This document shows positions 1 through 64,000 of a stretch of 64,000 bases of DNA, piece by piece (position 1 is the first letter of the stretch; each line of letters begins with the position of its first letter). Made by a program: the position numbers and the translations under genes. Location: positions 2,170,001-2,234,000 of the forward strand of contig NZ_CP146256.1 in assembly GCF_039134705.1 (NCBI RefSeq), written 5' to 3'. Source of the DNA: Kineothrix sp. IPX-CK (GTDB lineage: Bacteria; Bacillota; Clostridia; Lachnospirales; Lachnospiraceae). The notes below the pieces were generated by a model. The model was not told where the DNA came from, ran no database searches, and saw only the letters and a list, made by a program, of their open reading frames with translations.

Positions 1-2
1 GG

Positions 3-575
3 TTTTACGCAGAGGCACTCCCTATGATGGCACGATACAAAAAAATGAAAAAAATAAAGCGGGCAGGAATACGAAGCCTATATGCCTGTAACGAAGAAAT
101 GAGAAAATTTGCATCTCAGGAGCAGATACAATTTGGAACAACAATCACCATGATGATTTTTTACAAGAAACATTACTTGCTCTGGCACAGCGGGGATACA
201 AGAGCCTACCGCATTTCCCTGAAAAGGAAAATGATTAAAACAAGTAAAGACGAAAGAATGAATTCCCAAGGAGTTCTAAAACGCCTGACCAGAGATCACT
301 CGGCAGATGAGCATATCTTAACGAAATGTATTGGAAGCTTCGTGTGGAAGGAACCGGACAGCCATATAGGAAGAATAAAGAAAAAAAACACCTTTTTGCT
401 CTGTTCCGATGGTTTCCGGCATGTAATCTCAGAGGAAAAGCTAACAGAGACGCTGCTCCCGTCCCATCTCACCTCGAAAGAACAAATAGGACGCAGAATA
501 AAGGAAATTGCTGATTATTCCAAAAGGCGGGGAGAGAAGGATAATATTTCTGCCATAGTTATCAAAACCGGGTAA
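3..575 (+). CDS. PP2C-family Ser/Thr protein phosphatase, 5' end outside window
   Basis: About 190 C-terminal residues of a PP2C (PPM) metal-dependent phosphatase. The frame is open to the window edge (it reads FYAEALPMM before the first internal Met), so the N-terminus with the first metal-binding Asp lies upstream. Visible family motifs are a GTT turn, HSGDTRAYR (equivalent of the GDSR motif), LLCSDGF and a terminal DNISAIVI, where the Asp residues bind Mn/Mg. It ends 14 nt before a Ser/Thr kinase gene, the usual phosphatase/kinase pairing; it presumably removes phosphates placed by that kinase. The long basic stretch near the first Met is not typical but does not break a motif. Confidence 0.85.
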   Translation, partial: FYAEALPMMARYKKMKKIKRAGIRSLYACNEEMRKFASQEQIQFGTTITMMIFYKKHYLLWHSGDTRAYRISLKRKMIKTSKDERMNSQGVLKRLTRDHSADEHILTKCIGSFVWKEPDSHIGRIKKKNTFLLCSDGFRHVISEEKLTETLLPSHLTSKEQIGRRIKEIADYSKRRGEKDNISAIVIKTG

Positions 576-589
576 AGGAGGACAATGTC

Positions 590-1993
590 GTGGAAAATGA
601 ATTAGGAAATTTGGAGGAAATACCGGAAGAAAAATATCAGATGGAAGGATTGCAAATAGGAAAATGTAAGATAGAAGAATTTCTGATAGAAAAATATCGT
701 ATACAAGAAGAAATCGGAAAAGGGGGAAGCGGAATCGTATATAAGGCACAGGATGAACGCTTAGGACGTACCGTGGCAGTGAAGGAATTTCACGGTGGCA
801 AATATGCAAGAAAAGAAATCGAACTGCTCAAGAAATTGAAACACCAGGCGCTTCCTGATATTTTTGATTATATAGTGGCGGGAGAGAAGAAATATCTTGT
901 CATGGAATACATAGAAGGGGTGACCCTTGAAAGCTATGTGAAGAAATTTGGACCTATCTGTCAAAAGCAGGCACTCGTGTGGGCAGGTGAACTTGCGCAG
1001 GTTCTCCATTATCTGCATGGGCGAGGTGAACCGGTAATCTATCGGGATATGAAGCCTTCTAATGTGATGATAAACGATAGGGGCGAAGCCAAGCTTATCG
1101 ATTTTGGCAGCGCATATTTTAAATATGAGGAGAGGCAGGAACAGATATGCACGGGTACCTACGGCTATGCGGCGCCGGAGCAGTTTGGAAGAAGTGCGGG
1201 ATCGGTTGTGGATGAGAGGAGTGATGTCTATGGTCTGGGAGCAACCCTTCACTATATGCTTACGGGAAGCGATCCATCTCTGCCTCCTTTTCTGATACAG
1301 CCCCTTCGATTTTACAATGCAGCATTGTCACCCGGACTGGAAAAAGTAATTAAGAAGGCAACAGAGAAGGAGAGGGAGAGACGGTATCAGAACATAGCAC
1401 AAATGGAGGAAGCGCTAAAGAAGCAGAATGGGGCAGACAAGAGGCGGAAGTGGATGTATGCAGTGGCAGGCGTTATTTATTATATATTATTGCTTATCGC
1501 AGGGGGTATATTTTTGAACTTGTGGGAGTTATATATAAGATATGGAGAAGAGAGGCTTATCGGCAATGAATGGAAAGTGGAAGTTACAGCGGGAGTTATT
1601 ATTGCTCTTTGCCTTATAAAAACGGTACTTGGAAGCAGGAGAGCGGGGCCGTGCAAAAAGGTAAGGCAGATAAAGTCTGTTTACCTTTCCGCTAAAAAGA
1701 ACAGAGGGCTTATGATGATTTTTTGTATCGTAATGGCTTCCTTTCTTCTGGCGGCCCCTTGTATGGCTTCTGAAAAGGATGAGATCTTCCCTGTAGTCAT
1801 CCGGAACGAAAAGGGACAGAAGTTAATCATCCGGTATGATACTGTGTACAGTCCCCCGGGAGATATGAAATTAGAAGTACCGGCGGACAGTTTTGAAGGC
1901 GGGAAAGAATACGAGCTTACTCTTATTTGTACCGAGCTTGATACAAAGGACGAAAGAAGCAGAACTTTTTACTTGAAATTTCCCGCACCTTGA
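590..1993 (+). CDS. Membrane-anchored Hanks-type Ser/Thr protein kinase
   Basis: 467 residues. The GTG start is chosen because AAAGGAGG at 574-581 fits it and the ATG at 585 runs into a stop after six codons. A short acidic N-terminal leader (about 35 residues) precedes the kinase domain: glycine loop EIGKGGSGIVY near residue 41, VAVK lysine near 65, catalytic loop IYRDMKPSN (YRD in place of HRD), DFGSA, and activation-segment GTYGYAAPEQF. After the kinase domain come three hydrophobic segments (near 285-310, 330-345, 375-395) and a C-terminal domain of about 75 residues with no PASTA or other repeats I recognise, probably extracytoplasmic. Substrates are unknown. Paired with the preceding phosphatase. 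Confidence 0.9.
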   Translation: MENELGNLEEIPEEKYQMEGLQIGKCKIEEFLIEKYRIQEEIGKGGSGIVYKAQDERLGRTVAVKEFHGGKYARKEIELLKKLKHQALPDIFDYIVAGEKKYLVMEYIEGVTLESYVKKFGPICQKQALVWAGELAQVLHYLHGRGEPVIYRDMKPSNVMINDRGEAKLIDFGSAYFKYEERQEQICTGTYGYAAPEQFGRSAGSVVDERSDVYGLGATLHYMLTGSDPSLPPFLIQPLRFYNAALSPGLEKVIKKATEKERERRYQNIAQMEEALKKQNGADKRRKWMYAVAGVIYYILLLIAGGIFLNLWELYIRYGEERLIGNEWKVEVTAGVIIALCLIKTVLGSRRAGPCKKVRQIKSVYLSAKKNRGLMMIFCIVMASFLLAAPCMASEKDEIFPVVIRNEKGQKLIIRYDTVYSPPGDMKLEVPADSFEGGKEYELTLICTELDTKDERSRTFYLKFPAP

Positions 1994-2005
1994 CACTAAA
2001 ATAGG

Positions 2006-2094
2006 GGTATGATAGACTTCAAGTTATCATACCATCGATTGACTCATGCAAAACTCATGGTTCAGGGCGTGTAAGATCTTGTCAATCGATGGTA
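2006..2094. repeat. Two adjacent inverted repeats upstream of ispG
   Basis: First hairpin: GGTATGATA at 2006-2014 pairs with TATCATACC at 2025-2033, with a further ACTT/AAGT pair in the loop. Second: a 14-base perfect inverted repeat, 2030-2043 with 2081-2094 (core ATCGAT), enclosing 37 nt that contain the direct repeat CTCATG. The arms overlap by a few bases at 2030-2033, so both stems cannot form completely at once. There is no U-run, so this is not a simple terminator. It may be a leader structure of ispG, an operator pair or a small palindromic repeat. Confidence 0.7.
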
Positions 2095-2128
2095 CAGTTT
2101 GTCGGAGAACTCCGGCAGGGAGGTATTC

Positions 2129-3187
2129 ATGTATAGAGATAATACGAAGGTTGTACATATAGGAAATAGGGTGATTGGCGGTGGGAATCCCATTCTGATC
2201 CAGTCTATGACAAATACGAGGACAGAGGATGTGGAAGCCACAGTTACGCAGATACACAGGCTGGAGCAGGCGGGCTGCGAAATCATTCGATGCACGGTGC
2301 CTACTATGGAGGCGGCGCTTGCTATAAAAGAGATTAAAAAGCAAATATCCATACCTTTAGTAGCCGATATTCATTTCGATTACCGGATGGCGATTGCAGC
2401 AATGGAAAACGGTGCGGATAAGATAAGAATCAATCCGGGAAATATCGGGAAAAAGGAAAATGTCGCCGCTGTCGTAACGGTGGCGAAGGAGCGGAATATC
2501 CCCATTCGCGTCGGTGTAAACAGCGGCTCTTTGGAAAAGGATCTGATTGAAAAATACGGCGGTGTCACCGCACAGGGAATCGTGGAAAGTGCGCTGGATA
2601 AGGTGAAGATGATAGAGGAGCTGGGCTATGATCATCTGGTGATCAGTATCAAATCCTCCGATGTGCTTATGTGCGTAAAGGCCCATGAGATATTGGCTAA
2701 GGAGACCGGTTACCCGCTTCACGTAGGAATTACAGAGTCGGGAACGCTCTTAGGAGGAAATATCAAATCGGGAGTGGGGCTTGGCATCATTTTATATCAG
2801 GGGATTGGTGATACAATCAGGGTGTCCCTGACCGGTGATCCGGTGGAGGAAATCAAATCGGCGAAACTGATTCTGCGCACGCTGGGGCTTAGAAAAGGTG
2901 GGATAGAGGTAGTTTCCTGCCCTACCTGCGGCAGAACGAAAATCGATCTGATCCAGCTTGCCAATGAGGTGGAACAGATGGTCCAGGATATACCGTTAGA
3001 CATCAAGGTAGCAGTGATGGGCTGTGCGGTAAATGGCCCCGGAGAAGCGAGAGAGGCAGATATCGGTATTGCGGGCGGTACCGGAGAAGGGCTGTTAATC
3101 AAAAAGGGCAAAATCGTAAAAAAGGTACCGGAGGATCAGCTTCTTTCCGTATTAAAGGAAGAACTGTTAAATTGGAACAAAGAATAG
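2129..3187 (+). CDS. ispG: 4-hydroxy-3-methylbut-2-enyl diphosphate synthase (flavodoxin)
   Basis: 352 residues. IspG converts 2-C-methyl-D-erythritol 2,4-cyclodiphosphate to HMBPP, the penultimate step of the MEP isoprenoid pathway, using a [4Fe-4S] cluster. The N-terminal TIM-barrel motif [16 protein letters not shown] and the C-terminal cluster motifs SCPTCGRTK and [15 protein letters not shown] are present, and length matches the short bacterial form. The start at 2129 is chosen over an upstream in-frame codon at 2099 because GGGAGG sits 6-7 nt before it and the family begins at this point. polC follows after 12 nt. In related bacteria dxr and rseP precede ispG; here the kinase gene and an inverted-repeat region take that place. 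Confidence 0.95.
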
Positions 3188-3199
3188 GGTTGATGAGAG

Positions 3200-6100
3200 T
3201 TGAAAAAGTTTTTTGAGGTTTTCCCGTCGTTACAATTGGAGGATAAGCTGCAGGATTTGTTCGGTCAGGTGGAGGTGGAAAGAATCTCTGCTACTAAGCG
3301 AAAGGATTTTTTGCGTATCTATATTTCCAGCGACAGACTTATTCGCAAGGAATATGTTATGAAGGTGGAGGAGTCAATAAAAAAACAGCTCTTCCCCAGC
3401 TTTTCCATGACAATAAAGATATATGAAAAATATCATCTGTCGGCACAATATAACCCAGAGAAGTTCATGCATATATATAAGGATAGTATTTTGCTGGAAC
3501 TTAGAGAATATAGTCCGGTGGAATACAATATCTTCAAGAATGCAGACATTGAATATCCTTCGGAAAATAAAATCAGACTTACCATAGAGGATTCCGTACC
3601 GGCGAGAAGCAAGTCTGAGGAGCTGCTCCGTATCTTGGATAAGATATATAATGAGAGGTTCGAATTTCAGGTAGATATTTCCGTAGACTATAAGGAAGGG
3701 AAATCTGGAAAATATAAAGAAGAAGATGATCTGAAGATTGCAAGGCAGGTTGCGGATATTGCGGCTAGAGTAGGAGGATTATCTCCCGGCGAGGATGCGC
3801 AGAATGAATCGGAGGCAGAGGCTAATTCACCTGCGGAACCTAAGTCAGGCGGTGTGACGAAGCCGATCGAGTCTGGAATGAGGGGAAGTTTCCGCACCGG
3901 AAGAAAAGACGGTGATAAGAGTGACTTCAGGAGGGCGGTAAAGCGCTCTGATAATCCGGACGTCTTGTACGGCAGGGACTTTGACGAAGAAGCCATGCCT
4001 ATAGAAGACATCATTGGCGAAATGGGAGAGGTGACGATCCGCGGCAAGATCATCAACATGGATAAGCGTGAGATAAAGAATGAGAAGACTATTCTTTTTT
4101 ATGATATTACGGACTTTTCGGATACTCTGACGGTAAAACTGTTTGCGGGCAACGAGCAGGTGGCGGAAATAACGGAAGGAATGAGGCCTGGGGCGTTCGT
4201 GAAGCTTAAAGGTATGGCTGTCATCGATAAGTTCGATAACGAATTGACCATAGGCTCTATTAGTGGAGTAAAGAGAATACCGGATTTCACCTCTTCACGG
4301 TCGGATAACAGTGCCAGAAAGAGAGTGGAGCTTCATTGTCATACCAAAATGAGTGATATGGACGGCGTTTCTGAGGCGAAGGATATTGTTAAGCGTGCCT
4401 ATAAGTGGGGACATCCGGCTATCGCCATTACGGACCATGGAGTCGTGCAGTCCTTTCCCGATGCCAATCACGTATGGGAGGATTTGTGGAAGGCAGAGAA
4501 GGCGAAACGGAAGGAGGCAGGAGATAAGAATCCCGATAAGCAGGACTTCTTCAAGGTTATTTACGGAATGGAAGCCTATCTGGTAGATGATTTGAAGGAA
4601 ATCGTGACGGGTGATAAGGGGCAGGATTTCAGCAGCACCTTTGTTGTATTCGATATCGAGACTACGGGCTTTTCTCCGGTACATAACAGAATTATAGAAA
4701 TTGGCGCAGTGAAGGTAATTGACGGACAGATTGCGGACAGATATTCTGCCTTTGTGAATCCGGATGTGCCGATTCCCTTCGAAATAGAGAAACTGACGGG
4801 TATCAACGACGAGATGGTTATGGATTCTCCTATGATCGATGTGATTTTGCCGCAATTTTTTGATTTCTGTGAGGATGCAGTGCTGGTAGCCCATAACGCG
4901 AATTTCGATATGAGTTTTATTATAGAAAATGCCAGAAGGTTAGGCTTGGAGAAGGAATTTACTTACGTGGATACGGTAGGCATCGCGAGAATACTTCTGC
5001 CGCATCAGGCCAGACATACGTTGGACGCGGTGGCAAAAACACTGGGAATATCCCTTGAAAACCATCATCGTGCAGTGGATGATGCGGAAGCTACCGCAGA
5101 AATATTTGTAAAGTTCATTCCGATGCTTAAAGAAGAAGGCGCCGATACGTTAAAGAAAGTTAACGCTCTCGGAGCCTCCAGCCCGGATATTGTAAAGAAG
5201 CTTCCCACCTACCATGCGATCATTCTTGCCAAGAACGATACGGGACGGGTTAATTTATATCGTCTTGTTTCGGAATCTCATTTAACTTTTTATAGTAAGA
5301 GGCCGAGGGTTCCAAAGAGCTTGCTTCTCAAATATAGAGAAGGCTTGATTCTTGGCAGTGCGTGCGAAGCGGGAGAGCTTTATCGGGCTCTGCTAGACGG
5401 CAAGGCGGATGCAGAAATTGCAAGGCTTGTTAATTTCTATGATTATTTGGAGATACAGCCTCTTGGCAACAACAAGTTTATGATCGAGTCGGAGAAGGTA
5501 AGGAATATCAACTCCATGGATGATATTATGGACATCAATAAGAAAATCGTGGAGCTTGGAGAGCAGTTTGGAAAGCCGGTGGTAGCGACCTGCGATGTGC
5601 ATTTCCTCGATCCGGAGGATGAGGTTTACCGACGTATCATTATGGCGGGAAAGGGGTTTTCCGATTCGGATGATCAGGCTCCGCTCTACCTTCGCACTAC
5701 GGAGGAGATGTTGGAGGAGTTCGAATATCTGGGAAGCGATAAAGCGCAGGAGGTAGTCATTACCAATACGAATCTGATTGCGGATATGGTGGAAACCATG
5801 TCTCCGGTAAGACCGGATAAATGCGCACCCATCATTCCTGACAGCGACAAGACGCTGACGGATATTTGCTATAATAAGGCACATGAAATATACGGGGATA
5901 TGTTGCCGGATATCGTGGAAAAAAGATTGGAGAGGGAACTTCATTCCATTATAACCAACGGCTTCGCAGTAATGTATATCATTGCCCAAAAGCTTGTTTG
6001 GAAATCGGTGGAGGATGGGTATCTGGTAGGCTCCAGAGGATCGGTAGGCTCCTCTTTTGTGGCGACTATGGCAGGTATCACGGAGGTAAATCCATTAAGC

Positions 6101-7720
6101 CCGCACTATTATTGCTCAGAATGCCATTATAATGATTTCTATTCCGAAGAGGTAAAGGCTTATGCGGGGCGGGCGGGCTGTGATATGCCGGATAAGGCAT
6201 GTCCGGTCTGCGGTGCGCCGCTTAAGAAGGACGGCTTCGATATCCCTTTTGAAACCTTCCTCGGTTTTAAGGGAGACAAGGAGCCGGACATTGACCTTAA
6301 CTTTTCCGGTGAATACCAGAGTAAGGCACATAAATATACGGAGGTTATCTTCGGAGCGGGGCAGACATACAGGGCCGGGACGATAGGTACCCTGGCGGAT
6401 AAGACCGCCTTCGGCTATGTGAAGAATTATTTCGAAGAGCGCGGATGGAGAAAGCGTACCTGCGAAATCAACCGCATTGTCGTAGGGTGCACAGGAATTC
6501 GAAGAAGTACTGGCCAGCATCCGGGAGGCATTATCGTATTGCCTTTGGGTGAGGATATCAACTCTTTTACGCCTGTGCAGCATCCGGCTAATGATATGAC
6601 CACGGATACCGTAACGACCCATTTCGATTACCACTCCATAGACCATAACCTATTGAAGCTGGATATTCTTGGGCACGACGATCCTACCATGATTCGTATG
6701 CTTCAAGATTTGACAGGAATCGATCCGGTAAAGATTCCTTTGGACGATAAACAGGTCATGTCTCTGTTTAAGAATACGGAGGCACTTGGAATTACGCCCG
6801 ACCAGATCGGGGGCTGTAAGCTGGGAGCTTTGGGAATACCGGAGTTCGGTACGGAATTCGCCATGCAGATGTTGATCGATACGAAGCCTCAGGCTTTTTC
6901 CGATTTGGTCAGAATTGCGGGGCTGGCTCACGGTACGGACGTATGGCTTGGAAATGCACAGACGCTCATTCAGGAAGGAAAGGCGACTATTTCCACGGCA
7001 ATCTGTACAAGAGACGATATCATGGTCTATTTGATCGGTATGGGAGTGGAGAGCTCTCTGGCGTTTAACATAATGGAGAGCGTGCGGAAAGGAAAGGGCC
7101 TGACCGCTCAGATGGAGGAAGCCATGGTGGCTGCGGATGTGCCCGACTGGTATATATGGTCGTGCAAGAAGATCAAGTATATGTTCCCGAAAGCCCATGC
7201 GGCGGCATATGTTATGATGGCTTGGCGCATCGCCTATTGTAAGATCAATTATCCCCTTGCTTTTTATGCGGCCTTTTTCAGCATCCGTGCCTCTGCCTTT
7301 TCCTATGAGCTGATGTGTCAGGGCAGGGATCACTTGGAGAAAATGATGACGGATTATAAGCGCAGAAGTGATACGCTGTCAAAAAAGGAGCAGGACTCAT
7401 TCCGTGATATGAAGGTTGTTCAGGAGATGTACGCCAGGGGATTTGAATTCGTTCCTATCGATATTTTTTCCGCACAGTCCCGCCTGTTCCAAGTCGTGGG
7501 CGGCAAGCTCATGCCGTCGCTAAATAGCATAGATGGTTTGGGAGAGAAGGCGGCGGACGCCATTGTAGAGGCTGCTAAGGACGGCGCTTTTTTGTCGAAG
7601 GACGATTTCAGACAGAGAACGAAGGTCTCCAAAACGGTCATCGAGCTGATGGACACCTTGAATTTGTTAGGTAATCTTCCGGAGTCGAATCAAATAAGTT
7701 TATTTGATTTTGTATCCTAA
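3200..7720 (+). CDS. polC: DNA polymerase III PolC-type alpha subunit
   Basis: 1506 residues, the main replicative polymerase of Firmicutes. In order: an N-terminal domain (residues 1-170), an acidic low-complexity linker (about 180-265), an OB fold (about 270-365), a PHP domain beginning RVELHCHTKMSDMDG, a DEDDh 3'-5' proofreading exonuclease inserted in the PHP domain (TFVVFDIETTGFSP, later HNANFDMSF and HRAVDDAEAT), and the C-family polymerase core. A Cys-rich zinc-type insertion (CSECHYNDF ... CPVCGAPL) lies near residue 970-1015, as is normal in PolC. The start is TTG, as no in-frame ATG or GTG lies nearby; the ribosome binding site is weak. Coupled to ispG. Confidence 0.96.
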   Translation: MKKFFEVFPSLQLEDKLQDLFGQVEVERISATKRKDFLRIYISSDRLIRKEYVMKVEESIKKQLFPSFSMTIKIYEKYHLSAQYNPEKFMHIYKDSILLELREYSPVEYNIFKNADIEYPSENKIRLTIEDSVPARSKSEELLRILDKIYNERFEFQVDISVDYKEGKSGKYKEEDDLKIARQVADIAARVGGLSPGEDAQNESEAEANSPAEPKSGGVTKPIESGMRGSFRTGRKDGDKSDFRRAVKRSDNPDVLYGRDFDEEAMPIEDIIGEMGEVTIRGKIINMDKREIKNEKTILFYDITDFSDTLTVKLFAGNEQVAEITEGMRPGAFVKLKGMAVIDKFDNELTIGSISGVKRIPDFTSSRSDNSARKRVELHCHTKMSDMDGVSEAKDIVKRAYKWGHPAIAITDHGVVQSFPDANHVWEDLWKAEKAKRKEAGDKNPDKQDFFKVIYGMEAYLVDDLKEIVTGDKGQDFSSTFVVFDIETTGFSPVHNRIIEIGAVKVIDGQIADRYSAFVNPDVPIPFEIEKLTGINDEMVMDSPMIDVILPQFFDFCEDAVLVAHNANFDMSFIIENARRLGLEKEFTYVDTVGIARILLPHQARHTLDAVAKTLGISLENHHRAVDDAEATAEIFVKFIPMLKEEGADTLKKVNALGASSPDIVKKLPTYHAIILAKNDTGRVNLYRLVSESHLTFYSKRPRVPKSLLLKYREGLILGSACEAGELYRALLDGKADAEIARLVNFYDYLEIQPLGNNKFMIESEKVRNINSMDDIMDINKKIVELGEQFGKPVVATCDVHFLDPEDEVYRRIIMAGKGFSDSDDQAPLYLRTTEEMLEEFEYLGSDKAQEVVITNTNLIADMVETMSPVRPDKCAPIIPDSDKTLTDICYNKAHEIYGDMLPDIVEKRLERELHSIITNGFAVMYIIAQKLVWKSVEDGYLVGSRGSVGSSFVATMAGITEVNPLSPHYYCSECHYNDFYSEEVKAYAGRAGCDMPDKACPVCGAPLKKDGFDIPFETFLGFKGDKEPDIDLNFSGEYQSKAHKYTEVIFGAGQTYRAGTIGTLADKTAFGYVKNYFEERGWRKRTCEINRIVVGCTGIRRSTGQHPGGIIVLPLGEDINSFTPVQHPANDMTTDTVTTHFDYHSIDHNLLKLDILGHDDPTMIRMLQDLTGIDPVKIPLDDKQVMSLFKNTEALGITPDQIGGCKLGALGIPEFGTEFAMQMLIDTKPQAFSDLVRIAGLAHGTDVWLGNAQTLIQEGKATISTAICTRDDIMVYLIGMGVESSLAFNIMESVRKGKGLTAQMEEAMVAADVPDWYIWSCKKIKYMFPKAHAAAYVMMAWRIAYCKINYPLAFYAAFFSIRASAFSYELMCQGRDHLEKMMTDYKRRSDTLSKKEQDSFRDMKVVQEMYARGFEFVPIDIFSAQSRLFQVVGGKLMPSLNSIDGLGEKAADAIVEAAKDGAFLSKDDFRQRTKVSKTVIELMDTLNLLGNLPESNQISLFDFVS

Positions 7721-7732
7721 ATATTATATAAT
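7704..7732 (+). promoter_or_regulatory. Putative sigma-A promoter for the CheX-like/cheY pair
   Basis: TTGATT at 7704-7709 and TATAAT at 7727-7732, 17 nt apart. The -35 lies inside the last codons of polC. The next gene begins 48 nt downstream with a GGAGG ribosome binding site. Confidence 0.55.
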
Positions 7733-7779
7733 AAAAGGGAAGTTTTGGTAGTACATAAGACGTCAGATGGAGGGTACAT

Positions 7780-8670
7780 ATGTTTAGTCAGATTTTTGGG
7801 AGATATTTAGTGGGAAAAAACTTGATTTCGGCGAGTAAGCTGGAAAAGGCATTGGAATATCAGCAGAAGGTCCGCGTAAAAATGGGGCTTATCGCTGTTT
7901 CCGAGAAGCTTTTAACCGAAGAAGAAGCGGAAAAAATTAATAAAAGGCAGGCAGGGGAAGATAAGCGCTTCGGCGATATTGCGGTAGAACAGGGTTACCT
8001 GACTGAGAATCAGGTAGAGAGGCTTTTAAAGCTTCAGGGTAATCCTTATCTGGTGTTCGTACAGTCGATGACGGAGAATGGCATTATGACGCTTGAGGAA
8101 ATAGAGAAAGCGATGGAGCTGTACCGGAAAGAGACTGGATTTACGGCTACCGATATCGAGGATTTGAAGAGCGGCGATGCGGATCGTATCGTACCTCTTT
8201 TCATAAGGAGCGACGATGAGCGGGCGCAGGCGCTTGCGGGAGTAGCTATCCGCACGGTGATCCGCCTGATAGATTCCAGAATAGCAATCGGCCCCTCCGA
8301 GGAAGTCGAAGATTATGAATTCAAAGATATAGCTTTACAGGACGTAAAGGGGGAGTACAATATAACTCTAGGGCTTTCGGGAGAAGAGAACAGTCTGCTT
8401 GCAATCGCCAGCGCTTTTGCGAAGGAAGAGTTTACCGAGATGGATCTGTATGCTTTCGACTCGGTATGTGAGTTCATTAACTGTGTAAACGGGCTGTATG
8501 CTTCCGCGTTGAGTGTAGAGGGAGTTTCAGTGGATATGGTTCCTCCCATGTTTTATCAGAAGGGAAGAATAAAAGTTGACGGGAAAGCGCTCGTTATCCC
8601 TTTATACATTAAGAACAGCAAGATAGAAGTTTTTATTGCGATGGACACAAACCTTAACGTTTCCGTATAA
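7780..8670 (+). CDS. CheX-like chemotaxis phosphatase-type protein with N-terminal helical repeats
   Basis: 296 residues. The C-terminal half (about 165-296) resembles CheX/CheC-type CheY-P phosphatases: the helix DSVCEFINCVNGLYAS carries the E-x-x-N signature (EFIN) that positions water at the phospho-aspartate, and a hydrophobic beta strand ending follows. The N-terminal half has two similar units (FGRYLVGKNLISASKLEKAL and FGDIAVEQGYLTENQVERLL), like the paired helical units seen in type II/IV secretion ATPase N-domains. The gene sits 31 nt before a CheY-like receiver, supporting a role in dephosphorylating or binding it. No other chemotaxis genes are in the window, so the output of the pair is unknown. 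Confidence 0.75.
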   Translation: MFSQIFGRYLVGKNLISASKLEKALEYQQKVRVKMGLIAVSEKLLTEEEAEKINKRQAGEDKRFGDIAVEQGYLTENQVERLLKLQGNPYLVFVQSMTENGIMTLEEIEKAMELYRKETGFTATDIEDLKSGDADRIVPLFIRSDDERAQALAGVAIRTVIRLIDSRIAIGPSEEVEDYEFKDIALQDVKGEYNITLGLSGEENSLLAIASAFAKEEFTEMDLYAFDSVCEFINCVNGLYASALSVEGVSVDMVPPMFYQKGRIKVDGKALVIPLYIKNSKIEVFIAMDTNLNVSV

Positions 8671-8701
8671 CATAGATATATATCAATAGGAGGACATAAT
8701 T

Positions 8702-9064
8702 ATGGCAAGTATTTTGATTATAGACGATTCGAGGACATCCCGAAAGATTTTGAAGGAAGTGTTGGAGAGCGCAGGACATAAGGTGGTTGGTGAGGCTGCG
8801 AACGGAGAAGAAGGAGTCGGTTTATATAGAGAATTGAAGCCGGACTTAGTGACCTTGGATATTACCATGCCGGTGATGAACGGTTTGGAGGCGCTTGAAC
8901 ACTTGATCGAGGAGGACAAGAAGGTGAAGGTTATTATGATTACCGCCGCCGGGCAGAAGGAGAAGATGGTCAAGGCAATTAAGGAAGGTGCTGCCGATTT
9001 CATTACCAAGCCTTTCGAGGCGGAACATGTAATCGAAGCGGTAAACCGCTTGTTGGAGCGATGA
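8702..9064 (+). CDS. CheY-like single-domain response regulator
   Basis: 120 residues, only a receiver domain. Seen: IIDDS acidic pair at the first strand, phospho-acceptor Asp in LVTLDITMPVMNG (near residue 54), Thr in MITAAG, and Lys in ITKPF. AGGAGG lies 8 nt before the ATG. It has no output domain, so it must act by protein contact; the adjacent CheX-like protein is the likely partner or phosphatase. The spacing suggests one transcript with that gene. Confidence 0.92.
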   Translation: MASILIIDDSRTSRKILKEVLESAGHKVVGEAANGEEGVGLYRELKPDLVTLDITMPVMNGLEALEHLIEEDKKVKVIMITAAGQKEKMVKAIKEGAADFITKPFEAEHVIEAVNRLLER

Positions 9065-9141
9065 AATAAGGCGCGAAATGACCGATAAATGGAGGGGAAA
9101 TTAAAAAGACAGAACAAATACAAAATTTTAAAAAAAAGTGC

Positions 9142-9170
9142 TTGCATTATTAGTCGTTTTATAATAAAAT
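9142..9170 (+). promoter_or_regulatory. Putative promoter of tRNA-Glu
   Basis: TTGCAT at 9142-9147 and TAAAAT at 9165-9170 with a 17-nt spacer, about 50 nt before the tRNA. An overlapping TATAAT at 9160 has a spacer that is too short (12 nt). Confidence 0.5.
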
Positions 9171-9220
9171 AAGCAAGTCGGCAAATGAACAGGAAAAAAT
9201 GTTCGGTTTGTATTCGTTCT

Positions 9221-9292
9221 GGCTCGTTGGTCAAGCGGTTAAGACGCCGCCCTCTCACGGCGGAATCAGGGGTTCGATTCCCCTACGAGCTG
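9221..9292 (+). tRNA. tRNA-Glu (CTC anticodon)
   Basis: 72-nt cloverleaf: acceptor arms GGCTCGT and ACGAGCT (with a terminal G-U pair), anticodon stem CCGCC/GGCGG with loop CTCTCAC giving anticodon CTC, and T arm AGGGG TTCGATT CCCCT. The encoded gene lacks CCA. It reads GAG codons. Confidence 0.93.
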
Positions 9293-9316
9293 CTTTAATT
9301 ATTTTTTCGAAAATCC

Positions 9317-9345
9317 TTGCAATTAGTGTGATGTAGTGCTATAGT
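9317..9345 (+). promoter_or_regulatory. Sigma-A promoter of the rimP-nusA-infB operon leader
   Basis: TTGCAA at 9317-9322 and TATAGT at 9340-9345, 17-nt spacer. Transcription would begin near 9352, only about 22 nt before a strong terminator-like hairpin and 125 nt before rimP. Confidence 0.6.
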
Positions 9346-9373
9346 ATAGGAAGAATATATGTTACTGTTAATT

Positions 9374-9401
9374 AGAGTGGACTTGCGAGTCCACTCTTTT
9401 T
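9374..9401 (+). terminator. Intrinsic terminator or attenuator in the rimP leader
   Basis: Perfect 10-bp stem AGAGTGGACT (9374-9383) with AGTCCACTCT (9388-9397), loop TGCG, followed by a T-run. It ends tRNA-Glu transcription and, lying after the 9317-9345 promoter, could also attenuate rimP-nusA. Confidence 0.8.
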
Positions 9402-9424
9402 GCGGGTAATGATTTTCTGACGGG

Positions 9425-9455
9425 AATTTCTGATAGAAATTTTCTATCAGAAATT
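9425..9455. repeat. 31-nt palindrome before the rimP ribosome binding site
   Basis: Two perfectly complementary 15-nt arms, 9425-9439 and 9441-9455, around one central base. It ends a few bases before the GAAAGGAA ribosome binding region of rimP. It has no T-run, so a regulatory RNA stem or protein site is more likely than a terminator. Confidence 0.75.
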
Positions 9456-9476
9456 GAGAAAGGAACGGGTGAATAG

Positions 9477-9938
9477 ATGTCCAGAAAAGAAACATATGAA
9501 AACAGGACAGAGGAGCTGCTTCGGCCGATAGTGCAGGAAGCTGGCGTAGAGATTTACGATGTGGAATATGTAAAAGAGGGGAGCGATTTTTATCTTCGTG
9601 CTTATATCGATAAGCCGGAGGGAGTGAATATTAATGACTGCGAGGCGGTGAGCCGTGCGCTGTCGGATGCGTTAGATGAGAAAGACTTTATAAGCGATGC
9701 CTACATTTTGGAAGTGAGCAGTCCGGGGCTTGGAAGAACATTGAAAAAAGATAAGCATTTGGAGAAAAGTATCGGAGAAGAAGTAGAAATTAAAACATAT
9801 AAGCAGATAGACAAGTGTAAGGAGTTCAAAGGCGTATTGAAAGCATACGATGAGAAATCCGTAACGATAGAGGCTGAGAAGGAACTGGTTTTTGAAAGAA
9901 CAGATATCGCATTAATCAGATTAGCACTTGATTTTTAG
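9477..9938 (+). CDS. rimP: Ribosome maturation factor RimP
   Basis: 153 residues, usual length. RimP assists assembly of the 30S subunit. Recognised from the N-terminal LLRPIVQEAGVEIYDVEY and the central region EVSSPGLGRTLKKDKH, a conserved signature, followed by the SH3-like C-terminal domain ending RTDIALIRLALDF. First gene of the operon that continues with nusA, rnpM, the L7Ae-like gene, infB, rbfA, nrnA, truB and ribF. Preceded by a promoter, attenuator-like hairpin and palindrome. Confidence 0.95.
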   Translation: MSRKETYENRTEELLRPIVQEAGVEIYDVEYVKEGSDFYLRAYIDKPEGVNINDCEAVSRALSDALDEKDFISDAYILEVSSPGLGRTLKKDKHLEKSIGEEVEIKTYKQIDKCKEFKGVLKAYDEKSVTIEAEKELVFERTDIALIRLALDF

Positions 9939-9982
9939 AGAGGATAATCTCGGTACGAGATAGCAGAAAGGAAAAGAGAAAA

Positions 9983-11143
9983 ATGAACAAAGAATTGATG
10001 GAAGCATTAGATATTCTGGAGAAGGAAAAGGAAATCAGCAAAGAAACATTGTTTGATGCCATTGAGAATTCATTGATTACAGCCTGCAAAAATCATTTTG
10101 GAAAATCGGATAATATCAAAGTTGAAATTAACAGAGAGACCTGCGATTTTCTATGCTATGCGGAGAAAGAAGTAGTGGAGGAAGTAGAGGACGACTGCTG
10201 TCAGATTACGCTTGCGGATGCAAAAGAGCTTTCGCAAAAGGCGCAGCTTGGAGACCTTCTTCACGTAGAAATCAAATCCAAGGAATTCGGACGCATTGCA
10301 ACACAGAATGCGAAGAATGTTATCCTGCAGAAAATAAGAGAAGAAGAAAGAAGCGTTATCTATAATCAGTATTATGAAAAAGAAAAAGATGTGGTAACCG
10401 GAATCGTACAACGTTATGTAGGAAAGAACATTAGCATAAACTTAGGGAAAGCGGACGGAATATTGAATGAGACCGAGCAGGTAAAGGGTGAAGTTTTCAA
10501 ACCTACGGAACGGGTTAAGGTTTATATTTTGGAAGTGAAGAACACGCCTAAGGGACCGAGGATTCTCGTTAGCCGTACCCATCCCGAACTGGTAAAGAGG
10601 CTGTTTGAGTCCGAGGTTACGGAGATCAAGGACGGCACGGTTGAAATCAAAAGCATTGCCAGGGAATCGGGGAGCAGAACTAAAATGGCTGTTTGGTCCA
10701 ATAATCCCAATGTGGATGCTGTAGGTGCATGTGTCGGTTTAAATGGCGCGCGAGTGAATTCCATTGTGGAGGAGCTGCGCGGAGAAAAAATCGACATTAT
10801 TAACTGGGACGAAAACCCCGGCAATCTCATTCAGAATGCTTTGTCTCCGGCAAAAATCGTTGCGGTATTCGCAGATCCTGATGAAAAGACGGCAAAGGTC
10901 GTAGTACCGGATTATCAGCTTTCTCTGGCGATCGGTAAGGAAGGACAGAATGCAAGGCTCGCAGCGAGACTGACCGGATATAAGATAGACATCAAGAGTG
11001 AGACGCAGGCGAAGGATTCGCCGGGCTTCCGTTATGAGGATTACGCGGATGAATATGACGAGTATGACGAGGAATATGATGAAGAGTATGACGGCGAGTA
11101 TGTAGAAGAGGATAGTTTGGAAGAAATTCCGGCAGAAGAATAG
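9983..11143 (+). CDS. nusA: Transcription termination/antitermination factor NusA
   Basis: 386 residues. NusA binds RNA polymerase and modulates pausing, termination and antitermination. Domains in order: NusA N-terminal domain (to about 125), S1 (about 130-200, [19 protein letters not shown]), and two KH domains (about 200-345) with [15 protein letters not shown] and [24 protein letters not shown]. As in other Firmicutes the C-terminal acidic repeats of enterobacterial NusA are absent; instead a very acidic tail of about 35 residues rich in EYDE units ends the protein. 44 nt after rimP with a GAAAGGA ribosome binding site. Confidence 0.96.
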
Positions 11144-11190
11144 AGGGCTTTTGTATCAAATTGATACGATAAGCTTAGAAAGGGCATGAT

Positions 11191-11454
11191 ATGGCAAAGA
11201 AAATCCCTTTGAGACAATGCGTGGGCTGTGGTGAGATGAAGAGCAAGAAGGAAATGATGCGGGTTTTAAAAACAGCGGAAAACGACATTATTCTCGACGT
11301 AACAGGCAAAAAGAATGGAAGGGGTGCTTATGTTTGTATTTCTGAGGAGTGCCTGAAAAAGGCAAGGAAGAATAAAGGGCTTGAGCGGTCTTTTAAAATG
11401 AGTATTCCAGACGAGGTTTATGAAAAGCTGGAGAAGGAGTTTAGAGGAGAATGA
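11191..11454 (+). CDS. rnpM: YlxR/RnpM family RNA-binding protein
   Basis: 87 residues. Recognised by RQCVGCGEMKSKKEMMRV near the start and GRGAYVC ... CLKKARKNKGLERSF, the conserved YlxR fold. Members bind RNA and in Bacillus modulate RNase P; that role here is by family only. It overlaps the next gene by 4 nt (ATGA), so translation is coupled. Standard position between nusA and infB. Confidence 0.92.
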   Translation: MAKKIPLRQCVGCGEMKSKKEMMRVLKTAENDIILDVTGKKNGRGAYVCISEECLKKARKNKGLERSFKMSIPDEVYEKLEKEFRGE

Positions 11455-11759
11455 ATAAGATATATTCATTACTCGGCCTCGCTGCCAGATCCAGAAATGT
11501 AGTGAGCGGAGAGATAGCAACAGAAAAAGCAGTGAAGACGGGAAGCGCGGTATTGGTAATAGTCAGTAAGGACGCTTCCGATAATACCATAAAAATGTTT
11601 CGCAATATGTGTGACTTTTATAATGTGCCGTTTTTTCAATATGGAACGAAAGAGGAACTGGGGCACGCCATGGGTAAAGAAATGCGCTCTTCATTAGCAG
11701 TAACAGATAATGGATTTGCACAGTCCATAAAGAAGCATTTGGAAGCATCAGAAGAATAA
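11451..11759 (+). CDS. L7Ae/L30e-family ribosomal-type protein (YlxQ)
   Basis: 102 residues. Contains the L7Ae/L30e/S12e/Gadd45 fold signature: [31 protein letters not shown] and a [19 protein letters not shown] ending. Family members bind kink-turn RNA. Begins inside the end of rnpM and lies 16 nt before infB, as in other Firmicutes. The specific RNA target cannot be read from sequence. Confidence 0.9.
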
Positions 11760-11775
11760 AACGGAGGTAGTGAGC

Positions 11776-14700
11776 ATGGCGAAAATGAAAGTACATGAGC
11801 TTGCGAAAGAATTAGATAAACAGAGTAAAGATATTATCTCTTTTCTACAAGAAAAGGGAATAGAGGCAAAGGCGCCGCAAAGCTCCATCGAGGACGATTC
11901 GGTAGCTCTTATAAGAAAACAATTTGGGAAAGAGAGGGCTGAGACGACGAAGCAGGAAGTTGTAAAAGCAGAGCAGGAGACAGCAGATATACCTAAGAAA
12001 AAGAAGAAGATTATTTTTGTGAGCAATCCTCACAACAGCAAGATGCCGGGACAAAAGCCCCAGCAGCAGGGCGGAGAGAGAAAAGCAACCTCGGCTCCTG
12101 GTAATAGCAATTCGACGAATTCGAATCAGAAAAAGGCTGCAGAGCCATATCGTCCGGTAAAACCGTTGACACCACCCTCGCCTACACCTCCCGTGACGAT
12201 GGTATCGCCTGCCGGTACACCTAAAAAAGAGACGAAATCGATGCAGGAAGCAGATTCTGTAATTGAGACACAGACAGCGGCAGCAAGACCGACGGAAAGG
12301 GATACTTCTGAAAGAAGAAGCTATTCTGATAACCGCAGCGGCAATACGGAGTCTCAAAGAAGAACCGATAATAATAGAAATGACGGCGGAAGCAGACCGT
12401 ATAATAACAACAGGCCCGACGGCGGAAACAGGCCGTATAATAACAACAGGCCTGACGGTGGGAGCAGACCGTATAATAACAACAGGCCCGACGGCGGAAA
12501 CAGGCCGTATAATAACAACAGGCCTGACGGCGGAAACAGGCCGTATAATAACAATAATAACAGGCCCGACGGCGGAAGCAGACCGTATAATAACAACAGG
12601 CCTGACGGCGGAAACAGGCCGTATAATAACAATAATAACAGGCCCGACGGCGGAAGCAGACCGTATAATAACAACAGACCTGATGGCGGAAACAGACCAT
12701 ATAATAACAACAGGCCCGACAATAACAGAAATGAAAATCGGAGTGACAATAGAAATGATAACCGAGGAACGAATCGCCCTCCTTATGGCGGCAATCAGGA
12801 GAATCAAGGCGATAGGCGTAATTATTCTTCTAATACAAGGGGCAATAGGCCTTTTAACAATAATGAAGGCGGTGGCAGAGGCAATGCAGGGGCGGACAAT
12901 AGGTTCAGAAAACCTGCGTCTTCCAAAGGCTTCGTACCGGAAAGTCCGGTAAAGGACACTGAAAAGCACAGAGATGAAGAAAAGCGCAGAATCAGTCAGG
13001 AAAAGGATAAGCGTTCCAAAAAAGATTTTATTTATGAAGAAGATACAAAAACGCTGAACAAAAATAAGGCCGGGAGGTTTATCAAACCGGAAAAGAGAGT
13101 GGAAGATGCGAAGGAAGAGCAGATTAAAGTAATTACAGTGCCTGAATCTATCACGATTAAAGATTTTGCGGATAAAATGAAGTTGCAGCCTTCTGCCATC
13201 ATTAAAAAGCTGTTTCTTCAGGGTCAGATTGTAACGGTGAATTCCGAGCTTTCCTTTGAAGAGGCGGAAAATATCGCGATTGAATACGATATTATCTGTG
13301 AAAAAGAAGTTAAGGTTGACGTCATCGAGGAACTGTTAAAGGAAGAGGACGAAAACGAAGAAGAACTGGCTACGAGACCTCCGGTTATATGCGTTATGGG
13401 TCACGTCGATCACGGGAAAACTTCACTGTTAGACGCTATTCGTAAAACCAACGTCATCGATAAGGAAGCCGGCGGCATTACGCAGCATATCGGTGCTTAT
13501 ACGGTAAATGTTAACGGTCAGAAGATTACGTTTCTCGATACACCAGGTCATGAGGCCTTTACAGCAATGCGTATGCGCGGAGCGAACTCCACGGATATCG
13601 CTATTCTCGTAGTTGCGGCGGATGACGGAGTAATGCCTCAGACGGTAGAAGCAATCAACCATGCTAAGGCGGCAGGCATCGAAATTATCGTGGCTGTCAA
13701 CAAGATAGATAAACCCAGTGCCAATATGGATCGGGTAAAACAGGAAATGACAGAATATGAGCTGATTCCTGTTGATTGGGGCGGAACGACAGAGTTCGTA
13801 CCTGTTTCTGCAAAGTCAGGAGAAGGCATCGATACACTGTTAGAGACCATTTTGCTTACGGCAGAAATTCTGGAGCTTAAGGCAAATCCTGAAAGACGCG
13901 CAAGAGGTCTCGTCATCGAGGCTGAATTGGATAAGGGAAGAGGTCCGGTTGCCACTGTACTGGTACAAAAGGGTACGCTTCATGTAGGAGACTTTATTTC
14001 GGCAGGCGCATGTCACGGTAAGGTAAGAGCTATGATCGATGATAAGGGAAGACGGGTAAAAGAAGCGCTTCCTTCTACGCCGGTAGAAATTCTGGGACTT
14101 TCCGATGTACCCAGTGCAGGCGAAGTGTTTATTGCACATGAAAATGACAAGACTGCAAAAACTTATGCAGAAACCTATCTCTCTCAGAATAAAGAAAAGA
14201 TGCTTGAAGATACTAAAGCCAAGATGTCTCTTGACGATCTCTTTACAAAGATTCAGGCAGGCAATTTGAAGGAACTTAATCTGATTGTAAAGGCCGACGT
14301 ACAGGGAAGCGTTGAGGCGGTAAAGCAAAGCCTTCTCAAGCTTTCCAACGACGAGGTGGTAGTAAAATGTATTCATGGAGGAGTAGGTGCTATCAACGAG
14401 TCGGACGTATCGCTGGCATCGGCTTCGCAGGCGATTATTATCGGCTTCAACGTCAGACCGGATGCGATGGCCAAGACCATTTCCGAGAGGGAAGGCGTAG
14501 ATATCAGGCTTTATAAAGTCATCTATCAGGCGATAGAGGATATAGAGGCAGCGATGAAGGGTATGTTAGATCCCGTATTCGAAGAGAAGGTAATCGGTCA
14601 TGCGGAGGTGCGTCAGATATTCAAGGCATCTGCGATCGGCAACATTGCCGGATCTTATGTACTGGACGGTATGTTCAGAAAAGACTGCAAGGTTCGCGTT

Positions 14701-14874
14701 ACGAGAGAGGGCGAGCAGATCTTCGAAGGCGAGCTGGCTTCTCTTAAGAGATTCAAGGACGACGTCAAAGAAGTAAAAGCCGGATTCGAGTGCGGCCTTG
14801 TATTTGAAGGCTTTGATCAGATGCAGGAGCTGGATGTCGTAGAGGCTTATATTATGGTAGAGGTACCTCGCTAA
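11776..14874 (+). CDS. infB: Translation initiation factor IF-2
   Basis: 1032 residues from the ATG at 11776, chosen over an in-frame GTG at 11770 because GGAGG at 11763-11767 is correctly spaced only for the ATG. IF-2 places initiator tRNA on the 30S subunit and hydrolyses GTP on subunit joining. Domains: an IF2-N helical domain ([19 protein letters not shown]), a very long disordered region (about 60-440) containing nine tandem repeats of a 12-14 residue unit, a second IF2-N-like domain ([20 protein letters not shown]), the G domain with [18 protein letters not shown] and SAKSGEG, then domains II-IV. The long linker makes it larger than Bacillus IF-2 (about 716 residues). Confidence 0.96.
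12382..12717 (+). repeat. In-frame tandem repeat in infB (nine units of 36 or 42 bp)
   Basis: Nine consecutive units coding DGG(N/S)RPYNNNRP; two units carry two additional Asn codons, giving 42 bp instead of 36. 7 x 12 + 2 x 14 = 112 codons, matching the 336 bp. DNA units are nearly identical, with changes mostly at silent positions or AAC/AGC, so expansion is recent. The encoded segment is Asn/Arg/Pro/Gly-rich and without hydrophobic residues other than Tyr. Confidence 0.95.
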
Positions 14875-14881
14875 GGAGTCT

Positions 14882-15292
14882 ATGGCTTCTGGTACGGCCT
14901 TGAAAGAAATGGATGATGATATGAGAAAAAATAGTTTAAAGAATACACGCATCAACGGGGAAGTACAGAGAGCTTTGGCTGAGATCATACGTGGAGGAAT
15001 CAAGGATCCGCGTATCAGCCCTCTCACCTCGGTGGTATCGGTAGAGGTGTCTCCGGACTTAAAGACATGCAAGGCATGGATCAGCGTGCTGGGAGAAGAA
15101 GATGCCCTAAAGAGCACGCTGGCAGGCTTAAGAAGCGCGAGCGGCTATATTAAGAACCAGCTGGCAAAAGAAATCAATCTAAGAAATACGCCGGAAATCA
15201 CTTTTATTATGGACCAGTCCATCGCTTATGGGGTGAACATGTCCAAACTGATCGACGAAGTGAATAAGGAAGGCGGTAAAGAAGAGGAGTAG
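14882..15292 (+). CDS. rbfA: 30S ribosome-binding factor RbfA
   Basis: Up to 136 residues. RbfA binds immature 30S subunits and assists 16S rRNA 5' end maturation, especially in the cold. Motifs: NTRINGEVQRALAEIIRGGIKDPRI and VSVEVSPDLKTCKAWISVLG, with the C-terminal RNTPEITFIMDQS. The start is uncertain: the ATG at 14882 has GGAG only 3 nt away, while the ATG at 14921 (reading MRKNSLKNTRIN) matches where homologues begin. Seven nt after infB. Confidence 0.92.
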   Translation: MASGTALKEMDDDMRKNSLKNTRINGEVQRALAEIIRGGIKDPRISPLTSVVSVEVSPDLKTCKAWISVLGEEDALKSTLAGLRSASGYIKNQLAKEINLRNTPEITFIMDQSIAYGVNMSKLIDEVNKEGGKEEE

Positions 15293-15341
15293 GGGTAAAT
15301 GTTTGACTTCCGCCTTTTTAGGCGGAGAAAGGGGGCGGACG

Positions 15342-16301
15342 ATGAAAATTTCAGAAGAATTAAAAGGGGCGCAGACCATTGGCATCAGCGGACATATCAG
15401 ACCTGACGGAGATTGCGTCGGCTCCTGTATGGCTTTATATTTGTATTTAAAAAAGGAATTTCCCGAGGCGCAGGTGGAAGTGTTCCTGGAGCAGCCTCCT
15501 GAGGTTTTTAACTGTATCAAGGACATAAAAGAAATACGGACCGATTTTAAAACGGAGCTTCAACGCTTCGATGCTTTTATTGCCCTCGACACGGTGAAAG
15601 AGCGTATGGGAGAAGCGGAGAAGTTTTTTGACAATGCGGGTAAGAAGATAAATATCGACCACCACATCAGCAATAAAGGCTGCGGTGGCACGAACTATAT
15701 CGATGCGCAGGCCAGCTCCACCAGCGAGCTGATTTACAAGGTATTAGACGAAGAAAAGCTGGATGAAGAAATCGCTAAGGCAATTTATATCGGCATCATA
15801 CACGATACGGGAGTATTCAATTATTCCAATACCACCCCGGATGCGCTTGCAATAGCATCTAAGCTGATTTCTTTCGGTTTTGATTTTTCCGAAATCATAG
15901 AAAAGACCTTTTATGAAAAGTCATATGTGCAGAACCTTCTGCTGGGGCGTGCGCTTTTGGAAAGTATCACATTTATGGACGGAAAATGTATTGTTAGTGC
16001 GATACATCAGAGAACTCTGGCTTTTTATCATGCGGATTCTAAGGATTTGGAGGGCATCGTAAGTCAGCTTAATCATACAGAGGGCGTGGAGTGCACCATT
16101 TTCATGTATCAGACGGGAACGATGGAATACAAGGTAAGCCTGCGCTCCAAGGGAATGGTAGACGTGGCGCAGATTGCCGTATTTTTCGGCGGCGGAGGGC
16201 ATGTACGTGCGGCAGGCTGTACAATGAACGGCACCTTCCACGACGTAGTGAATAATCTATCTCTGCATATTGAAAAAGAACTTCAGAAGAATATGAGATA
16301 A
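15342..16301 (+). CDS. nrnA: DHH/DHHA1 phosphoesterase, NrnA-type oligoribonuclease/pAp phosphatase
   Basis: 319 residues from ATG 15342, preceded by GAAAGGGGG; an upstream in-frame TTG at 15303 is unlikely. NrnA degrades nanoRNAs and dephosphorylates 3'-phosphoadenosine 5'-phosphate. Metal ligands are visible in SGHIRPDGDCVGS, IALDTVKERMGE, IDHHISNKG (DHH motif) and HDTGVFNYS; the DHHA1 domain has the FGGGGHVRAAGC glycine motif. Located between rbfA and truB, its common Firmicutes position. Confidence 0.93.
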   Translation: MKISEELKGAQTIGISGHIRPDGDCVGSCMALYLYLKKEFPEAQVEVFLEQPPEVFNCIKDIKEIRTDFKTELQRFDAFIALDTVKERMGEAEKFFDNAGKKINIDHHISNKGCGGTNYIDAQASSTSELIYKVLDEEKLDEEIAKAIYIGIIHDTGVFNYSNTTPDALAIASKLISFGFDFSEIIEKTFYEKSYVQNLLLGRALLESITFMDGKCIVSAIHQRTLAFYHADSKDLEGIVSQLNHTEGVECTIFMYQTGTMEYKVSLRSKGMVDVAQIAVFFGGGGHVRAAGCTMNGTFHDVVNNLSLHIEKELQKNMR

Positions 16302-16329
16302 AACATGCAAAAGATTATGGAGAGGTAAG

Positions 16330-17232
16330 ATGTATAACGGAATTATCAATGTATATAAAGAAGCAGGCTTTACCTCTCATGACGTGGTGGCGAAGCTTCG
16401 TGGAATATTGAAGCAGAAGAAGATAGGGCATACGGGGACGCTGGATCCGGATGCGGTAGGAGTGCTCCCGGTCTGTCTTGGAAGTGCTACTAAGCTGTGC
16501 GATATGCTTACGGATAAGAGCAAGGAATACCGGACGGAGTTTCTGCTTGGAAAGATAACGGATACGCAGGATATTTCGGGTAAGGTTCTTTCAGAAAGAG
16601 AGGTAGACGTTACTGCATTACAGGTGCAGGAGGCTGTCTTGTCCTTCGTTGGAGCCTATGATCAGGTCCCGCCCATGTATTCTGCAATTAAAGTAGACGG
16701 AAAAAAGCTGTACCAGCTTGCGCGCGAAGGCAGGGAAATAGAGCGGAAGGCAAGGTCGGTACACATTGATTATATAACGATAAATAGTATAGAACTTCCT
16801 AAAGTTGCAATGACGGTAGGCTGTTCAAAGGGTACCTATATCCGGACACTATGCCATGATATCGGTCAAAAGTCAGGCTGCGGAGCCGTGATGACACATT
16901 TGGAGAGGACCCGTGCAGGCGGATTCGTTTTAGCGGATTCCATGACACTCGGCGATATAGAGAAAGCTGCAGTGCAGGGCACTGTAGGTAAATACATACT
17001 TCCGGTGGATGCGGTATTTAAGGATTATAAAGCGGTAATGGTAGAGGAAAAGTTTAAGAAACTTATCGACAACGGGAATTCCTTTTATGCCGGTATGCTG
17101 ACGGAGACGGGCGCATACGGGGATGAAGAACCGGTGCGGGTGTACGGCTGTGAAGGAAAGTTTTACGGCATATATGAATATTGTTCGCGGGACGAGCGGT
17201 TTACTCCTGTGAAAATGTTTTTGGAGAAATAA
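16330..17232 (+). CDS. truB: tRNA pseudouridine-55 synthase TruB
   Basis: 300 residues. Makes pseudouridine 55 in the T loop of tRNAs. N-terminal GIINVYKEAGFTSHDVV and the catalytic motif GHTGTLDPDAVGVLPVCLG (catalytic Asp in TLDP) are complete; further motifs VPPMYSAIKVDGKKLYQLAREG and CSKGTYIRTLCHDIG are present. A short C-terminal domain follows. One nt before ribF, so the two are translationally linked. Confidence 0.96.
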   Translation: MYNGIINVYKEAGFTSHDVVAKLRGILKQKKIGHTGTLDPDAVGVLPVCLGSATKLCDMLTDKSKEYRTEFLLGKITDTQDISGKVLSEREVDVTALQVQEAVLSFVGAYDQVPPMYSAIKVDGKKLYQLAREGREIERKARSVHIDYITINSIELPKVAMTVGCSKGTYIRTLCHDIGQKSGCGAVMTHLERTRAGGFVLADSMTLGDIEKAAVQGTVGKYILPVDAVFKDYKAVMVEEKFKKLIDNGNSFYAGMLTETGAYGDEEPVRVYGCEGKFYGIYEYCSRDERFTPVKMFLEK

Positions 17233-17233
17233 A

Positions 17234-18154
17234 ATGCAAATTATTCAAGGAACGACAGAATTCGAGTTAAGCGAAAAGAGTGCGGTTTCCATAGGTAAAT
17301 TCGACGGTATCCATTTGGGGCATCAGAAATTGCTTGGCAATATATTGGAGCAAAAAGAACAAGGTCAGAAAGCGGTTGTATTCACTTTCGATCCGCCGCC
17401 CTCCGTACTTTTTGGAAGAGCGGACGATAGGGAACTGATGACGAAAAAGGAGAAAAGAACGGCCTTTGATCGGATGGGAATTGATGTACTCATAGAATTC
17501 CCGCTGACAGCGCAGACTGCAGCCACTTTGCCCGAGGATTTCATCGAGGATATTCTGGTAAAGAGGCTTCGTGCCGAATACATAGCAGCGGGAGCCGACG
17601 TGTCCTTCGGCGATAAAGGGGCAGGAAATTACATGCTCTTGCGTTCTATGGCAAAGCATTTTGGATATCAGGTGGAGATTATTGATAAGATTTATTTTAA
17701 TGGACGGGAAATCAGTTCCACCTACGTGCGTGAAGAATTGGAAAAAGGCAATATGGAAACTGTGGCAAAACTGCTGGGAGCCCCTTATGGCATAAGTGAG
17801 ACGGTAGTCCATGGAAACCGTTTTGGCAGAACAATCGGAATGCCTACGGCTAATCTTCTGCCTTCTGAGACTAAGCTATTGCCTCCAAGAGGGGTCTATT
17901 ATTCCGAGGTATTCATAAAAGAAATGCGATATGCCGGGATAACGAATATCGGTTACAAGCCCACAGTAAGCGATATAAAGCAAATGGGTGTGGAAACCTT
18001 TATTTATGAATTCGATGAGGATATTTACGGAGAAGAGATGACGGTAAGACTGCTTTCCTATAAGAGGCCGGAGGAAAAATTTGACGGTAAAGCTGCTTTA
18101 AAGGAGCAGATGATAAAAGATATCGAAGAAGGAAAGGCATTTCATTTCGGATAG
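17234..18154 (+). CDS. ribF: Bifunctional riboflavin kinase / FAD synthetase
   Basis: 306 residues. Phosphorylates riboflavin to FMN and adenylates FMN to FAD. The N-terminal nucleotidyltransferase domain has SIGKFDGIHLGHQKLL and FTFDPPPS, and SSTYVREELEKGN; the C-terminal kinase domain has HGNRFGRTIGMPTANL. Last gene of the operon; a terminator follows at 18212. Confidence 0.95.
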   Translation: MQIIQGTTEFELSEKSAVSIGKFDGIHLGHQKLLGNILEQKEQGQKAVVFTFDPPPSVLFGRADDRELMTKKEKRTAFDRMGIDVLIEFPLTAQTAATLPEDFIEDILVKRLRAEYIAAGADVSFGDKGAGNYMLLRSMAKHFGYQVEIIDKIYFNGREISSTYVREELEKGNMETVAKLLGAPYGISETVVHGNRFGRTIGMPTANLLPSETKLLPPRGVYYSEVFIKEMRYAGITNIGYKPTVSDIKQMGVETFIYEFDEDIYGEEMTVRLLSYKRPEEKFDGKAALKEQMIKDIEEGKAFHFG

Positions 18155-18211
18155 TGAATCTCGTGTCAGCGGGGAGAGCAAGGCGTAAGGACGCAATGCA
18201 GAATAATGTAG

Positions 18212-18250
18212 AAAAAGCGCGAAAACTTCCAAAGTTTCCCGCTTTTTTTT
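18212..18250 (+). terminator. Intrinsic terminator after ribF
   Basis: Stem of AAAAAGCG-GAAAACTT with AAAGTTTC-CGC around a short loop, followed by eight T residues. Ends the rimP-ribF operon. Confidence 0.85.
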
Positions 18251-18252
18251 AT

Positions 18253-18281
18253 TTGACAGCAGTATGCTCTGTTGCTATAAT
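18253..18281 (+). promoter_or_regulatory. Consensus sigma-A promoter
   Basis: TTGACA at 18253-18258 and TATAAT at 18276-18281, 17-nt spacer; both hexamers match consensus. Drives the NlpC/P60 gene at 18330, whose start codon has GGAGG in GCGGAGGTTTTC upstream. Confidence 0.85.
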
Positions 18282-18329
18282 AACCCTGTAATATATTTAA
18301 TAATTCTGTAATATATCGCGGAGGTTTTC

Positions 18330-19502
18330 ATGAAATATAAAATGACGGGCATTGCCAGTATGTGCATAACGGGAATGATCTTACTGCAGAATACTCCGGT
18401 ACATGCAATAGAAGGCAGTGAAGCGCTGGAGAAGCTGTTTTTGTCGAAAGAGGTTTCCACTGTTGCAAACAATGAACTGGGAACGAATTATTCCATAGCC
18501 GAAGGCATTACTACGGCCAGTGTGTTCAAGCCGAAAGCGATTGCGGTCACGGAGCCTATAAAGGAATCCATAGCACAGCCGGTAGGAGCAGCGGCCTTGC
18601 TGGAAACGGAAAAGACGCAGGAAGAATATATCGCTGCGGCAGATGAGGCTCAGGGCGCGCTCTGGGGATATACGAATCTCGGTATTTCCAATGTGGACAA
18701 TAATTTAAATATAAGACAAACGCCTGCAGATGACGGAAAACTGGTAGGGAAGCTTCCGAAGAATGCGGCATGTGAAATAATAAAGAACGAAGGTGAGTGG
18801 ACGCTTATCAAGTCCGGAAAGGTAGAGGGCTATGTGAAGAGCGAATTCCTATTGAATGGCTGGAATGCAAAAAAGCGTGCCAACGAAGCTATGGCCGTAG
18901 TTGCAGTAGTCAATAGCGACAGCTTAAAGGTCAGGGAAAAGCCGAATACGGACTGTGAAGTGATTACCATGGTTCCTAAAGGAGAGGAACTTGACGTAGT
19001 AGCAGTAGAAGGCGACTGGGTTAAGATTTTAATCGACGATGAGGAGAATTATGTTGCGGCAGAATATGTCAGCGTAGAGGAGAAGCTTGCAAATGCTATT
19101 ACGATGACTGAGTTGTTATATGGGCAGGGTGTGTCCAATGTTCGTGTGGATTTGTGCCAATATGCAAAGCAGTTTGTAGGGAATCCTTATGTGTGGGGCG
19201 GAACCAGCCTGACCAAGGGCGCGGATTGTTCCGGTTTTGTGCTCAGCGTATTTAAGAATTTTGGTATCTCTCTGCCTAGAAATTCAGGGTCACAGGCGGG
19301 GACAGGAACGAAAATATCCATTTCTGAAGCGCAGCCCGGTGATTTGATTTTCTATGCGAAGGGCGGCAGCATCAATCATGTAGCGTTGTATATCGGCGGG
19401 GGGCAGGTGGTGCATGCCAGCAGTCCTAAGACGGGAATCAAGATTTCCCAATATAATTATAGAACTCCTGCAAAAATAGTACGGGTTTTGCCAAAAGATT
19501 GA
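18330..19502 (+). CDS. Secreted SH3-domain NlpC/P60 peptidoglycan hydrolase
   Basis: 390 residues. N-terminal signal peptide (basic MKYKMTG, hydrophobic core, VHAIEG cleavage region). Two bacterial SH3 domains near residues 110-175 and 185-250 (LNIRQTPADDGKLVGKLPK and LKVREKPNTDCEVITMVPK) should bind cell wall. The C-terminal NlpC/P60 domain carries the catalytic Cys in GADCSGFV, the His in SINHVALYIG and a third polar residue in VVHASS. Family members cut D-Glu-gamma-diamino-acid bonds in peptidoglycan stem peptides. Single-gene unit with its own consensus promoter. Confidence 0.93.
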   Translation: MKYKMTGIASMCITGMILLQNTPVHAIEGSEALEKLFLSKEVSTVANNELGTNYSIAEGITTASVFKPKAIAVTEPIKESIAQPVGAAALLETEKTQEEYIAAADEAQGALWGYTNLGISNVDNNLNIRQTPADDGKLVGKLPKNAACEIIKNEGEWTLIKSGKVEGYVKSEFLLNGWNAKKRANEAMAVVAVVNSDSLKVREKPNTDCEVITMVPKGEELDVVAVEGDWVKILIDDEENYVAAEYVSVEEKLANAITMTELLYGQGVSNVRVDLCQYAKQFVGNPYVWGGTSLTKGADCSGFVLSVFKNFGISLPRNSGSQAGTGTKISISEAQPGDLIFYAKGGSINHVALYIGGGQVVHASSPKTGIKISQYNYRTPAKIVRVLPKD

Positions 19503-19511
19503 TTTGTAGTG

Positions 19512-19540
19512 TTTACATGAAGAATAAAATGTGTTAAAAT
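19512..19540 (+). promoter_or_regulatory. Putative rpsO promoter
   Basis: TTTACA at 19512-19517 and TAAAAT at 19535-19540 with a 17-nt spacer, placing the start near 19547, before a structured leader. Confidence 0.6.
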
Positions 19541-19562
19541 GACAAAGTATGATATGGAACCG

Positions 19563-19601
19563 ATACTCAGATTAGGGACGACTCCGACCCCATCTTAGTA
19601 T
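19563..19601 (+). promoter_or_regulatory. rpsO leader stem-loop, candidate S15 autoregulatory site
   Basis: ATACT at 19563-19567, AGAT at 19569-19572 and AGGG at 19574-19577 pair in register with CCCC (19588-19591), ATCT (19592-19595) and AGTAT (19597-19601), forming a bulged stem of about 13 pairs in the 5' leader. S15 represses its own mRNA through leader structures in several phyla; this site is only a candidate. Confidence 0.5.
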
Positions 19602-19631
19602 ACGGCGTTAAGACAAGAAGGAGGAAATCAA

Positions 19632-19898
19632 ATGATTTCAAAGGAAAAGAAAACATCGATTATTCAGGAATACGCCAGAACAGAAGGCGATACCGGTTCA
19701 CCGGAGGTACAGATTGCGGTACTTACAGCGAGAATTCAGGAGCTTACAGAGCATTTGAAGAGCAATTCGAAGGATCATCACTCAAGAAGAGGGCTTCTCA
19801 AAATGGTTGGACAGAGACGTGGTCTTCTCGGTTATTTGAAGAAAACCGACATTGAGAGATACCGTTCTTTAATTGAAAGACTTGGAATCAGAAAGTAA
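19632..19898 (+). CDS. rpsO: 30S ribosomal protein S15
   Basis: 88 residues, the usual length. Typical S15 features: [49 protein letters not shown] and the ending [14 protein letters not shown]15 binds the central domain of 16S rRNA. AGGAGG lies just before the start. Followed by a terminator and pnp, its usual neighbour. Confidence 0.98.
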
Positions 19899-19916
19899 TT
19901 ATTAAATGGAAAAAAG

Positions 19917-19954
19917 GCGGATACAGACTGATAGGTTGCAGTGTCCGTCTTTTT
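19917..19954 (+). terminator. Intrinsic terminator after rpsO
   Basis: GGCGGATAC (19917-19925) pairs with GTGTCCGTC (19941-19949) with two wobble pairs, followed by five T residues. Confidence 0.7.
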
Positions 19955-19977
19955 ATGCGTAAATAGGATATGTTAAT

Positions 19978-20078
19978 AAAAGGCGGAGGGGATACTCCGA
20001 GACCACTGATGTGAGCTCGAACTTAAAATGTTTTCTGCTTCGAGAGTACATCAGTAGTTTCGGTATCTCTTGCCTTTT
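19978..20078 (+). promoter_or_regulatory. Long imperfect hairpin in the pnp leader
   Basis: The segment folds back on itself almost entirely: AAAAGGC (19978-19984) with GCCTTTT (20072-20078), GATA with TATC, CCGAGAC (19997-20003) with GTTTCGG (20057-20063), ACTGATGT (20005-20012) with ACATCAGT (20048-20055), and an apical CTCGAA/TTCGAG. It ends 27 nt before pnp. In enterobacteria a double-stranded pnp leader cut by RNase III mediates PNPase autoregulation; the same function here is inferred. Confidence 0.7.
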
Positions 20079-20105
20079 AAGTATAAAAAAGGAGAAAAAG
20101 AGTAA

Positions 20106-22205
20106 ATGGAAAAAAATTACAAAACTTTTACAATGGATCTTGCTGGCAGAACTCTGAGCATCGATATAGACAGAGTCGGCAAGCAGGCAAACGGCTGCGC
20201 GTTCATGCAGTATGGTGAGACTACCGTGCTTTGCACGGCTACGGCTTCTGAGAAGCCGAGAGAAGGAATCGATTTCTTCCCTTTAAGCGTAGAATATGAA
20301 GAAAAATTATACGCAGTAGGAAAGATTCCCGGTGGCTTTAATAAAAGAGAGGGTAAGGCTTCTGAGAACGCCATTTTGACGAGCCGCGTTATCGACAGAC
20401 CGATGAGACCTCTTTTCCCTAAGGATTACAGAAATGATGTCACTCTCAACAATATGGTAATGTCTGTAGATCCGACCTGCCGTCCTGAATTGGTAGCTAT
20501 GATCGGTTCCGCAGTTGCAACATGTATTTCAGACATTCCCTTTGACGGACCGTGCGCAACGACACAGATAGGCATGATAGACGGTGAGTTCGTCATCAAC
20601 CCTTCCCAAGAGGAGTGGAAAATCGGTGATCTAAATCTTACCGTAGCTTCTACCGCCGAAAAAGTTATTATGATTGAGGCGGGTGCTAACGAGGTACCCG
20701 AAGGTAAGATGATTGAAGCGATTTATATGGCCCATGAAATCAATCAGACGCTGATCGCATTCATCAACAAGATCGTTGACGAAGTAGGAAAAGCGAAGCA
20801 CGAATATACAAGCTGTGCAGTACCGGCGGAAATGTTCGAGGAGATGAAGAAAATAGTAACTCCTGAAGAAATGGAAGAAGCAGTATTCACGGACGAGAAA
20901 CAGGTGCGTGAAGAGAATATAAGAAAGATTACGGCAAAATTAGAAGAGGCCTTTGCGGAGAACGAAGAGTGGCTTGCTATTTTAGGTGAAGCTATTTATC
21001 AGTATGAGAAGAAGACAGTGCGTAAGATGATTTTAAAGGACCATAAGCGTCCGGACGGTCGTGCTATTACGCAGATCAGACATCTTGCTGCCGAAATCGA
21101 TTTGATTCCCAGAGTGCATGGTTCAGCGATGTTTACGCGCGGCCAGACACAGATTTGTACGGTGACGACGCTGGCACCCCTGTCTGATATGCAGAGAATT
21201 GACGGTTTGGATGAAAATGAAGTAAATAAAAGATATATGCATCATTATAATTTTCCGTCCTATTCCGTAGGAGAGACGAAGCCCAGCAGAGGGCCCGGAC
21301 GCCGGGAAATAGGACACGGAGCACTGGCGGAGAAGGCTCTCATTCCGGTACTTCCTACGGAAGAGGAATTCCCGTATGCGATCCGTACGGTATCTGAGAC
21401 GTTTGAATCCAATGGCTCTACCTCTCAGGCGTCTGTCTGTGCATCCACCATGTCCCTTATGGCTGCCGGAGTTCCCATTCGCAGACCGGTTGCAGGTATT
21501 TCCTGCGGTCTTGTGACGGGAGAAGGCGACGATGACTATATCGTGCTTACGGATATTCAGGGCTTGGAAGATTTCTTTGGAGATATGGACTTCAAGGTAG
21601 CGGGTACTCATGATGGAATTACTGCCATTCAGATGGATATTAAGATTCACGGTTTGACCAGACCTATCGTAGAGGAAGCGATTCAAAAGACGAAGGAAGC
21701 GAGAGAGTATATTCTTAATGAGATCATGACTCCCGCTATCGCGGAACCCAGAAAAGAAGTGGGACCGTATGCACCTAAGATTATTTCTGTTCAGATCGAT
21801 CCGGAGAAAATCGGTGATGTGGTAGGACAGCGCGGCAAGACCATTAATGAAATTATTGCGCGCACCGGTGTTAAGATCGATATTACCGATGATGGAAAAG
21901 TATCTATCTGCGGTACAGATGCCGAGATGATGGATAAAGCGGTGGAAATTGTTAAAATCATCACGACTGACTTCGAAGAAGGACAGATTTTCAAAGGGAC
22001 GGTTGTCAGCATAAAGGATTTCGGAGCATTTGTTGAATTTGCGCCGGGTAAAGAAGGAATGGTTCATATTTCCAAGATTGCAAAAGAAAGAATCAATCGT
22101 GTGGAGGATGTACTGTCTCTCGGAGACAAGGTGACGGTAGTATGCCTTGGCAAGGATAAGATGGGAAGACTCAGCTTTTCTATGAAGGACGTAGCTCAGG
22201 TATAA
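20106..22205 (+). CDS. pnp: Polyribonucleotide nucleotidyltransferase (PNPase)
   Basis: 699 residues. Phosphorolytic 3'-5' exoribonuclease and RNA tailing enzyme of the degradosome. Two RNase PH domains separated by a helical domain, then a KH domain (IGDVVGQRGKTINEIIARTG) and an S1 domain (GTVVSIKDFGAFVEFAPGKEGMVHIS). Active-site features include FFPLSVEYEEKLYAVGKIPG, NKREG and the second-core SETFESNGSTSQAS and GDMDFKVAGT. GGAG lies upstream; a terminator follows. Confidence 0.98.
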   Translation: MEKNYKTFTMDLAGRTLSIDIDRVGKQANGCAFMQYGETTVLCTATASEKPREGIDFFPLSVEYEEKLYAVGKIPGGFNKREGKASENAILTSRVIDRPMRPLFPKDYRNDVTLNNMVMSVDPTCRPELVAMIGSAVATCISDIPFDGPCATTQIGMIDGEFVINPSQEEWKIGDLNLTVASTAEKVIMIEAGANEVPEGKMIEAIYMAHEINQTLIAFINKIVDEVGKAKHEYTSCAVPAEMFEEMKKIVTPEEMEEAVFTDEKQVREENIRKITAKLEEAFAENEEWLAILGEAIYQYEKKTVRKMILKDHKRPDGRAITQIRHLAAEIDLIPRVHGSAMFTRGQTQICTVTTLAPLSDMQRIDGLDENEVNKRYMHHYNFPSYSVGETKPSRGPGRREIGHGALAEKALIPVLPTEEEFPYAIRTVSETFESNGSTSQASVCASTMSLMAAGVPIRRPVAGISCGLVTGEGDDDYIVLTDIQGLEDFFGDMDFKVAGTHDGITAIQMDIKIHGLTRPIVEEAIQKTKEAREYILNEIMTPAIAEPRKEVGPYAPKIISVQIDPEKIGDVVGQRGKTINEIIARTGVKIDITDDGKVSICGTDAEMMDKAVEIVKIITTDFEEGQIFKGTVVSIKDFGAFVEFAPGKEGMVHISKIAKERINRVEDVLSLGDKVTVVCLGKDKMGRLSFSMKDVAQV

Positions 22206-22233
22206 TTGAAGAGATAGCAATAAATATGACAAG

Positions 22234-22265
22234 AGGAAGCTTTGATGTATAAAGCTTCCTTTTTA
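22234..22265 (+). terminator. Intrinsic terminator after pnp
   Basis: AGGAAGCTTT (22234-22243) pairs with AAAGCTTCCT (22251-22260), followed by T residues. Confidence 0.9.
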
Positions 22266-22288
22266 TTAAACATATATTATAAAATATA

Positions 22289-22319
22289 TTGACAGATTAT
22301 ACTATGTAATATATAGTAT
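22289..22319 (+). promoter_or_regulatory. Promoter with overlapping dyad operator for padR
   Basis: TTGACA (22289-22294) and TATAGT (22312-22317), 17-nt spacer. The dyad ATACTAT (22299-22305) and ATAGTAT (22313-22319) covers the -10. PadR regulators commonly repress their own promoters through such AT-rich dyads, so autorepression is likely. Confidence 0.65.
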
Positions 22320-22339
22320 TATGTATAAGAAGGTATTAT

Positions 22340-22642
22340 ATGGATGCACAACTAAGAAAAGGATTTTTGGAATTTTGTGTTTTGGCTGTTTTGGAAAAGC
22401 AAGATTCTTATGGATATCAAATTATAAAGGATATATCGTGTCATATCGAGATTTCAGAGGCAACCTTGTATACTATATTACGGAGAATGGAAGCAGGGAA
22501 TAATGTAATCTCATATATGGTAGAACATAACCATCGGTTGCGTAAATATTTTCATTTAACGGATAAGGGTCATATATATTTAGGTATGTTTCGTCAAGAA
22601 AGGGAGCAAATAATTAAAATTTTAGATTTTATTGGGAAGTAG
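22340..22642 (+). CDS. PadR-family transcriptional regulator
   Basis: 100 residues: the PadR winged helix without a long C-terminal domain. Seen: FLEFCVLAVLEKQDSYGYQII, EATLYTILRRMEAGN and RKYFHLTDKG, standard PadR motifs. Normally EGTLYP appears; here EATLYT. Forms a pair with the DUF1700 gene starting 10 nt downstream, a common regulator/membrane protein arrangement for envelope stress. The gene is much more AT-rich than pnp upstream, suggesting later acquisition. Confidence 0.9.
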   Translation: MDAQLRKGFLEFCVLAVLEKQDSYGYQIIKDISCHIEISEATLYTILRRMEAGNNVISYMVEHNHRLRKYFHLTDKGHIYLGMFRQEREQIIKILDFIGK

Positions 22643-22652
22643 GCAAATAAAA

Positions 22653-23312
22653 ATGAAGAATCAATTTTTAAAGGAATTGAATCATGAACTAAAGCGTTTG
22701 ACGAAAGATGAGAGAAAAAAGAGCATTAATGACTATGAAGAAATAATTTTGGATAAAATGGAAAATGGTATGACGGAAGAAAATGCCGTTTATAGTTTGG
22801 GCAATGTCAAACAAATAGCAGAGGACATTATAAATTCTTATGAAGATCTGGATGAAAAAAAAGAGGATAATTATAAGAAATTTAGTATAATATATCCCTT
22901 TGTAGATATATGTATAATCGGTGTATCGTACCTATTGGCATATTACTTATGTCTTGGCAGTGGTCTGTATGGAAGAGGAAATTTACATTTATCATTTGGA
23001 AAATATATGTTTGGTCTGGTTTTTATCATACCAGGTTATTTGGTTTTATATTATTTTTTTAAAGCTTATATTACAAAATATATTCATGGGTATCGTTGGG
23101 AAATGAAGAATATTTTTTGGGCAAACTTGGTAGGAATAATCATTTTTTTAATAATATTATATCTCTTTAATATTTTTGAGTTTTCGAGGATTATGGTATT
23201 GACTTTCTGGGTCATAAACATTTTACTAGAATTTACAATGCGAAATTCTGCTTTTTGGGGCTTGATGAGACTTTGCAAGAGGATTCAATCTAAAAAATAT
23301 AATTACTTTTAA
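22653..23312 (+). CDS. DUF1700-type membrane protein
   Basis: 219 residues from ATG 22653; an in-frame TTG at 22632 overlaps padR and is less likely. The N-terminal region (KELNHELKRLTKDERKKSINDYEEII ... NGMTEENAVYSLG) is the helical DUF1700/HAAS domain usual next to PadR genes. Four hydrophobic segments follow (near 80-100, 115-135, 155-180, 190-205) and a short basic tail. Function unknown; family context suggests envelope sensing. The third gene often found in such operons, a DUF4097 protein, is absent: the IS21 element begins 18 nt further on, so the operon may have been cut by the insertion. Confidence 0.8.
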   Translation: MKNQFLKELNHELKRLTKDERKKSINDYEEIILDKMENGMTEENAVYSLGNVKQIAEDIINSYEDLDEKKEDNYKKFSIIYPFVDICIIGVSYLLAYYLCLGSGLYGRGNLHLSFGKYMFGLVFIIPGYLVLYYFFKAYITKYIHGYRWEMKNIFWANLVGIIIFLIILYLFNIFEFSRIMVLTFWVINILLEFTMRNSAFWGLMRLCKRIQSKKYNYF

Positions 23313-23329
23313 ATAATTTATTTGTTTTT

Positions 23330-23420
23330 CTGCATATTCCGGTCAATCTGCATGCCGATTCCGATAGCAACTGCATGGCACTTCCGACCGGTTCTGCACG
23401 CCTTTCCGCTTTAACTGCAT
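23330..23420 (+). repeat. IS21 left-end multiple repeats
   Basis: CTGCATGCCGATTCCG-like copies begin at 23330 (shortened), 23348, 23371 and 23394, with a partial CTGCAT at 23415. Three copies are spaced exactly 23 bp apart, about two helix turns. In IS21 elements such repeats bind the transposase. Confidence 0.8.
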
Positions 23421-23444
23421 AAATATTTTCAACGTGTTATAGTT

Positions 23445-23474
23445 CTTTCGTAGTCATAAAACAAACTACGAAAG
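23445..23474 (+). promoter_or_regulatory. Hairpin covering the istA ribosome binding site
   Basis: CTTTCGTAGT (23445-23454) and ACTACGAAAG (23465-23474) form a perfect 10-bp stem with a 10-nt loop. The right arm includes the first bases of AAAGGAGG, so a transcript entering from outside would hide the ribosome binding site of the transposase. Confidence 0.7.
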
Positions 23475-23485
23475 GAGGCATGCAA

Positions 23486-25033
23486 ATGCAAGACTACAAC
23501 ACTATTATTTGCGTGATTCAAATGCGCCAGAATAAGTGCTCAATCAGTGTGATCCAAGACCGATATCATATCGGCTCCGGAACGGTGCAGCTTATTCTAA
23601 AACGTTACAATGCTTCGGGTTTCGCCCTGGAGCAACTAAAATCCATGGAACCACCTGAGGTTGAGATGCTGTTTTATCCACCCGAGAACCTACAACGCAA
23701 AGACATCCAACTACCAGAATTCCAGCACTATTTCAATCGTATTCATTCCAAAGGAAGTAAGGTGAATGTATCTTACTGTTGGATGGAATACAAACAGGAA
23801 CATCCTGATGGATACGAACAATCCCAGTTCTACGAACTTTATAACCGCTTCGTAGAACAAAACTTTGGAAAGCGTGATGTCAAGATGGCAGTGGAACGCG
23901 TTCCCGGAGAAAAAATGTACATCGATTGGGTCGGTGACCAACCAGAGCTATTAATGGATCCAGAAACCGGCGAAATACGGAAGGTACATTTATTCGTAAC
24001 CACGATGGGACTTAGCAGCTATATCTATGCGGAAGCATTCTTAGATGAAAAGTTGCAAAGCTTCTCGACAGGAACGGTTCATGCACTTCAATTCTATGAA
24101 GGGATACCTAAGTATCTTGTTCCTGACAATTTAAAAGCTGCTGTTACAAAGCATACCAAGGATGAGCTGATTTTACAGTCTGCTTATTCTGATCTGGAAG
24201 ATTTCTACGATACGATCGTACTCCCTCCACCGCCTCGAAAACCGAAAGGGAAACCTACCGTGGAGAATCACGTGCGCTATCTTGAAACCCATCTTGTAGA
24301 AAAACTCAAAGAGAACATTTATATCTCTTTGGAAGAGTTGAACGCTGACATACAAAAAATAGTAGCGACCCTCAACTCTAGGAAATTTCAAAACAAGAAT
24401 TACTCAAGAGCCGACGCATTTGTAAAGTACGACAAACCGTGTATGAAACCACTGCCAGGCGGATGCTTCACGGTATGCGATTACAAAACAGTCACAAGAA
24501 TTCCTGATAATTACCACATCGAGTATGACGATCACTACTATTCAGTAGTGTATACCCATTGTGGAAAACCTGCAATTATAAAGGCAACAGCATCAGAAAT
24601 CCGTATCTGCGATGGATACAACAGATTGATCTGCAAACACAAACGGTCTTACAAGGACTTTCCCAAATACATCACAGAAGATAGTCATATGAGACCGGAA
24701 CACCTTTACTACAAGGAAGTCAATGAAAAGGATGGTGCTTACTATAGGCGCTGGGCTTCAGTATTCGGACCTAACATGGAAGAATGCATTGATAGGCTAC
24801 TGAAAGCTTCTAAACACGAGGAACAAGCCTATAATGCGTGTGCTGGGCTTCTTCATACGGTAAAAGAAATGCCGCATGGAATCGTAGAAGAAACAGCACG
24901 TCAGTGTATTCAAATGAACTCCTGCCGTTACAAAACATTTAAGCAGGTATTAAGTCGAATGCAAAGCAATCCGATTAGTCCAGGAGTTCTTCCTGAACAC
25001 GAAAACATCCGAGGAAAGGGCTTCTATAAGTAA
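23486..25033 (+). CDS. istA: IS21-family transposase IstA
   Basis: 515 residues from ATG 23486; the ATG at 23480 lies 1 nt from AGGAGG and is too close. N-terminal helix-turn-helix (SISVIQDRYHIGSGTVQLILKRYNASG), then a DDE integrase core: first Asp in EKMYIDWVGD, second Asp in YLVPDNLKAAV, Glu in GKPTVENHVRYLETHL. C-terminal region has the KPAIIKATASEIRICDGYNRLICKHKRSY strand region common in IstA. The frame is intact. istB follows after 1 nt. Confidence 0.94.
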   Translation: MQDYNTIICVIQMRQNKCSISVIQDRYHIGSGTVQLILKRYNASGFALEQLKSMEPPEVEMLFYPPENLQRKDIQLPEFQHYFNRIHSKGSKVNVSYCWMEYKQEHPDGYEQSQFYELYNRFVEQNFGKRDVKMAVERVPGEKMYIDWVGDQPELLMDPETGEIRKVHLFVTTMGLSSYIYAEAFLDEKLQSFSTGTVHALQFYEGIPKYLVPDNLKAAVTKHTKDELILQSAYSDLEDFYDTIVLPPPPRKPKGKPTVENHVRYLETHLVEKLKENIYISLEELNADIQKIVATLNSRKFQNKNYSRADAFVKYDKPCMKPLPGGCFTVCDYKTVTRIPDNYHIEYDDHYYSVVYTHCGKPAIIKATASEIRICDGYNRLICKHKRSYKDFPKYITEDSHMRPEHLYYKEVNEKDGAYYRRWASVFGPNMEECIDRLLKASKHEEQAYNACAGLLHTVKEMPHGIVEETARQCIQMNSCRYKTFKQVLSRMQSNPISPGVLPEHENIRGKGFYK

Positions 25034-25034
25034 G

Positions 25035-25694
25035 GTGAGAATTATGGCTTATACACAAAAAAACTATACATACAATGACAAGCTAAGCACTGATGAAAAT
25101 CTGTTATTGGACAAACTATTTAAACTCCGCCTGTCCCACATGTCGGAGGCATTGGAGAAGCAGTTCCTTAACCCCAACACGGCACTCGAGGACTTTCATA
25201 CCCGTATATCTGAGATTATTCACTATGAATGGGATCAGCGTCAGAACACAAAGTTCAACAAGCTACTTAAGAAAGCGTCCTTGAAATATCCGACTGCAGA
25301 CTTTGATTCTGGTCTTTACGAATCAGATCGTATGCTGGATACTCACACCATTGAGTTACTACAAAAATGTGAATGGATTGACGAACCTAAAAATCTATTG
25401 ATTACTGGTAGCGCTGGGGCAGGCAAAACTTATATCGCGAATGCACTATGCATTACCGCTTTACAACAGCTACGAACAGTAAAATATATCAGAGCCAATG
25501 CACTTCTTCTAGAAAGTGAAAAGGCACGTCAACTTGGTCATGCCTACGATTATACAAATCAGATGGCAGCTTATGACTTGCTGGTAATTGATGATTTCGG
25601 TCTTATGGAACTAAGCATGGATAAGTGCCGTGACCTCTTTGAAATCATTGAAACAAGAGATTGTAAAAAGGCAACAATGATTGTATCTCAATGA
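25035..25694 (+). pseudogene. istB: IS21 helper ATPase IstB, C-terminally truncated
   Basis: 219 residues instead of about 250. AAA+ ATPase that activates IstA. Walker A is in LITGSAGAGKTYIANALC and Walker B in LLVIDDFGLMELS; the frame stops right after KATMIVSQ, where full-length relatives continue with a segment resembling LPVxxWYD. Loss of the arginine-containing sensor region and C-terminal helices should impair function. Downstream DNA is unrelated. Confidence 0.9.
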
Positions 25695-25917
25695 GATTAC
25701 TCCATTTATTGTAGTTTCAAAGACTAAGACGTACATGATTTCATATGAAGGGCATATTACTCCACCTGCAACATTTAGTTATTCTGGCTATGAGAGTGAC
25801 TGGAATACTAATATGAGTGGTACATTATATTTAAAGATGTATAATTATGATATTTGGCCACATTTTCCTAAATCTACGAATGCAACATATGAAGGAACAA
25901 TTGTTGGAACTATCTAG
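25690..25917 (+). pseudogene. 3' remnant of an unrelated secreted-type protein gene
   Basis: About 75 codons in an open frame directly after the istB break, reading ITPFIVVSKTKTYMISYEG ... SGTLYLKMYNYDIWPHFP ... TYEGTIVGTI. It is rich in Thr, Ser, Tyr and Gly and looks like the beta-rich end of a secreted protein. It has no start codon or ribosome binding site of its own; the only upstream in-frame start is a TTG within istB. The parent family is not recognised. Probably what remained after a deletion joining the IS to another gene. Confidence 0.65.
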
Positions 25918-25990
25918 AGATTAAGAAGAGGTATTGATTTTATGTCTAAAATCGGTGTCTCTGTCAGATTTGATTTACCATTCTAAGTTC

Positions 25991-26028
25991 AAAAGTCTGC
26001 CGTACAAATTTAAGTGCGGCAGACTTTT
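25991..26028 (+). terminator. Intrinsic terminator, nearly identical to the one at 28294
   Basis: AAAAGTCTGCCG (25991-26002) pairs with CGGCAGACTTTT (26017-26028), then T residues. It works in either direction by symmetry. Compared with the copy at 28294-28330 there are three substitutions and one single-base gap. Confidence 0.9.
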
Positions 26029-26141
26029 TGAATAAATATATATTTTTAACGGACTCAAATAACAAAAGAAATAATCCTGGATTTCTGTGCCTTAGCAGCT
26101 ATATTTCCAGATGGATTAATGAGATTAAAAAAATATTATTA

Positions 26142-26172
26142 TTGATAAATAGTGTATAAGAACTGATATAAT
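26142..26172 (+). promoter_or_regulatory. Putative promoter of the YyaL-like gene
   Basis: TATAAT at 26167-26172 and TTGATA at 26142-26147; the 19-nt spacer is long. The gene starts about 80 nt downstream, with CGGAGGAA before it. Confidence 0.45.
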
Positions 26173-26255
26173 ATGAATACTGAAAATAAATAGATTTGTA
26201 TATTCACATAACACCTTTTCACGTGGTGGAATAAAAAGTTATCGGAGGAATCAGT

Positions 26256-28277
26256 TTGAATAAATTAGGTAAAGAAAAATCCCCCTATCTGCTCCAGCAT
26301 GCCGCGAATCCTGTAAACTGGTTTCCTTGGAAGCCGGAGGCCTTTGAGCGGGCAGCACGAGAAGACAAACCTGTTTTTTTAAGTATTGGATACAGTACCT
26401 GCCACTGGTGTCATGTCATGGCGCATGAATCCTTTGAGGATGCCGATGTAGCGGCAGTCCTTAACGGCGATTATATCTGTATCAAGGTAGATCGAGAGGA
26501 ACGTCCTGATATTGATGCAGTCTATATGGCGGCATGTCAAATGCTCACCGGATCAGGCGGCTGGCCCCTTACTGTTATCATGACGCCGGCGCAAAAACCA
26601 TTCTGGGCCGGAACCTATTTGCCTAAAACGGCAGCCTATGGCAGAATGGGACTTATGGAACTATTAACAGCGGTCAAACAGTTGTGGGAAACGGACCGGA
26701 AGATGCTTCTTTCAAAGGGAGAACAAGTTACAGCCTTATTAAATGAACAGCAGGGAATCCTCGGAAAGAACATGGAACCTGATAAAGCTCTTTTGGCAAA
26801 AGCGGCTGAACAATTTAAGAGAATATATGATACGCAGTGGGGAGGATTCGGAACAGCCCCCAAATTCCCGGCACCGCACAATCTGTTATTCCTTTTACGT
26901 TATTCTCTGCTGGAGAAAGACTCTTCTGCGTTAGAAATGGTAAAGCACTCGCTTACTCAAATGTTCCGCGGCGGTATATTCGACCACCTTGGCTGCGGTT
27001 TCTCCCGCTATTCCACCGATGAAAAATGGCTTATACCTCATTTCGAAAAAATGCTCTATGACAATGCCTTGCTCACGCTTGCCTATTTGGATGCATACCA
27101 TATCACCAATGATATATTTTTTCAAATGGTAGCAGAACGTACTCTGGATTATGTGATGCGCGAACTGCATGATGAAAAAGGTGGGTTTTATTGCGGACAA
27201 GATGCAGACAGCGATGGTGTCGAGGGTAAATATTATGTATTTACAAAACGGGAAGTATTTAATATATTGGGTGAACAGGACGGAGACATTTTCTGCTTAT
27301 GGTATGGGATCACTGAGCATGGGAATTTCGAAGGAATGAACATTTTAAATTTACTGGACAATCCTAAATATACCGAGGAGGATTCCTGTATAAAAGAACT
27401 TTCTCATAAGCTGTACACTTACCGACTGAACCGTACTAAGCTGCATAAAGATGATAAGGTGCTTACTTCGTGGAATGCACTTATGATCGCAGCTTTGGCA
27501 AAAGCGGGGTGGCTGTTTGGCAGACCGGAATATATACAAAGAGCAAAGGAAGGGCAGTACTTTCTGCAAAATACTCTGACTGATGGGAATGGTGAATTAA
27601 AGGTTCGTTGGCGTGAAGGTGAGGCGGCACATGACGGTCAGTTGGATGATTATGCGTTTTATGCCTATGCCTTACTTGAATTGTATAAAGCCACGTTTGA
27701 AATTGAATATCTACAGCAGGCTATCAACATTTCAGAACGGATGACCGATCTATTCTGGGATCAGGAACGAGGCGGATTTTTCCTCTATTCCAAAGATAGT
27801 GAGCAGTTGGTCAGTTGTCCGAAAGAAACTTATGACGGGGCGATGCCATCCGGCAATTCGGTAGCGGCAGTTGTGCTGGAATGCCTTTCAAAATTGACAG
27901 GTGATACAAAGTGGCAGCAAATGAGTTACCGGCAATTTTGCTTTTTAGCCGGGGCAATACAGGATTATCCTGCCGGACACAGCATGGCGTTGCTTGCGGT
28001 CTCTCAGGCAGTTTATTCTTCTTTTGAACTTGTCTGTGTAACTTCGGAAAAAAATGTTCCAAAGGAATTAGTCACCTGTTTGAAAAGAACACCTTTACCC
28101 AATTTGTCATTACTCATTAAAACAAATGAAAATAAGGATGAATTGGAACGTGCAGCCCCTTTTACGTCAAGCTATCCGATTCCGGAAACTGGAACGACGT
28201 ATTACTTGTGTCATAACGGTGTTTGTTCCGCACCGTTTAACAATCTTCCGGCATTATTTGATCAATTGCACACTTGA
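26256..28277 (+). CDS. YyaL-like thioredoxin-domain protein (DUF255)
   Basis: 673 residues, starting with TTG, supported by CGGAGGAA 8 nt upstream and the family start ([24 protein letters not shown]). The N-terminal thioredoxin-like DUF255 domain (1-165) carries the [17 protein letters not shown] active-site motif and [11 protein letters not shown]. The remaining about 500 residues form an (alpha/alpha)6-barrel similar to N-acylglucosamine epimerases, with [20 protein letters not shown] and [13 protein letters not shown]. Homologous to human SPATA20; the reaction is not established. The gene has its own promoter and ends at a bidirectional terminator shared with the convergent mini glycyl-radical gene. 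Confidence 0.92.
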
Positions 28278-28293
28278 AGGTGATTTCAACAAT

Positions 28294-28330
28294 AAAAGTC
28301 TGTCGTACAAATTCAGTACGGCAGACTTTT
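28294..28330. terminator. Bidirectional terminator between the YyaL-like and glycyl-radical genes
   Basis: AAAAGTCTGTCGTAC (28294-28308) pairs with GTACGGCAGACTTTT (28316-28330). A-tract and T-tract flank the stem, so it serves both convergent genes. Near copy of the hairpin at 25991-26028. Confidence 0.9.
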
Positions 28331-28356
28331 CTGTAATTCTATCGCATAGAGGAGAA

Positions 28357-28596
28357 TTAGATGATTTCATGGAAGGTTCTGCTTATAACGTCGTTTTGCT
28401 GCTCGGGCGTTAATTTAATAAAATTAACCGCATAGCCGCTGACGCGGATAGTCAGCTGAGGATATTTTTCCGGATGCTTCTGAGCATCCAGGAGCGTATC
28501 TTTATTCAATACATTGACATTCAGGTGGTGACCGCCTTTTTCTGCATAGCCGTCCAATAAGCTTACTAAGTTATCAATTTGAGATGAGTTTGTCAT
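28357..28596 (-). CDS. Stand-alone glycyl-radical domain (GrcA/YfiD-like)
   Basis: 79 residues. Equivalent to the last part of pyruvate formate-lyase: [19 protein letters not shown], then the radical-bearing RVSGYAVNF (Gly of SGY) and [16 protein letters not shown]. Complete as a small gene: ATG preceded by AGAGAGGT at normal spacing, and an N-terminal [20 protein letters not shown] of its own. YfiD in E. coli (127 residues) replaces the oxygen-cleaved C-terminus of pyruvate formate-lyase; the same spare-part role is inferred. No pfl or activase gene is in the window. It could instead be the last piece of a deleted pfl, but no further pfl sequence is found upstream. Confidence 0.85.
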
Positions 28597-28654
28597 AAAA
28601 AATACCTCTCTTTCTATTTATATGTTTTGATAATAATAATCGTTACTGTTTTAT

Positions 28655-28670
28655 GTGATAATCATATCAC
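28655..28670. promoter_or_regulatory. Dyad in the divergent region upstream of the glycyl-radical gene
   Basis: GTGATA (28655-28660) and TATCAC (28665-28670) separated by 4 nt, about 60 nt upstream of the - strand gene. The half-sites resemble Crp/Fnr-type sites but the spacing differs from the standard TTGAT-N4-ATCAA, so the binding protein is uncertain. Confidence 0.4.
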
Positions 28671-28734
28671 CTGCAAATGATATTGTCTATGGAAATTCAA
28701 AAAATGGATGTATTTTTTTTGATACAAAAAATTT

Positions 28735-28763
28735 GGAATAACTTGGACAACATTTCATATATT
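28735..28763 (+). promoter_or_regulatory. Candidate sigma-E promoter of the spoIIIA operon
   Basis: GGAATAA (28735-28741) and CATATATT (28756-28763), 14 nt apart, resemble the mother-cell sigma-E pattern (ATA-type -35, CATACAAT-type -10). spoIIIA is sigma-E dependent in Bacillus. Lies 28 nt before the chosen spoIIIAA start. Confidence 0.45.
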
Positions 28764-28790
28764 GAGATAAGAGGACGGAGGCGAAGGCGC

Positions 28791-29741
28791 GTGGCAAAGG
28801 GAGAAGAAATTCTGCATATATTTCCCGATTATATGAGGGACAAGTGGGGAATCGTTATAAAGCAAGCCGATAATCTGCAGGAAATAAGGCTTAGAATCGG
28901 CAGAGAAGTCATCGTTATTCTTCAAAATGAGGAATGGTATCTATCGGAGGATGGACAGGTCACGAGACAGCAGGAGGGTGCATGCCTCATGTCAGAAAGG
29001 GATATGGAAGCTATATTGAATCACATATGCGAATATTCTGTGTATGCTTTTGCTGATGAAATAAAACAAGGATTTCTTACTATACCCGGAGGGCATAGAA
29101 TCGGACTTGCCGGACAAGTTATATTGCAGGAAAACAATATTATACGAAATATGAAGCATATAAGCTATATGAACATACGTATTTCCCATGAAATCAAAGG
29201 AGCGGCAGATATGCTGCTTCCATATATATACGAAGAGGGAAGACTGCTTAATGCTTTACTCATTTCTCCGCCAGGCTGTGGAAAGACCACACTGCTTCGG
29301 GATATGATAAGGCAGATATCCGACGGGAACCTCTATGGAAAAGGGATGGCGGTGGGGGTAGTGGACGAGCGCTCGGAAATTGCAGGCAGTTATCTTGGAA
29401 GACCTCAAAACGACATTGGGATGAGAACGGATATTTTGGACGCCTGCCCGAAGGTCCTGGGAATGATGATGCTGATCAGATCTATGTCCCCTCAGGCGGT
29501 AGCAGTAGACGAGCTGGGATGTGAGGAGGACATGAAAGCGGTATATCAGGTCATGCAGTGCGGGAGCAAAGTAATAGCTACTATACACGGGGATTCTTTG
29601 GAGGATGTAATGAATAAGAGTTTTTTATTCGATTTAAAGAAAAATAAAAGTTTCGGGCGCTACATATTGCTTGAAAAAGTAGGTGGAAGATGTGGCATAA
29701 AAGCCATTTATAACAGGAGTTTCGAATTATGTTACGGTTGA
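28791..29741 (+). CDS. spoIIIAA: Stage III sporulation protein AA (AAA+/secretion-type ATPase)
   Basis: 316 residues from GTG 28791, which has GGAGG 9 nt upstream and gives the Bacillus length (307); an earlier ATG at 28677 lies upstream of the candidate promoter. Cytoplasmic ATPase of the SpoIIIA-SpoIIQ channel linking mother cell and forespore. Walker A is in LLISPPGCGKTTLLRDM, followed by VGVVDERSEIAG and VDELGCEEDM. First of eight genes; its end overlaps spoIIIAB by 13 nt. Confidence 0.95.
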   Translation: MAKGEEILHIFPDYMRDKWGIVIKQADNLQEIRLRIGREVIVILQNEEWYLSEDGQVTRQQEGACLMSERDMEAILNHICEYSVYAFADEIKQGFLTIPGGHRIGLAGQVILQENNIIRNMKHISYMNIRISHEIKGAADMLLPYIYEEGRLLNALLISPPGCGKTTLLRDMIRQISDGNLYGKGMAVGVVDERSEIAGSYLGRPQNDIGMRTDILDACPKVLGMMMLIRSMSPQAVAVDELGCEEDMKAVYQVMQCGSKVIATIHGDSLEDVMNKSFLFDLKKNKSFGRYILLEKVGGRCGIKAIYNRSFELCYG

Positions 29742-30247
29742 TAGGAATCATATTTTTGGTGGGTGGAAGCTTTGGGCTCGGCCTATCTATGAAAAACCGG
29801 ATGAAAGATAATCTAAATGCATTATATCAGGTACAGCAGATATTCAAGATGCTGCAAAATGAAATTACATACAGCAAGGCACCTTTGCCGGAAGCTTGCC
29901 GGAGAATAGGGAGCAGGATAAAAGAGCCTTACGGAAGAGCTTTTCATGATATATACGAAAAGATGCTATTAAATAGCGGGTGTTCTTTCTCTGAAATATG
30001 GAAGGAATGCATGAAAAAGTGTTTAAAAGGGACGGCACTGTCTGAAGAAGAGAAGCGAGTGTGTCTGGACTTTGCAGACTGTGCCGGATATATGGACGGG
30101 AAGATGCAGGCGGAAGCAATTGAGCAGTATTTACATCGCCTGGAGCTGTCGGTGAAGAAGCTGGAAGAAGATATGATAAATAAAAGCAAGGTAATTATGA
30201 GTTTAAGCGTAATGGGCGGTCTGCTTGTCGCCATTATACTAATATGA
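29729..30247 (+). CDS. spoIIIAB: Stage III sporulation protein AB
   Basis: 172 residues. N-terminal membrane segment (MLRLIGIIFLVGGSFGLGLS), helical cytoplasmic domain and C-terminal membrane segment (MSLSVMGGLLVAIILI). Resembles GspF-like parts of secretion platforms. ILVGG-type start, PLPEACRRIG and LDFADCAGYMDGKMQ fit the family. Overlaps spoIIIAA. Confidence 0.93.
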   Translation: MLRLIGIIFLVGGSFGLGLSMKNRMKDNLNALYQVQQIFKMLQNEITYSKAPLPEACRRIGSRIKEPYGRAFHDIYEKMLLNSGCSFSEIWKECMKKCLKGTALSEEEKRVCLDFADCAGYMDGKMQAEAIEQYLHRLELSVKKLEEDMINKSKVIMSLSVMGGLLVAIILI

Positions 30248-30267
30248 CCGGTACATAAGGGGGAAAT

Positions 30268-30462
30268 ATGGGCGTTAGTCTAATATTTAAAATTGCGGCA
30301 GTAGGAATATTGATAACCATTTTGAGCCAGATATTAAAGCACAGCGGCAGGGAAGAGCATGCCTTTTTGATAAGTCTGGCCGGCTTAATACTCGTTTTGA
30401 CATGGATCGTTCCATACATTTACGATTTGTTTACCATGATTCAAAATCTGTTCGAATTATAG
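30268..30462 (+). CDS. spoIIIAC: Stage III sporulation protein AC
   Basis: 64 residues, usual size. Two membrane segments (IFKIAAVGILITILSQIL and FLISLAGLILVLTWIV) joined by the short KHSGREEHA loop, which is conserved. Membrane component of the feeding-tube channel. Confidence 0.93.
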   Translation: MGVSLIFKIAAVGILITILSQILKHSGREEHAFLISLAGLILVLTWIVPYIYDLFTMIQNLFEL

Positions 30463-30482
30463 TAGAAAGGAATGGTATTTCT

Positions 30483-30869
30483 ATGGATGTGCTAAAGGTA
30501 GGAATGTTAGGGATAGCAGGTGTTATGATTGCTTTGCAATTCAAATCGAACAAGCAGGAATACGGCCTATATATCGGCTTTGCCGTGTGCCTGATTATTT
30601 TTTCCGCGGCGGTCCTGGGGCTTAGCTCATTGCTTAATAGTATGGGAGAACTGAAGCAATATATGAACGCCAATAATACATATTTCCAGATCTTGCTTAA
30701 GGTAATAGGCATCACTTATATTTGTGAGTTTTGTTCAGGAATATGCAAAGATGCAGGATATTCTTCCATAGCCGGGCAGGTGGAAATCTTTGGAAAGCTA
30801 TCGGTACTTATTGCAGGTATGCCGATTCTGCTGGCAATTATTAAAAGTATTCAGGAGATTGCAGGATGA
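30483..30869 (+). CDS. spoIIIAD: Stage III sporulation protein AD
   Basis: 128 residues from ATG 30483, preceded by AGAAAGGA; an upstream in-frame codon at 30402 lies within spoIIIAC. Three to four membrane segments; the conserved ITYICEFCSGICKDAGYSSIAGQVEIFGK motif is complete (30710-30795). Integral part of the SpoIIIA complex. Its end overlaps spoIIIAE by 4 nt. Confidence 0.93.
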   Translation: MDVLKVGMLGIAGVMIALQFKSNKQEYGLYIGFAVCLIIFSAAVLGLSSLLNSMGELKQYMNANNTYFQILLKVIGITYICEFCSGICKDAGYSSIAGQVEIFGKLSVLIAGMPILLAIIKSIQEIAG

Positions 30870-32032
30870 ATAAAAATAGGAAGAGGATAATGAAAAAAAT
30901 ATTGCTCAGCGCAGTGCTCGTGTTAGCTCTTTCTTTTTTCATGGACAGGCCTGTATATGCCGCGGAGGCCGCGGTGGATTTTTCCAATATATGGGGAGAA
31001 TATGGAATGGATGAAATATCTGATAATCTGGACCGGATACTGCCCAATTACGAATTTGACGTACAAGAGGTCTTGTCCAGTATATTGAAGGGGGATATAT
31101 GGAACGCTATCAAACTGCTTTGGGACGGAGTAAAGGGAATGCTCTTTAACGAGCTGGCCGGAATGAGAAACATCTTCGTGTCCATTTTAATTCTGGGCAT
31201 TATTTCAGCACTTTTCTCCAATTTCTCCGATATGTTCAAAAGTCATCAGATAGCGGATATCGGCTTTTACTTTCTCTACTTACTGCTGATGGCGGTGCTA
31301 ATGAAGTCATTTCTGGCTGCGGCTGAAATTGCTTCCGGGGCAGTGGAAAATATTGTGCTGTTCATCAAGATGTTCATTCCCACTTATTTCATGGCAATCG
31401 GAGCGGCTACCGGAGCGGCAACAGCTGCAGTATATTACCAATTTACGTTATTCTTGGTATATGGAGTAGAAAAACTACTGTTATGTATTATGATGCCTCT
31501 TATATACAGCTACGTGCTGCTAGCCTTGATGAATGGAATATGGGCGGAGGAACGGCTTACCCTTATGCTGGAGTTTTTAAAAAAAGGAATTGTGCTGGGG
31601 CTTAAAGTGGCAATGGGAGCAATCACGGGTTTGAGCTTATTTCAATCAATGATAACACCTGTTATAGATTCGCTTAGAGCGACAGCAGTGAAGAAAGCGG
31701 TATCTGCCATACCGGGAATTGGAAATCTTGCGGAGGGAGTAACAGAAATGCTCATAGGTTCTGCCGTACTTATAAAAAACAGCATCGGCATTCTCATGCT
31801 GCTCCTGCTTCTCGCTATTTGCCTTATTCCCTTGGCAAAGCTGTTTATCATTGCCTGCATTATGAAAGGAAGTGCGGCGTTAGTTGGAATTGTAAGCGAT
31901 AAGAGAATTACGGGATGTACGGACAGGGTGGGGGACGGAAGTTTTTTGCTGTTTCGCACGACATTTACATCGGTGGCACTGTTTATCATTACAATAGCGG
32001 TCGTTGCATATACGACGGGTAAGGGGATGTAA
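30866..32032 (+). CDS. spoIIIAE: Stage III sporulation protein AE
   Basis: 388 residues. Signal peptide at the start (MNKNRKRIMKKILLSAVLVL, cleavage near VYAAEA) followed by a short extracytoplasmic region and about eight membrane segments. Family signs: IFVSILILGIISALFSNF and FIPTYFMAIGAATG. The largest membrane protein of the operon, proposed export-gate-like component of the mother cell-forespore channel. Confidence 0.94.
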   Translation: MNKNRKRIMKKILLSAVLVLALSFFMDRPVYAAEAAVDFSNIWGEYGMDEISDNLDRILPNYEFDVQEVLSSILKGDIWNAIKLLWDGVKGMLFNELAGMRNIFVSILILGIISALFSNFSDMFKSHQIADIGFYFLYLLLMAVLMKSFLAAAEIASGAVENIVLFIKMFIPTYFMAIGAATGAATAAVYYQFTLFLVYGVEKLLLCIMMPLIYSYVLLALMNGIWAEERLTLMLEFLKKGIVLGLKVAMGAITGLSLFQSMITPVIDSLRATAVKKAVSAIPGIGNLAEGVTEMLIGSAVLIKNSIGILMLLLLLAICLIPLAKLFIIACIMKGSAALVGIVSDKRITGCTDRVGDGSFLLFRTTFTSVALFIITIAVVAYTTGKGM

Positions 32033-32034
32033 CT

Positions 32035-32703
32035 GTGGGATATTCTTTTTTGGAATTCATGAAACGTATAGGAATTTTTATTATATGTGCACAGAGCATT
32101 CTGCACTTTGCGGCAGAGAAATCCTATGAAAGGTATGTGAAAATTTTGGTCGGTATCATGATATTGGCACAGTTTATTGTTCCTGTAAGAGCATTGCTTT
32201 TAGGGGCAGACAACGGAGAAATATGGTCGGCCATAGAGGAATTTCAAATAGAAATGGATAAGGCGATGGAGGATGCCGAAATCGTATATGAAGAAGAGGA
32301 AGATGGAGAACTTACGCAGGCACTTCAGGAAGAAATCAAAAAGAATCTGGAGGAGATCGCGGAAAATTATGGATATGGGGTAAGAGAGGTCTTTTTATAT
32401 GAAGAGCCGCCTAAACTTAAGGTAAAGATATTTCATGAAAAGAGTGGATATGTAGGAGTTGCTGGTGTAGAAAAAGGCAGTGGCTATGGTATTGATATGG
32501 TAGATGAGGTGAAGATTGACGTGAAAGTTTCAGATTCTCTTTCGGAAGAAACAGAAACATATTCGAATGGAGATAAAAAAGAAGCAGAAGGATCATATAT
32601 GAATGCAGAAGGCGAAGAGGCAGGAGAAATAGCAGAAATGAAAAAAGAATTCTGCAGCCGTTTGGGAACGGATGAATCATACGTGGAAATAATCGTGGAA
32701 TAG
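32035..32703 (+). CDS. spoIIIAF: Stage III sporulation protein AF
   Basis: 222 residues, GTG start with AAGGGGA 7 nt upstream. Two N-terminal membrane segments (FMKRIGIFIICAQSILHF and LVGIMILAQFIVPVRALLL) followed by a soluble domain; KSYERYVKILVGIM is typical. The C-terminal end is acidic. Two nt after spoIIIAE. Confidence 0.9.
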   Translation: MGYSFLEFMKRIGIFIICAQSILHFAAEKSYERYVKILVGIMILAQFIVPVRALLLGADNGEIWSAIEEFQIEMDKAMEDAEIVYEEEEDGELTQALQEEIKKNLEEIAENYGYGVREVFLYEEPPKLKVKIFHEKSGYVGVAGVEKGSGYGIDMVDEVKIDVKVSDSLSEETETYSNGDKKEAEGSYMNAEGEEAGEIAEMKKEFCSRLGTDESYVEIIVE

Positions 32704-32712
32704 GAGGCTCTG

Positions 32713-33384
32713 GTGGAAGGAGAAAATAAAATCGGCATATGGAAAAAAATTAAAGAGGGAAAACGGCCGGGGAAGGATCAGTTCGTTATTTTTATTCTTG
32801 CAGGAATCCTGCTTATTATCATTGCGCTTCCCACCGCCCAGACCTCGGAAAAAAATTCTAAGGACTCAGGAATATGGAGCATGGATTCGGATAAAATGAA
32901 AGTAACGCAGAACGCAGAGTCGGAAGAAAATATTAATAACGAAGAAATATATGCCCCGGCATCCATAAAAGGAGACGCTGAGGCATATGAGCAATATATG
33001 GAGAATAAATTAGAACAGGTAATTTCCTCAATGGAGGGGGCTGGAAAAGCAAAGGTGGCAATAACGGCGGGTACCTCGAAGGAGGCCGTTGTGGAGAAGG
33101 ATATTCCGGAGACGAAGAGTACTACGGCAGAAAACGATGCAGGGGGCGGAAGCAGAAATATAGAAGCATCCGATATTCAGGAAGAAACAGTATATGTGAA
33201 AGAAAGCGACGGAAGCAGCACACCTTATGTAGTGAAAACCTTACAGCCCGAAATAGAAGGTGTAGTGGTCGTAGTTCAGGGAGGTGACAAACCTGAGGTA
33301 AGGAAAAATATTACTGAAGCAATTGTGGCATTATTTGATATAGAGTCACATAAAATTAAAATAATTAAAATGAAATCCGAATAA
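32713..33384 (+). CDS. spoIIIAG: Stage III sporulation protein AG
   Basis: 223 residues, GTG start after TAGGAGG. One membrane segment near residues 22-42 (FVIFILAGILLIIIALPTA), then an extracellular ring-forming domain: YMENKLEQVISSMEGAGKAKVAI and GVVVVVQGGDKPEVRKNITEAIVALFDIESHKI are the conserved RBM-type regions. In Bacillus SpoIIIAG forms a large ring between the two spore membranes. Confidence 0.93.
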   Translation: MEGENKIGIWKKIKEGKRPGKDQFVIFILAGILLIIIALPTAQTSEKNSKDSGIWSMDSDKMKVTQNAESEENINNEEIYAPASIKGDAEAYEQYMENKLEQVISSMEGAGKAKVAITAGTSKEAVVEKDIPETKSTTAENDAGGGSRNIEASDIQEETVYVKESDGSSTPYVVKTLQPEIEGVVVVVQGGDKPEVRKNITEAIVALFDIESHKIKIIKMKSE

Positions 33385-33415
33385 GGAAACCGAATAAAGA
33401 AAAGGGGAGAATCGC

Positions 33416-34159
33416 GTGAAAAATATGCTTAAAAAGAACCAGATTATGATTACTGCACTTGCAATTATGATTGCTGTTGCAGGTTACCTGAATTTTGCAG
33501 GTACGAAGGTTACAGAAGAGGATATAATGACAGTAGAAAGCGACACGGTGGTCAGCGACGATAACGGTTTGAATGCAGATAGCGCTGACTCCGATACGGT
33601 GGATACGGATGTTGCTTCGCTCTTTGATATTTCTGATGAAGATGCGGCTTTGGATTCCGCCTATGGAGATATTGAGAGCCTCGATTCCGATGGGGATGTA
33701 GTTGTTGCTGATTATCTCGATGAAGGAATGGCGGAGAACGTAGATGAAACCACTCCTGCTGATAGTGGAGTGCCGGGTGAAGCTGTATTTACTTCCACCG
33801 CCAGCACGAGCTCGCTTTCCGGTGCTAAGCTGTTAAAGGAACAAACAAGGGCAAAAAATAAAGAAACATTATTGGAAATCATCAACAACGCCAATATTAC
33901 TGAGAGCCAGAAACAGGAAGCCGTTGATAATATGATAGCCCTTACGGATATTGCGGAAAAAGAGACCGCTGCCGAGATTCTTTTGGAAGCAAAAGGCTTT
34001 TCCGATGTAGTAGTGAGCATCAGCGACACCGGCGTGGACGTAGTAGTGAATGCGACAGAGTTGTCAGAGGCGCAGCGCGCTCAGATCGAAGACATCATTA
34101 TCCGCAAAACCGGAGTAGCGCCTGAAACGATTATTATAAGCACGACCGCGGCAGAATAA
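33416..34159 (+). CDS. spoIIIAH: Stage III sporulation protein AH
   Basis: 247 residues, GTG start with AAAGGGGAGA upstream. One N-terminal membrane segment (IMITALAIMIAVAGYLNF), a long acidic Asp/Ser-rich linker (about 35-115) and a C-terminal YscJ/FliF-like domain (EQTRAKNKETLLEIINNANIT ... AEILLEAKGFSDVVVSI). In Bacillus it binds forespore SpoIIQ across the septum. Last gene of the operon. Confidence 0.94.
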   Translation: MKNMLKKNQIMITALAIMIAVAGYLNFAGTKVTEEDIMTVESDTVVSDDNGLNADSADSDTVDTDVASLFDISDEDAALDSAYGDIESLDSDGDVVVADYLDEGMAENVDETTPADSGVPGEAVFTSTASTSSLSGAKLLKEQTRAKNKETLLEIINNANITESQKQEAVDNMIALTDIAEKETAAEILLEAKGFSDVVVSISDTGVDVVVNATELSEAQRAQIEDIIIRKTGVAPETIIISTTAAE

Positions 34160-34234
34160 GCAGAGTAATTAGGAAGTCAAAATAAGAAAATAAGCTTCCG
34201 TCTGTAAGAGAGCTTTTCGGCAAAAATATAAGAG

Positions 34235-34263
34235 TTTATTTGAGAGAAAAGATGTGCTATAAT
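34235..34263 (+). promoter_or_regulatory. Putative extended -10 promoter of deoB
   Basis: TGCTATAAT (34255-34263) is an extended -10; TTTATT at 34235-34240 is a weak -35 at 17 nt. A CGCATCCG/CGGATGCG hairpin (34289-34309) follows in the leader, 30 nt before deoB. Confidence 0.55.
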
Positions 34264-34339
34264 ATGTAACGCTAGTCAGTAATTTGGACGCATCCGGCAG
34301 GCGGATGCGCCATGCAAAGAGAAGCAGAGAGGTGTACTT

Positions 34340-35491
34340 ATGAAACGTATATTTTTAATTGTACTCGATAGTGTAGGAATTGGAGCGATGGAGGATGCGA
34401 AGGAATATGGGGATGAAGGTACCAATACCCTGTCTTCTGCCGCATCCAGTCCTTATTTTTCCATGCCTAATATGAGAGACATGGGATTATTCAACATAGA
34501 TGGAGTTACCTGCGGGGAGAGGACTGAGAATCCGGCGGCCAGAATTGCCCGTATGAAAGAGGCATCTAAGGGAAAAGATACGACGATCGGACATTGGGAG
34601 ATCGCAGGAGTCCTGTCGAAGGAGCCGCTTCCCACCTATCCCGACGGATTTCCGGGGGAGGTCATCGATGAATTCGTAGCCCTGACGGGAAAAGAGATAC
34701 TGTGTAACAAGCCATATTCTGGCACGGAGGTAATAAAGGATTACGGCGATGAGCATGTGAAAACCGGAAAGCTCATCATATATACTTCTGCGGATAGCGT
34801 ATTTCAAATCGCTGCCCATGAAGATGTCGTTCCCCTTGCAACCTTATATGGATACTGCGCCATAGCAAGAAAGCTGCTTGCCGGAAAACACGGGGTAGGA
34901 AGAGTGATCGCCAGACCTTTTGCCGGAGTTAGCGGCAATTATGTGCGCACTTCGGGAAGACATGACTATTCTCTGGAGCCGCCGGCAGTTACCATGCTGG
35001 ACCAGCTTAAGGCGGAAGGCAGAGACGTTATTGCCGTAGGAAAGATAAATGATATTTTTGCAGGAAAGGGAATCACGGAATTCACCTATACGAAAAGCAA
35101 TGAGGATGGAATCGATAAAACGCTGGAAATGATGGAAAAAGATTTTTGTGGACTGTGCTTCATCAATCTGGTAGACTACGATATGCTGTACGGACATAGA
35201 AACGACATCGATGGGTATGCAAAGGCTCTCACCTACTTTGACACGAGACTGCCTGAGATTCTTCGCAAAATGAGGCCTGAGGATGCGCTTATGATTACGG
35301 CGGACCACGGATGCGATCCGGGCTATACGGTATCGACGGATCATTCGAGGGAGCATACGCCGTTTCTTATGTACGGAAAAAATATAGAACCGAAGAACAT
35401 GGGTACGAGAGACACTTTTGCGGATATCGGTGCAACGGTACTCGATTATTTTGAAATAGAGCCTCAGTTTGACGGAAAAACGATGCTGTAA
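34340..35491 (+). CDS. deoB: Phosphopentomutase
   Basis: 383 residues. Interconverts (deoxy)ribose 1- and 5-phosphates in nucleoside catabolism. Alkaline-phosphatase-fold metalloenzyme: DSVGIGAMEDA near the start, DTTIGHWEIAG (the phosphorylated Thr region), NLVDYDMLYGHRND and ITADHGCDPG ... TDHSREHTPFL metal ligands. Length fits. Single gene behind its own promoter. Confidence 0.97.
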   Translation: MKRIFLIVLDSVGIGAMEDAKEYGDEGTNTLSSAASSPYFSMPNMRDMGLFNIDGVTCGERTENPAARIARMKEASKGKDTTIGHWEIAGVLSKEPLPTYPDGFPGEVIDEFVALTGKEILCNKPYSGTEVIKDYGDEHVKTGKLIIYTSADSVFQIAAHEDVVPLATLYGYCAIARKLLAGKHGVGRVIARPFAGVSGNYVRTSGRHDYSLEPPAVTMLDQLKAEGRDVIAVGKINDIFAGKGITEFTYTKSNEDGIDKTLEMMEKDFCGLCFINLVDYDMLYGHRNDIDGYAKALTYFDTRLPEILRKMRPEDALMITADHGCDPGYTVSTDHSREHTPFLMYGKNIEPKNMGTRDTFADIGATVLDYFEIEPQFDGKTML

Positions 35492-35495
35492 AAGA

Positions 35496-35628
35496 GTTAC
35501 TGTTCACACAGTAGCTTAACACTTGCTGTTAAGCTGCGTAAGAACGTGACTCAAGAGATGATTTCTGCTTCGCAGAGCGAATTTAAATGCAGAAATCATG
35601 CGTTGCTGTGAACGGAGTGAACAGTAAC
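35496..35628. repeat. Cruciform-like nested inverted repeat between deoB and prfC
   Basis: Outer arms GTTACTGTTCAC (35496-35507) and GTGAACAGTAAC (35617-35628) are perfectly complementary. Inside are two stems: AGCTTAAC/GTTAAGCT (35513-35520 with 35528-35535) and ATGATTTCTGC/GCAGAAATCAT (35558-35568 with 35589-35599), the latter capped by TTCGC-AGA-GCGAA. The whole folds as a multi-branch structure of about 133 nt. It ends 28 nt before the prfC start and contains no gene. Confidence 0.85.
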
Positions 35629-35655
35629 GTAAAAGAGAAACAGGAGGATAAAAAT

Positions 35656-37248
35656 GTGAGCAACTATGCAGAGGAAATAAACAAGCGGAGGACTTTTGCG
35701 ATTATTTCGCATCCCGATGCGGGAAAAACCACTTTGACGGAGAAATTTCTGCTCTATGGAGGAGCAATCAATCTGGCCGGAAGTGTAAAGGGAAAGGCTA
35801 CCGCGAGGCATGCGGTTTCCGACTGGATGGAGATAGAAAAGGAGAGAGGTATTTCCGTTACTTCCAGCGTTCTGCAATTTGAATATGATGGTTATTGTAT
35901 TAATATATTGGATACCCCGGGACATCAGGATTTTTCCGAGGACACTTATCGTACCCTGATGGCGGCGGATTCCGCAGTTATGGTCATCGACGCTTCCAAG
36001 GGTGTAGAAGCTCAGACGAGAAAGCTTTTTAAGGTATGTGTCATGCGGAAAATTCCCATCTTTACCTTTATTAATAAGATGGACAGGGACGCCGGTGATA
36101 TGTTTGAACTTTTGGATGAAATAGAGCGGGAGCTTGGTATCGCCACATGTCCGATCAATTGGCCGATAGGCTCCGGCAAGAACTTTAAAGGTGTTTATGA
36201 CAGAGGAGAAAAAAACGTAGTCATGTATGCGGATACGCAAAAAGGGACGAAGGAAGGGGAGATTACTGTAATCCCTATTGAGAAAGAGGACGAGCTTTCC
36301 AAGTATATAGGAGGGGACTTGAAGGGGCAGTTTTTAGAGGAAGTCGAGCTTTTAGACGGAGCCAGTGCGCAGTTCGACCTGGAGGTAGTGCAGGCCGGTG
36401 AATTGACTCCTGTATTTTTTGGCTCCGCCTTGACGAACTTCGGTGTGGAGATATTTTTGCAGTATTTCCTTAAGATGACGACTACACCGCTTCCGAGAAA
36501 GGCGGATATAGGATTGATACATCCGGTGGAGAACGACTTTTCCGCATTTGTATTCAAGATTCAGGCAAATATGAATAAGGCCCATCGGGACAGAATCGCA
36601 TTCATGAGAATCTGCTCCGGGAAATACGAAGCAAGCATGGAAGTGAAGCATATTCAGGGCGGGAAGATCATGCGCCTGTCTCAGCCTCAGCAGATCATGG
36701 CAAGCGAGAGGAAGATATTGGATGAGGCATATGCCGGAGATATTATCGGAGTGTTTGATCCGGGAATTTTCTCCATTGGAGATACACTCTGCATGCCTAA
36801 GGAACAATTTCAGTATGAAGGAATACCTACCTTTGCACCGGAGCATTTCGCGAGGGTACGCCAGATGGATACGATGAAGCGTAAGCAGTTCGTAAAAGGG
36901 ATTACACAGATTGCGCAGGAAGGCGCAATTCAGATTTTTCAGGAATTTAATACCGGTATGGAGGAAATCATAGTAGGCGTGGTAGGAGTACTGCAGTTCG
37001 AGGTCTTAAAATACCGGTTGGAAAAAGAATATAATGTGGAAATAAGGCTTGAGAATCTTCCCTATGAATACATTCGCTGGGTAGAGAATAAAGATATCGA
37101 TATGGTAAAGCTGACGGGAACTTCCGATATGAAAAAGGTGAAGGATATGAAGGGGAATCCCTTGCTTCTCTTTATCAATCAATGGAGTATCGGTATGACA
37201 CTCGACAGAAATGAAGGATTAATATTATCTGAATTTGGACGTGATTAA
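35656..37248 (+). CDS. prfC: Peptide chain release factor 3
   Basis: 530 residues from GTG 35656, with AGGAGG 8 nt upstream; an earlier in-frame ATG at 35587 lies within the palindromic element and would add a tail not seen in the family. RF3 is a GTPase that removes RF1/RF2 from the ribosome. G motifs SHPDAGKTTLTEK, RGISVTSSVLQF, DTPGHQDF and NKMDRD are complete; domains II and III follow (GSALTNFGVEIFLQYFL). The next gene starts immediately at the stop codon. Confidence 0.96.
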   Translation: MSNYAEEINKRRTFAIISHPDAGKTTLTEKFLLYGGAINLAGSVKGKATARHAVSDWMEIEKERGISVTSSVLQFEYDGYCINILDTPGHQDFSEDTYRTLMAADSAVMVIDASKGVEAQTRKLFKVCVMRKIPIFTFINKMDRDAGDMFELLDEIERELGIATCPINWPIGSGKNFKGVYDRGEKNVVMYADTQKGTKEGEITVIPIEKEDELSKYIGGDLKGQFLEEVELLDGASAQFDLEVVQAGELTPVFFGSALTNFGVEIFLQYFLKMTTTPLPRKADIGLIHPVENDFSAFVFKIQANMNKAHRDRIAFMRICSGKYEASMEVKHIQGGKIMRLSQPQQIMASERKILDEAYAGDIIGVFDPGIFSIGDTLCMPKEQFQYEGIPTFAPEHFARVRQMDTMKRKQFVKGITQIAQEGAIQIFQEFNTGMEEIIVGVVGVLQFEVLKYRLEKEYNVEIRLENLPYEYIRWVENKDIDMVKLTGTSDMKKVKDMKGNPLLLFINQWSIGMTLDRNEGLILSEFGRD

Positions 37249-38532
37249 ATGATGAAAAAGAATCGGATTGCCTTTTTACTAGTATTTCTTCTGCTCATGG
37301 GATGCGCTCCGGAAGTGAAATCGCCAGAAAAAGCGCCCGTAACGACGGCTGAAGAAAAAAATGCGGAAGAAAATGAGTACAAAACACGCGGGGAAGAGAC
37401 AAATGAGGAAAGCTCAAAGGCCCCTCAGACCTTAGGGGAGTCGGAGAAGGACGATAATGCTGTCCGGGCTGCGCTTGGCCTTACGGAAGAAGAAATGCCG
37501 GGACTTATTGCCGCACAAAAAGGAAATTACAATTTCGAAAGGCTTACCGAAGAAGAGCAAATTATTTATACGGAAATATTTCAGGTGCTTTCGGGTCGGG
37601 GAGAGGATGTGCTCATTTCCAGCATGGATACGGGCAGCATAGATAAAGTTTTTCAGTGTGTCTTAAACGACCATCCTGAAATTTTCTATGTAGATGGGTA
37701 TACCTTTACCAAATATACACTGGGCGAGGAATTGAAAAAGATTACGTTTACCGGGACCTATCACATCGATGAGGAAGAGGCGAAGCGCAGACAGAAACTC
37801 ATCGATGCTTATGCGGAGAAATGTCTGGCGGGACTTCCAGCAGATTCGGATGAATACGAAAAAGTGAAGTATATTTATGAATATATCATAGGTGCCACTG
37901 AATATAATTCGCAGGCTGCCGATAATCAGAATATCTGTTCCGTCTTTTTATACGGAGAGTCGGTGTGTCAGGGTTATGCGAAGGCTATGCAATATCTGCT
38001 TGGGCGTCTGGATATTTTTTCTACGTTGGTAATCGGAAGGGTCTCCGACGGGGAAGGCCATGCATGGAATCTGGTAATGATAGACGGAAATTATTATTAT
38101 GTAGACCCTACGTGGGGGGATGCCTCTTATCAGATGGAGGAGGCACAGGGTGACGCGGGATATGAGAAAGAGCATCTGCCGACTATCAATTACGACTACC
38201 TGTGCGTTACCACCGAACAGTTAAGCAAAACACATACCATAGAAAATGTGGTAGCCCTGCCGGAATGCAATTCCATGCTTGCGAATTATTATGTGCGGGA
38301 AGGGGCGTATTTTTCTTCCGTGGATAGGGACAAGCTAAAAGAGCTCTTCATAAAAGAATACGAAGAGGGGAGCACCTACGTCACGTTAAAGTGCAGCGAC
38401 AAGACAGTGTACGAGGAGATGGAGGAGGCGTTGATCGAAGAGCAGGAGATTTTCGAATATCTGGACAGCCCGGACGGAGTTATCGCCTATGCAGACAACA
38501 AGGAACAGCTAAGCCTAAGCTTTTGGCTGTAA
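37249..38532 (+). CDS. Transglutaminase-like lipoprotein
   Basis: 427 residues. Lipoprotein signal peptide with LLLMGCAPE lipobox (Cys near 19), an acidic Glu-rich spacer to about 65, then a transglutaminase-like cysteine protease fold: catalytic Cys in [15 protein letters not shown], His in [13 protein letters not shown], Asp in YYVDPTWGD. The triad is complete. Acts outside the membrane; substrates unknown. The start codon immediately follows the prfC stop, so it is probably cotranscribed with prfC, though no functional link is known. Confidence 0.9.
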
Positions 38533-38658
38533 AAAGCTTGCGGTTTTACCCGTTTGCCGCGAAAGAAAGGTCTATGCAAAAGTCGTAAATTTTGGTATAT
38601 TATACAAATAGATATATTTAATCAGAATTAAGTTTCGCACTGAATGGAGGTCGTTTAA

Positions 38659-39045
38659 ATGGAAAAGGAATTAGATAGAAGCACGTATGTATTACAGGAT
38701 GATGAAAGCACCGGGGCAGTTAAAATAGCGGATGATGTGGTTGCCATGATAGCAGGAATCGCGGCTACGGAGGTAGAAGGTGTTGCGTCTATGGCGGGAA
38801 ATGCGACCAACGAGCTGATGAGCATGGTCGGCGTGAAAAATATGAAGAAGGGTGTAAAGGTCGATGTTCTTGATAAGGTTGTAGAAGTCGATTTGGCGCT
38901 TATCATGGAATACGGATTCAATATTCCCGTAACCAGCCGTAAGGTTCAGGAGAAGGTGAAGAATGCCATTGAAAATATGACAGGACTCGAGGTATCCAGC
39001 GTGAACATCCGCATCGCAGGCGTGAATATGCAAAAAGACAGATAG
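38659..39045 (+). CDS. Asp23/Gls24 family envelope stress-type protein
   Basis: 128 residues. Asp23 family features: [27 protein letters not shown], a [26 protein letters not shown] strand region and [33 protein letters not shown] upstream. Proteins of this family near nusB are common in Firmicutes; roles in envelope homeostasis are known for some. Start of the nusB-xseA cluster; TATATT/TATTAT around 38596-38603 could be a -10, without a clear -35. Confidence 0.92.
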
Positions 39046-39058
39046 GAAGAGTATACCC

Positions 39059-39454
39059 ATGGGAAGAAGAGAACTGCGGGAACAGATTTTCAAGTTGCTC
39101 TTTCGCGTCGAATTCAATGCGAGAGAGGATATGCCGGAGCAGGAAAAGCTGTTTTTTGAAGATGAGAATACGGCGGATGAAGAAAGCGAACGCTATATTT
39201 TGAAGAAGTATGAAGATATTGTTTCCAGGCTTGACATCATTGACGAGATGATTAATAAAGAAACGAAAGGGTGGGATACTTCCCGTATGGGGAAGGTAGA
39301 TCTGACTCTTATTCGTCTTGCTGTTTATGAAATAAAATATGATGACGAAATTCCTACGGGAGTGGCGATCAATGAAGCTGTAGAATTGGCAAAAAAGTTT
39401 GGGCAGGATAATTCTCCCGGATTTATTAACGGAGTACTTGCTAAATTTGCTTAG
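39059..39454 (+). CDS. nusB: Transcription antitermination factor NusB
   Basis: 131 residues. [18 protein letters not shown] at the N-terminus and [32 protein letters not shown] at the C-terminus are NusB signatures. NusB with S10 binds boxA in rRNA operon transcripts. Eleven nt before xseA; part of a tightly packed operon. Confidence 0.96.
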
Positions 39455-39465
39455 GCGGGATAGTT

Positions 39466-40689
39466 ATGCAGAATGTGTATACTGTAGCACAAATAAATTC
39501 ATATATTAAAAATATGTTTACGCAGGATTTTATGCTGCAATCGGTATTCGTCAGAGGCGAAGTGAGCAATTGCAAATATCATTCTTCGGGGCATATTTAT
39601 TTTACGTTAAAGGATGAGAAAGGAACGATTTCCTGTGTTATGTTTGCAGGAAACCGTTCCGGTCTTGCTTTTCGGATGCAGGAAGGACAGTCGGTAGTTG
39701 CCGGCGGAACGATAGATATATACGAAAGGGACGGAAAGTATCAGCTTTATGCCAAACAGATCGTATTAGACGGCGCAGGGCTTTTGTACGAAAGATTTGA
39801 GAGGTTAAAAAGGGAGTTGGAAGAAAGAGGGATGTTCGATAGCTCTTATAAGCAGCCGATTCCTAAATATATAAAAATGTTGGGAGTGGTTACGGCATCT
39901 ACCGGAGCTGCGGTAAGAGACATAATCAACATCGCATCCAGACGAAATCCATACGTGCAGATCGTGGTATATCCCGCAATCGTACAAGGAGAACAGGCTG
40001 CTTCCTCCATAGTGAAGGGAATAAGGACGCTTGAGCACTATGGTGTGGATGTGATTATCGCAGGACGCGGAGGAGGCTCCATAGAAGATTTATGGGCATT
40101 CAACGAAGAGACGGTGGCACAGGCGATTTTCGACTGCAGTGTGCCGGTCATTTCTGCGGTAGGCCACGAGACGGATACGACGATTGCAGATTACGTGGCG
40201 GATTTGCGTGCGCCAACGCCTTCTGCGGCAGCGGAGCTGGCAGTATATGAATATAGGAAATATGAAGAAACACTTAGAGATTATGATTATACATTGAAGC
40301 GCCTGCTTAGGAATAGGCTTAACTTATACAAGGGCAGGCTGGACAATTTAAAAATAAAATTGAGATACTTGAGTCCCGCAGGGCAGATTCGGGAAAAACG
40401 AACTCTCGCACTTAAGCTGGAGGAGCGGCTGGAAGAAGCTATGCGCGGTAAAGTATCCAAAAAGAGGCATAGACTGGAGGTCTATATAGAGAGACTGAAG
40501 GGGCTGTCGCCCTTGGACAAGCTGAATCAGGGATTTTCCTACGTTTCAGATGAAACAGGCAGAACTGTGACGGATATTCACAGCGTGGAAATTGGCGATA
40601 TGCTGCATGTCCACGTGAAAAACGGACTGATCAAAGCGAAAGCAGTAGATAAGGAGAGTGTTGTATGGGAGAAGAAAAAAAAGAACTGA
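39466..40689 (+). CDS. xseA: Exodeoxyribonuclease VII large subunit
   Basis: 407 residues. N-terminal OB fold (VFVRGEVSNCKYHSSGHIYFTLKDEKG), catalytic domain with ASTGAAVRDIINIASRRNP, IAGRGGGSIEDLWAFNEE and SAVGHETDTTIADYVADLRAPTPSAAAEL, then a helical C-terminal region. Together with XseB degrades single-stranded DNA. Overlaps xseB by 25 nt. Confidence 0.97.
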   Translation: MQNVYTVAQINSYIKNMFTQDFMLQSVFVRGEVSNCKYHSSGHIYFTLKDEKGTISCVMFAGNRSGLAFRMQEGQSVVAGGTIDIYERDGKYQLYAKQIVLDGAGLLYERFERLKRELEERGMFDSSYKQPIPKYIKMLGVVTASTGAAVRDIINIASRRNPYVQIVVYPAIVQGEQAASSIVKGIRTLEHYGVDVIIAGRGGGSIEDLWAFNEETVAQAIFDCSVPVISAVGHETDTTIADYVADLRAPTPSAAAELAVYEYRKYEETLRDYDYTLKRLLRNRLNLYKGRLDNLKIKLRYLSPAGQIREKRTLALKLEERLEEAMRGKVSKKRHRLEVYIERLKGLSPLDKLNQGFSYVSDETGRTVTDIHSVEIGDMLHVHVKNGLIKAKAVDKESVVWEKKKKN

Positions 40690-40880
40690 CATTAGAGGAA
40701 GCATTTTCCGAGCTGGAGGAAGCCGTGGCTAAGCTGGAATCTGAAGATATCTCATTGGAGGACTCCTTCTTCGTGTATAAGGAAGGGATGAACATACTGA
40801 AATACTGCAACGACAAGATTGACAAAGTGGAAAAAAAGGTTCTTCAGATAAATGAAGATGGTGAAGTGAATGAATTTTAA
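40665..40880 (+). CDS. xseB: Exodeoxyribonuclease VII small subunit
   Basis: 71 residues. LTLEEAFSELEEAVAKLESEDISLEDSFFVYKEGM is the standard XseB helical region. AAGGAG lies 8 nt before the start within xseA, so translation is coupled. Its end overlaps ispA by 11 nt. Confidence 0.95.
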   Translation: MGEEKKELTLEEAFSELEEAVAKLESEDISLEDSFFVYKEGMNILKYCNDKIDKVEKKVLQINEDGEVNEF

Positions 40881-41772
40881 AGATGAGATGGCACAGAAAA
40901 CCGGTCAGATAGAAAAAATTGTTCGTCGCTTTCTGCCGGAAGAAAAGGGATATCAGAAGACGGTGATAGAGGCTATGAACTATAGTATTCTGGCCGGCGG
41001 AAAAAGACTTCGTCCTATGCTTTTACAGGAAACTTATAAAATGTTCAATGGGGAAGAAGGCCTGGAGGAGCCTTTTATGGCTGCTCTGGAGATGATACAT
41101 ACCTATTCCCTGGTACACGACGATTTGCCGTGTATGGACGATGATGAGTACCGGAGAGGAAGGAAGACGACCCATGCCGTTTATGGAGAGGGCATGGCGG
41201 TGCTGGCGGGGGACGCACTTTTGAATTTCGCTTTTGAGACGGCGGTTTCAGCGTTTTCAAGGACGAAGAATGCGCAGGAGATGGAAAGGGTGTACAGGGC
41301 ACTTTCCATTTTGGCAGGCAAGGCAGGCATATACGGAATGATCGGCGGGCAGACTGCGGATATTGAAGCGGAGAATATGGGTGGTGAGGTGACACAGGAT
41401 CAGCTTCTGTTCATTTACGGATATAAGACGGCGGCTCTTATTCAGAGTGCGATGATGATAGGGGCAACGTTAGCCGGAGCCTCGGACGAGGAGCTTTTTA
41501 AGATCGAAACATGTGCTTATAACGTAGGCATCGCATTTCAGATCCAGGATGATATTCTGGATATCACGAGCAGTCTTGAGGTATTAGGTAAGCAGACTGG
41601 AAGCGATGAGAAGAATCATAAGTCAACATATGTTGCGCTGAAGGGGATGGAACGGGCGAAGGCGGAGGTGGAAAGTCTTTCGGTGGAAGCCGCAGGTATC
41701 TTAAGTTCGTTTGATAACAGAAATGAATTTTTGGAAGCTCTGATAAAACAGTTGATTACCAGAGAAAAATAG
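40870..41772 (+). CDS. ispA: Farnesyl/geranyl diphosphate synthase
   Basis: 300 residues. Condenses IPP with DMAPP/GPP. Both aspartate-rich motifs are visible: VHDDLPCMDDDEYRRGRKTTH (first DDxxxxD) and FQIQDDILD (second DDxxD); YSILAGGKRLRPML is the usual IPP-binding region. The C4-xx-D spacing indicates short-chain (type II farnesyl-diphosphate) products. Located between xseB and dxs as in many Firmicutes. Confidence 0.95.
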   Translation: MNFKDEMAQKTGQIEKIVRRFLPEEKGYQKTVIEAMNYSILAGGKRLRPMLLQETYKMFNGEEGLEEPFMAALEMIHTYSLVHDDLPCMDDDEYRRGRKTTHAVYGEGMAVLAGDALLNFAFETAVSAFSRTKNAQEMERVYRALSILAGKAGIYGMIGGQTADIEAENMGGEVTQDQLLFIYGYKTAALIQSAMMIGATLAGASDEELFKIETCAYNVGIAFQIQDDILDITSSLEVLGKQTGSDEKNHKSTYVALKGMERAKAEVESLSVEAAGILSSFDNRNEFLEALIKQLITREK

Positions 41773-41785
41773 ATGAGGTGCAGAC

Positions 41786-43654
41786 ATGCTGTTAGACAAT
41801 ATTCAAAAAGTTAATGATATTAAAAATATCGATGAAAAGGATTATCCGGCGCTAGCCGGGGAAATAAGGGAATTTCTTATAGAGAAGATAAGCGTGACGG
41901 GCGGTCATCTGGGCTCCAATCTGGGAGCCGTAGAGCTTACTATGGCACTGCATCTGGCGTTAAAGCTTCCCGATGATAAGATCATATGGGACGTAGGTCA
42001 TCAATCCTATACCCATAAATTATTGACCGGAAGAAGAGACGGCTTTGAAACCCTGCGCAAATACGGCGGAATGAGCGGTTTTCCCAAACGCAAGGAGAGT
42101 AACTGTGACAGTTTCGATACGGGGCACAGCTCTACCTCCATATCGGCAGGACTGGGGTTGGTAAAGGCCAGAGACTTAAACGGTGAGAAACATACTGTGG
42201 TTTCCGTTATTGGGGACGGTTCCTTAACGGGAGGAATGGCCTATGAGGCGCTGAACAACGCCGCCAGGCAGGAAACCAATTTCATGATAATATTAAACGA
42301 TAATAACATGTCAATTTCTGAAAATGTTGGAGGAGTGTCTAAGTACCTGAACAACATTCGGACTGCGGGAAGCTATCTGGATTTGAGAGATGGTGTATAT
42401 AATACGTTAAAAGACATGCCTAAATACGGAGAACAGATGGTGAAGTTCATCCGAAGGGCAAAAAACAGCTTCAAGCAGCTGGTCATTCCGGGGATGTTTT
42501 TTGAGGACATGGGAATTACTTATTTAGGCCCCGTGGATGGACACAATATCGGCCAGATGGTGCGCGTATTTCAGGAAGCGAAGAAGATAAAGAAGTCCGT
42601 ACTGATTCATGTGATTACCGAGAAAGGAAAGGGATATAAGCCTGCGGAGCGGCATCCGGCGAGATTTCATGGAGCGGAGCCTTTCGATGTGGAGACGGGA
42701 CTTCCCCTTCGTTCGCGGACGAAGGCAAATTATACGGATATTTTCTCTACGGTAATGACAAAGCTGGGACAGCGGGATGAAAAGGTAGTTGCGATTACAG
42801 CCGCTATGCCTGACGGAACCGGACTGAAACGGTTCAAAAATATGTACCCCGACCGCTTTTTTGACGTGGGAATTGCCGAGGCGCATGCCGTTACCTTTGC
42901 GGCGGGTTTGGCGGCGGGCGGGCTTAAGCCTATCGTGGCTATTTATTCCTCCTTTTTGCAGAGGGCTTACGACCAGGTACTGCACGATGTCTGCATACAG
43001 AATTTGCCGGTAGTTTTTGCTATCGACAGGGCGGGACTGGTAGGAAGCGATGGAGAGACACATCAGGGGATTTTTGATCTGTCCTACCTTTCATCCATAC
43101 CCAATATGCATATTATGGCTCCTAAGAATAAGTGGGAGCTGTCCGATATGATGAAGTTCGCGGTCGACTTTGAAGCTCCTATTGCTTTGCGTTATCCGAG
43201 AGGAGAGGCCTATGACGGTCTGAAGGAATACCGGGCGCCTATCGTATACGGAAAGGGCGAATATATCTATGAAGAAGAGGATATCTGCCTTCTTGCGGTA
43301 GGCAGTATGGTGAAGGTGGCGGAACAGGTGAGGAAGGAATTAAAGGAGAAGGGATATTCCTGTTCCTTGGTTAATGCCAGATTTGTAAAGCCTATCGATG
43401 AGGAACTGATAGAAGAGGCGGCGACGGGGCATAAGCTTTTTGTAACGCTGGAGGAGAATGTAGCCAGCGGCGGCTTCGGAGAGAAGGTCAGAGAATTCAT
43501 GGACCGGAAGGAAATTGGCAAGACGCTGCTTACGGTGACAATTCCAGATGAGTATGTGGAGCATGGCAATGTGGATCTTTTGAGGCAGGAAATCGGTATA
43601 GACGAAGATTCTGTCGTAAAACGTATCATTACGGAATATGCAGTGCTGAAGTAA
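41786..43654 (+). CDS. dxs: 1-deoxy-D-xylulose-5-phosphate synthase
   Basis: 622 residues. First step of the MEP pathway, joining pyruvate and glyceraldehyde 3-phosphate with thiamine diphosphate. IWDVGHQSYTHKLLTGR, thiamine-binding VIGDGSLTGGMAYEALNNA and the second-domain DRAGLVGSDGETHQG are complete. Uses the TPP that the salvage genes near 55 kb can supply. Start after GAGGTG, 13 nt after ispA. Confidence 0.97.
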   Translation: MLLDNIQKVNDIKNIDEKDYPALAGEIREFLIEKISVTGGHLGSNLGAVELTMALHLALKLPDDKIIWDVGHQSYTHKLLTGRRDGFETLRKYGGMSGFPKRKESNCDSFDTGHSSTSISAGLGLVKARDLNGEKHTVVSVIGDGSLTGGMAYEALNNAARQETNFMIILNDNNMSISENVGGVSKYLNNIRTAGSYLDLRDGVYNTLKDMPKYGEQMVKFIRRAKNSFKQLVIPGMFFEDMGITYLGPVDGHNIGQMVRVFQEAKKIKKSVLIHVITEKGKGYKPAERHPARFHGAEPFDVETGLPLRSRTKANYTDIFSTVMTKLGQRDEKVVAITAAMPDGTGLKRFKNMYPDRFFDVGIAEAHAVTFAAGLAAGGLKPIVAIYSSFLQRAYDQVLHDVCIQNLPVVFAIDRAGLVGSDGETHQGIFDLSYLSSIPNMHIMAPKNKWELSDMMKFAVDFEAPIALRYPRGEAYDGLKEYRAPIVYGKGEYIYEEEDICLLAVGSMVKVAEQVRKELKEKGYSCSLVNARFVKPIDEELIEEAATGHKLFVTLEENVASGGFGEKVREFMDRKEIGKTLLTVTIPDEYVEHGNVDLLRQEIGIDEDSVVKRIITEYAVLK

Positions 43655-43679
43655 ATAATGGAATGAGGAAGGGCAAAGG

Positions 43680-44489
43680 ATGAAAGAACGTTTGGATGTT
43701 CTTCTGGTCAAATTAGGATATGCCCAATCCAGAGAAAAGGCGAAGGCGATCATTATGGCCGGAAATGTCTTCGTAAATGGGCAGAGAGAGGACAAGGCCG
43801 GCACCTCTTTCGAAGAGGCTAAATCGGTTATCGAGGTAAAAGGTAGTGCACTCAAGTATGTGAGCAGAGGAGGTCTGAAGCTGGAAAAGGCGATTCAGTC
43901 CTTCGATATTTCATTAGAGGGCATGATTTGCATGGATATTGGGGCTTCTACGGGCGGTTTTACCGACTGTATGCTGCAAAACGGCGCAGTAAAGGTATAT
44001 TCTGTAGACGTAGGCCACGGACAGCTGGATTGGAGGCTTAGAAACGACGAACGGGTAGTGTGCATGGAAAAGACCAACTTCCGCTATGTGAAACCGGAGG
44101 ATATCGGGGACATTCTCGATTTTGCATCGGTGGACGTATCCTTCATCTCCCTGACGAAGATACTGATTCCTGCCAGGGATTTGCTAAAAACGAACGGACG
44201 GATGGTATGCCTGATAAAACCCCAGTTCGAAGCGGGTAAAGAGAAAGTTGGGAAAAAAGGAGTCGTCAGGGAACCGGAGATTCACGAAGAGGTAATCGAG
44301 AAGGTGATGGATTATGCAATGTCTGTGGGTTTTCACATTCTGGGACTTCAATATTCGCCGGTCAAGGGACCGGAGGGTAATATAGAATATCTGCTGTATA
44401 TCGAAAAAGAGGAAGAGAAGTCTGAGACTGTGCAGGAAGAAAAAGAAAGAATTGCAGAAACGGTAAGGGAAGCGCACCGGGAATTGTAG
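43680..44489 (+). CDS. tlyA: TlyA-family rRNA methyltransferase
   Basis: 269 residues. N-terminal S4 RNA-binding domain (ERLDVLLVKLGYAQSREKAKAIIMAG) and FtsJ-like methyltransferase domain with SAM motif CMDIGASTGGFTDCMLQNG; KPQFEAGKEKVGKKGVVREPEIH follows. Family members 2'-O-methylate 16S/23S rRNA; once annotated as hemolysin. Between dxs and nadK as in Bacillus (yqxC). Confidence 0.93.
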   Translation: MKERLDVLLVKLGYAQSREKAKAIIMAGNVFVNGQREDKAGTSFEEAKSVIEVKGSALKYVSRGGLKLEKAIQSFDISLEGMICMDIGASTGGFTDCMLQNGAVKVYSVDVGHGQLDWRLRNDERVVCMEKTNFRYVKPEDIGDILDFASVDVSFISLTKILIPARDLLKTNGRMVCLIKPQFEAGKEKVGKKGVVREPEIHEEVIEKVMDYAMSVGFHILGLQYSPVKGPEGNIEYLLYIEKEEEKSETVQEEKERIAETVREAHREL

Positions 44490-44494
44490 AGAGT

Positions 44495-45358
44495 ATGGAA
44501 GGTATGGAATATTTTTATATTATTGCGAACAATCATAAAGACTGTAATTTGGAGAAGACGAATTATATAAGGACATATCTGGAAGCCCATGGTAAAAGGA
44601 CCGGCATAGGCGGGGACGGGATACCCGAGAATGCGGACTGTGTGCTCGTGCTGGGAGGCGATGGGACGCTCCTTCAGGCGGCCAGAGATATGATCGATAG
44701 GGATACGCCCCTTCTTGGGATCAATCTTGGAACTCTCGGTTATTTAGCGGAGGTAGAGGAAGCCGGGCTGGAGGCGGCCTTAGAACAGCTCTTAAAGGGC
44801 GAATACGGAATCGAACAACGAATGATGCTAAGCGGAAGCGTAAAAAGGAACGAATTCCACGAAAACCTCCATCAGGAAAAGGGGATCCTGGATTATGACA
44901 GGAATGATTCCTATGCCCTGAACGATATTGTCATTACGAGGAGCGGTAGTCTGCAGATCATTAAGTTTAATCTCTATGTGAACGGACAGTTTTTAAACCG
45001 GTATAATGCGGATGGAGTGATCGTTGCAACGCCTACGGGCTCTACCGGTTACAATATGTCTGCAGGGGGGCCGATCGTGGAGCCTAAGGCGAAGCTTCTG
45101 CTGGTGACGCCTATTTGTCCCCATACCCTGAATACGAGAAGCATAGTTTTAGCGCCCGAGGATGAGATAGAGATAGAAATCGTGTCCGGCAGAGAGGATT
45201 CCGTCCAGCAGGTAGAAGTGAACTTTGACGGAAGCCACAAGCTTACTTTATATACCGGAGACAGAGTAAAAATAAAAAGAGCGGCGAAGACGACCGGTAT
45301 TGTGAAATTGAGCAAGGTCAGCTTTTTAGAAGTATTGCATAAGAAAATGAGCGATTAA
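44495..45358 (+). CDS. nadK: NAD kinase
   Basis: 287 residues. Phosphorylates NAD to NADP. LVLGGDGTLLQAARDM carries the GGDGT motif, with LGTLGYLAEVEE and YNADGVIVATPTGSTGYNMSAGGPIV completing the fold. It starts 6 nt after tlyA at an ATG with AGAGAG nearby. Confidence 0.96.
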   Translation: MEGMEYFYIIANNHKDCNLEKTNYIRTYLEAHGKRTGIGGDGIPENADCVLVLGGDGTLLQAARDMIDRDTPLLGINLGTLGYLAEVEEAGLEAALEQLLKGEYGIEQRMMLSGSVKRNEFHENLHQEKGILDYDRNDSYALNDIVITRSGSLQIIKFNLYVNGQFLNRYNADGVIVATPTGSTGYNMSAGGPIVEPKAKLLLVTPICPHTLNTRSIVLAPEDEIEIEIVSGREDSVQQVEVNFDGSHKLTLYTGDRVKIKRAAKTTGIVKLSKVSFLEVLHKKMSD

Positions 45359-45408
45359 AGTGCATGGGCAGTATAGACTGTTTGGCTTAAAAGGGGAGGA
45401 TAAAAGGT

Positions 45409-45861
45409 ATGAAAAAGAGCAGACATGGTAAAATTGTCGAGATCATCGAGCATTATAATATAGAGACGCAGGATGAGCTCGCAGACAAGCTGAAGGAGGC
45501 CGGATTTGCGGTGACGCAGGCTACCGTTTCGAGGGACATAAGGGAACTGAAACTATCGAAAATCCCTACGGGAGACGGAAAACAAAAATATGTAGTGTTC
45601 AGACAGGATGACAGTCATCTGGGCGAGAAATTTATCAGAGTGCTGCGAGACGGCTTTGTTTCCATGGACATGGCACAGAATATTCTCGTCATCAAGACGG
45701 TCTCCGGCATGGCAATGGCAGTCGCTGCTGCTATTGACGCCATGAAGATGAAAGAAATCGTAGGCTCTATCGCGGGCGACGATACGATTATGATGGCCAT
45801 AAGGACTGTGGACGATACGGCTATCGTGATGGACAAAATCCGAAAGATGATAGGGAATTAG
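45409..45861 (+). CDS. argR: Arginine repressor ArgR
   Basis: 150 residues. Winged-helix N-terminus with AGFAVTQATVSRDIRELKLSK and the C-terminal oligomerisation/arginine-binding domain with IVGSIAGDDTIMMAIRT (GDDT motif). Controls arginine metabolism; the neighbours nadK and recN are conserved genomic context without a direct arginine role. GGGGAGGA precedes the start. Confidence 0.96.
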   Translation: MKKSRHGKIVEIIEHYNIETQDELADKLKEAGFAVTQATVSRDIRELKLSKIPTGDGKQKYVVFRQDDSHLGEKFIRVLRDGFVSMDMAQNILVIKTVSGMAMAVAAAIDAMKMKEIVGSIAGDDTIMMAIRTVDDTAIVMDKIRKMIGN

Positions 45862-45922
45862 CCGCCGGCTTAAAATGTTCGTATGTTATGATGTTTGCCC
45901 CAATCAAATAAGGAGTAGGAAG

Positions 45923-47608
45923 ATGTTAGTAAGTTTACATGTAAAAAATCTGGCTTTGATCGATGAAGAGGAGATCTGCTTCGAGGAAGGTCTTAATATT
46001 CTGACCGGCGAGACCGGAGCGGGTAAATCGATTATTATCGGTTCTGTGAACCTTGCACTGGGAGCCAAGGCAGATAAGGACTTGATTCGTACGGGAGCCG
46101 AGTACGCTTTGATTGAATTGACGTTTAAACTGGATGATGAACAAAAAGAAGAATTAAAGAAAATGGATATTTTCCCTGAGGAAGACGGCATTCTGCTCAT
46201 TCAGAGGAAGATAATGGCAGGCAGAAGCGTGTGCAAGGTGTGCGGAGAAACGACAGGGACGAAGCAGCTTCAGGAAATCGCAGGCCTCCTCTTGGATATC
46301 CACGGGCAACACGAACACCAGTCCCTTCTTCAGACGAAAAAGCATAAAGAAATTTTAGACGGTTATGCAGGAGATTCTCTTTCGAAGCTTAAAAATAACA
46401 TCAGGGGGAAATATAATGACTATCAGCAAATCGGAAGGGAACTAAAGGCGCTGAATTCTGATGAAACCGCAAGAGAAAAAGAGACCTCTTTACTTCGTTT
46501 CGAAATAAAGGAAATTGAGGATGCCTCGCTTTTAGAAGATGAGGATGTGCGGCTGGAAAAGCAGTACCGCCTGATGACTAACGGCCGTAAAATAAAGGAA
46601 TCGGTTTCTTTTGTCTATCGACTGACCGGCTATGATGAAGAAGAAAGTGCGGGGGAAAATATAGGAAGGGCTCTAAAGGAAATAAGGAATATATCAGGTT
46701 ATGACGAGGCGCTGTCCGGTATGGAAGAGCAGCTTCAGGATATAGACGGCATTTTGAATGATTTCAACCGTACCGTAAAAGACTATTTGGAGGATTTGGA
46801 GTTCGACGAGGAGGACTTCGTACATACGGAAAGCCGTCTGAATTTAATTAATCATTTGAAGTCAAAATATGGAAATAATATAAAAGAAATACTTGCATAT
46901 AAAGATGCCGGAGAAGAAAAGCTAAGTGTATTGGAAAATTACGAAGCTTACTGTGAAGGGAAGCTTATCGAATACGAAAAAACAAAGGAAGAACTGACTG
47001 TTTTATGTGGAAAAGCATCTGCTGTCCGCATAAAATATGCGAAAGAGCTTACCGGAAGCCTTAAAAAAGCTCTGTTAGATTTAAATTTTGAAAATGTGGA
47101 GTTTGATATACAGATCAGGCCTGATACCGAGAATATGGCGGCGGATGGCTATGACGATGTGGAGTTCATGATATCTACCAACAGAGGAGAGGCAATGAAA
47201 CCCTTAAGTCAGGTGGCCAGCGGCGGCGAGCTATCCAGAATCATGTTGGCGCTTAAGACTGTTCTCGCAGATAAGGACGATATTCAGACATTGATTTTTG
47301 ACGAGATAGACACAGGAATCAGTGGGAAGACTGCATGGAAGGTTTCCGAAAAACTGGGAATCTTGGGAATGTCCCATCAGGTCATTTGCATTACTCATCT
47401 TCCGCAGATTGCAGCAAGAGCGGATGTTCATTTTTTAATAGAAAAAAATGAAAAAGAAGAGCGGACGGTTACTACTATAAATAAAATTACAGGGCAGGAT
47501 AGCCTGAAAGAACTTGCCAGAATGCTGGGAGGCGACAGACTTACGGAGGCGGCGCTTCAAAATGCAAAAGAAATGAAAGATTTGGCAAGAAATACAAAAC
47601 AATACTAA
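45923..47608 (+). CDS. recN: DNA repair protein RecN
   Basis: 561 residues from ATG 45923 (AAGGAG 7 nt upstream); an earlier in-frame ATG at 45875 has no ribosome binding site. SMC-like ATPase acting early at double-strand breaks. LTGETGAGKSIIIGSVNLALG is Walker A, VASGGELSRIMLALKTV the signature, LIFDEIDTGISGKTA Walker B, with coiled-coil between. A long hairpin follows. Confidence 0.96.
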   Translation: MLVSLHVKNLALIDEEEICFEEGLNILTGETGAGKSIIIGSVNLALGAKADKDLIRTGAEYALIELTFKLDDEQKEELKKMDIFPEEDGILLIQRKIMAGRSVCKVCGETTGTKQLQEIAGLLLDIHGQHEHQSLLQTKKHKEILDGYAGDSLSKLKNNIRGKYNDYQQIGRELKALNSDETAREKETSLLRFEIKEIEDASLLEDEDVRLEKQYRLMTNGRKIKESVSFVYRLTGYDEEESAGENIGRALKEIRNISGYDEALSGMEEQLQDIDGILNDFNRTVKDYLEDLEFDEEDFVHTESRLNLINHLKSKYGNNIKEILAYKDAGEEKLSVLENYEAYCEGKLIEYEKTKEELTVLCGKASAVRIKYAKELTGSLKKALLDLNFENVEFDIQIRPDTENMAADGYDDVEFMISTNRGEAMKPLSQVASGGELSRIMLALKTVLADKDDIQTLIFDEIDTGISGKTAWKVSEKLGILGMSHQVICITHLPQIAARADVHFLIEKNEKEERTVTTINKITGQDSLKELARMLGGDRLTEAALQNAKEMKDLARNTKQY

Positions 47609-47638
47609 AGTAAAATGTGCAAGTTTATCACATACTAA

Positions 47639-47694
47639 GAGGGATGTATGTCATATGGAATTCCGGAAGGAATTTCATATAGGCTGCATCCCTC
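47639..47694 (+). terminator. Long hairpin after recN
   Basis: GAGGGATG (47639-47646) pairs with CATCCCTC (47687-47694); inside, ATATGGAATTCC and GGAATTTCATAT pair with one mismatch. Followed by GTTTGTTT, a weak T-rich tail. Acts as terminator of the nusB-recN operon. Confidence 0.7.
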
Positions 47695-47749
47695 GTTTGT
47701 TTAAAAATCATTTATCGTTTGGCTGCGAACGACGAAAGGATGTGAGGAC

Positions 47750-49051
47750 TTGAAGAGCATAAAAGATAAAAAGAGAGACAGAATCGATAATTATAGAATA
47801 TTTCTGTACCTTGCGCTGTTTTGCAGCACGGCCGCACTCATATGCACCTGCTATTTTACCTTATGGAAAATGGTGCCTTCCAATATCAAAATAAAGGCCG
47901 GAGTAGATCAAACGTTGGATTTACAGCTTCCCGCTTCGGGGGATCTGTATAAGGATGCCATAGAGGTGAGCGGGCTTACGGCATCCAATATTCCCAGAGA
48001 CAGTATTCACATAGATTTAGCCAAGCCGGTAACAATTAAAGCCAATGAAATCAATAAATATGTACTGGATTTGAAGCTGTTTGGAATCATCCCGCTTAAG
48101 ACGGTGGATATTCAGGTGATTCAGGATAAGACGTTGATCCCGGCAGGAATACCCATTGGCATTTATGTGAAGACAGAAGGAGTTTTGGTAATCGGCGTAG
48201 GGGAATTCATTGGGGAGGACGGACAGAAGTATTCTCCTTCCCAATATATTTTGCAATCGGGAGACTATATTACGCAGGTCAATGAGGAGAAGATAACGAG
48301 TAAGACAACCTTCGTGGATATAGTAAAGCATTCCGAGGGACAGGAGATGGTTCTTACAGTAAAGAGAGAAGAAGAGATACTCACGTTAAAGGTAAAGCCT
48401 GAGACGAATCAAGCCGGAGATTATAAAATTGGGGTATGGATCAGAGATAACGCGCAGGGGGTAGGAACGATGACCTACTTAAATGAAGGCTCCGGCTTCG
48501 GCGCATTGGGACACGGAATAAACGATGTAGATACGAGCACACTTATGAATCTGGAGGAGGGCAAGCTGTATCAGACTGAAATTGTGGGCATTACGAGAGG
48601 GAGCAACGGTTCTCCCGGAGAATTGACAGGATATATCGAATACGATGATTCTAAGATTATAGGGGAGATAACCGAGAATACATCGGAGGGCATATTCGGC
48701 TACTGCAATGAGCAGATAAAGGCGCAGGTGCCCTTCGGGGAGCTCCCCATCGGCTTGAAACAGGAGATAAAAAAAGGGCCGGCACAAATCATTTGCAGTA
48801 TCGAGGGACAGCCAAAGTATTATGATATAGAAATATTGGAGGTGCATCTGAATAATGACAATATAAACAGAGGTATCGTCCTTCGAATTACGGATCAGGA
48901 ACTGCTTTCTTTAACAGGAGGAATTATACAGGGAATGAGCGGGTCGCCCATTGTGCAGAATGGAAAAATAATCGGAGCGGTAACCCATGTACTTGTTCAG
49001 GACGCGACCAGCGGATACGGCATTTTTATTGAAAATATGCTGCTGCATTAA
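47750..49051 (+). CDS. spoIVB: SpoIVB serine peptidase
   Basis: 433 residues. TTG start: no in-frame ATG or GTG fits, and AAAGGA lies 9 nt upstream. Membrane segment near residues 18-42, a PDZ domain near 125-210 (QSGDYITQVNEEKITSKTTFVDIVK), then the S55 peptidase domain with His in GFGALGHGINDVDT and Ser in IQGMSGSPIVQNGKIIG. In Bacillus forespore SpoIVB is secreted and cuts SpoIVFA to trigger sigma-K processing. Normally followed by spo0A, as is the case here in shortened form. Confidence 0.95.
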   Translation: MKSIKDKKRDRIDNYRIFLYLALFCSTAALICTCYFTLWKMVPSNIKIKAGVDQTLDLQLPASGDLYKDAIEVSGLTASNIPRDSIHIDLAKPVTIKANEINKYVLDLKLFGIIPLKTVDIQVIQDKTLIPAGIPIGIYVKTEGVLVIGVGEFIGEDGQKYSPSQYILQSGDYITQVNEEKITSKTTFVDIVKHSEGQEMVLTVKREEEILTLKVKPETNQAGDYKIGVWIRDNAQGVGTMTYLNEGSGFGALGHGINDVDTSTLMNLEEGKLYQTEIVGITRGSNGSPGELTGYIEYDDSKIIGEITENTSEGIFGYCNEQIKAQVPFGELPIGLKQEIKKGPAQIICSIEGQPKYYDIEILEVHLNNDNINRGIVLRITDQELLSLTGGIIQGMSGSPIVQNGKIIGAVTHVLVQDATSGYGIFIENMLLH

Positions 49052-49067
49052 AAAAAATAAGAATTAA

Positions 49068-49110
49068 AAAAGCTTCCAGACCGCATATATATGCGGAAAT
49101 GGAAGCTTTT
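49068..49110 (+). terminator. Intrinsic terminator after spoIVB
   Basis: AAAAGCTTCC (49068-49077) pairs with GGAAGCTTTT (49101-49110); the 16-nt palindrome CCGCATATATATGCGG (49081-49096) fills the loop. T-rich sequence follows. It separates spoIVB from the following gene. Confidence 0.88.
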
Positions 49111-49135
49111 CTATCTTTTGTGCGATGCTTTACTG

Positions 49136-49165
49136 TTGAATCATCAAATAGTGTTCCTTTATAAT
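49136..49165 (+). promoter_or_regulatory. Sigma-A promoter of the shortened spo0A
   Basis: TTGAAT (49136-49141) and TATAAT (49160-49165), spacer 18 nt, 82 nt before the gene. Together with the preceding terminator it shows the gene is an independent unit. Confidence 0.65.
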
Positions 49166-49246
49166 AGACACTAGCAATATTTGGAAATAAATATCATTTG
49201 AATTGGATTTTCAGATATTAGCAAAGAAAAAAGTCGGAGGTTTGAT

Positions 49247-49768
49247 ATGGAGCAACTGAATCTAACAGCAACAAAGGATAATGAAAGGGTATACAAAATA
49301 CTTGGTGACCTGATGAATATGGATAAGGAATTTCAGATTATGATAACGGTACCGTCCGGTCATAAAGACTCCTCCATGGCAGGGCAGGAGACAGTTGTGA
49401 AAAGCATTAATACGGAGAGGGACCTGGAGAAGGATGTTACTGAAATGATTCACGAAATAGGCGTTCCGGCCCATATTAAAGGCTATCAGTATTTAAGGGA
49501 AGCTATCATGATGTCGGTGGAGGACACGGAGATGCTCAATTCCATTACTAAGGTACTTTATCCCTCCATTGCGAAAAAATATCAGACTACTTCCAGCCGC
49601 GTGGAAAGAGCAATCAGACACGCCATTGAAGTAGCATGGAGCAGGGGAAGAATGGAAACCTTGGATGCACTGTTCGGCTATACAATCAATACGGGTAAAG
49701 GAAAACCGACTAATTCGGAGTTCATTGCGCTGATTGCAGATAAAATTCGTTTGCAGTACAAAAACTGA
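49247..49768 (+). CDS. Spo0A-family protein with the receiver domain mostly deleted
   Basis: 173 residues versus about 260-270 for Spo0A. The C-terminal about 110 residues are an intact Spo0A DNA-binding domain: [57 protein letters not shown] and [20 protein letters not shown]. The first about 33 residues ([19 protein letters not shown] then [12 protein letters not shown]) align with the first strand, first helix and second strand of a Spo0A receiver, but the acidic pair reads TKDN rather than ADDN, and everything from there to the linker is missing, including the phospho-accepting Asp and conserved Lys. It has its own promoter and CGGAGG ribosome binding site and sits in the conserved spo0A position after spoIVB. 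It may be a phosphorylation-independent DNA-binding protein or a decaying spo0A. Confidence 0.88.
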
Positions 49769-49798
49769 TGAAATAACAGAAATTAGTGTTTTTAATAC

Positions 49799-49827
49799 TT
49801 TCAAAGCACTCCGATATGATGTATAAT
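49799..49827 (+). promoter_or_regulatory. Weak putative promoter of glgA
   Basis: TATAAT at 49822-49827 with a poor -35 (TTTCAA at 49799) 17 nt upstream. glgA starts 28 nt later with TTGGAGGTTA before it. Confidence 0.4.
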
Positions 49828-49854
49828 GACTCTAAGTATATTGGAGGTTAGGCT

Positions 49855-51300
49855 ATGAAGAAAATTTTATTTATGGCGTCGGAGGGTGTACCCTTCATTA
49901 AGACCGGCGGTTTGGCTGATGTGGTCGGTTCTTTGCCGAAATGTATAGATAAAGAGTATTTTGACGTCAGAGTCATGATTCCCAAATATAGCTGTATAAC
50001 GGAAGAAATGAAAGAAAAAATGACGTTTAAGACTTACTTTCATATGGATTTTAATTGGAAGAATGAATATGTGGGAATCATGGAGGCGAAGGAGGATGGA
50101 GTAACTTATTATTTCATCGACAATGAAACCATGTTTTCAGGATTTAGGCCATATAGTGACAATGTTTTGGAGGAGGTCACCAAGTTTTCCTTCTTTTCCA
50201 AGGCTGCGTTATCTGCCCTTCCGCTCATCGATTTCAGACCGGATGTGATTCATTGTCATGATTGGCAGACAGGACTCGTTCCGGTATATTTAAAAGAGCG
50301 TTTTCAGGGGAGCGAATTTTTCCGCGGAATAAAGTCCGTAATGACTATTCACAATTTGAAGTTCCAAGGGAAATGGGATGTGAAGACCGTAAAGTCAATT
50401 ACCGGATTGCCGGATTATTTTTTCACGCCGGATAAGCTGGAAGCATATAAGGATGCGAATCTACTAAAGGGAGGTATCGTATATGCGGACGCAATAACTA
50501 CGGTAAGCGATACTTATGCGGAGGAAATTAAGACTCCTTTTTACGGGGAAGGCATGGACGGACTCCTTCGTGCGAAAGAAAAGGACCTGCGGGGAATCGT
50601 AAATGGTATTGATTACGATGATTTCAATCCCGAGACCGATAAATATATTGAACATAATTACAATGCGGTGAATTTCCGAAAGGAAAAAATTAAGAATAAA
50701 CGCGCACTTCAGGCGGAACTCGGTTTGGAGCAGGATGATAAGAAGATGCTGATTGGCATCGTATCCAGACTGACGGACCAGAAGGGTTTTGACCTGATCA
50801 GCTATATGATGGAAGAAATGTGTCAGGATGCGGTTCAAATCGTGATATTAGGAACCGGTGAGGAGCAATATGAAAATATGTTCCGTCATTTTGACTGGAA
50901 ATATAACAATAAGGTTTCTGCCAATATCTTTTACTCCGAGGCGCTGTCCCATAAGATTTATGCGGCGTGTGACGCTTTTCTCATGCCGTCCTTGTTCGAG
51001 CCCTGCGGACTCAGCCAGCTCATGGCGCTTCGCTACGGAACGGTACCGATTGTAAGGGAGACCGGCGGATTGAAGGATACAGTAGAACCTTATAACGAAT
51101 ACGAGAGCGAAGGAACCGGATTTTCCTTTTCCAACTATAATGCCCATGAGATGCTGGCGACGATTCGCTATGCGGAGCGTATTTATTACGATAGGAAACG
51201 TGAGTGGAATAAGATTATCGACAGAGGAATGGCGGCAGACTTTTCTTGGCACGTATCTGCGAAAAAATATCAGGAAATGTATGATTGGCTGATAGGATAG
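49855..51300 (+). CDS. glgA: Glycogen synthase (ADP-glucose type)
   Basis: 481 residues. GT5 glycosyltransferase extending alpha-1,4-glucan from ADP-glucose. FIKTGGLADVVGSLPK is the ADP-glucose-binding KTGGL motif; SLFEPCGLSQLMALRYGTVPIVRETGGL contains the catalytic-domain E-x7-E region. No glgB/C/D/P neighbours are in the window. Isolated glgA following spo0A is seen in related genomes. Confidence 0.96.
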   Translation: MKKILFMASEGVPFIKTGGLADVVGSLPKCIDKEYFDVRVMIPKYSCITEEMKEKMTFKTYFHMDFNWKNEYVGIMEAKEDGVTYYFIDNETMFSGFRPYSDNVLEEVTKFSFFSKAALSALPLIDFRPDVIHCHDWQTGLVPVYLKERFQGSEFFRGIKSVMTIHNLKFQGKWDVKTVKSITGLPDYFFTPDKLEAYKDANLLKGGIVYADAITTVSDTYAEEIKTPFYGEGMDGLLRAKEKDLRGIVNGIDYDDFNPETDKYIEHNYNAVNFRKEKIKNKRALQAELGLEQDDKKMLIGIVSRLTDQKGFDLISYMMEEMCQDAVQIVILGTGEEQYENMFRHFDWKYNNKVSANIFYSEALSHKIYAACDAFLMPSLFEPCGLSQLMALRYGTVPIVRETGGLKDTVEPYNEYESEGTGFSFSNYNAHEMLATIRYAERIYYDRKREWNKIIDRGMAADFSWHVSAKKYQEMYDWLIG

Positions 51301-51315
51301 AGGACGGATACCATT

Positions 51316-52974
51316 ATGTCTGACAATAAGAAAAAAGACGGATTTATTATGCAGGCGGGAATACTCGCTGCAGCGTCCATAATATGCAGAATTATTGGTT
51401 TGCTTTATAAGAGTCCGCTGACAGCCATTATCGGAGACGAAGGCAACGGCTATTACGCGACGGCGTATACATATTATACGATTATCCTTCTGGTTTCATC
51501 TTACAGCATTCCGTCGGCAATTGCAAAGGTGCTCGCACAGAGACTTGCGCTGAAAGAATACCGTAACGCACAGAGAATCTTTAAGTGCTCTGTGCTATAT
51601 GTTATGGTAGTCGGAGGGGCTGCAAGTCTCATATTGTTTATCTGTGCGCCATATATCGTTATGGGACACTCAGTTCCGGTGCTTCGCATTTTTGCGCCAA
51701 CTATTTTTTTCTATGGACTGCTGGGAGTTCTCAGAGGATATTTTCAGGCTCACAGGACGATGATGCAGACCTCCGTATCCCAGATATTAGAGCAGATACT
51801 CAATGCGGCGGTGAGCATGGGGGCGGCATATTTTCTTATGTGGGCGGCAAGTGCTTCCGGGAAGGACGGAAGCGAGCAGGCTATGTACGGAGCTATCGGC
51901 AGTGCGCTGGGGACCGGCAGCGGCGTGTTGATTGCCCTTTTATTCATGGCCGCGGTATATGCAATGAACCGTAAGACGATAGGCAAACGCATTGAGCGTG
52001 ATATGACAACGGATGAGGAATCCTATAAGGAAATATTTAAGACCATAACCTCGGTAGTGACGCCTTTTATTCTGGGTACCTGTATCTACAATTTGGTAAC
52101 GGCACTGGATCAGACCATTTACCTGAGATTTATGGTGCATTTAAAGGATATGGACTTTTCAGAGGCATCCACGAGTTATGGAATTCTGGCTCAAAAGGCG
52201 GTGACGATTTCCAATATTCCCATCGCTCTGGCTTCTGCCATGTCTTCGGCGATCATACCGACCATAGCTTCGGTCTATGCGCAGGGGGCATTTAAGCAGG
52301 CGAAGAAGAAGACCGCTTCCGCAATAAAGGTGACGATGCTGATTTCAATACCGGCGGCGGTGGGAATCGGCGTGTTGTCAAAGCCCTTGGTTTTGGCATT
52401 GTTTCCCCAGTTAGAGTCTTTAGAACTGGCGTCCAGGCTGTTGACAGGACTTTCGGTAACGGTTATTTTTTATGGATTATCTACGCTGACTAATGCGGTA
52501 TTACAAGGGATTGGTAGAGTGAACACTCCGGTCATCAATGCGGCGATCGCTCTCATTTTGCAAACAGCGATGTTAGTTCCCGTCATATGGTTTACGGACT
52601 TAGGGATTTACGGTGTGATGCTGGCCACGATGATGTATTCGCTCATGATGTGCATATTAAATAGCATATCTTTGCGAAAATATTTGGATTATAAGCAGGA
52701 ATTCGATAAGACCTTTGCAAGACCTATGTTTTCCTCACTGATTATGGGTGCGGCGGCATTTGGGATTTATGAAGGGGCTTCGTACCTTTTGGAGATGTTT
52801 ATGTCTTCCTTATATTTTATCAATTTAATCGCTTTGATCATAACGATAGGGTCTGCAGTTCCTATTTATTTCGTGTTGATTATTAAACTAAAGGCGGTAA
52901 AGGAGAAGGATCTGAAGGGGCTTCCCAAAGGACATTTATTAGTGAAAGCCGCAAAGAAGCTGCGGTTGTTATAG
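51316..52974 (+). CDS. MOP-superfamily lipid flippase (SpoVB/MurJ-like)
   Basis: 552 residues with about 14 hydrophobic segments. QAGILAAASIICRIIGLLYKSPLTAIIGDEGNGYY at the start (51355-51450) is the pattern of SpoVB/YtgP/MurJ-type polysaccharide flippases, followed by SYSIPSAIAKVLAQRLA and further repeats. Such proteins flip lipid-linked cell wall precursors; SpoVB acts in spore cortex formation. Whether this one serves the vegetative wall or the cortex cannot be decided from sequence. 15 nt after glgA. Confidence 0.85.
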   Translation: MSDNKKKDGFIMQAGILAAASIICRIIGLLYKSPLTAIIGDEGNGYYATAYTYYTIILLVSSYSIPSAIAKVLAQRLALKEYRNAQRIFKCSVLYVMVVGGAASLILFICAPYIVMGHSVPVLRIFAPTIFFYGLLGVLRGYFQAHRTMMQTSVSQILEQILNAAVSMGAAYFLMWAASASGKDGSEQAMYGAIGSALGTGSGVLIALLFMAAVYAMNRKTIGKRIERDMTTDEESYKEIFKTITSVVTPFILGTCIYNLVTALDQTIYLRFMVHLKDMDFSEASTSYGILAQKAVTISNIPIALASAMSSAIIPTIASVYAQGAFKQAKKKTASAIKVTMLISIPAAVGIGVLSKPLVLALFPQLESLELASRLLTGLSVTVIFYGLSTLTNAVLQGIGRVNTPVINAAIALILQTAMLVPVIWFTDLGIYGVMLATMMYSLMMCILNSISLRKYLDYKQEFDKTFARPMFSSLIMGAAAFGIYEGASYLLEMFMSSLYFINLIALIITIGSAVPIYFVLIIKLKAVKEKDLKGLPKGHLLVKAAKKLRLL

Positions 52975-53012
52975 ATGACACAAATAAGATATGAATTTAT
53001 ATGGAGGCAAAT

Positions 53013-53051
53013 GCCGGGAACATCAGTGTCCCGGTGGCTGTCTCTTTTTTT
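53013..53051 (+). terminator. Intrinsic terminator after the flippase gene
   Basis: GCCGGGA (53013-53019) pairs with TCCCGG-T-GGC (53029-53038), with a T-rich tail to about 53051. Confidence 0.8.
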
Positions 53052-53181
53052 TCGGGGTCAGGGATAAAATAAAGAAAGCGATTCCCAAAGGTTTGAAAAT
53101 ATAGTAGAATATCAGTGAAACAAGCAAAACATTAAAGTTATGTAAACTATCTGTTTTTATAATGCGCAGGAGGATATATCG

Positions 53182-53865
53182 ATGAAGCAGCGACCTGTTA
53201 CAACATTATTTATGCTTAGTTCTGTAGATGGAAAAATTAGTACGGGATCATCGGATATTTTAGATGTTGACTGTGACTTTCCCAAACTGAAAGGTGTCAG
53301 GGAAGGACTCCACCAATACTATGAAATAGAGCGGACAACAGATCTATGGTCGTTGAATTCCGGGCGTGTACAAGAAAAAATAGGAGTGAACCGGAAAGAG
53401 TTTCCTGATAAGACTCCCGTTTCTTTTGTAGTAATAGATAACAAGCACCTGACGAAGCATGGTGTTCGTTATTTTTGTTCGCTGTCGAAGGCGTTTGTAC
53501 TTGTAACGACAAATAAAGAGCATCCGGCATTCTCCCTGAAGGAAGATAATCTGCATATTATCCTGCAAGAGAAGCTGAATCTGAAGGAAATGTTAGAAAT
53601 ATTGAAAGAATCATATAATTGTGACAGAATTACCATACAGACGGGAGGAACTCTCAATGGGCTGTTTCTCCGTGAGAAGCTTTTTGATTATATAGATATT
53701 GTTATACCGCCTGTTCTCATCGGCGGAAAGGAAACTGCCTCTCTGGTAGACGGAGTTTCTCTTTCTAAGTCTGAGGAGCTTGAGCAGTTGGGGATTCTAA
53801 AGCTCGAAGCATGTGATGTTCTTGAAGATTCCTATATTCGCTTGAAATATAAGGTTATTGGATGA
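53182..53865 (+). CDS. RibD C-terminal-domain / dihydrofolate-reductase-like protein
   Basis: 227 residues. TLFMLSSVDGKISTG at the start and ITIQTGGTLNGLFLREKLFDYIDIVIPPVLIGGKET near the end (53630-53735) are features of the RibD-C reductase fold (NADPH-dependent). No deaminase domain is attached and no riboflavin genes are adjacent, so the substrate is unknown. AGGAGG precedes the ATG by 8 nt. The central region (WSLNSGRVQEKIGVN) is less typical. Confidence 0.8.
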   Translation: MKQRPVTTLFMLSSVDGKISTGSSDILDVDCDFPKLKGVREGLHQYYEIERTTDLWSLNSGRVQEKIGVNRKEFPDKTPVSFVVIDNKHLTKHGVRYFCSLSKAFVLVTTNKEHPAFSLKEDNLHIILQEKLNLKEMLEILKESYNCDRITIQTGGTLNGLFLREKLFDYIDIVIPPVLIGGKETASLVDGVSLSKSEELEQLGILKLEACDVLEDSYIRLKYKVIG

Positions 53866-53921
53866 TAATATAAAGCTTGCGGAAAAATCATAACTTTTTT
53901 AGAAAGGCTCTGTTGATTATT

Positions 53922-54926
53922 ATGACATTGACAACTCTTTGTTACATAGAAAAAGATGACTCCTATCTTATGCTCCATCGTATCAAAAAGGAACATGACA
54001 TTAACAAGGATAAATGGATCGGTATCGGCGGCCATTTTGAAGCCGATGAAAGTCCGGACGACTGCGTAGTCCGGGAAGCGAAGGAGGAGACCGGGCTGAC
54101 ACTCACCTCTTATCGGCTTCGCGGAGTCCTGACTTTTCTGTGCGACGACATTACGGATTATTATATATTCATATACACTGCCGATGGCTTTGAAGGAGAT
54201 TTGAAAAGCTGTAATGAAGGAACGTTAGAGTGGGTAGCGAAGGATAGAATCCCATCTTTGAATTTATGGGAGGGTGATCTTATTTTTTTCCGGCTCCTGG
54301 AGGAAAATGTTCCCTTCTTTTCCTTGAAGTTACACTATATAGATAATATATTAAAGGGAGCCGTTCTAAACGGCAAAGAGATGGAGCTTTTCGACATTGT
54401 AGATGAAAATGGGATCCCTACTGGACGGGTGAGGGAACGTTCTCTTGTTCACCGTTACGGCGATTTGCACCGAACTGCCCACGTATGGATCGTTCGCAGG
54501 AACGAAAGAGGCAGCTTCGATGTGCTTTTGCAGAAACGAGCATTCGACAAGGACTCCTTTCCCGGCTGCTTCGATATTTCCTCCGCAGGGCACATTCCTG
54601 CAGGAATGGATTATCTGGAATCCGCCTTACGGGAACTGGAAGAAGAGCTGGGAATTACTGCGTTGCCCGAAGACTTAAAGCTTATCGGCTATCACGACGG
54701 AGAAGTCGTGACCTCATTTTATGGCAATCCCTTCCACAACCATGAGTTCAGCGCTGTCTATGTCTTATCTTTGGATATTCCGGTTTCCTCTTTTCACTTG
54801 CAAAAAGAGGAGATCGAGTCTGTGGTATGGATGGATTACGAAAAATGCCTCGCCGCTATGCGAGACGGCACTTTGGCTCATTGTATTTTTATCGACGAGT
54901 TTCTGGCTTTGAAAGCATGGATGTGA
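53922..54926 (+). CDS. Tandem Nudix hydrolase fusion
   Basis: 334 residues from ATG 53922; the upstream in-frame TTG at 53877 is not favoured because MutT relatives begin at MTLTTLCYIEKDD. First domain (1-155): GGHFEADESPDD ... REAKEETGL is a complete Nudix box, resembling 8-oxo-dGTP diphosphatases. Second domain (170-334): MELFDIVDENGIPTGRVRERS and HIPAGMDYLESALRELEEELGI resemble YfcD/isopentenyl-isomerase-like Nudix proteins; here the first Glu of the Nudix box is Met. The fusion suggests cleaning of two related substrates. No terminator separates it from the RibD-like gene. Confidence 0.9.
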   Translation: MTLTTLCYIEKDDSYLMLHRIKKEHDINKDKWIGIGGHFEADESPDDCVVREAKEETGLTLTSYRLRGVLTFLCDDITDYYIFIYTADGFEGDLKSCNEGTLEWVAKDRIPSLNLWEGDLIFFRLLEENVPFFSLKLHYIDNILKGAVLNGKEMELFDIVDENGIPTGRVRERSLVHRYGDLHRTAHVWIVRRNERGSFDVLLQKRAFDKDSFPGCFDISSAGHIPAGMDYLESALRELEEELGITALPEDLKLIGYHDGEVVTSFYGNPFHNHEFSAVYVLSLDIPVSSFHLQKEEIESVVWMDYEKCLAAMRDGTLAHCIFIDEFLALKAWM

Positions 54927-54955
54927 ATTAAATTTGCGCGAATGAGCTTGCTTTT

Positions 54956-54984
54956 TTGGATAAAACGATGTAAACTGCTATATT
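54956..54984 (+). promoter_or_regulatory. Putative promoter of the thiamine operon
   Basis: TTGGAT (54956-54961) and TATATT (54979-54984), 17-nt spacer, shortly before the TPP riboswitch. A TATAAT at 54984-54989 is an alternative -10. Confidence 0.45.
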
Positions 54985-55004
54985 ATAATTGAATAGCATA
55001 CAAG

Positions 55005-55086
55005 TTTGCGGGGGGACTCTTTGGAGTTGAGAAGGCAGAACCTGACCCTTTGAACCTGTTGGTTAATACCGACGTAGGGAAGCAAA
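55005..55086 (+). promoter_or_regulatory. TPP (THI-box) riboswitch
   Basis: P1 TTTGC (55005-55009) pairs with GCAAA (55082-55086). Conserved parts: GGGGGACT, TTGAGA (consensus CTGAGA), ACCCTTTGAACCTG (55045-55058) and GACGTAGGGAAGC. It senses thiamine diphosphate and controls thiD-thiM-thiE. A terminator follows, indicating transcriptional OFF control. Confidence 0.95.
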
Positions 55087-55104
55087 TCATCTTTTGGGTG
55101 ATTC

Positions 55105-55137
55105 GGACGCTTTGTGTATACGCGAAGCGTCCTTTTT
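55105..55137 (+). terminator. Terminator of the TPP riboswitch
   Basis: GGACGCTT (55105-55112) pairs with AAGCGTCC (55125-55132), followed by TTTTT. Expression platform: formed when TPP is bound. Confidence 0.9.
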
Positions 55138-55207
55138 ACATATAGGGGTGTTTTTTGTTTCGGCAAAAGCACCTCTTTTTAATATCAAAAAATATAGGAG
55201 ATTGAAT

Positions 55208-56035
55208 ATGAAAAAGGTATTGAGTATTGCAGGCTCGGATTGCAGCGGCGGTGCCGGCATCCAGGCTGATTTAAAGACCTTTTCCGCCCATGGAGTGTTT
55301 GGCATGACAGTCATTGCCTCGGTGGTTGCGGAGAACACCTTTCGGGTTATTGAATATCAGGACATACGGCCCGATATCATCGAGAAACAAATCGATGCTG
55401 TTTTCGAGGACATTCCGCCCGATGCGCTGAAAATCGGTATGCTGTCATGTAAGGAAGGTATGCTGGCGGTGGCAGGCAAGCTTCGTGAATGGAAGCCGTC
55501 CAATGTGGTTATTGACCCGGTAATGTACGCAAAAAACGGTTGTGCGCTCATGGACCCGGATTCCATAGATACATTGATTGCCGAGGTGGTGCCGCTTGCC
55601 GATGTAATTACTCCTAACATTCCCGAGGCAGAGAAGATGGCTGGAATACGCATTTATACGCAGAAGGATATGAGGAAAGCGGCTCGGATCATCCATGATA
55701 TGGGTTGCAGGGCGGTACTGGTGAAGGGAGGACACAGTGAGGGTGACGCTACGGATATCTTATTTGACGGCAGCGAGTTTTACAGTTTTTCCTCTCCGCG
55801 TATCCCAACCAAAAACACCCATGGTACCGGTTGCACCTATTCTTCGGCTATTGCCTCTAATCTTGCATTGGAGCTGCCGATACGGCAAGCTGTCGCACGG
55901 TCTAAGAAGTATGTTACTACGGCTATTGCCAATGCTCTGGAAATCGGGCGGGGCAACGGACCGACGCACCATTTTTACGATTTGTTTCAACATGGATTAT
56001 CAGATGTGAAAAACTGGAGGGAGGATATTACATGA
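55208..56035 (+). CDS. thiD: Hydroxymethylpyrimidine (phosphate) kinase
   Basis: 275 residues from ATG 55208 with AGGAGA 7 nt upstream; a longer frame from 55094 would cross the riboswitch terminator. ThiD makes HMP-P and HMP-PP for thiamine synthesis. VLSIAGSDCSGGAGIQADLKT at the start and VLVKGGHSEGDATDILFDG, PTKNTHGTGCTYSSAIA (anion hole and catalytic Asp region) are complete. Overlaps thiM by 4 nt. Confidence 0.95.
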   Translation: MKKVLSIAGSDCSGGAGIQADLKTFSAHGVFGMTVIASVVAENTFRVIEYQDIRPDIIEKQIDAVFEDIPPDALKIGMLSCKEGMLAVAGKLREWKPSNVVIDPVMYAKNGCALMDPDSIDTLIAEVVPLADVITPNIPEAEKMAGIRIYTQKDMRKAARIIHDMGCRAVLVKGGHSEGDATDILFDGSEFYSFSSPRIPTKNTHGTGCTYSSAIASNLALELPIRQAVARSKKYVTTAIANALEIGRGNGPTHHFYDLFQHGLSDVKNWREDIT

Positions 56036-56850
56036 GAAAAATATACATGGATCTTGTGGGGCAGGTACGCATGAAAAAGCCGTTGGTACACCATATTACA
56101 AATTACGTTACGGTAAATGACTGCGCAAACATTACGCTGGATATCGGAGCATCGCCCATCATGGCCGATGCGCTGGAGGAGGCCGCGGATATTGCCGGCA
56201 TAGCCTCGGCAGTTGTGCTGAACATGGGGACGCTTAATGAGCGCACCATTCCCGCAATGATCACGGCAGGCAGGGCGGCAAACGAGGCGGGAGTTCCGGT
56301 TGTATTCGATCCGGTAGGAGCCGGGGCTTCTAAACTTCGCAATGAAACGGCTGTCAGAATTTTGCGGGAGATGAAAATCAACGTCCTGCGCGGCAATATT
56401 TCAGAAGTACGGTTTCTCGCGGGCTTGCATGCGGAAACAAAAGGTGTGGATGCGGACGAAGCCGATCTGCAAAATATAGAGGATGCCATATCTGTGGCAA
56501 AGACAATGGCAGTCCGGTCAGGCTGTGTGGTTGCGATTACCGGAGCAGTAGATGTGGTATCGGATGGGGGGAGAAGTGTCTGTATAGAAAACGGTCATTC
56601 CATGCTGGCAAATCTCACGGGAACCGGCTGCATGTGTTCTTCGCTGATAGGCTCCTTTTGCGGAGCGGCCCCGGAATCTCCGTTAGAGGCTGCGGTCACG
56701 GCCTTGCTTTCTATGGGTATTGCCGGAGAGCTCGCCTTTGAACGGGCAGGGCATAACGGTAACGGCAGCTTTCATGCGGCTTTGCATGACGCAGTGAGCA
56801 AATTGGATGGGGAAACTCTTGGAAGGAGGGCAAGGCTATATGAAGCCTGA
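56032..56850 (+). CDS. thiM: Hydroxyethylthiazole kinase
   Basis: 272 residues. Phosphorylates the thiazole alcohol, a salvage reaction. PLVHHITNYVTVNDCANITLDIGASPIMADA, PVVFDPVGAGASKLRN, LRGNISEV and LTGTGCMCSSLIGSFCGA fit the ribokinase-like ThiM family. Presence of thiM and absence of thiC/thiG here point to salvage of HMP and thiazole. Confidence 0.96.
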   Translation: MRKIYMDLVGQVRMKKPLVHHITNYVTVNDCANITLDIGASPIMADALEEAADIAGIASAVVLNMGTLNERTIPAMITAGRAANEAGVPVVFDPVGAGASKLRNETAVRILREMKINVLRGNISEVRFLAGLHAETKGVDADEADLQNIEDAISVAKTMAVRSGCVVAITGAVDVVSDGGRSVCIENGHSMLANLTGTGCMCSSLIGSFCGAAPESPLEAAVTALLSMGIAGELAFERAGHNGNGSFHAALHDAVSKLDGETLGRRARLYEA

Positions 56851-57481
56851 TATCGACTATACCCTATATCTTGTTACAGACAGAGAACTTATGGTCCAGG
56901 AAACCATAGAGGAATCGGTGGAGGAGGCAGTCAGAGGCGGCTGCACATTAGTGCAGCTTAGGGAGAAAAGGGTATCCTCCCGGGAGTTTTATGAAACGGC
57001 TGTAAGAGTACGAAAGGTAACATCCCGGCTGGATGTGCCGCTTATCATTAATGATAGGGCGGATATTGCTCTCGCAGTGGAGGCGGACGGAGTGCATGTG
57101 GGACAGGGGGATATTCCTGTCGATGTAATACGGAAAATGGTCGGGCCGGATCGGATCGTCGGGGTATCGGCGGGCAGTCTTACCGAGGCGATTTCCGCCG
57201 CTGATGCAGGTGCAGACTATCTGGGAGTAGGTGCCATGTTCGCTACGGGAACGAAAACGGATGCCAATATTACTCCTATACAGGTACTGAGGCGCATACG
57301 GGAGGAGGTTCGGCTTCCCATTGTCGTGATTGGGGGAATTAACAAAGAAACGATACCGCTTTTTCATGGCATAGGTATCGACGGGCTGGCAGTAGTTTCT
57401 GCCATTGTTTCCCAAGAGGATACGGCAGGTGCGGCACACGAGCTGAAAAACTTATTCCTTAAAGGGAGGAGCAGGGCATGA
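56840..57481 (+). CDS. thiE: Thiamine-phosphate synthase
   Basis: 213 residues from ATG 56840, overlapping thiM by 11 nt; GGAGGG lies 11 nt upstream. Couples HMP-PP and thiazole phosphate to TMP. LYLVTDRELM, GGCTLVQLREK, LIINDRADIALAVEADGVHVGQGD and YLGVGAMFATGTKTDA are ThiE motifs. Overlaps the next gene by 4 nt. Confidence 0.95.
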   Translation: MKPDIDYTLYLVTDRELMVQETIEESVEEAVRGGCTLVQLREKRVSSREFYETAVRVRKVTSRLDVPLIINDRADIALAVEADGVHVGQGDIPVDVIRKMVGPDRIVGVSAGSLTEAISAADAGADYLGVGAMFATGTKTDANITPIQVLRRIREEVRLPIVVIGGINKETIPLFHGIGIDGLAVVSAIVSQEDTAGAAHELKNLFLKGRSRA

Positions 57482-58119
57482 AGGCATATATATTCGATCT
57501 GGACGGTACCCTGCTGGATTCCATGGGCGTATGGGAGCAGATTGATGCGGAATTTCTGACCAAACGAGGAATAGAGATGCCGCCTGATTATATTAGTGCT
57601 GTCTGCGCACTCAGCTTTCAGGAGACCGCAGCATATACTATTGAGAGGTTCGGCCTTCCGGTTAGCGTAGATGAACTGCTGAAAGCATGGAATGCTATGG
57701 CGGTACATGCATACGGTCATACCGTTGCGCTAAAGCCGTATGCCAGGGAGTTTCTTACTGCAGTCAAAGAGAGAGGCGTTAAACTTGGCATAGCTACCAG
57801 TCTGCCTGCAGCTCTTTACGAACCGTCGCTTCGAGGGCACGGTATTATAGAGATGTTTGATGTCGTTTGTTCCACAGATGAGGTGGGTTTGGGCAAGTCC
57901 AGTCCCGAGGTGTTTCTGTACACTGCGGATAAACTTGGTGCAGCGCCTAAGGAATGTGTGGTATTCGAGGATATTTTGCAGGCGATTCAGAGTGCTAAGC
58001 TAGCTGGAATGGTTGTATATGGAGTGTTTGATGAAGCGTCAAAGGAGCAGTGGGCTGCCATACAGAAAATCGCAGACGGTGTTCTATATGATTTTAAAGA
58101 CGCGCCGCTGCCGCAATAA
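57478..58119 (+). CDS. HAD-superfamily phosphatase of the thiamine operon
   Basis: 213 residues. HAD motifs: FDLDGTLLDSMGVW (nucleophile Asp), IATSLPAALYEP, GKSSPEVF (Lys) and VVFEDILQAIQSAKLAGM (acidic motif IV), beta-phosphoglucomutase-like with a helical cap. Starting within thiE, it is the fourth gene of the riboswitch operon. A role as TMP or other thiamine-phosphate phosphatase is possible but not proven; phosphoglycolate or sugar phosphatase remains an alternative. Confidence 0.88.
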   Translation: MKAYIFDLDGTLLDSMGVWEQIDAEFLTKRGIEMPPDYISAVCALSFQETAAYTIERFGLPVSVDELLKAWNAMAVHAYGHTVALKPYAREFLTAVKERGVKLGIATSLPAALYEPSLRGHGIIEMFDVVCSTDEVGLGKSSPEVFLYTADKLGAAPKECVVFEDILQAIQSAKLAGMVVYGVFDEASKEQWAAIQKIADGVLYDFKDAPLPQ

Positions 58120-58142
58120 GGGAGACGAAATGTCATTTTTAA

Positions 58143-58391
58143 TTATTCAATCGCTTCCCCGTGCAGAACGACTCTGCCGTTGTCCGGGCATTTTACATCA
58201 AACATTTTAGCTGTTTGATTACCATAATCGAGAGAAGCACCGTTTTTGAGTGCATACACCATTGGATAAGCACAGTTCCAAAGCTCGTGGCATAGGGGCG
58301 GGCAGATGTCATCGATGATATATTCGTCTCCCGTTTTACTATATCCACATCTGCATTTACTGCTAACAACAGTCAACTTTACTTTTCCCAT
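58143..58391 (-). CDS. TIGR04076-family small protein
   Basis: 82 residues. KVKLTVVSSKCRCGY, then CPPLCHELWNCAYPMVYALKNGA and a C-terminal KCPDNGRVVLHGEAIE resemble the TIGR04076 family (Cys-Pro, Trp, YP..YALKNG and C.D..R.V). AGGTGAAG precedes the start on the - strand. Convergent with the thi operon, 23 nt apart. Function unknown. Confidence 0.8.
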   Translation of the reverse strand: MGKVKLTVVSSKCRCGYSKTGDEYIIDDICPPLCHELWNCAYPMVYALKNGASLDYGNQTAKMFDVKCPDNGRVVLHGEAIE

Positions 58392-58546
58392 AATTCTTCA
58401 CCTTTCATATTATTTATCTAAATATATTACCTTGTTATGCTATTGTTTTGCAACATTTTTCTGTATTTAGATTTATGGATAAAATAATGAATCAACAGGC
58501 CTTATAAAACAATATGAGAAATTGAAATCAGCAAATATTTTATATC

Positions 58547-58607
58547 TTGTAAAATCACATGGATTGTTTTATACTATATATCGATAACGATACAGACTGT
58601 ATTATCG
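58547..58607 (+). promoter_or_regulatory. Promoter and dyad operator of the GntR/RCK_C regulator
   Basis: TTGTAA (58547-58552) and TATACT (58570-58575), 17-nt spacer. Downstream at the expected start lies ATACAG-A-CTGTAT (58590-58602) with outer CGATA/ATCG ends (58582-58607). A palindrome at +1 suggests autorepression. The 251-nt stretch 58392-58642 has no other feature seen. Confidence 0.6.
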
Positions 58608-58642
58608 CTTCCATAATTATTTACTAATAACTGAGGTTTAAC

Positions 58643-59260
58643 ATGAAAATTGACATTCCAAAATATCAGCAGATTGCTGCAGATATCGCAGCCAAGATCG
58701 CTTATGGTGATTATTCGGAAGGCGAAAAGATATATGTTCGCTCCTCTTTAGCAAGCCAATATGGAGTTTCCTCCGAAACGGCCAGGCGTGCAGTATGCGT
58801 GCTGTCGGATATGAAAATTGTGGAAATTACAAAGGGCAGCGGAGTTCTTATTAAGTCCAGAAAACTAGCCATGGATTTCATTAATAAGTTTGATTCAGTC
58901 AGTCAGATGAGTGAGCTGAAAAAGCATATTCTAAACAGTATAGAGCAACAAATTACGCAAAGCACCGAGTTAAAAACGATGGTTACCGAGTTGATGTACA
59001 AAACAGAACGTTTTCGTGTAGTGAATCCATTTTCACCTTTTGAAATTGCTATTACGGAACAGGCATCTTATATAGGTCAAAACCTTTCGGAAAGTAATTT
59101 TTGGCATAATACTGCGGCAACTGTCATTGCGATACGGCGCGGAGAACAAATTATTATATCCCCCGGACCATATGCGGTAATCACAGAGGGAGATATCCTT
59201 TATTACGTCGGTGATGAAAACTGTCATGAGAGAGTGAAGAATTTTTTGTATTCAAAATAA
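58643..59260 (+). CDS. GntR-family regulator with C-terminal RCK_C (TrkA-C) domain, BusR-like
   Basis: 205 residues. Winged helix: PKYQQIAADIAAKIAYGDYSEGEKIYVRSSLASQYGVSSETARRAVCVLS (58655-58811). Linker helices (about 80-120), then an RCK_C domain with ITEQASYIGQNLSESNFWHNTAATVIAIRRGEQIIISPGP and EGDILYYVGD (59054-59216). GntR-RCK_C architecture is that of BusR of Lactococcus/Streptococcus, which represses the busAB betaine transporter and is tuned by c-di-AMP. The following genes encode exactly such a transporter. c-di-AMP control here is inferred. Confidence 0.9.
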   Translation: MKIDIPKYQQIAADIAAKIAYGDYSEGEKIYVRSSLASQYGVSSETARRAVCVLSDMKIVEITKGSGVLIKSRKLAMDFINKFDSVSQMSELKKHILNSIEQQITQSTELKTMVTELMYKTERFRVVNPFSPFEIAITEQASYIGQNLSESNFWHNTAATVIAIRRGEQIIISPGPYAVITEGDILYYVGDENCHERVKNFLYSK

Positions 59261-59274
59261 ATAACTGGTATATC

Positions 59275-59309
59275 AAGCAGATTTTCCATAACGGAGAATC
59301 TGCTTTTTT
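59275..59309 (+). terminator. Terminator between regulator and transporter
   Basis: AAGCAGATT-TTCC (59275-59287) pairs with GGAGAATCTGCTT (59293-59305) and runs into TTTTTT. The transporter therefore has its own promoter. Confidence 0.88.
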
Positions 59310-59364
59310 GTCTAAATGATATTTATAGTGCTGAAATCTTACTTATTTTGTATATGCTTTAAAT

Positions 59365-59393
59365 TTGACACATATTTTTATTTATGTTAGCAT
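59365..59393 (+). promoter_or_regulatory. Promoter of the betaine/proline transporter operon
   Basis: TTGACA (59365-59370) and TAGCAT (59388-59393), 17-nt spacer, with an upstream TG (59385-59386) giving an extended -10. AACAAC/GTTGTT (59400-59405, 59422-59427) downstream might be a regulator half-site pair. Confidence 0.5.
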
Positions 59394-59453
59394 TAAAGAA
59401 ACAACTTGAAAATAATATAGTGTTGTTACTTTGAAAAAATAAGGAGGAGATGT

Positions 59454-60653
59454 ATGCCAAAAGTTGAAATCAAAGGGCTATACAAAATATTTGGTCCGAC
59501 GCCAAGACAAGTCATAACTATGTTGCAAGACGGTGCGGATAAAGCCAATATTTTAAAAAAGCACAAGCATAGTGTTGGTGTGAATAATGCTTCCTTCACG
59601 GTTGAAGAAGGAGAAATATTTGTTGTTATGGGCTTATCAGGCAGCGGAAAGTCGACGCTTATACGTTGTTTAAATCGTTTAATAGAGCCCACGGGAGGTA
59701 GTGTTTTCATTGATGATCAAGATATTACGAAAGTATCTGCCGCACATCTTCGAGAAGTGCGGAGAAAAAAAATCGCGATGGTTTTTCAGAACTTTGCACT
59801 TTTGCCGCATAAAACCGTACTGGAAAATGTGGCATTTGGATTGGAAATACAAGATGTAAAAGCGGAAATACGTAAACAAAAAGCGCAGGAAATGTTGGAA
59901 ACTGTAGGGTTAAAAGGATATGGAAATGCAAAACCAAATGAATTGTCGGGCGGCATGCAGCAAAGGGTGGGACTTGCAAGAGCTCTCGCAACAAAAGCAG
60001 ACATTCTTCTGATGGATGAAGCATTCAGTGCCCTTGACCCGTTGATTCGTAAGGACATGCAGAATGAACTTCTGTCCTTGCAGCATAAATTGAAAAAAAC
60101 AATAATATTTATAACACACGATTTGGACGAAGCGCTGAAAATCGGAGACAGAATTGCAATTATGAAGGATGGCAATATTGTTCAAATCGGTACCGCTGAA
60201 GAAATTCTTCAAAGTCCTGCGGATGATTATGTCCGTGAATTCACACAGGATGTAAACCGGGCAAAGATTATTACAGCCTCTGCAATCATGCGTGATGCTG
60301 AAGCACTGGTTCTCGAAAAATCGGGAATTCGCATGGCTGTTCGCAAAATGAAAGATTTAGGCATTTCAAGCCTTTTTGTAACAGATAAAAGCAATATGCT
60401 GCTGGGAATCGTCACAATTGAACAGGTGTCTTCGCTGATAAAGGAAGGTAAGGAGGATCTGGCATCTATTATTGATGACAACATTAAAACAGTAGGCCCC
60501 GAATCGTCAATTGATGAAATTATCCCGTTGTTTTTGTATTCAAATTATCCCGTTGCGGTGGTGGACACAGATAAAAAGTTAAAAGGAATTATTTTTAAGT
60601 CTACTGTGCTTGCCGGTATTGCAGGAGAAGGGAGGGAACCTTACTATGTTTAG
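59454..60653 (+). CDS. opuAA: Glycine betaine/proline-type ABC transporter ATPase with CBS domains
   Basis: 399 residues. ABC motifs: Walker A VMGLSGSGKSTLIRCLNRL, Q loop, signature ELSGGMQQRVGLARALA, Walker B ILLMDEAFSALDPL and FITHDLDEA. Family-specific TQDVNRAKIITASAIM follows, and a C-terminal tandem CBS pair (about 290-395), which in OpuA senses ionic strength or c-di-AMP. AAGGAGG lies before the ATG. Overlaps the permease gene by 8 nt. Confidence 0.95.
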   Translation: MPKVEIKGLYKIFGPTPRQVITMLQDGADKANILKKHKHSVGVNNASFTVEEGEIFVVMGLSGSGKSTLIRCLNRLIEPTGGSVFIDDQDITKVSAAHLREVRRKKIAMVFQNFALLPHKTVLENVAFGLEIQDVKAEIRKQKAQEMLETVGLKGYGNAKPNELSGGMQQRVGLARALATKADILLMDEAFSALDPLIRKDMQNELLSLQHKLKKTIIFITHDLDEALKIGDRIAIMKDGNIVQIGTAEEILQSPADDYVREFTQDVNRAKIITASAIMRDAEALVLEKSGIRMAVRKMKDLGISSLFVTDKSNMLLGIVTIEQVSSLIKEGKEDLASIIDDNIKTVGPESSIDEIIPLFLYSNYPVAVVDTDKKLKGIIFKSTVLAGIAGEGREPYYV

Positions 60654-61515
60654 TGAAAAACTTCCAGTGGGTAGTTTCGTGGAAAAAGGCATTGACTGGA
60701 TGACACAAAATTTTAGTGGATTCTTTACCTCGATAAAGGAAGCTCTCTCCGGAGTTATTGATGGCACAAGCTGGCTTCTTACCATTATACCGGCTTTTGT
60801 TTTTATAATTCTGGTCGTTCTTTTCGCGTGGTGGATTGCAGGAAAGGGGCTTGCGATTTTTGCCGGAATTGGTCTTTCTCTCATATATAATCTTAACCTT
60901 TGGGATAAGACCATGCAAACGCTGGCCTTAGTCGGCGCCTCAACTTTGATTGCTTTGCTTATCGGTTTGCCTCTTGGTATTCTTATGTCGAAAAGCGATG
61001 CAGCAAACAAGATCATACGGCCGATATTGGATTTTATGCAAACGATGCCGGCCTTTGTGTACTTAATTCCGGCGGTATATTTCTTTGATCTGGGTACTGT
61101 CCCCGGTGCGGTAGCAACCATCATATTTGCCATGCCGCCTATCGTACGCTTGACAAACCTCGGAATCCGTCAGGTGCCTGCGGATGTAGTGGAAGCGGCT
61201 AAATCATTTGGCTCGACCCCTGCACAGCTGCTTTTTAAAGTTCGGATCCCTCTTGCGGTTCCTACTATTATGGCAGGGCTGAATCAAACTATCATGCTTT
61301 CTCTTTCCATGGTAGTCATATCGGCTATGATTGGAGCCGACGGTCTTGGCAGAACCGTCTATGAAGGCATAACACAAATGAATATCGGGAAAGGCTTTGA
61401 AGGGGGGCTGGCTGTAGTCATCATGGCTATGCTGCTTGACCGTATTACACAATGTCTCGGCTCAACACCACAAAAGTCGGGAAAAGAGTTCATAAAAAAA
61501 TTACTGGGTAAATGA
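60646..61515 (+). CDS. opuAB: Glycine betaine/proline-type ABC transporter permease
   Basis: 289 residues from ATG 60646, with GGGAGG upstream, overlapping the ATPase gene. About seven membrane segments; IPAVYFFDLGTVPGAVATIIFAMPPIVRLTNLGIRQVP ... EAAKSFGSTPAQLLFKVRIPLA (61063-61260) has the EAA-type coupling helix. ProW/OpuAB type. The separate substrate-binding protein follows after 38 nt. Confidence 0.94.
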   Translation: MFSEKLPVGSFVEKGIDWMTQNFSGFFTSIKEALSGVIDGTSWLLTIIPAFVFIILVVLFAWWIAGKGLAIFAGIGLSLIYNLNLWDKTMQTLALVGASTLIALLIGLPLGILMSKSDAANKIIRPILDFMQTMPAFVYLIPAVYFFDLGTVPGAVATIIFAMPPIVRLTNLGIRQVPADVVEAAKSFGSTPAQLLFKVRIPLAVPTIMAGLNQTIMLSLSMVVISAMIGADGLGRTVYEGITQMNIGKGFEGGLAVVIMAMLLDRITQCLGSTPQKSGKEFIKKLLGK

Positions 61516-61553
61516 CCTTACAATAAATCAAGCCAAGAAATCAGGAGGATATT

Positions 61554-62420
61554 ATGTTAAAAAAAATAACTTTAATGCTTATATCAGTGTTATTAATAGC
61601 CGTGGCCGCAACAGGGTGTGGCAGAACAGAAGATAAGGACACGAAAGGAACTGTTAAACTGGCATATGTCAATTGGGCGGAGGGTATCGCAATGACGAAC
61701 CTTGCGGCAGCTGTGCTCGAGGAGAAAATGGGATATGAGGTTGAGCTGACTATGGCTGATGCTGCTCCTGTATTCACTTCTGTATCAAGCGGAAATACCG
61801 ATGCTTTCCTGGATGTCTGGCTCCCGGTAACTCATGAAAGCTATATTGAAAAATATGGGGATGATATGGTGGATTTGGGTATATCATATGAAAACGCGCT
61901 TCTGGGATTAATCGTACCTTCATATGTTGAAATAGACAGTATTGAAGAGCTTAATGAAAATAAAGGTATGTTTGGCGGCGAGATCATAGGAATAGACGCA
62001 GGCGCAGGTTTGATGGCAGCTGCAGAAAAGGCGGTAGAGGAATATGCTCTGGATTATAAACTCCTGACCGGCAGCGGACCGACCATGACGGCCGCATTAG
62101 GAAAAGCAATTGATGCAAACAGCTCTATTGTAGTTACCGGATGGGCACCTCATTGGATGTTTGCAAAGTGGGATTTAAAAGTGCTGGAGGATCCCAAAGG
62201 TGTATTTGGTGAGGTTGAGAATATTCATAAATATTCCAGAAAAGGTCTGGAAGAAGATATGCCGGAGGTTACGGCATTTCTAAAGAATTTTAAAATGACA
62301 GAGGCTGAACTTGGTGATCTTATGGGTGTGATCGAAGAATATGACGGTGAACCGCTGGATGCGGCACATAGTTGGATGAATGACCATGAAGGCCTTATCA
62401 ACGAATGGATAAATTTTTGA
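61554..62420 (+). CDS. opuAC: Glycine betaine-type substrate-binding lipoprotein
   Basis: 288 residues. Lipobox AVAATGCGRTED gives lipid anchoring. VNWAEGIAMTNLAAAVLEEKMGYEVELTMAD and LDVWLPVTHESY, TGWAPHWMFAKWDLKVLEDP are OpuAC/ProX features; the Trp residues of WAE, WLP and GWAPHW would form the aromatic cage around a quaternary ammonium. Completes the transporter. No clear terminator was found downstream. Confidence 0.94.
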   Translation: MLKKITLMLISVLLIAVAATGCGRTEDKDTKGTVKLAYVNWAEGIAMTNLAAAVLEEKMGYEVELTMADAAPVFTSVSSGNTDAFLDVWLPVTHESYIEKYGDDMVDLGISYENALLGLIVPSYVEIDSIEELNENKGMFGGEIIGIDAGAGLMAAAEKAVEEYALDYKLLTGSGPTMTAALGKAIDANSSIVVTGWAPHWMFAKWDLKVLEDPKGVFGEVENIHKYSRKGLEEDMPEVTAFLKNFKMTEAELGDLMGVIEEYDGEPLDAAHSWMNDHEGLINEWINF

Positions 62421-62454
62421 AAAATCGCAAAAAGAGTCAGATAAAAGCGATAAA

Positions 62455-62997
62455 TTACTCCTGCGATCGATATTGCGCGATGGGCCAGTCGGACCATACC
62501 TGAACTTCAACGTAAGCAGGTTGTGCAAATATGGGCTCCTTCCAATCATTTTGAGGGAGCCCATATTTGTTGATAACTTTTAGTATTTCATCATAAGTAT
62601 AAACAGTTTTTCTGAATTCCAAGTGATCCGTAACTTTAGGGCTGAACGTAGGAAAAGTATCTCCGTAAGTAAACGATAAGGTTTTTAAGTCAAATTCACT
62701 TATTGGAATTCTAATATGATCCGCGGTTTTATACCATGTATTCAGCCAGAGACATTCTTCAACAACCATATAATATGGAGTTTGTCTGATAGGAAGTCCC
62801 CCCTTTTCGATGAACATTTTTCGAGTCAGTTGTTCTAAATATCTTCTGCGGGAGAGGTACTGTGGATTTCTTCTTGTCGCAAAGACTTTCCCCTCATTTT
62901 GTAAGTTATCTTGAATTTTCTGAGCTTCATCCAACGGTAATTCTGAAAGATTGACAAATGGTCCTTTTTCCTTTTCAAAATAATGATATAAATTCAC
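62455..62997 (-). CDS. Hypothetical soluble protein
   Basis: 180 residues; family not recognised. It has no signal peptide or membrane segment. Begins MNLYHYFEKEKGPFVNLSEL and contains RRRYLEQLTRKMFIEKGG and PYYMVVEECLWLNTWYK, rich in aromatic residues, and YDEILKVINKYGLPQ near the end. AAGGAGA precedes the start on the - strand. AT-rich, like the next gene. Confidence 0.7.
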   Translation of the reverse strand: MNLYHYFEKEKGPFVNLSELPLDEAQKIQDNLQNEGKVFATRRNPQYLSRRRYLEQLTRKMFIEKGGLPIRQTPYYMVVEECLWLNTWYKTADHIRIPISEFDLKTLSFTYGDTFPTFSPKVTDHLEFRKTVYTYDEILKVINKYGLPQNDWKEPIFAQPAYVEVQVWSDWPIAQYRSQE

Positions 62998-63059
62998 ACG
63001 TAATTCTCCTTATATGAACAGCATTAACAATAGCTTGGTCAGCGTCATCCTAATGTGCT

Positions 63060-63815
63060 TTATATAGAATATACTGCAGTAATAAAGGATATAGTTGAAA
63101 ACAAGTTGCACATACAATGAAATGTTATTGATATATAGATGTTTTTCTTCTTCCAAGCAATAAATGAGGCAGGCAGAAATACAAAAATTCTAAATAGATT
63201 ATTGAAGGGAAGCCATAGATGATATAAGGAAAACAGCATAGTAATTATCAATGGTGCAAAAGCCCCAAATCTTCTTATTTTTGATGTGAGGTAGCCTCTG
63301 AAAAAGAGCTCTTCAATAATCGGGCCAACTATAACATTGAGAATAAAATATCCAATACAAGTTAATATTAATATATCATTAGGATATTGCTTGAGATATT
63401 CGATATTAGTCCAATCAAAATATACGGGAATAAGTGGTGCCAGACGATTGGATACCGGAGCGAACAGGAGATTTTCCAAAGGAGCTATGGTTACAGACAT
63501 AATGCCTGCAAAAGCGAATAGGAAAAAACCATATAGAAGTATTTTCCACCAGCTCATTCTGTTATGAAATAAAAACGAGCTTTTTAATGAATAACTGCCA
63601 TATTCTTTTTTACTTGAATATAGAACAATACCTAATTCAATTGGAAATAAGATAAAGACTGCCAAGAGAAAGAACAATAAAAGTGAAGGGATTTTATTTT
63701 GCAAAAATCCTATAAAAATATAAACTGCGGTCAGTAACGAAGTAGGAATAAAAATATAGCAAAGTAATCTTGGTAGACTTATTTCTTTTTGTATGTCTGC
63801 GTTAATTGTTTCCAT
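63060..63815 (-). CDS. CPBP-family intramembrane metalloprotease
   Basis: 251 residues, about seven to eight hydrophobic segments. Motif 1 EELFFRGYL (Glu-Glu and Arg), motif 2 LYHLWLP (His) and motif 3 ITFHCMCN (His) match CAAX protease/bacteriocin-processing enzymes. The substrate is unknown: neither a bacteriocin nor a prenylated-protein gene is adjacent. Divergent to mntP. Confidence 0.85.
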   Translation of the reverse strand: METINADIQKEISLPRLLCYIFIPTSLLTAVYIFIGFLQNKIPSLLLFFLLAVFILFPIELGIVLYSSKKEYGSYSLKSSFLFHNRMSWWKILLYGFFLFAFAGIMSVTIAPLENLLFAPVSNRLAPLIPVYFDWTNIEYLKQYPNDILILTCIGYFILNVIVGPIIEELFFRGYLTSKIRRFGAFAPLIITMLFSLYHLWLPFNNLFRIFVFLPASFIAWKKKNIYISITFHCMCNLFSTISFITAVYSI

Positions 63816-63888
63816 GTATGTTCCCCCATATTATTCAAATTTGTTTCGTTTCAAATTTAAAAGTTATAAGAAAAATTATACTATATTA

Positions 63889-63903
63889 TTTACAGGTAGT
63901 AAA
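63889..63903. promoter_or_regulatory. Dyad upstream of mntP
   Basis: TTTAC (63889-63893) and GTAAA (63899-63903) separated by 5 nt, just downstream of a possible -10 TATACT (63877-63882). Could be an operator for the mntP or CPBP gene. No yybP-ykoY-type leader is seen. Confidence 0.35.
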
Positions 63904-63922
63904 CGGCGGAGGCAAAAGAAAA

Positions 63923-64000
63923 ATGGATTTGATTACATTATTTACGCTTGCCGCAGGCTTATCCATGGACGCTTTTGCAGTAGCTGTCTGTAAGGGACTC
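63923..64000 (+). CDS. mntP: Manganese efflux pump MntP, 3' end outside window
   Basis: 26 residues before the window ends: MDLITLFTLAAGLSMDAFAV then AVCKGL, the conserved N-terminal segment of MntP with its SMDAFAV motif. GGCGGAGG lies 11 nt upstream. The first membrane helix is complete; the rest is outside. Confidence 0.85.
   Translation, partial: MDLITLFTLAAGLSMDAFAVAVCKGL

Follow-up and report, generated by a model that had tools for sequence, protein, structure and literature searches.

Spore-forming bacteria have Spo0A as their master switch, which is commonly described as gated by phosphorylation. In Bacillus subtilis, sad67 and receiverless constructs show that a deletion within the receiver gives Spo0A activity independent of phosphorylation; these constitutive variants were made in the laboratory, whereas the form described here is natural, common to several genera and maintained by selection. 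Phage genomes carry homologues that consist of the DNA-binding domain alone, and the authors who described them suggest that they are free of normal host signals (Schwartz et al. 2023, mBio, PMC10294663). Presence of Spo0A has been used to predict spore-forming gut bacteria (PMC8340488, PMC11536998), and according to a third study certain gut Lachnospiraceae whose sets of sporulation genes are rich 'had lost spo0A' (PMC11170972).

Phages were already known to carry receiverless Spo0A; here it is the cell's own gene that has this form. Shared with the truncated phage proteins is a DNA-binding domain without a receiver, but those are phage genes, whereas the gene described here occupies the chromosomal spo0A locus, as the only main copy, and is fixed over a clade. 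It is under selection and is the only main Spo0A of the genome that carries it (G000, a single contig of 4.72 Mb). In the literature searched, with most subscription journals lying outside it, we found neither a receiverless Spo0A described as the main copy on a chromosome nor a sporulation assay of a strain known to have this gene.

The receiverless gene and its locus

Encoded at positions 49247–49768 of the window (the whole 64,000-nucleotide stretch of Kineothrix sp. IPX-CK DNA analysed; all coordinates of this locus are on the + strand) is a 173-residue protein, its gene running from an ATG start codon to the stop. The only Pfam match is Spo0A_C, at residues 64–167, covering 104 of 104 profile positions at 159 bits, which bears out the intact Spo0A DNA-binding domain (codons 58–173, 49418–49765) read in this gene by the initial annotation. 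No receiver domain, the part expected of a two-component response regulator, is found by Pfam in this protein. The NCBIfam model TIGR02875 is matched at 206 bits, above its curated equivalog cut-off of 200, with the match spanning only profile positions 133–260 of 262. In common with canonical Spo0A (TIGR02875; structures 1fc3 and 1lq1) are the orthologous locus, the DNA-binding-domain family and a score over the NCBIfam cut-off, and an 18-residue stretch of the domain, presumably holding the recognition helix, is identical to 1fc3 and 1lq1. The gene differs from canonical Spo0A in lacking the receiver and its phospho-acceptor, in having a new conserved N-terminal element and in no longer having the canonical 0A box ahead of its promoter; the sequence of the domain that would bind 0A boxes is retained.

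Preceding the DNA-binding domain is what is left of the receiver. In an alignment of 47 unique receiverless and 33 full-length proteins, residues 1–37 (49247–49357) align with the receiver start of the full-length relatives, in agreement with the earlier assignment of about 33 residues to this region, and by position take in its first two strands and first helix. The acidic pocket is altered, as had been seen, reading KD in place of the DD of relatives. Also confirmed by the alignment is the loss of the region with the phosphorylated Asp and the conserved Lys, both of which are absent from the window protein and from the aligned receiverless relatives. The deletion stands, and the first estimate of its size, about 240 nucleotides, was slightly low, as about 90 residues are gone by length. 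At the deletion point lies an unconserved linker (codons 38–57, 49358–49417; pN/pS 0.494 in the genus), which is probably disordered, with pLDDT below 50 at residues 38–55.

Upstream of the gene is spoIVB (47750–49051; TIGR02860, 375.7 bits) and downstream is glgA (49855–51300; recognised by NCBIfam and in relatives), a conserved marker of the spo0A locus. The latter falls within the examined flank in all 23 named receiverless loci, in 23 of 26 further receiverless loci and in 46 of 57 other loci; for spoIVB the counts are 5 of 23, 13 of 26 and 31 of 57. As glgA stands beside receiverless and other spo0A loci alike, this is the orthologous spo0A locus, the place after spoIVB to which the gene had been assigned. 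One of the 26 (L144, in genome G128) has neither neighbour within ~1.3 kb on each side. The position between spoIVB and glgA, with glgA adjoining in relatives, is not that of a phage gene, and a six-frame scan of viral Spo0A loci for the motif ending the receiver remnant (residues 28–37) found no such shared N-terminus (0 of 66). Among the 18 of these 66 N-termini that were read by eye, three (L299, L300 and L301) start with a receiver; they are full-length-type Spo0A relatives on contigs catalogued as viral, of host or phage origin.

The receiverless form is the main copy in all 16 genomes of the genus that were examined, the window's included. Complete spo0A genes at this locus in relatives, which the initial annotation had named among the grounds for refutation, do occur, but outside the genus only. 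When the family was sampled at one genome for each of 120 Lachnospiraceae genera, Spo0A_C was found in 82; the best copy is receiverless in 11 of these, lies within a longer frame in 69 (249–374 residues, the 249-residue frame of G145 being a partial domain match) and is of a small divergent type in two (G085 and G140). Of the 80 loci retained from named GTDB contigs, 23 match over residues 1–172 and code for short proteins, an Acetatifactor sp. being one of the carriers; clade counts contain some redundancy, with L049 and L141 apparently from one genome. A Kineothrix sp. protein (P0065), by which the genus is Kineothrix-like, is one residue off a locus of the genus (L174) in the stretch compared by eye.

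In a tree of the DNA-binding domain (166 rows), the receiverless rows need one change, the exact branch having support 0 and the receiverless set together with one full-length sequence (L093) having support 89. A reduced tree (70 rows) needs two changes, with L093 inside the group and joining L200. In a SpoIVB tree (29 rows), the five receiverless rows, including that of the window, form one side of a branch with 99% SH-aLRT. Judged from these trees, a single origin of receiver loss is likely; the loss, in an orthologous spo0A of a multi-genus Lachnospiraceae clade, is consistent with a single event. That the loss of spo0A stated in PMC11170972 is linked to receiverless genes of this kind is a guess.

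The receiver remnant and the promoter

Closing the remnant is a motif that reads EFQIMITVP at residues 28–36, at 94–100% per position among the 47 unique receiverless proteins, followed by Ser37 at 83%. At 8 of the 10 positions the consensus of the full-length proteins has another residue, for example Gly33 and Ala35 where the receiverless proteins have Ile and Val. Within the genus, pN/pS is 0.042 for residues 1–37 and 0.032 for the DNA-binding domain; clade-wide it is 0.075 for residues 26–37, 0.281 for residues 2–25, whose conservation is moderate at this scale, and 0.081 for the DNA-binding domain (L144, with a one-residue insertion, and L201 left out). L201, a copy with an in-frame TAG in genome G061, was likewise excluded from alignments and promoter counts. 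The receiver remnant is thus a conserved new element, under selection in the genus as strong as that on the DNA-binding domain. A protein search with residues 1–62 matched 1163 clusters, the best 120 of which are all short (103–223 residues), 119 of these 120 having Spo0A_C.

The predicted structure of the 173-residue protein has a mean pLDDT of 74.8. Its DNA-binding domain (block means 84–96, with three blocks at 66–70) matches 1fc3 and 1lq1, and the remnant (blocks at 51–65) is modelled with a helix at residues 12–24 (block means 62–65) and no sheet. Conserved in sequence yet not confidently folded alone, the remnant has the features that suggest a contact surface. Two extra Spo0A_C copies, L270 (G018) and L271 (G123), have N-termini resembling the motif (for example, RKLQIILSYDAP) and look as if the remnant module had been duplicated.

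Placed ahead of the gene are a GGAGG ribosome binding site (49236–49240) and a promoter with a −35 hexamer TTGAAT (49136–49141) and a −10 hexamer TATAAT (49160–49165) separated by 18 nucleotides; frame, promoter and ribosome binding site are intact, as initially described. Both hexamers are present in 16 of 16 genus genomes, the −35 as TTGAA(T/A), and beyond the promoter alignment is lost over much of the upstream sequence. Of the 78 full-length loci, 55 have the canonical 0A box TGTCGAA on either strand within 320 bp upstream, against 3.7 expected after shuffling; the box is present in none of the 16 genus loci (0.3 expected) and in 5 of 32 other receiverless loci (1.4 expected). The set of 78 omits L083, cut by a contig end, and L103, which has a short, degenerate receiver; a simple pattern for the receiver signature matches 76 of the 78, the exceptions being L095 and L110. 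TCGA occurs 17–27 bases before the −35 in 33 of the 62 full-length promoters found, in 0 of 16 genus promoters and in 0 of 32 other receiverless ones. About ten bases on, at −13 to −11, the full-length promoters have a weaker second CGA core (C 50%, G 61%, A 68%), and the tandem pattern is present in 18 of 78 full-length loci (0.8 expected).

Located 8 nucleotides before the −35 of the window gene is a GCGATG box (49122–49127), whose register is fixed in receiverless loci: GCG stands at exactly −14 to −12 in 91–97% of receiverless promoters, a count that may be slightly favoured by our having widened the −35 pattern (TTCCA forms) after seeing receiverless promoters. GCGRTG before TT is found in 15 of 16 genus loci, 21 of 32 other receiverless loci and 7 of 78 full-length loci (0.7, 1.3 and 2.5 expected), and in promoter geometry in 3–5 of the 78 (<0.1 expected); with the pattern in those seven full-length loci, the idea of a box private to the receiverless clade was dropped. 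The box is probably the retained second half of an ancestral tandem site. The box takes the place of the second half of the ancestral site, which makes Spo0A itself the obvious candidate for binding it. With these changes in the box, protein and operator have therefore both changed within the same clade. The exact arrangement of box and promoter occurs once in the window genome, at spo0A, and 18 times over the genus in 15 of the 16 genomes, 15 of them at spo0A and 3 elsewhere.

Proposed control without a receiver, and the second paralogue

We put at about two in three the probability that this gene encodes a working, phosphorylation-independent Spo0A that is controlled through how much of it is present, probably together with a partner that the remnant contacts, and that starts sporulation. 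As the protein has no phosphorylation-gated domain, it would not be switchable by kinases and its DNA-binding domain would be constitutively competent. The quantity made, under the strongly conserved sigma-A type promoter and the altered upstream box, would determine its activity, so that control would have moved from phosphorylation to transcription. The conserved remnant may serve as a protein-contact element, for self-association or for a partner, replacing phosphorylation-driven dimerisation. The receiverless protein would still initiate sporulation, most likely driving it without phosphorylation. A sporulation regulator free of phosphorelay control had been one of two proposals made for this gene, and we infer it from the lack of a full-length copy, fixation in the genus, occurrence in 11 genera, the sporulation genes kept and the strong purifying selection.

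More tentatively, at least 11 Lachnospiraceae genera may have abolished two-component control of sporulation, with a one-component-like Spo0A under the control of its own synthesis and of a newly evolved N-terminal contact element, a changed operator and possibly a paralogue as partner. If so, a clade with spore genes and no phosphorylatable Spo0A would mean that the signalling input can be removed, and what replaces it could be asked directly. These bacteria may decide on spore formation by another route than phosphorylation of Spo0A.

The paralogue consists of the DNA-binding domain only (frames of 127–170 residues, 130–141 bits). Each of the 11 receiverless genera has it, whereas the remaining 71 genera with Spo0A lack it when judged by this criterion. 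It is present in 14 of the 16 genus genomes. In the DNA-binding-domain tree a branch with 100% SH-aLRT separates its 23 rows from the rest. They lie apart from 19 of the 20 other extra Spo0A_C copies tested; the twentieth, L271, is a fragment match whose place in the tree is meaningless. Near the paralogue are a glycosyltransferase-like gene in 9 of 11 genera and a sugar-nucleotide-enzyme-like gene in 7 of 11 (both named by eye), and a promoter pattern was found upstream of it in none of 24 rows. In the window genome the paralogue (L002, L204; G000:C1:3987970-3988281) lies in an apparent polysaccharide gene cluster.

With a paralogue in every receiverless genus and a remnant that is conserved without folding confidently alone, control could instead be divided between proteins, the remnant binding a separate receiver protein or the DNA-binding-domain-only paralogue and signalling in trans. 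We consider this unlikely. The co-occurrence is confounded by shared ancestry, which could by itself produce it, and the paralogue, because it mostly sits in apparent polysaccharide clusters, seems to have a role apart from this. A search for a Spo0A receiver encoded by a separate gene led us to reject a split Spo0A, such a receiver being a candidate as a partner only: the best receiver-only match to the Spo0A profile in the window genome, a stand-alone 120-residue receiver (window 8702–9064) that is CheY-like by form only, scores 84 bits, no better than such matches in genomes with full-length Spo0A.

Divergent small Spo0A_C proteins are common in Lachnospiraceae (L261–L269 and L272–L277; L003 in the window genome, G000:C1:3122983-3123285), and one genome (G103) has nine Spo0A_C hits. 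Like the window protein, they have the DNA-binding domain and no recognised receiver; they differ in forming a separate divergent cluster in the tree (15 of the 20 extra copies) and in standing mostly beside a longer Spo0A.

Sporulation genes and competing readings

All 16 genus genomes have SpoIVA, as do the 11 receiverless genera; across the family sample, 80 of the 82 genera with Spo0A_C have it, against 2 of the 38 that lack Spo0A_C. Every genome tested for SpoIIAA and SpoIIE, 15 receiverless and 13 full-length, has recognisable copies of both, which score below their curated cut-offs in all 15 receiverless genomes and, among the 13 full-length ones, in 10 (SpoIIAA) and 11 (SpoIIE). All 11 receiverless genera retain spoIVA, spoIIAA and spoIIE. 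The window genome has spoIIAA-spoIIAB-sigF and spoIIGA-sigE-sigG in order, as well as a SigK-type factor; SpoIIAB and SigE score over their cut-offs, SpoIIAA and SpoIIGA below, and SigF, SigG and SigK each pass one model and fall below another. Within the window itself the spoIIIA operon is kept (28677–34159, + strand), with AA over its cut-off and AB, AD, AE and AG below theirs. On sporadic sporulation among Lachnospirales, the SpoMAG paper refers to the Kineothrix alysoides description, and it predicts some Acetatifactor MAGs to be non-sporulating (PMC12536801). Three genomes (G085, G066 and G149) have SpoIVA without a recognisable main Spo0A, through assembly gaps or as further unusual cases; G085 carries small divergent Spo0A_C copies only, and the other two none.

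In the 15 receiverless genomes the SpoIIE frames (L244–L246, L248–L258 and L260) are 386–495 residues long and match the profile only from position 410–429, the N-terminal part being missing or unrecognisable; at least two genomes with a longer Spo0A (G023 and G043) give a similar match. The receiverless group shows no enrichment of 0A boxes ahead of spoIIAA or spoIIE, which tells against our main reading and leaves the targets of receiverless Spo0A putative. In the full-length group there is no enrichment upstream of spoIIAA and a weak signal upstream of spoIIE (TGTCGAA in 3 of 13, 0.7–1.1 expected; TGNCGAA in 8 of 13, 3.7 expected). A TTGTCGCA box, one base from the 0A consensus, precedes spoIIE in 5 of 5 genus genomes (G000, G005, G008, G011 and G015; L248, L245, L244, L249 and L246), 0 of 9 other receiverless genomes and 1 of 13 full-length genomes, in a set that leaves out G123 for its short stretch; we treat it as a lead only.

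An alternative reading is that Spo0A has been repurposed to control stationary-phase or surface genes in place of the start of sporulation, with the sporulation genes on their way out. The sporulation proteins below cut-offs and the two changes of the reduced tree weaken our main reading and raise this one, and the loss of the canonical 0A box from the gene's own upstream region points the same way. The shortened SpoIIE match of the clade would fit as well, although some full-length relatives share it, as would the stops in both spo0A and spoIIE of G061. However, SpoIVA, SpoIIAA and SpoIIE persist in all receiverless genomes tested and the sporulation sigma factors in the window genome, and SpoIVA is found in just 2 of 38 genera without Spo0A_C, which makes repurposing improbable in our judgement.

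The other proposal of the initial annotation, that the cell carries a full-length Spo0A elsewhere with which the 173-residue protein competes, is refuted for the window genome. The search of the single contig that had been called for gave three Spo0A_C genes, coding for 173, 137 and 110 residues, all without a receiver, and no full-length Spo0A. Two of the 16 genus genomes (G008 and G010) do carry a divergent full-length-like homologue in addition (73–81 bits to Spo0A_C and 101–105 bits to TIGR02875), that of G008 with a stop, but none is present in the window genome or in the other 13, and competition of this kind is very improbable. Refuted too are an assembly error near the deletion point, since all 16 genus genomes and other assemblies share the same structure, and a decaying pseudogene, with pN/pS at 0.03–0.04 in both conserved parts, even with a single broken copy in G061.

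That copy (L201, G061:C88:31600-37950) has its in-frame TAG at the start of the DNA-binding domain, and a second TAG lies in spoIIE (L256) of the same genome; the stops could reflect early loss of sporulation, sequencing error or something else. Other short Spo0A-type proteins, apparently with different receiver truncations, are L103, L202 (G139) and L203 (G086), and in both G139 and G086 a longer Spo0A copy is present besides the short one.
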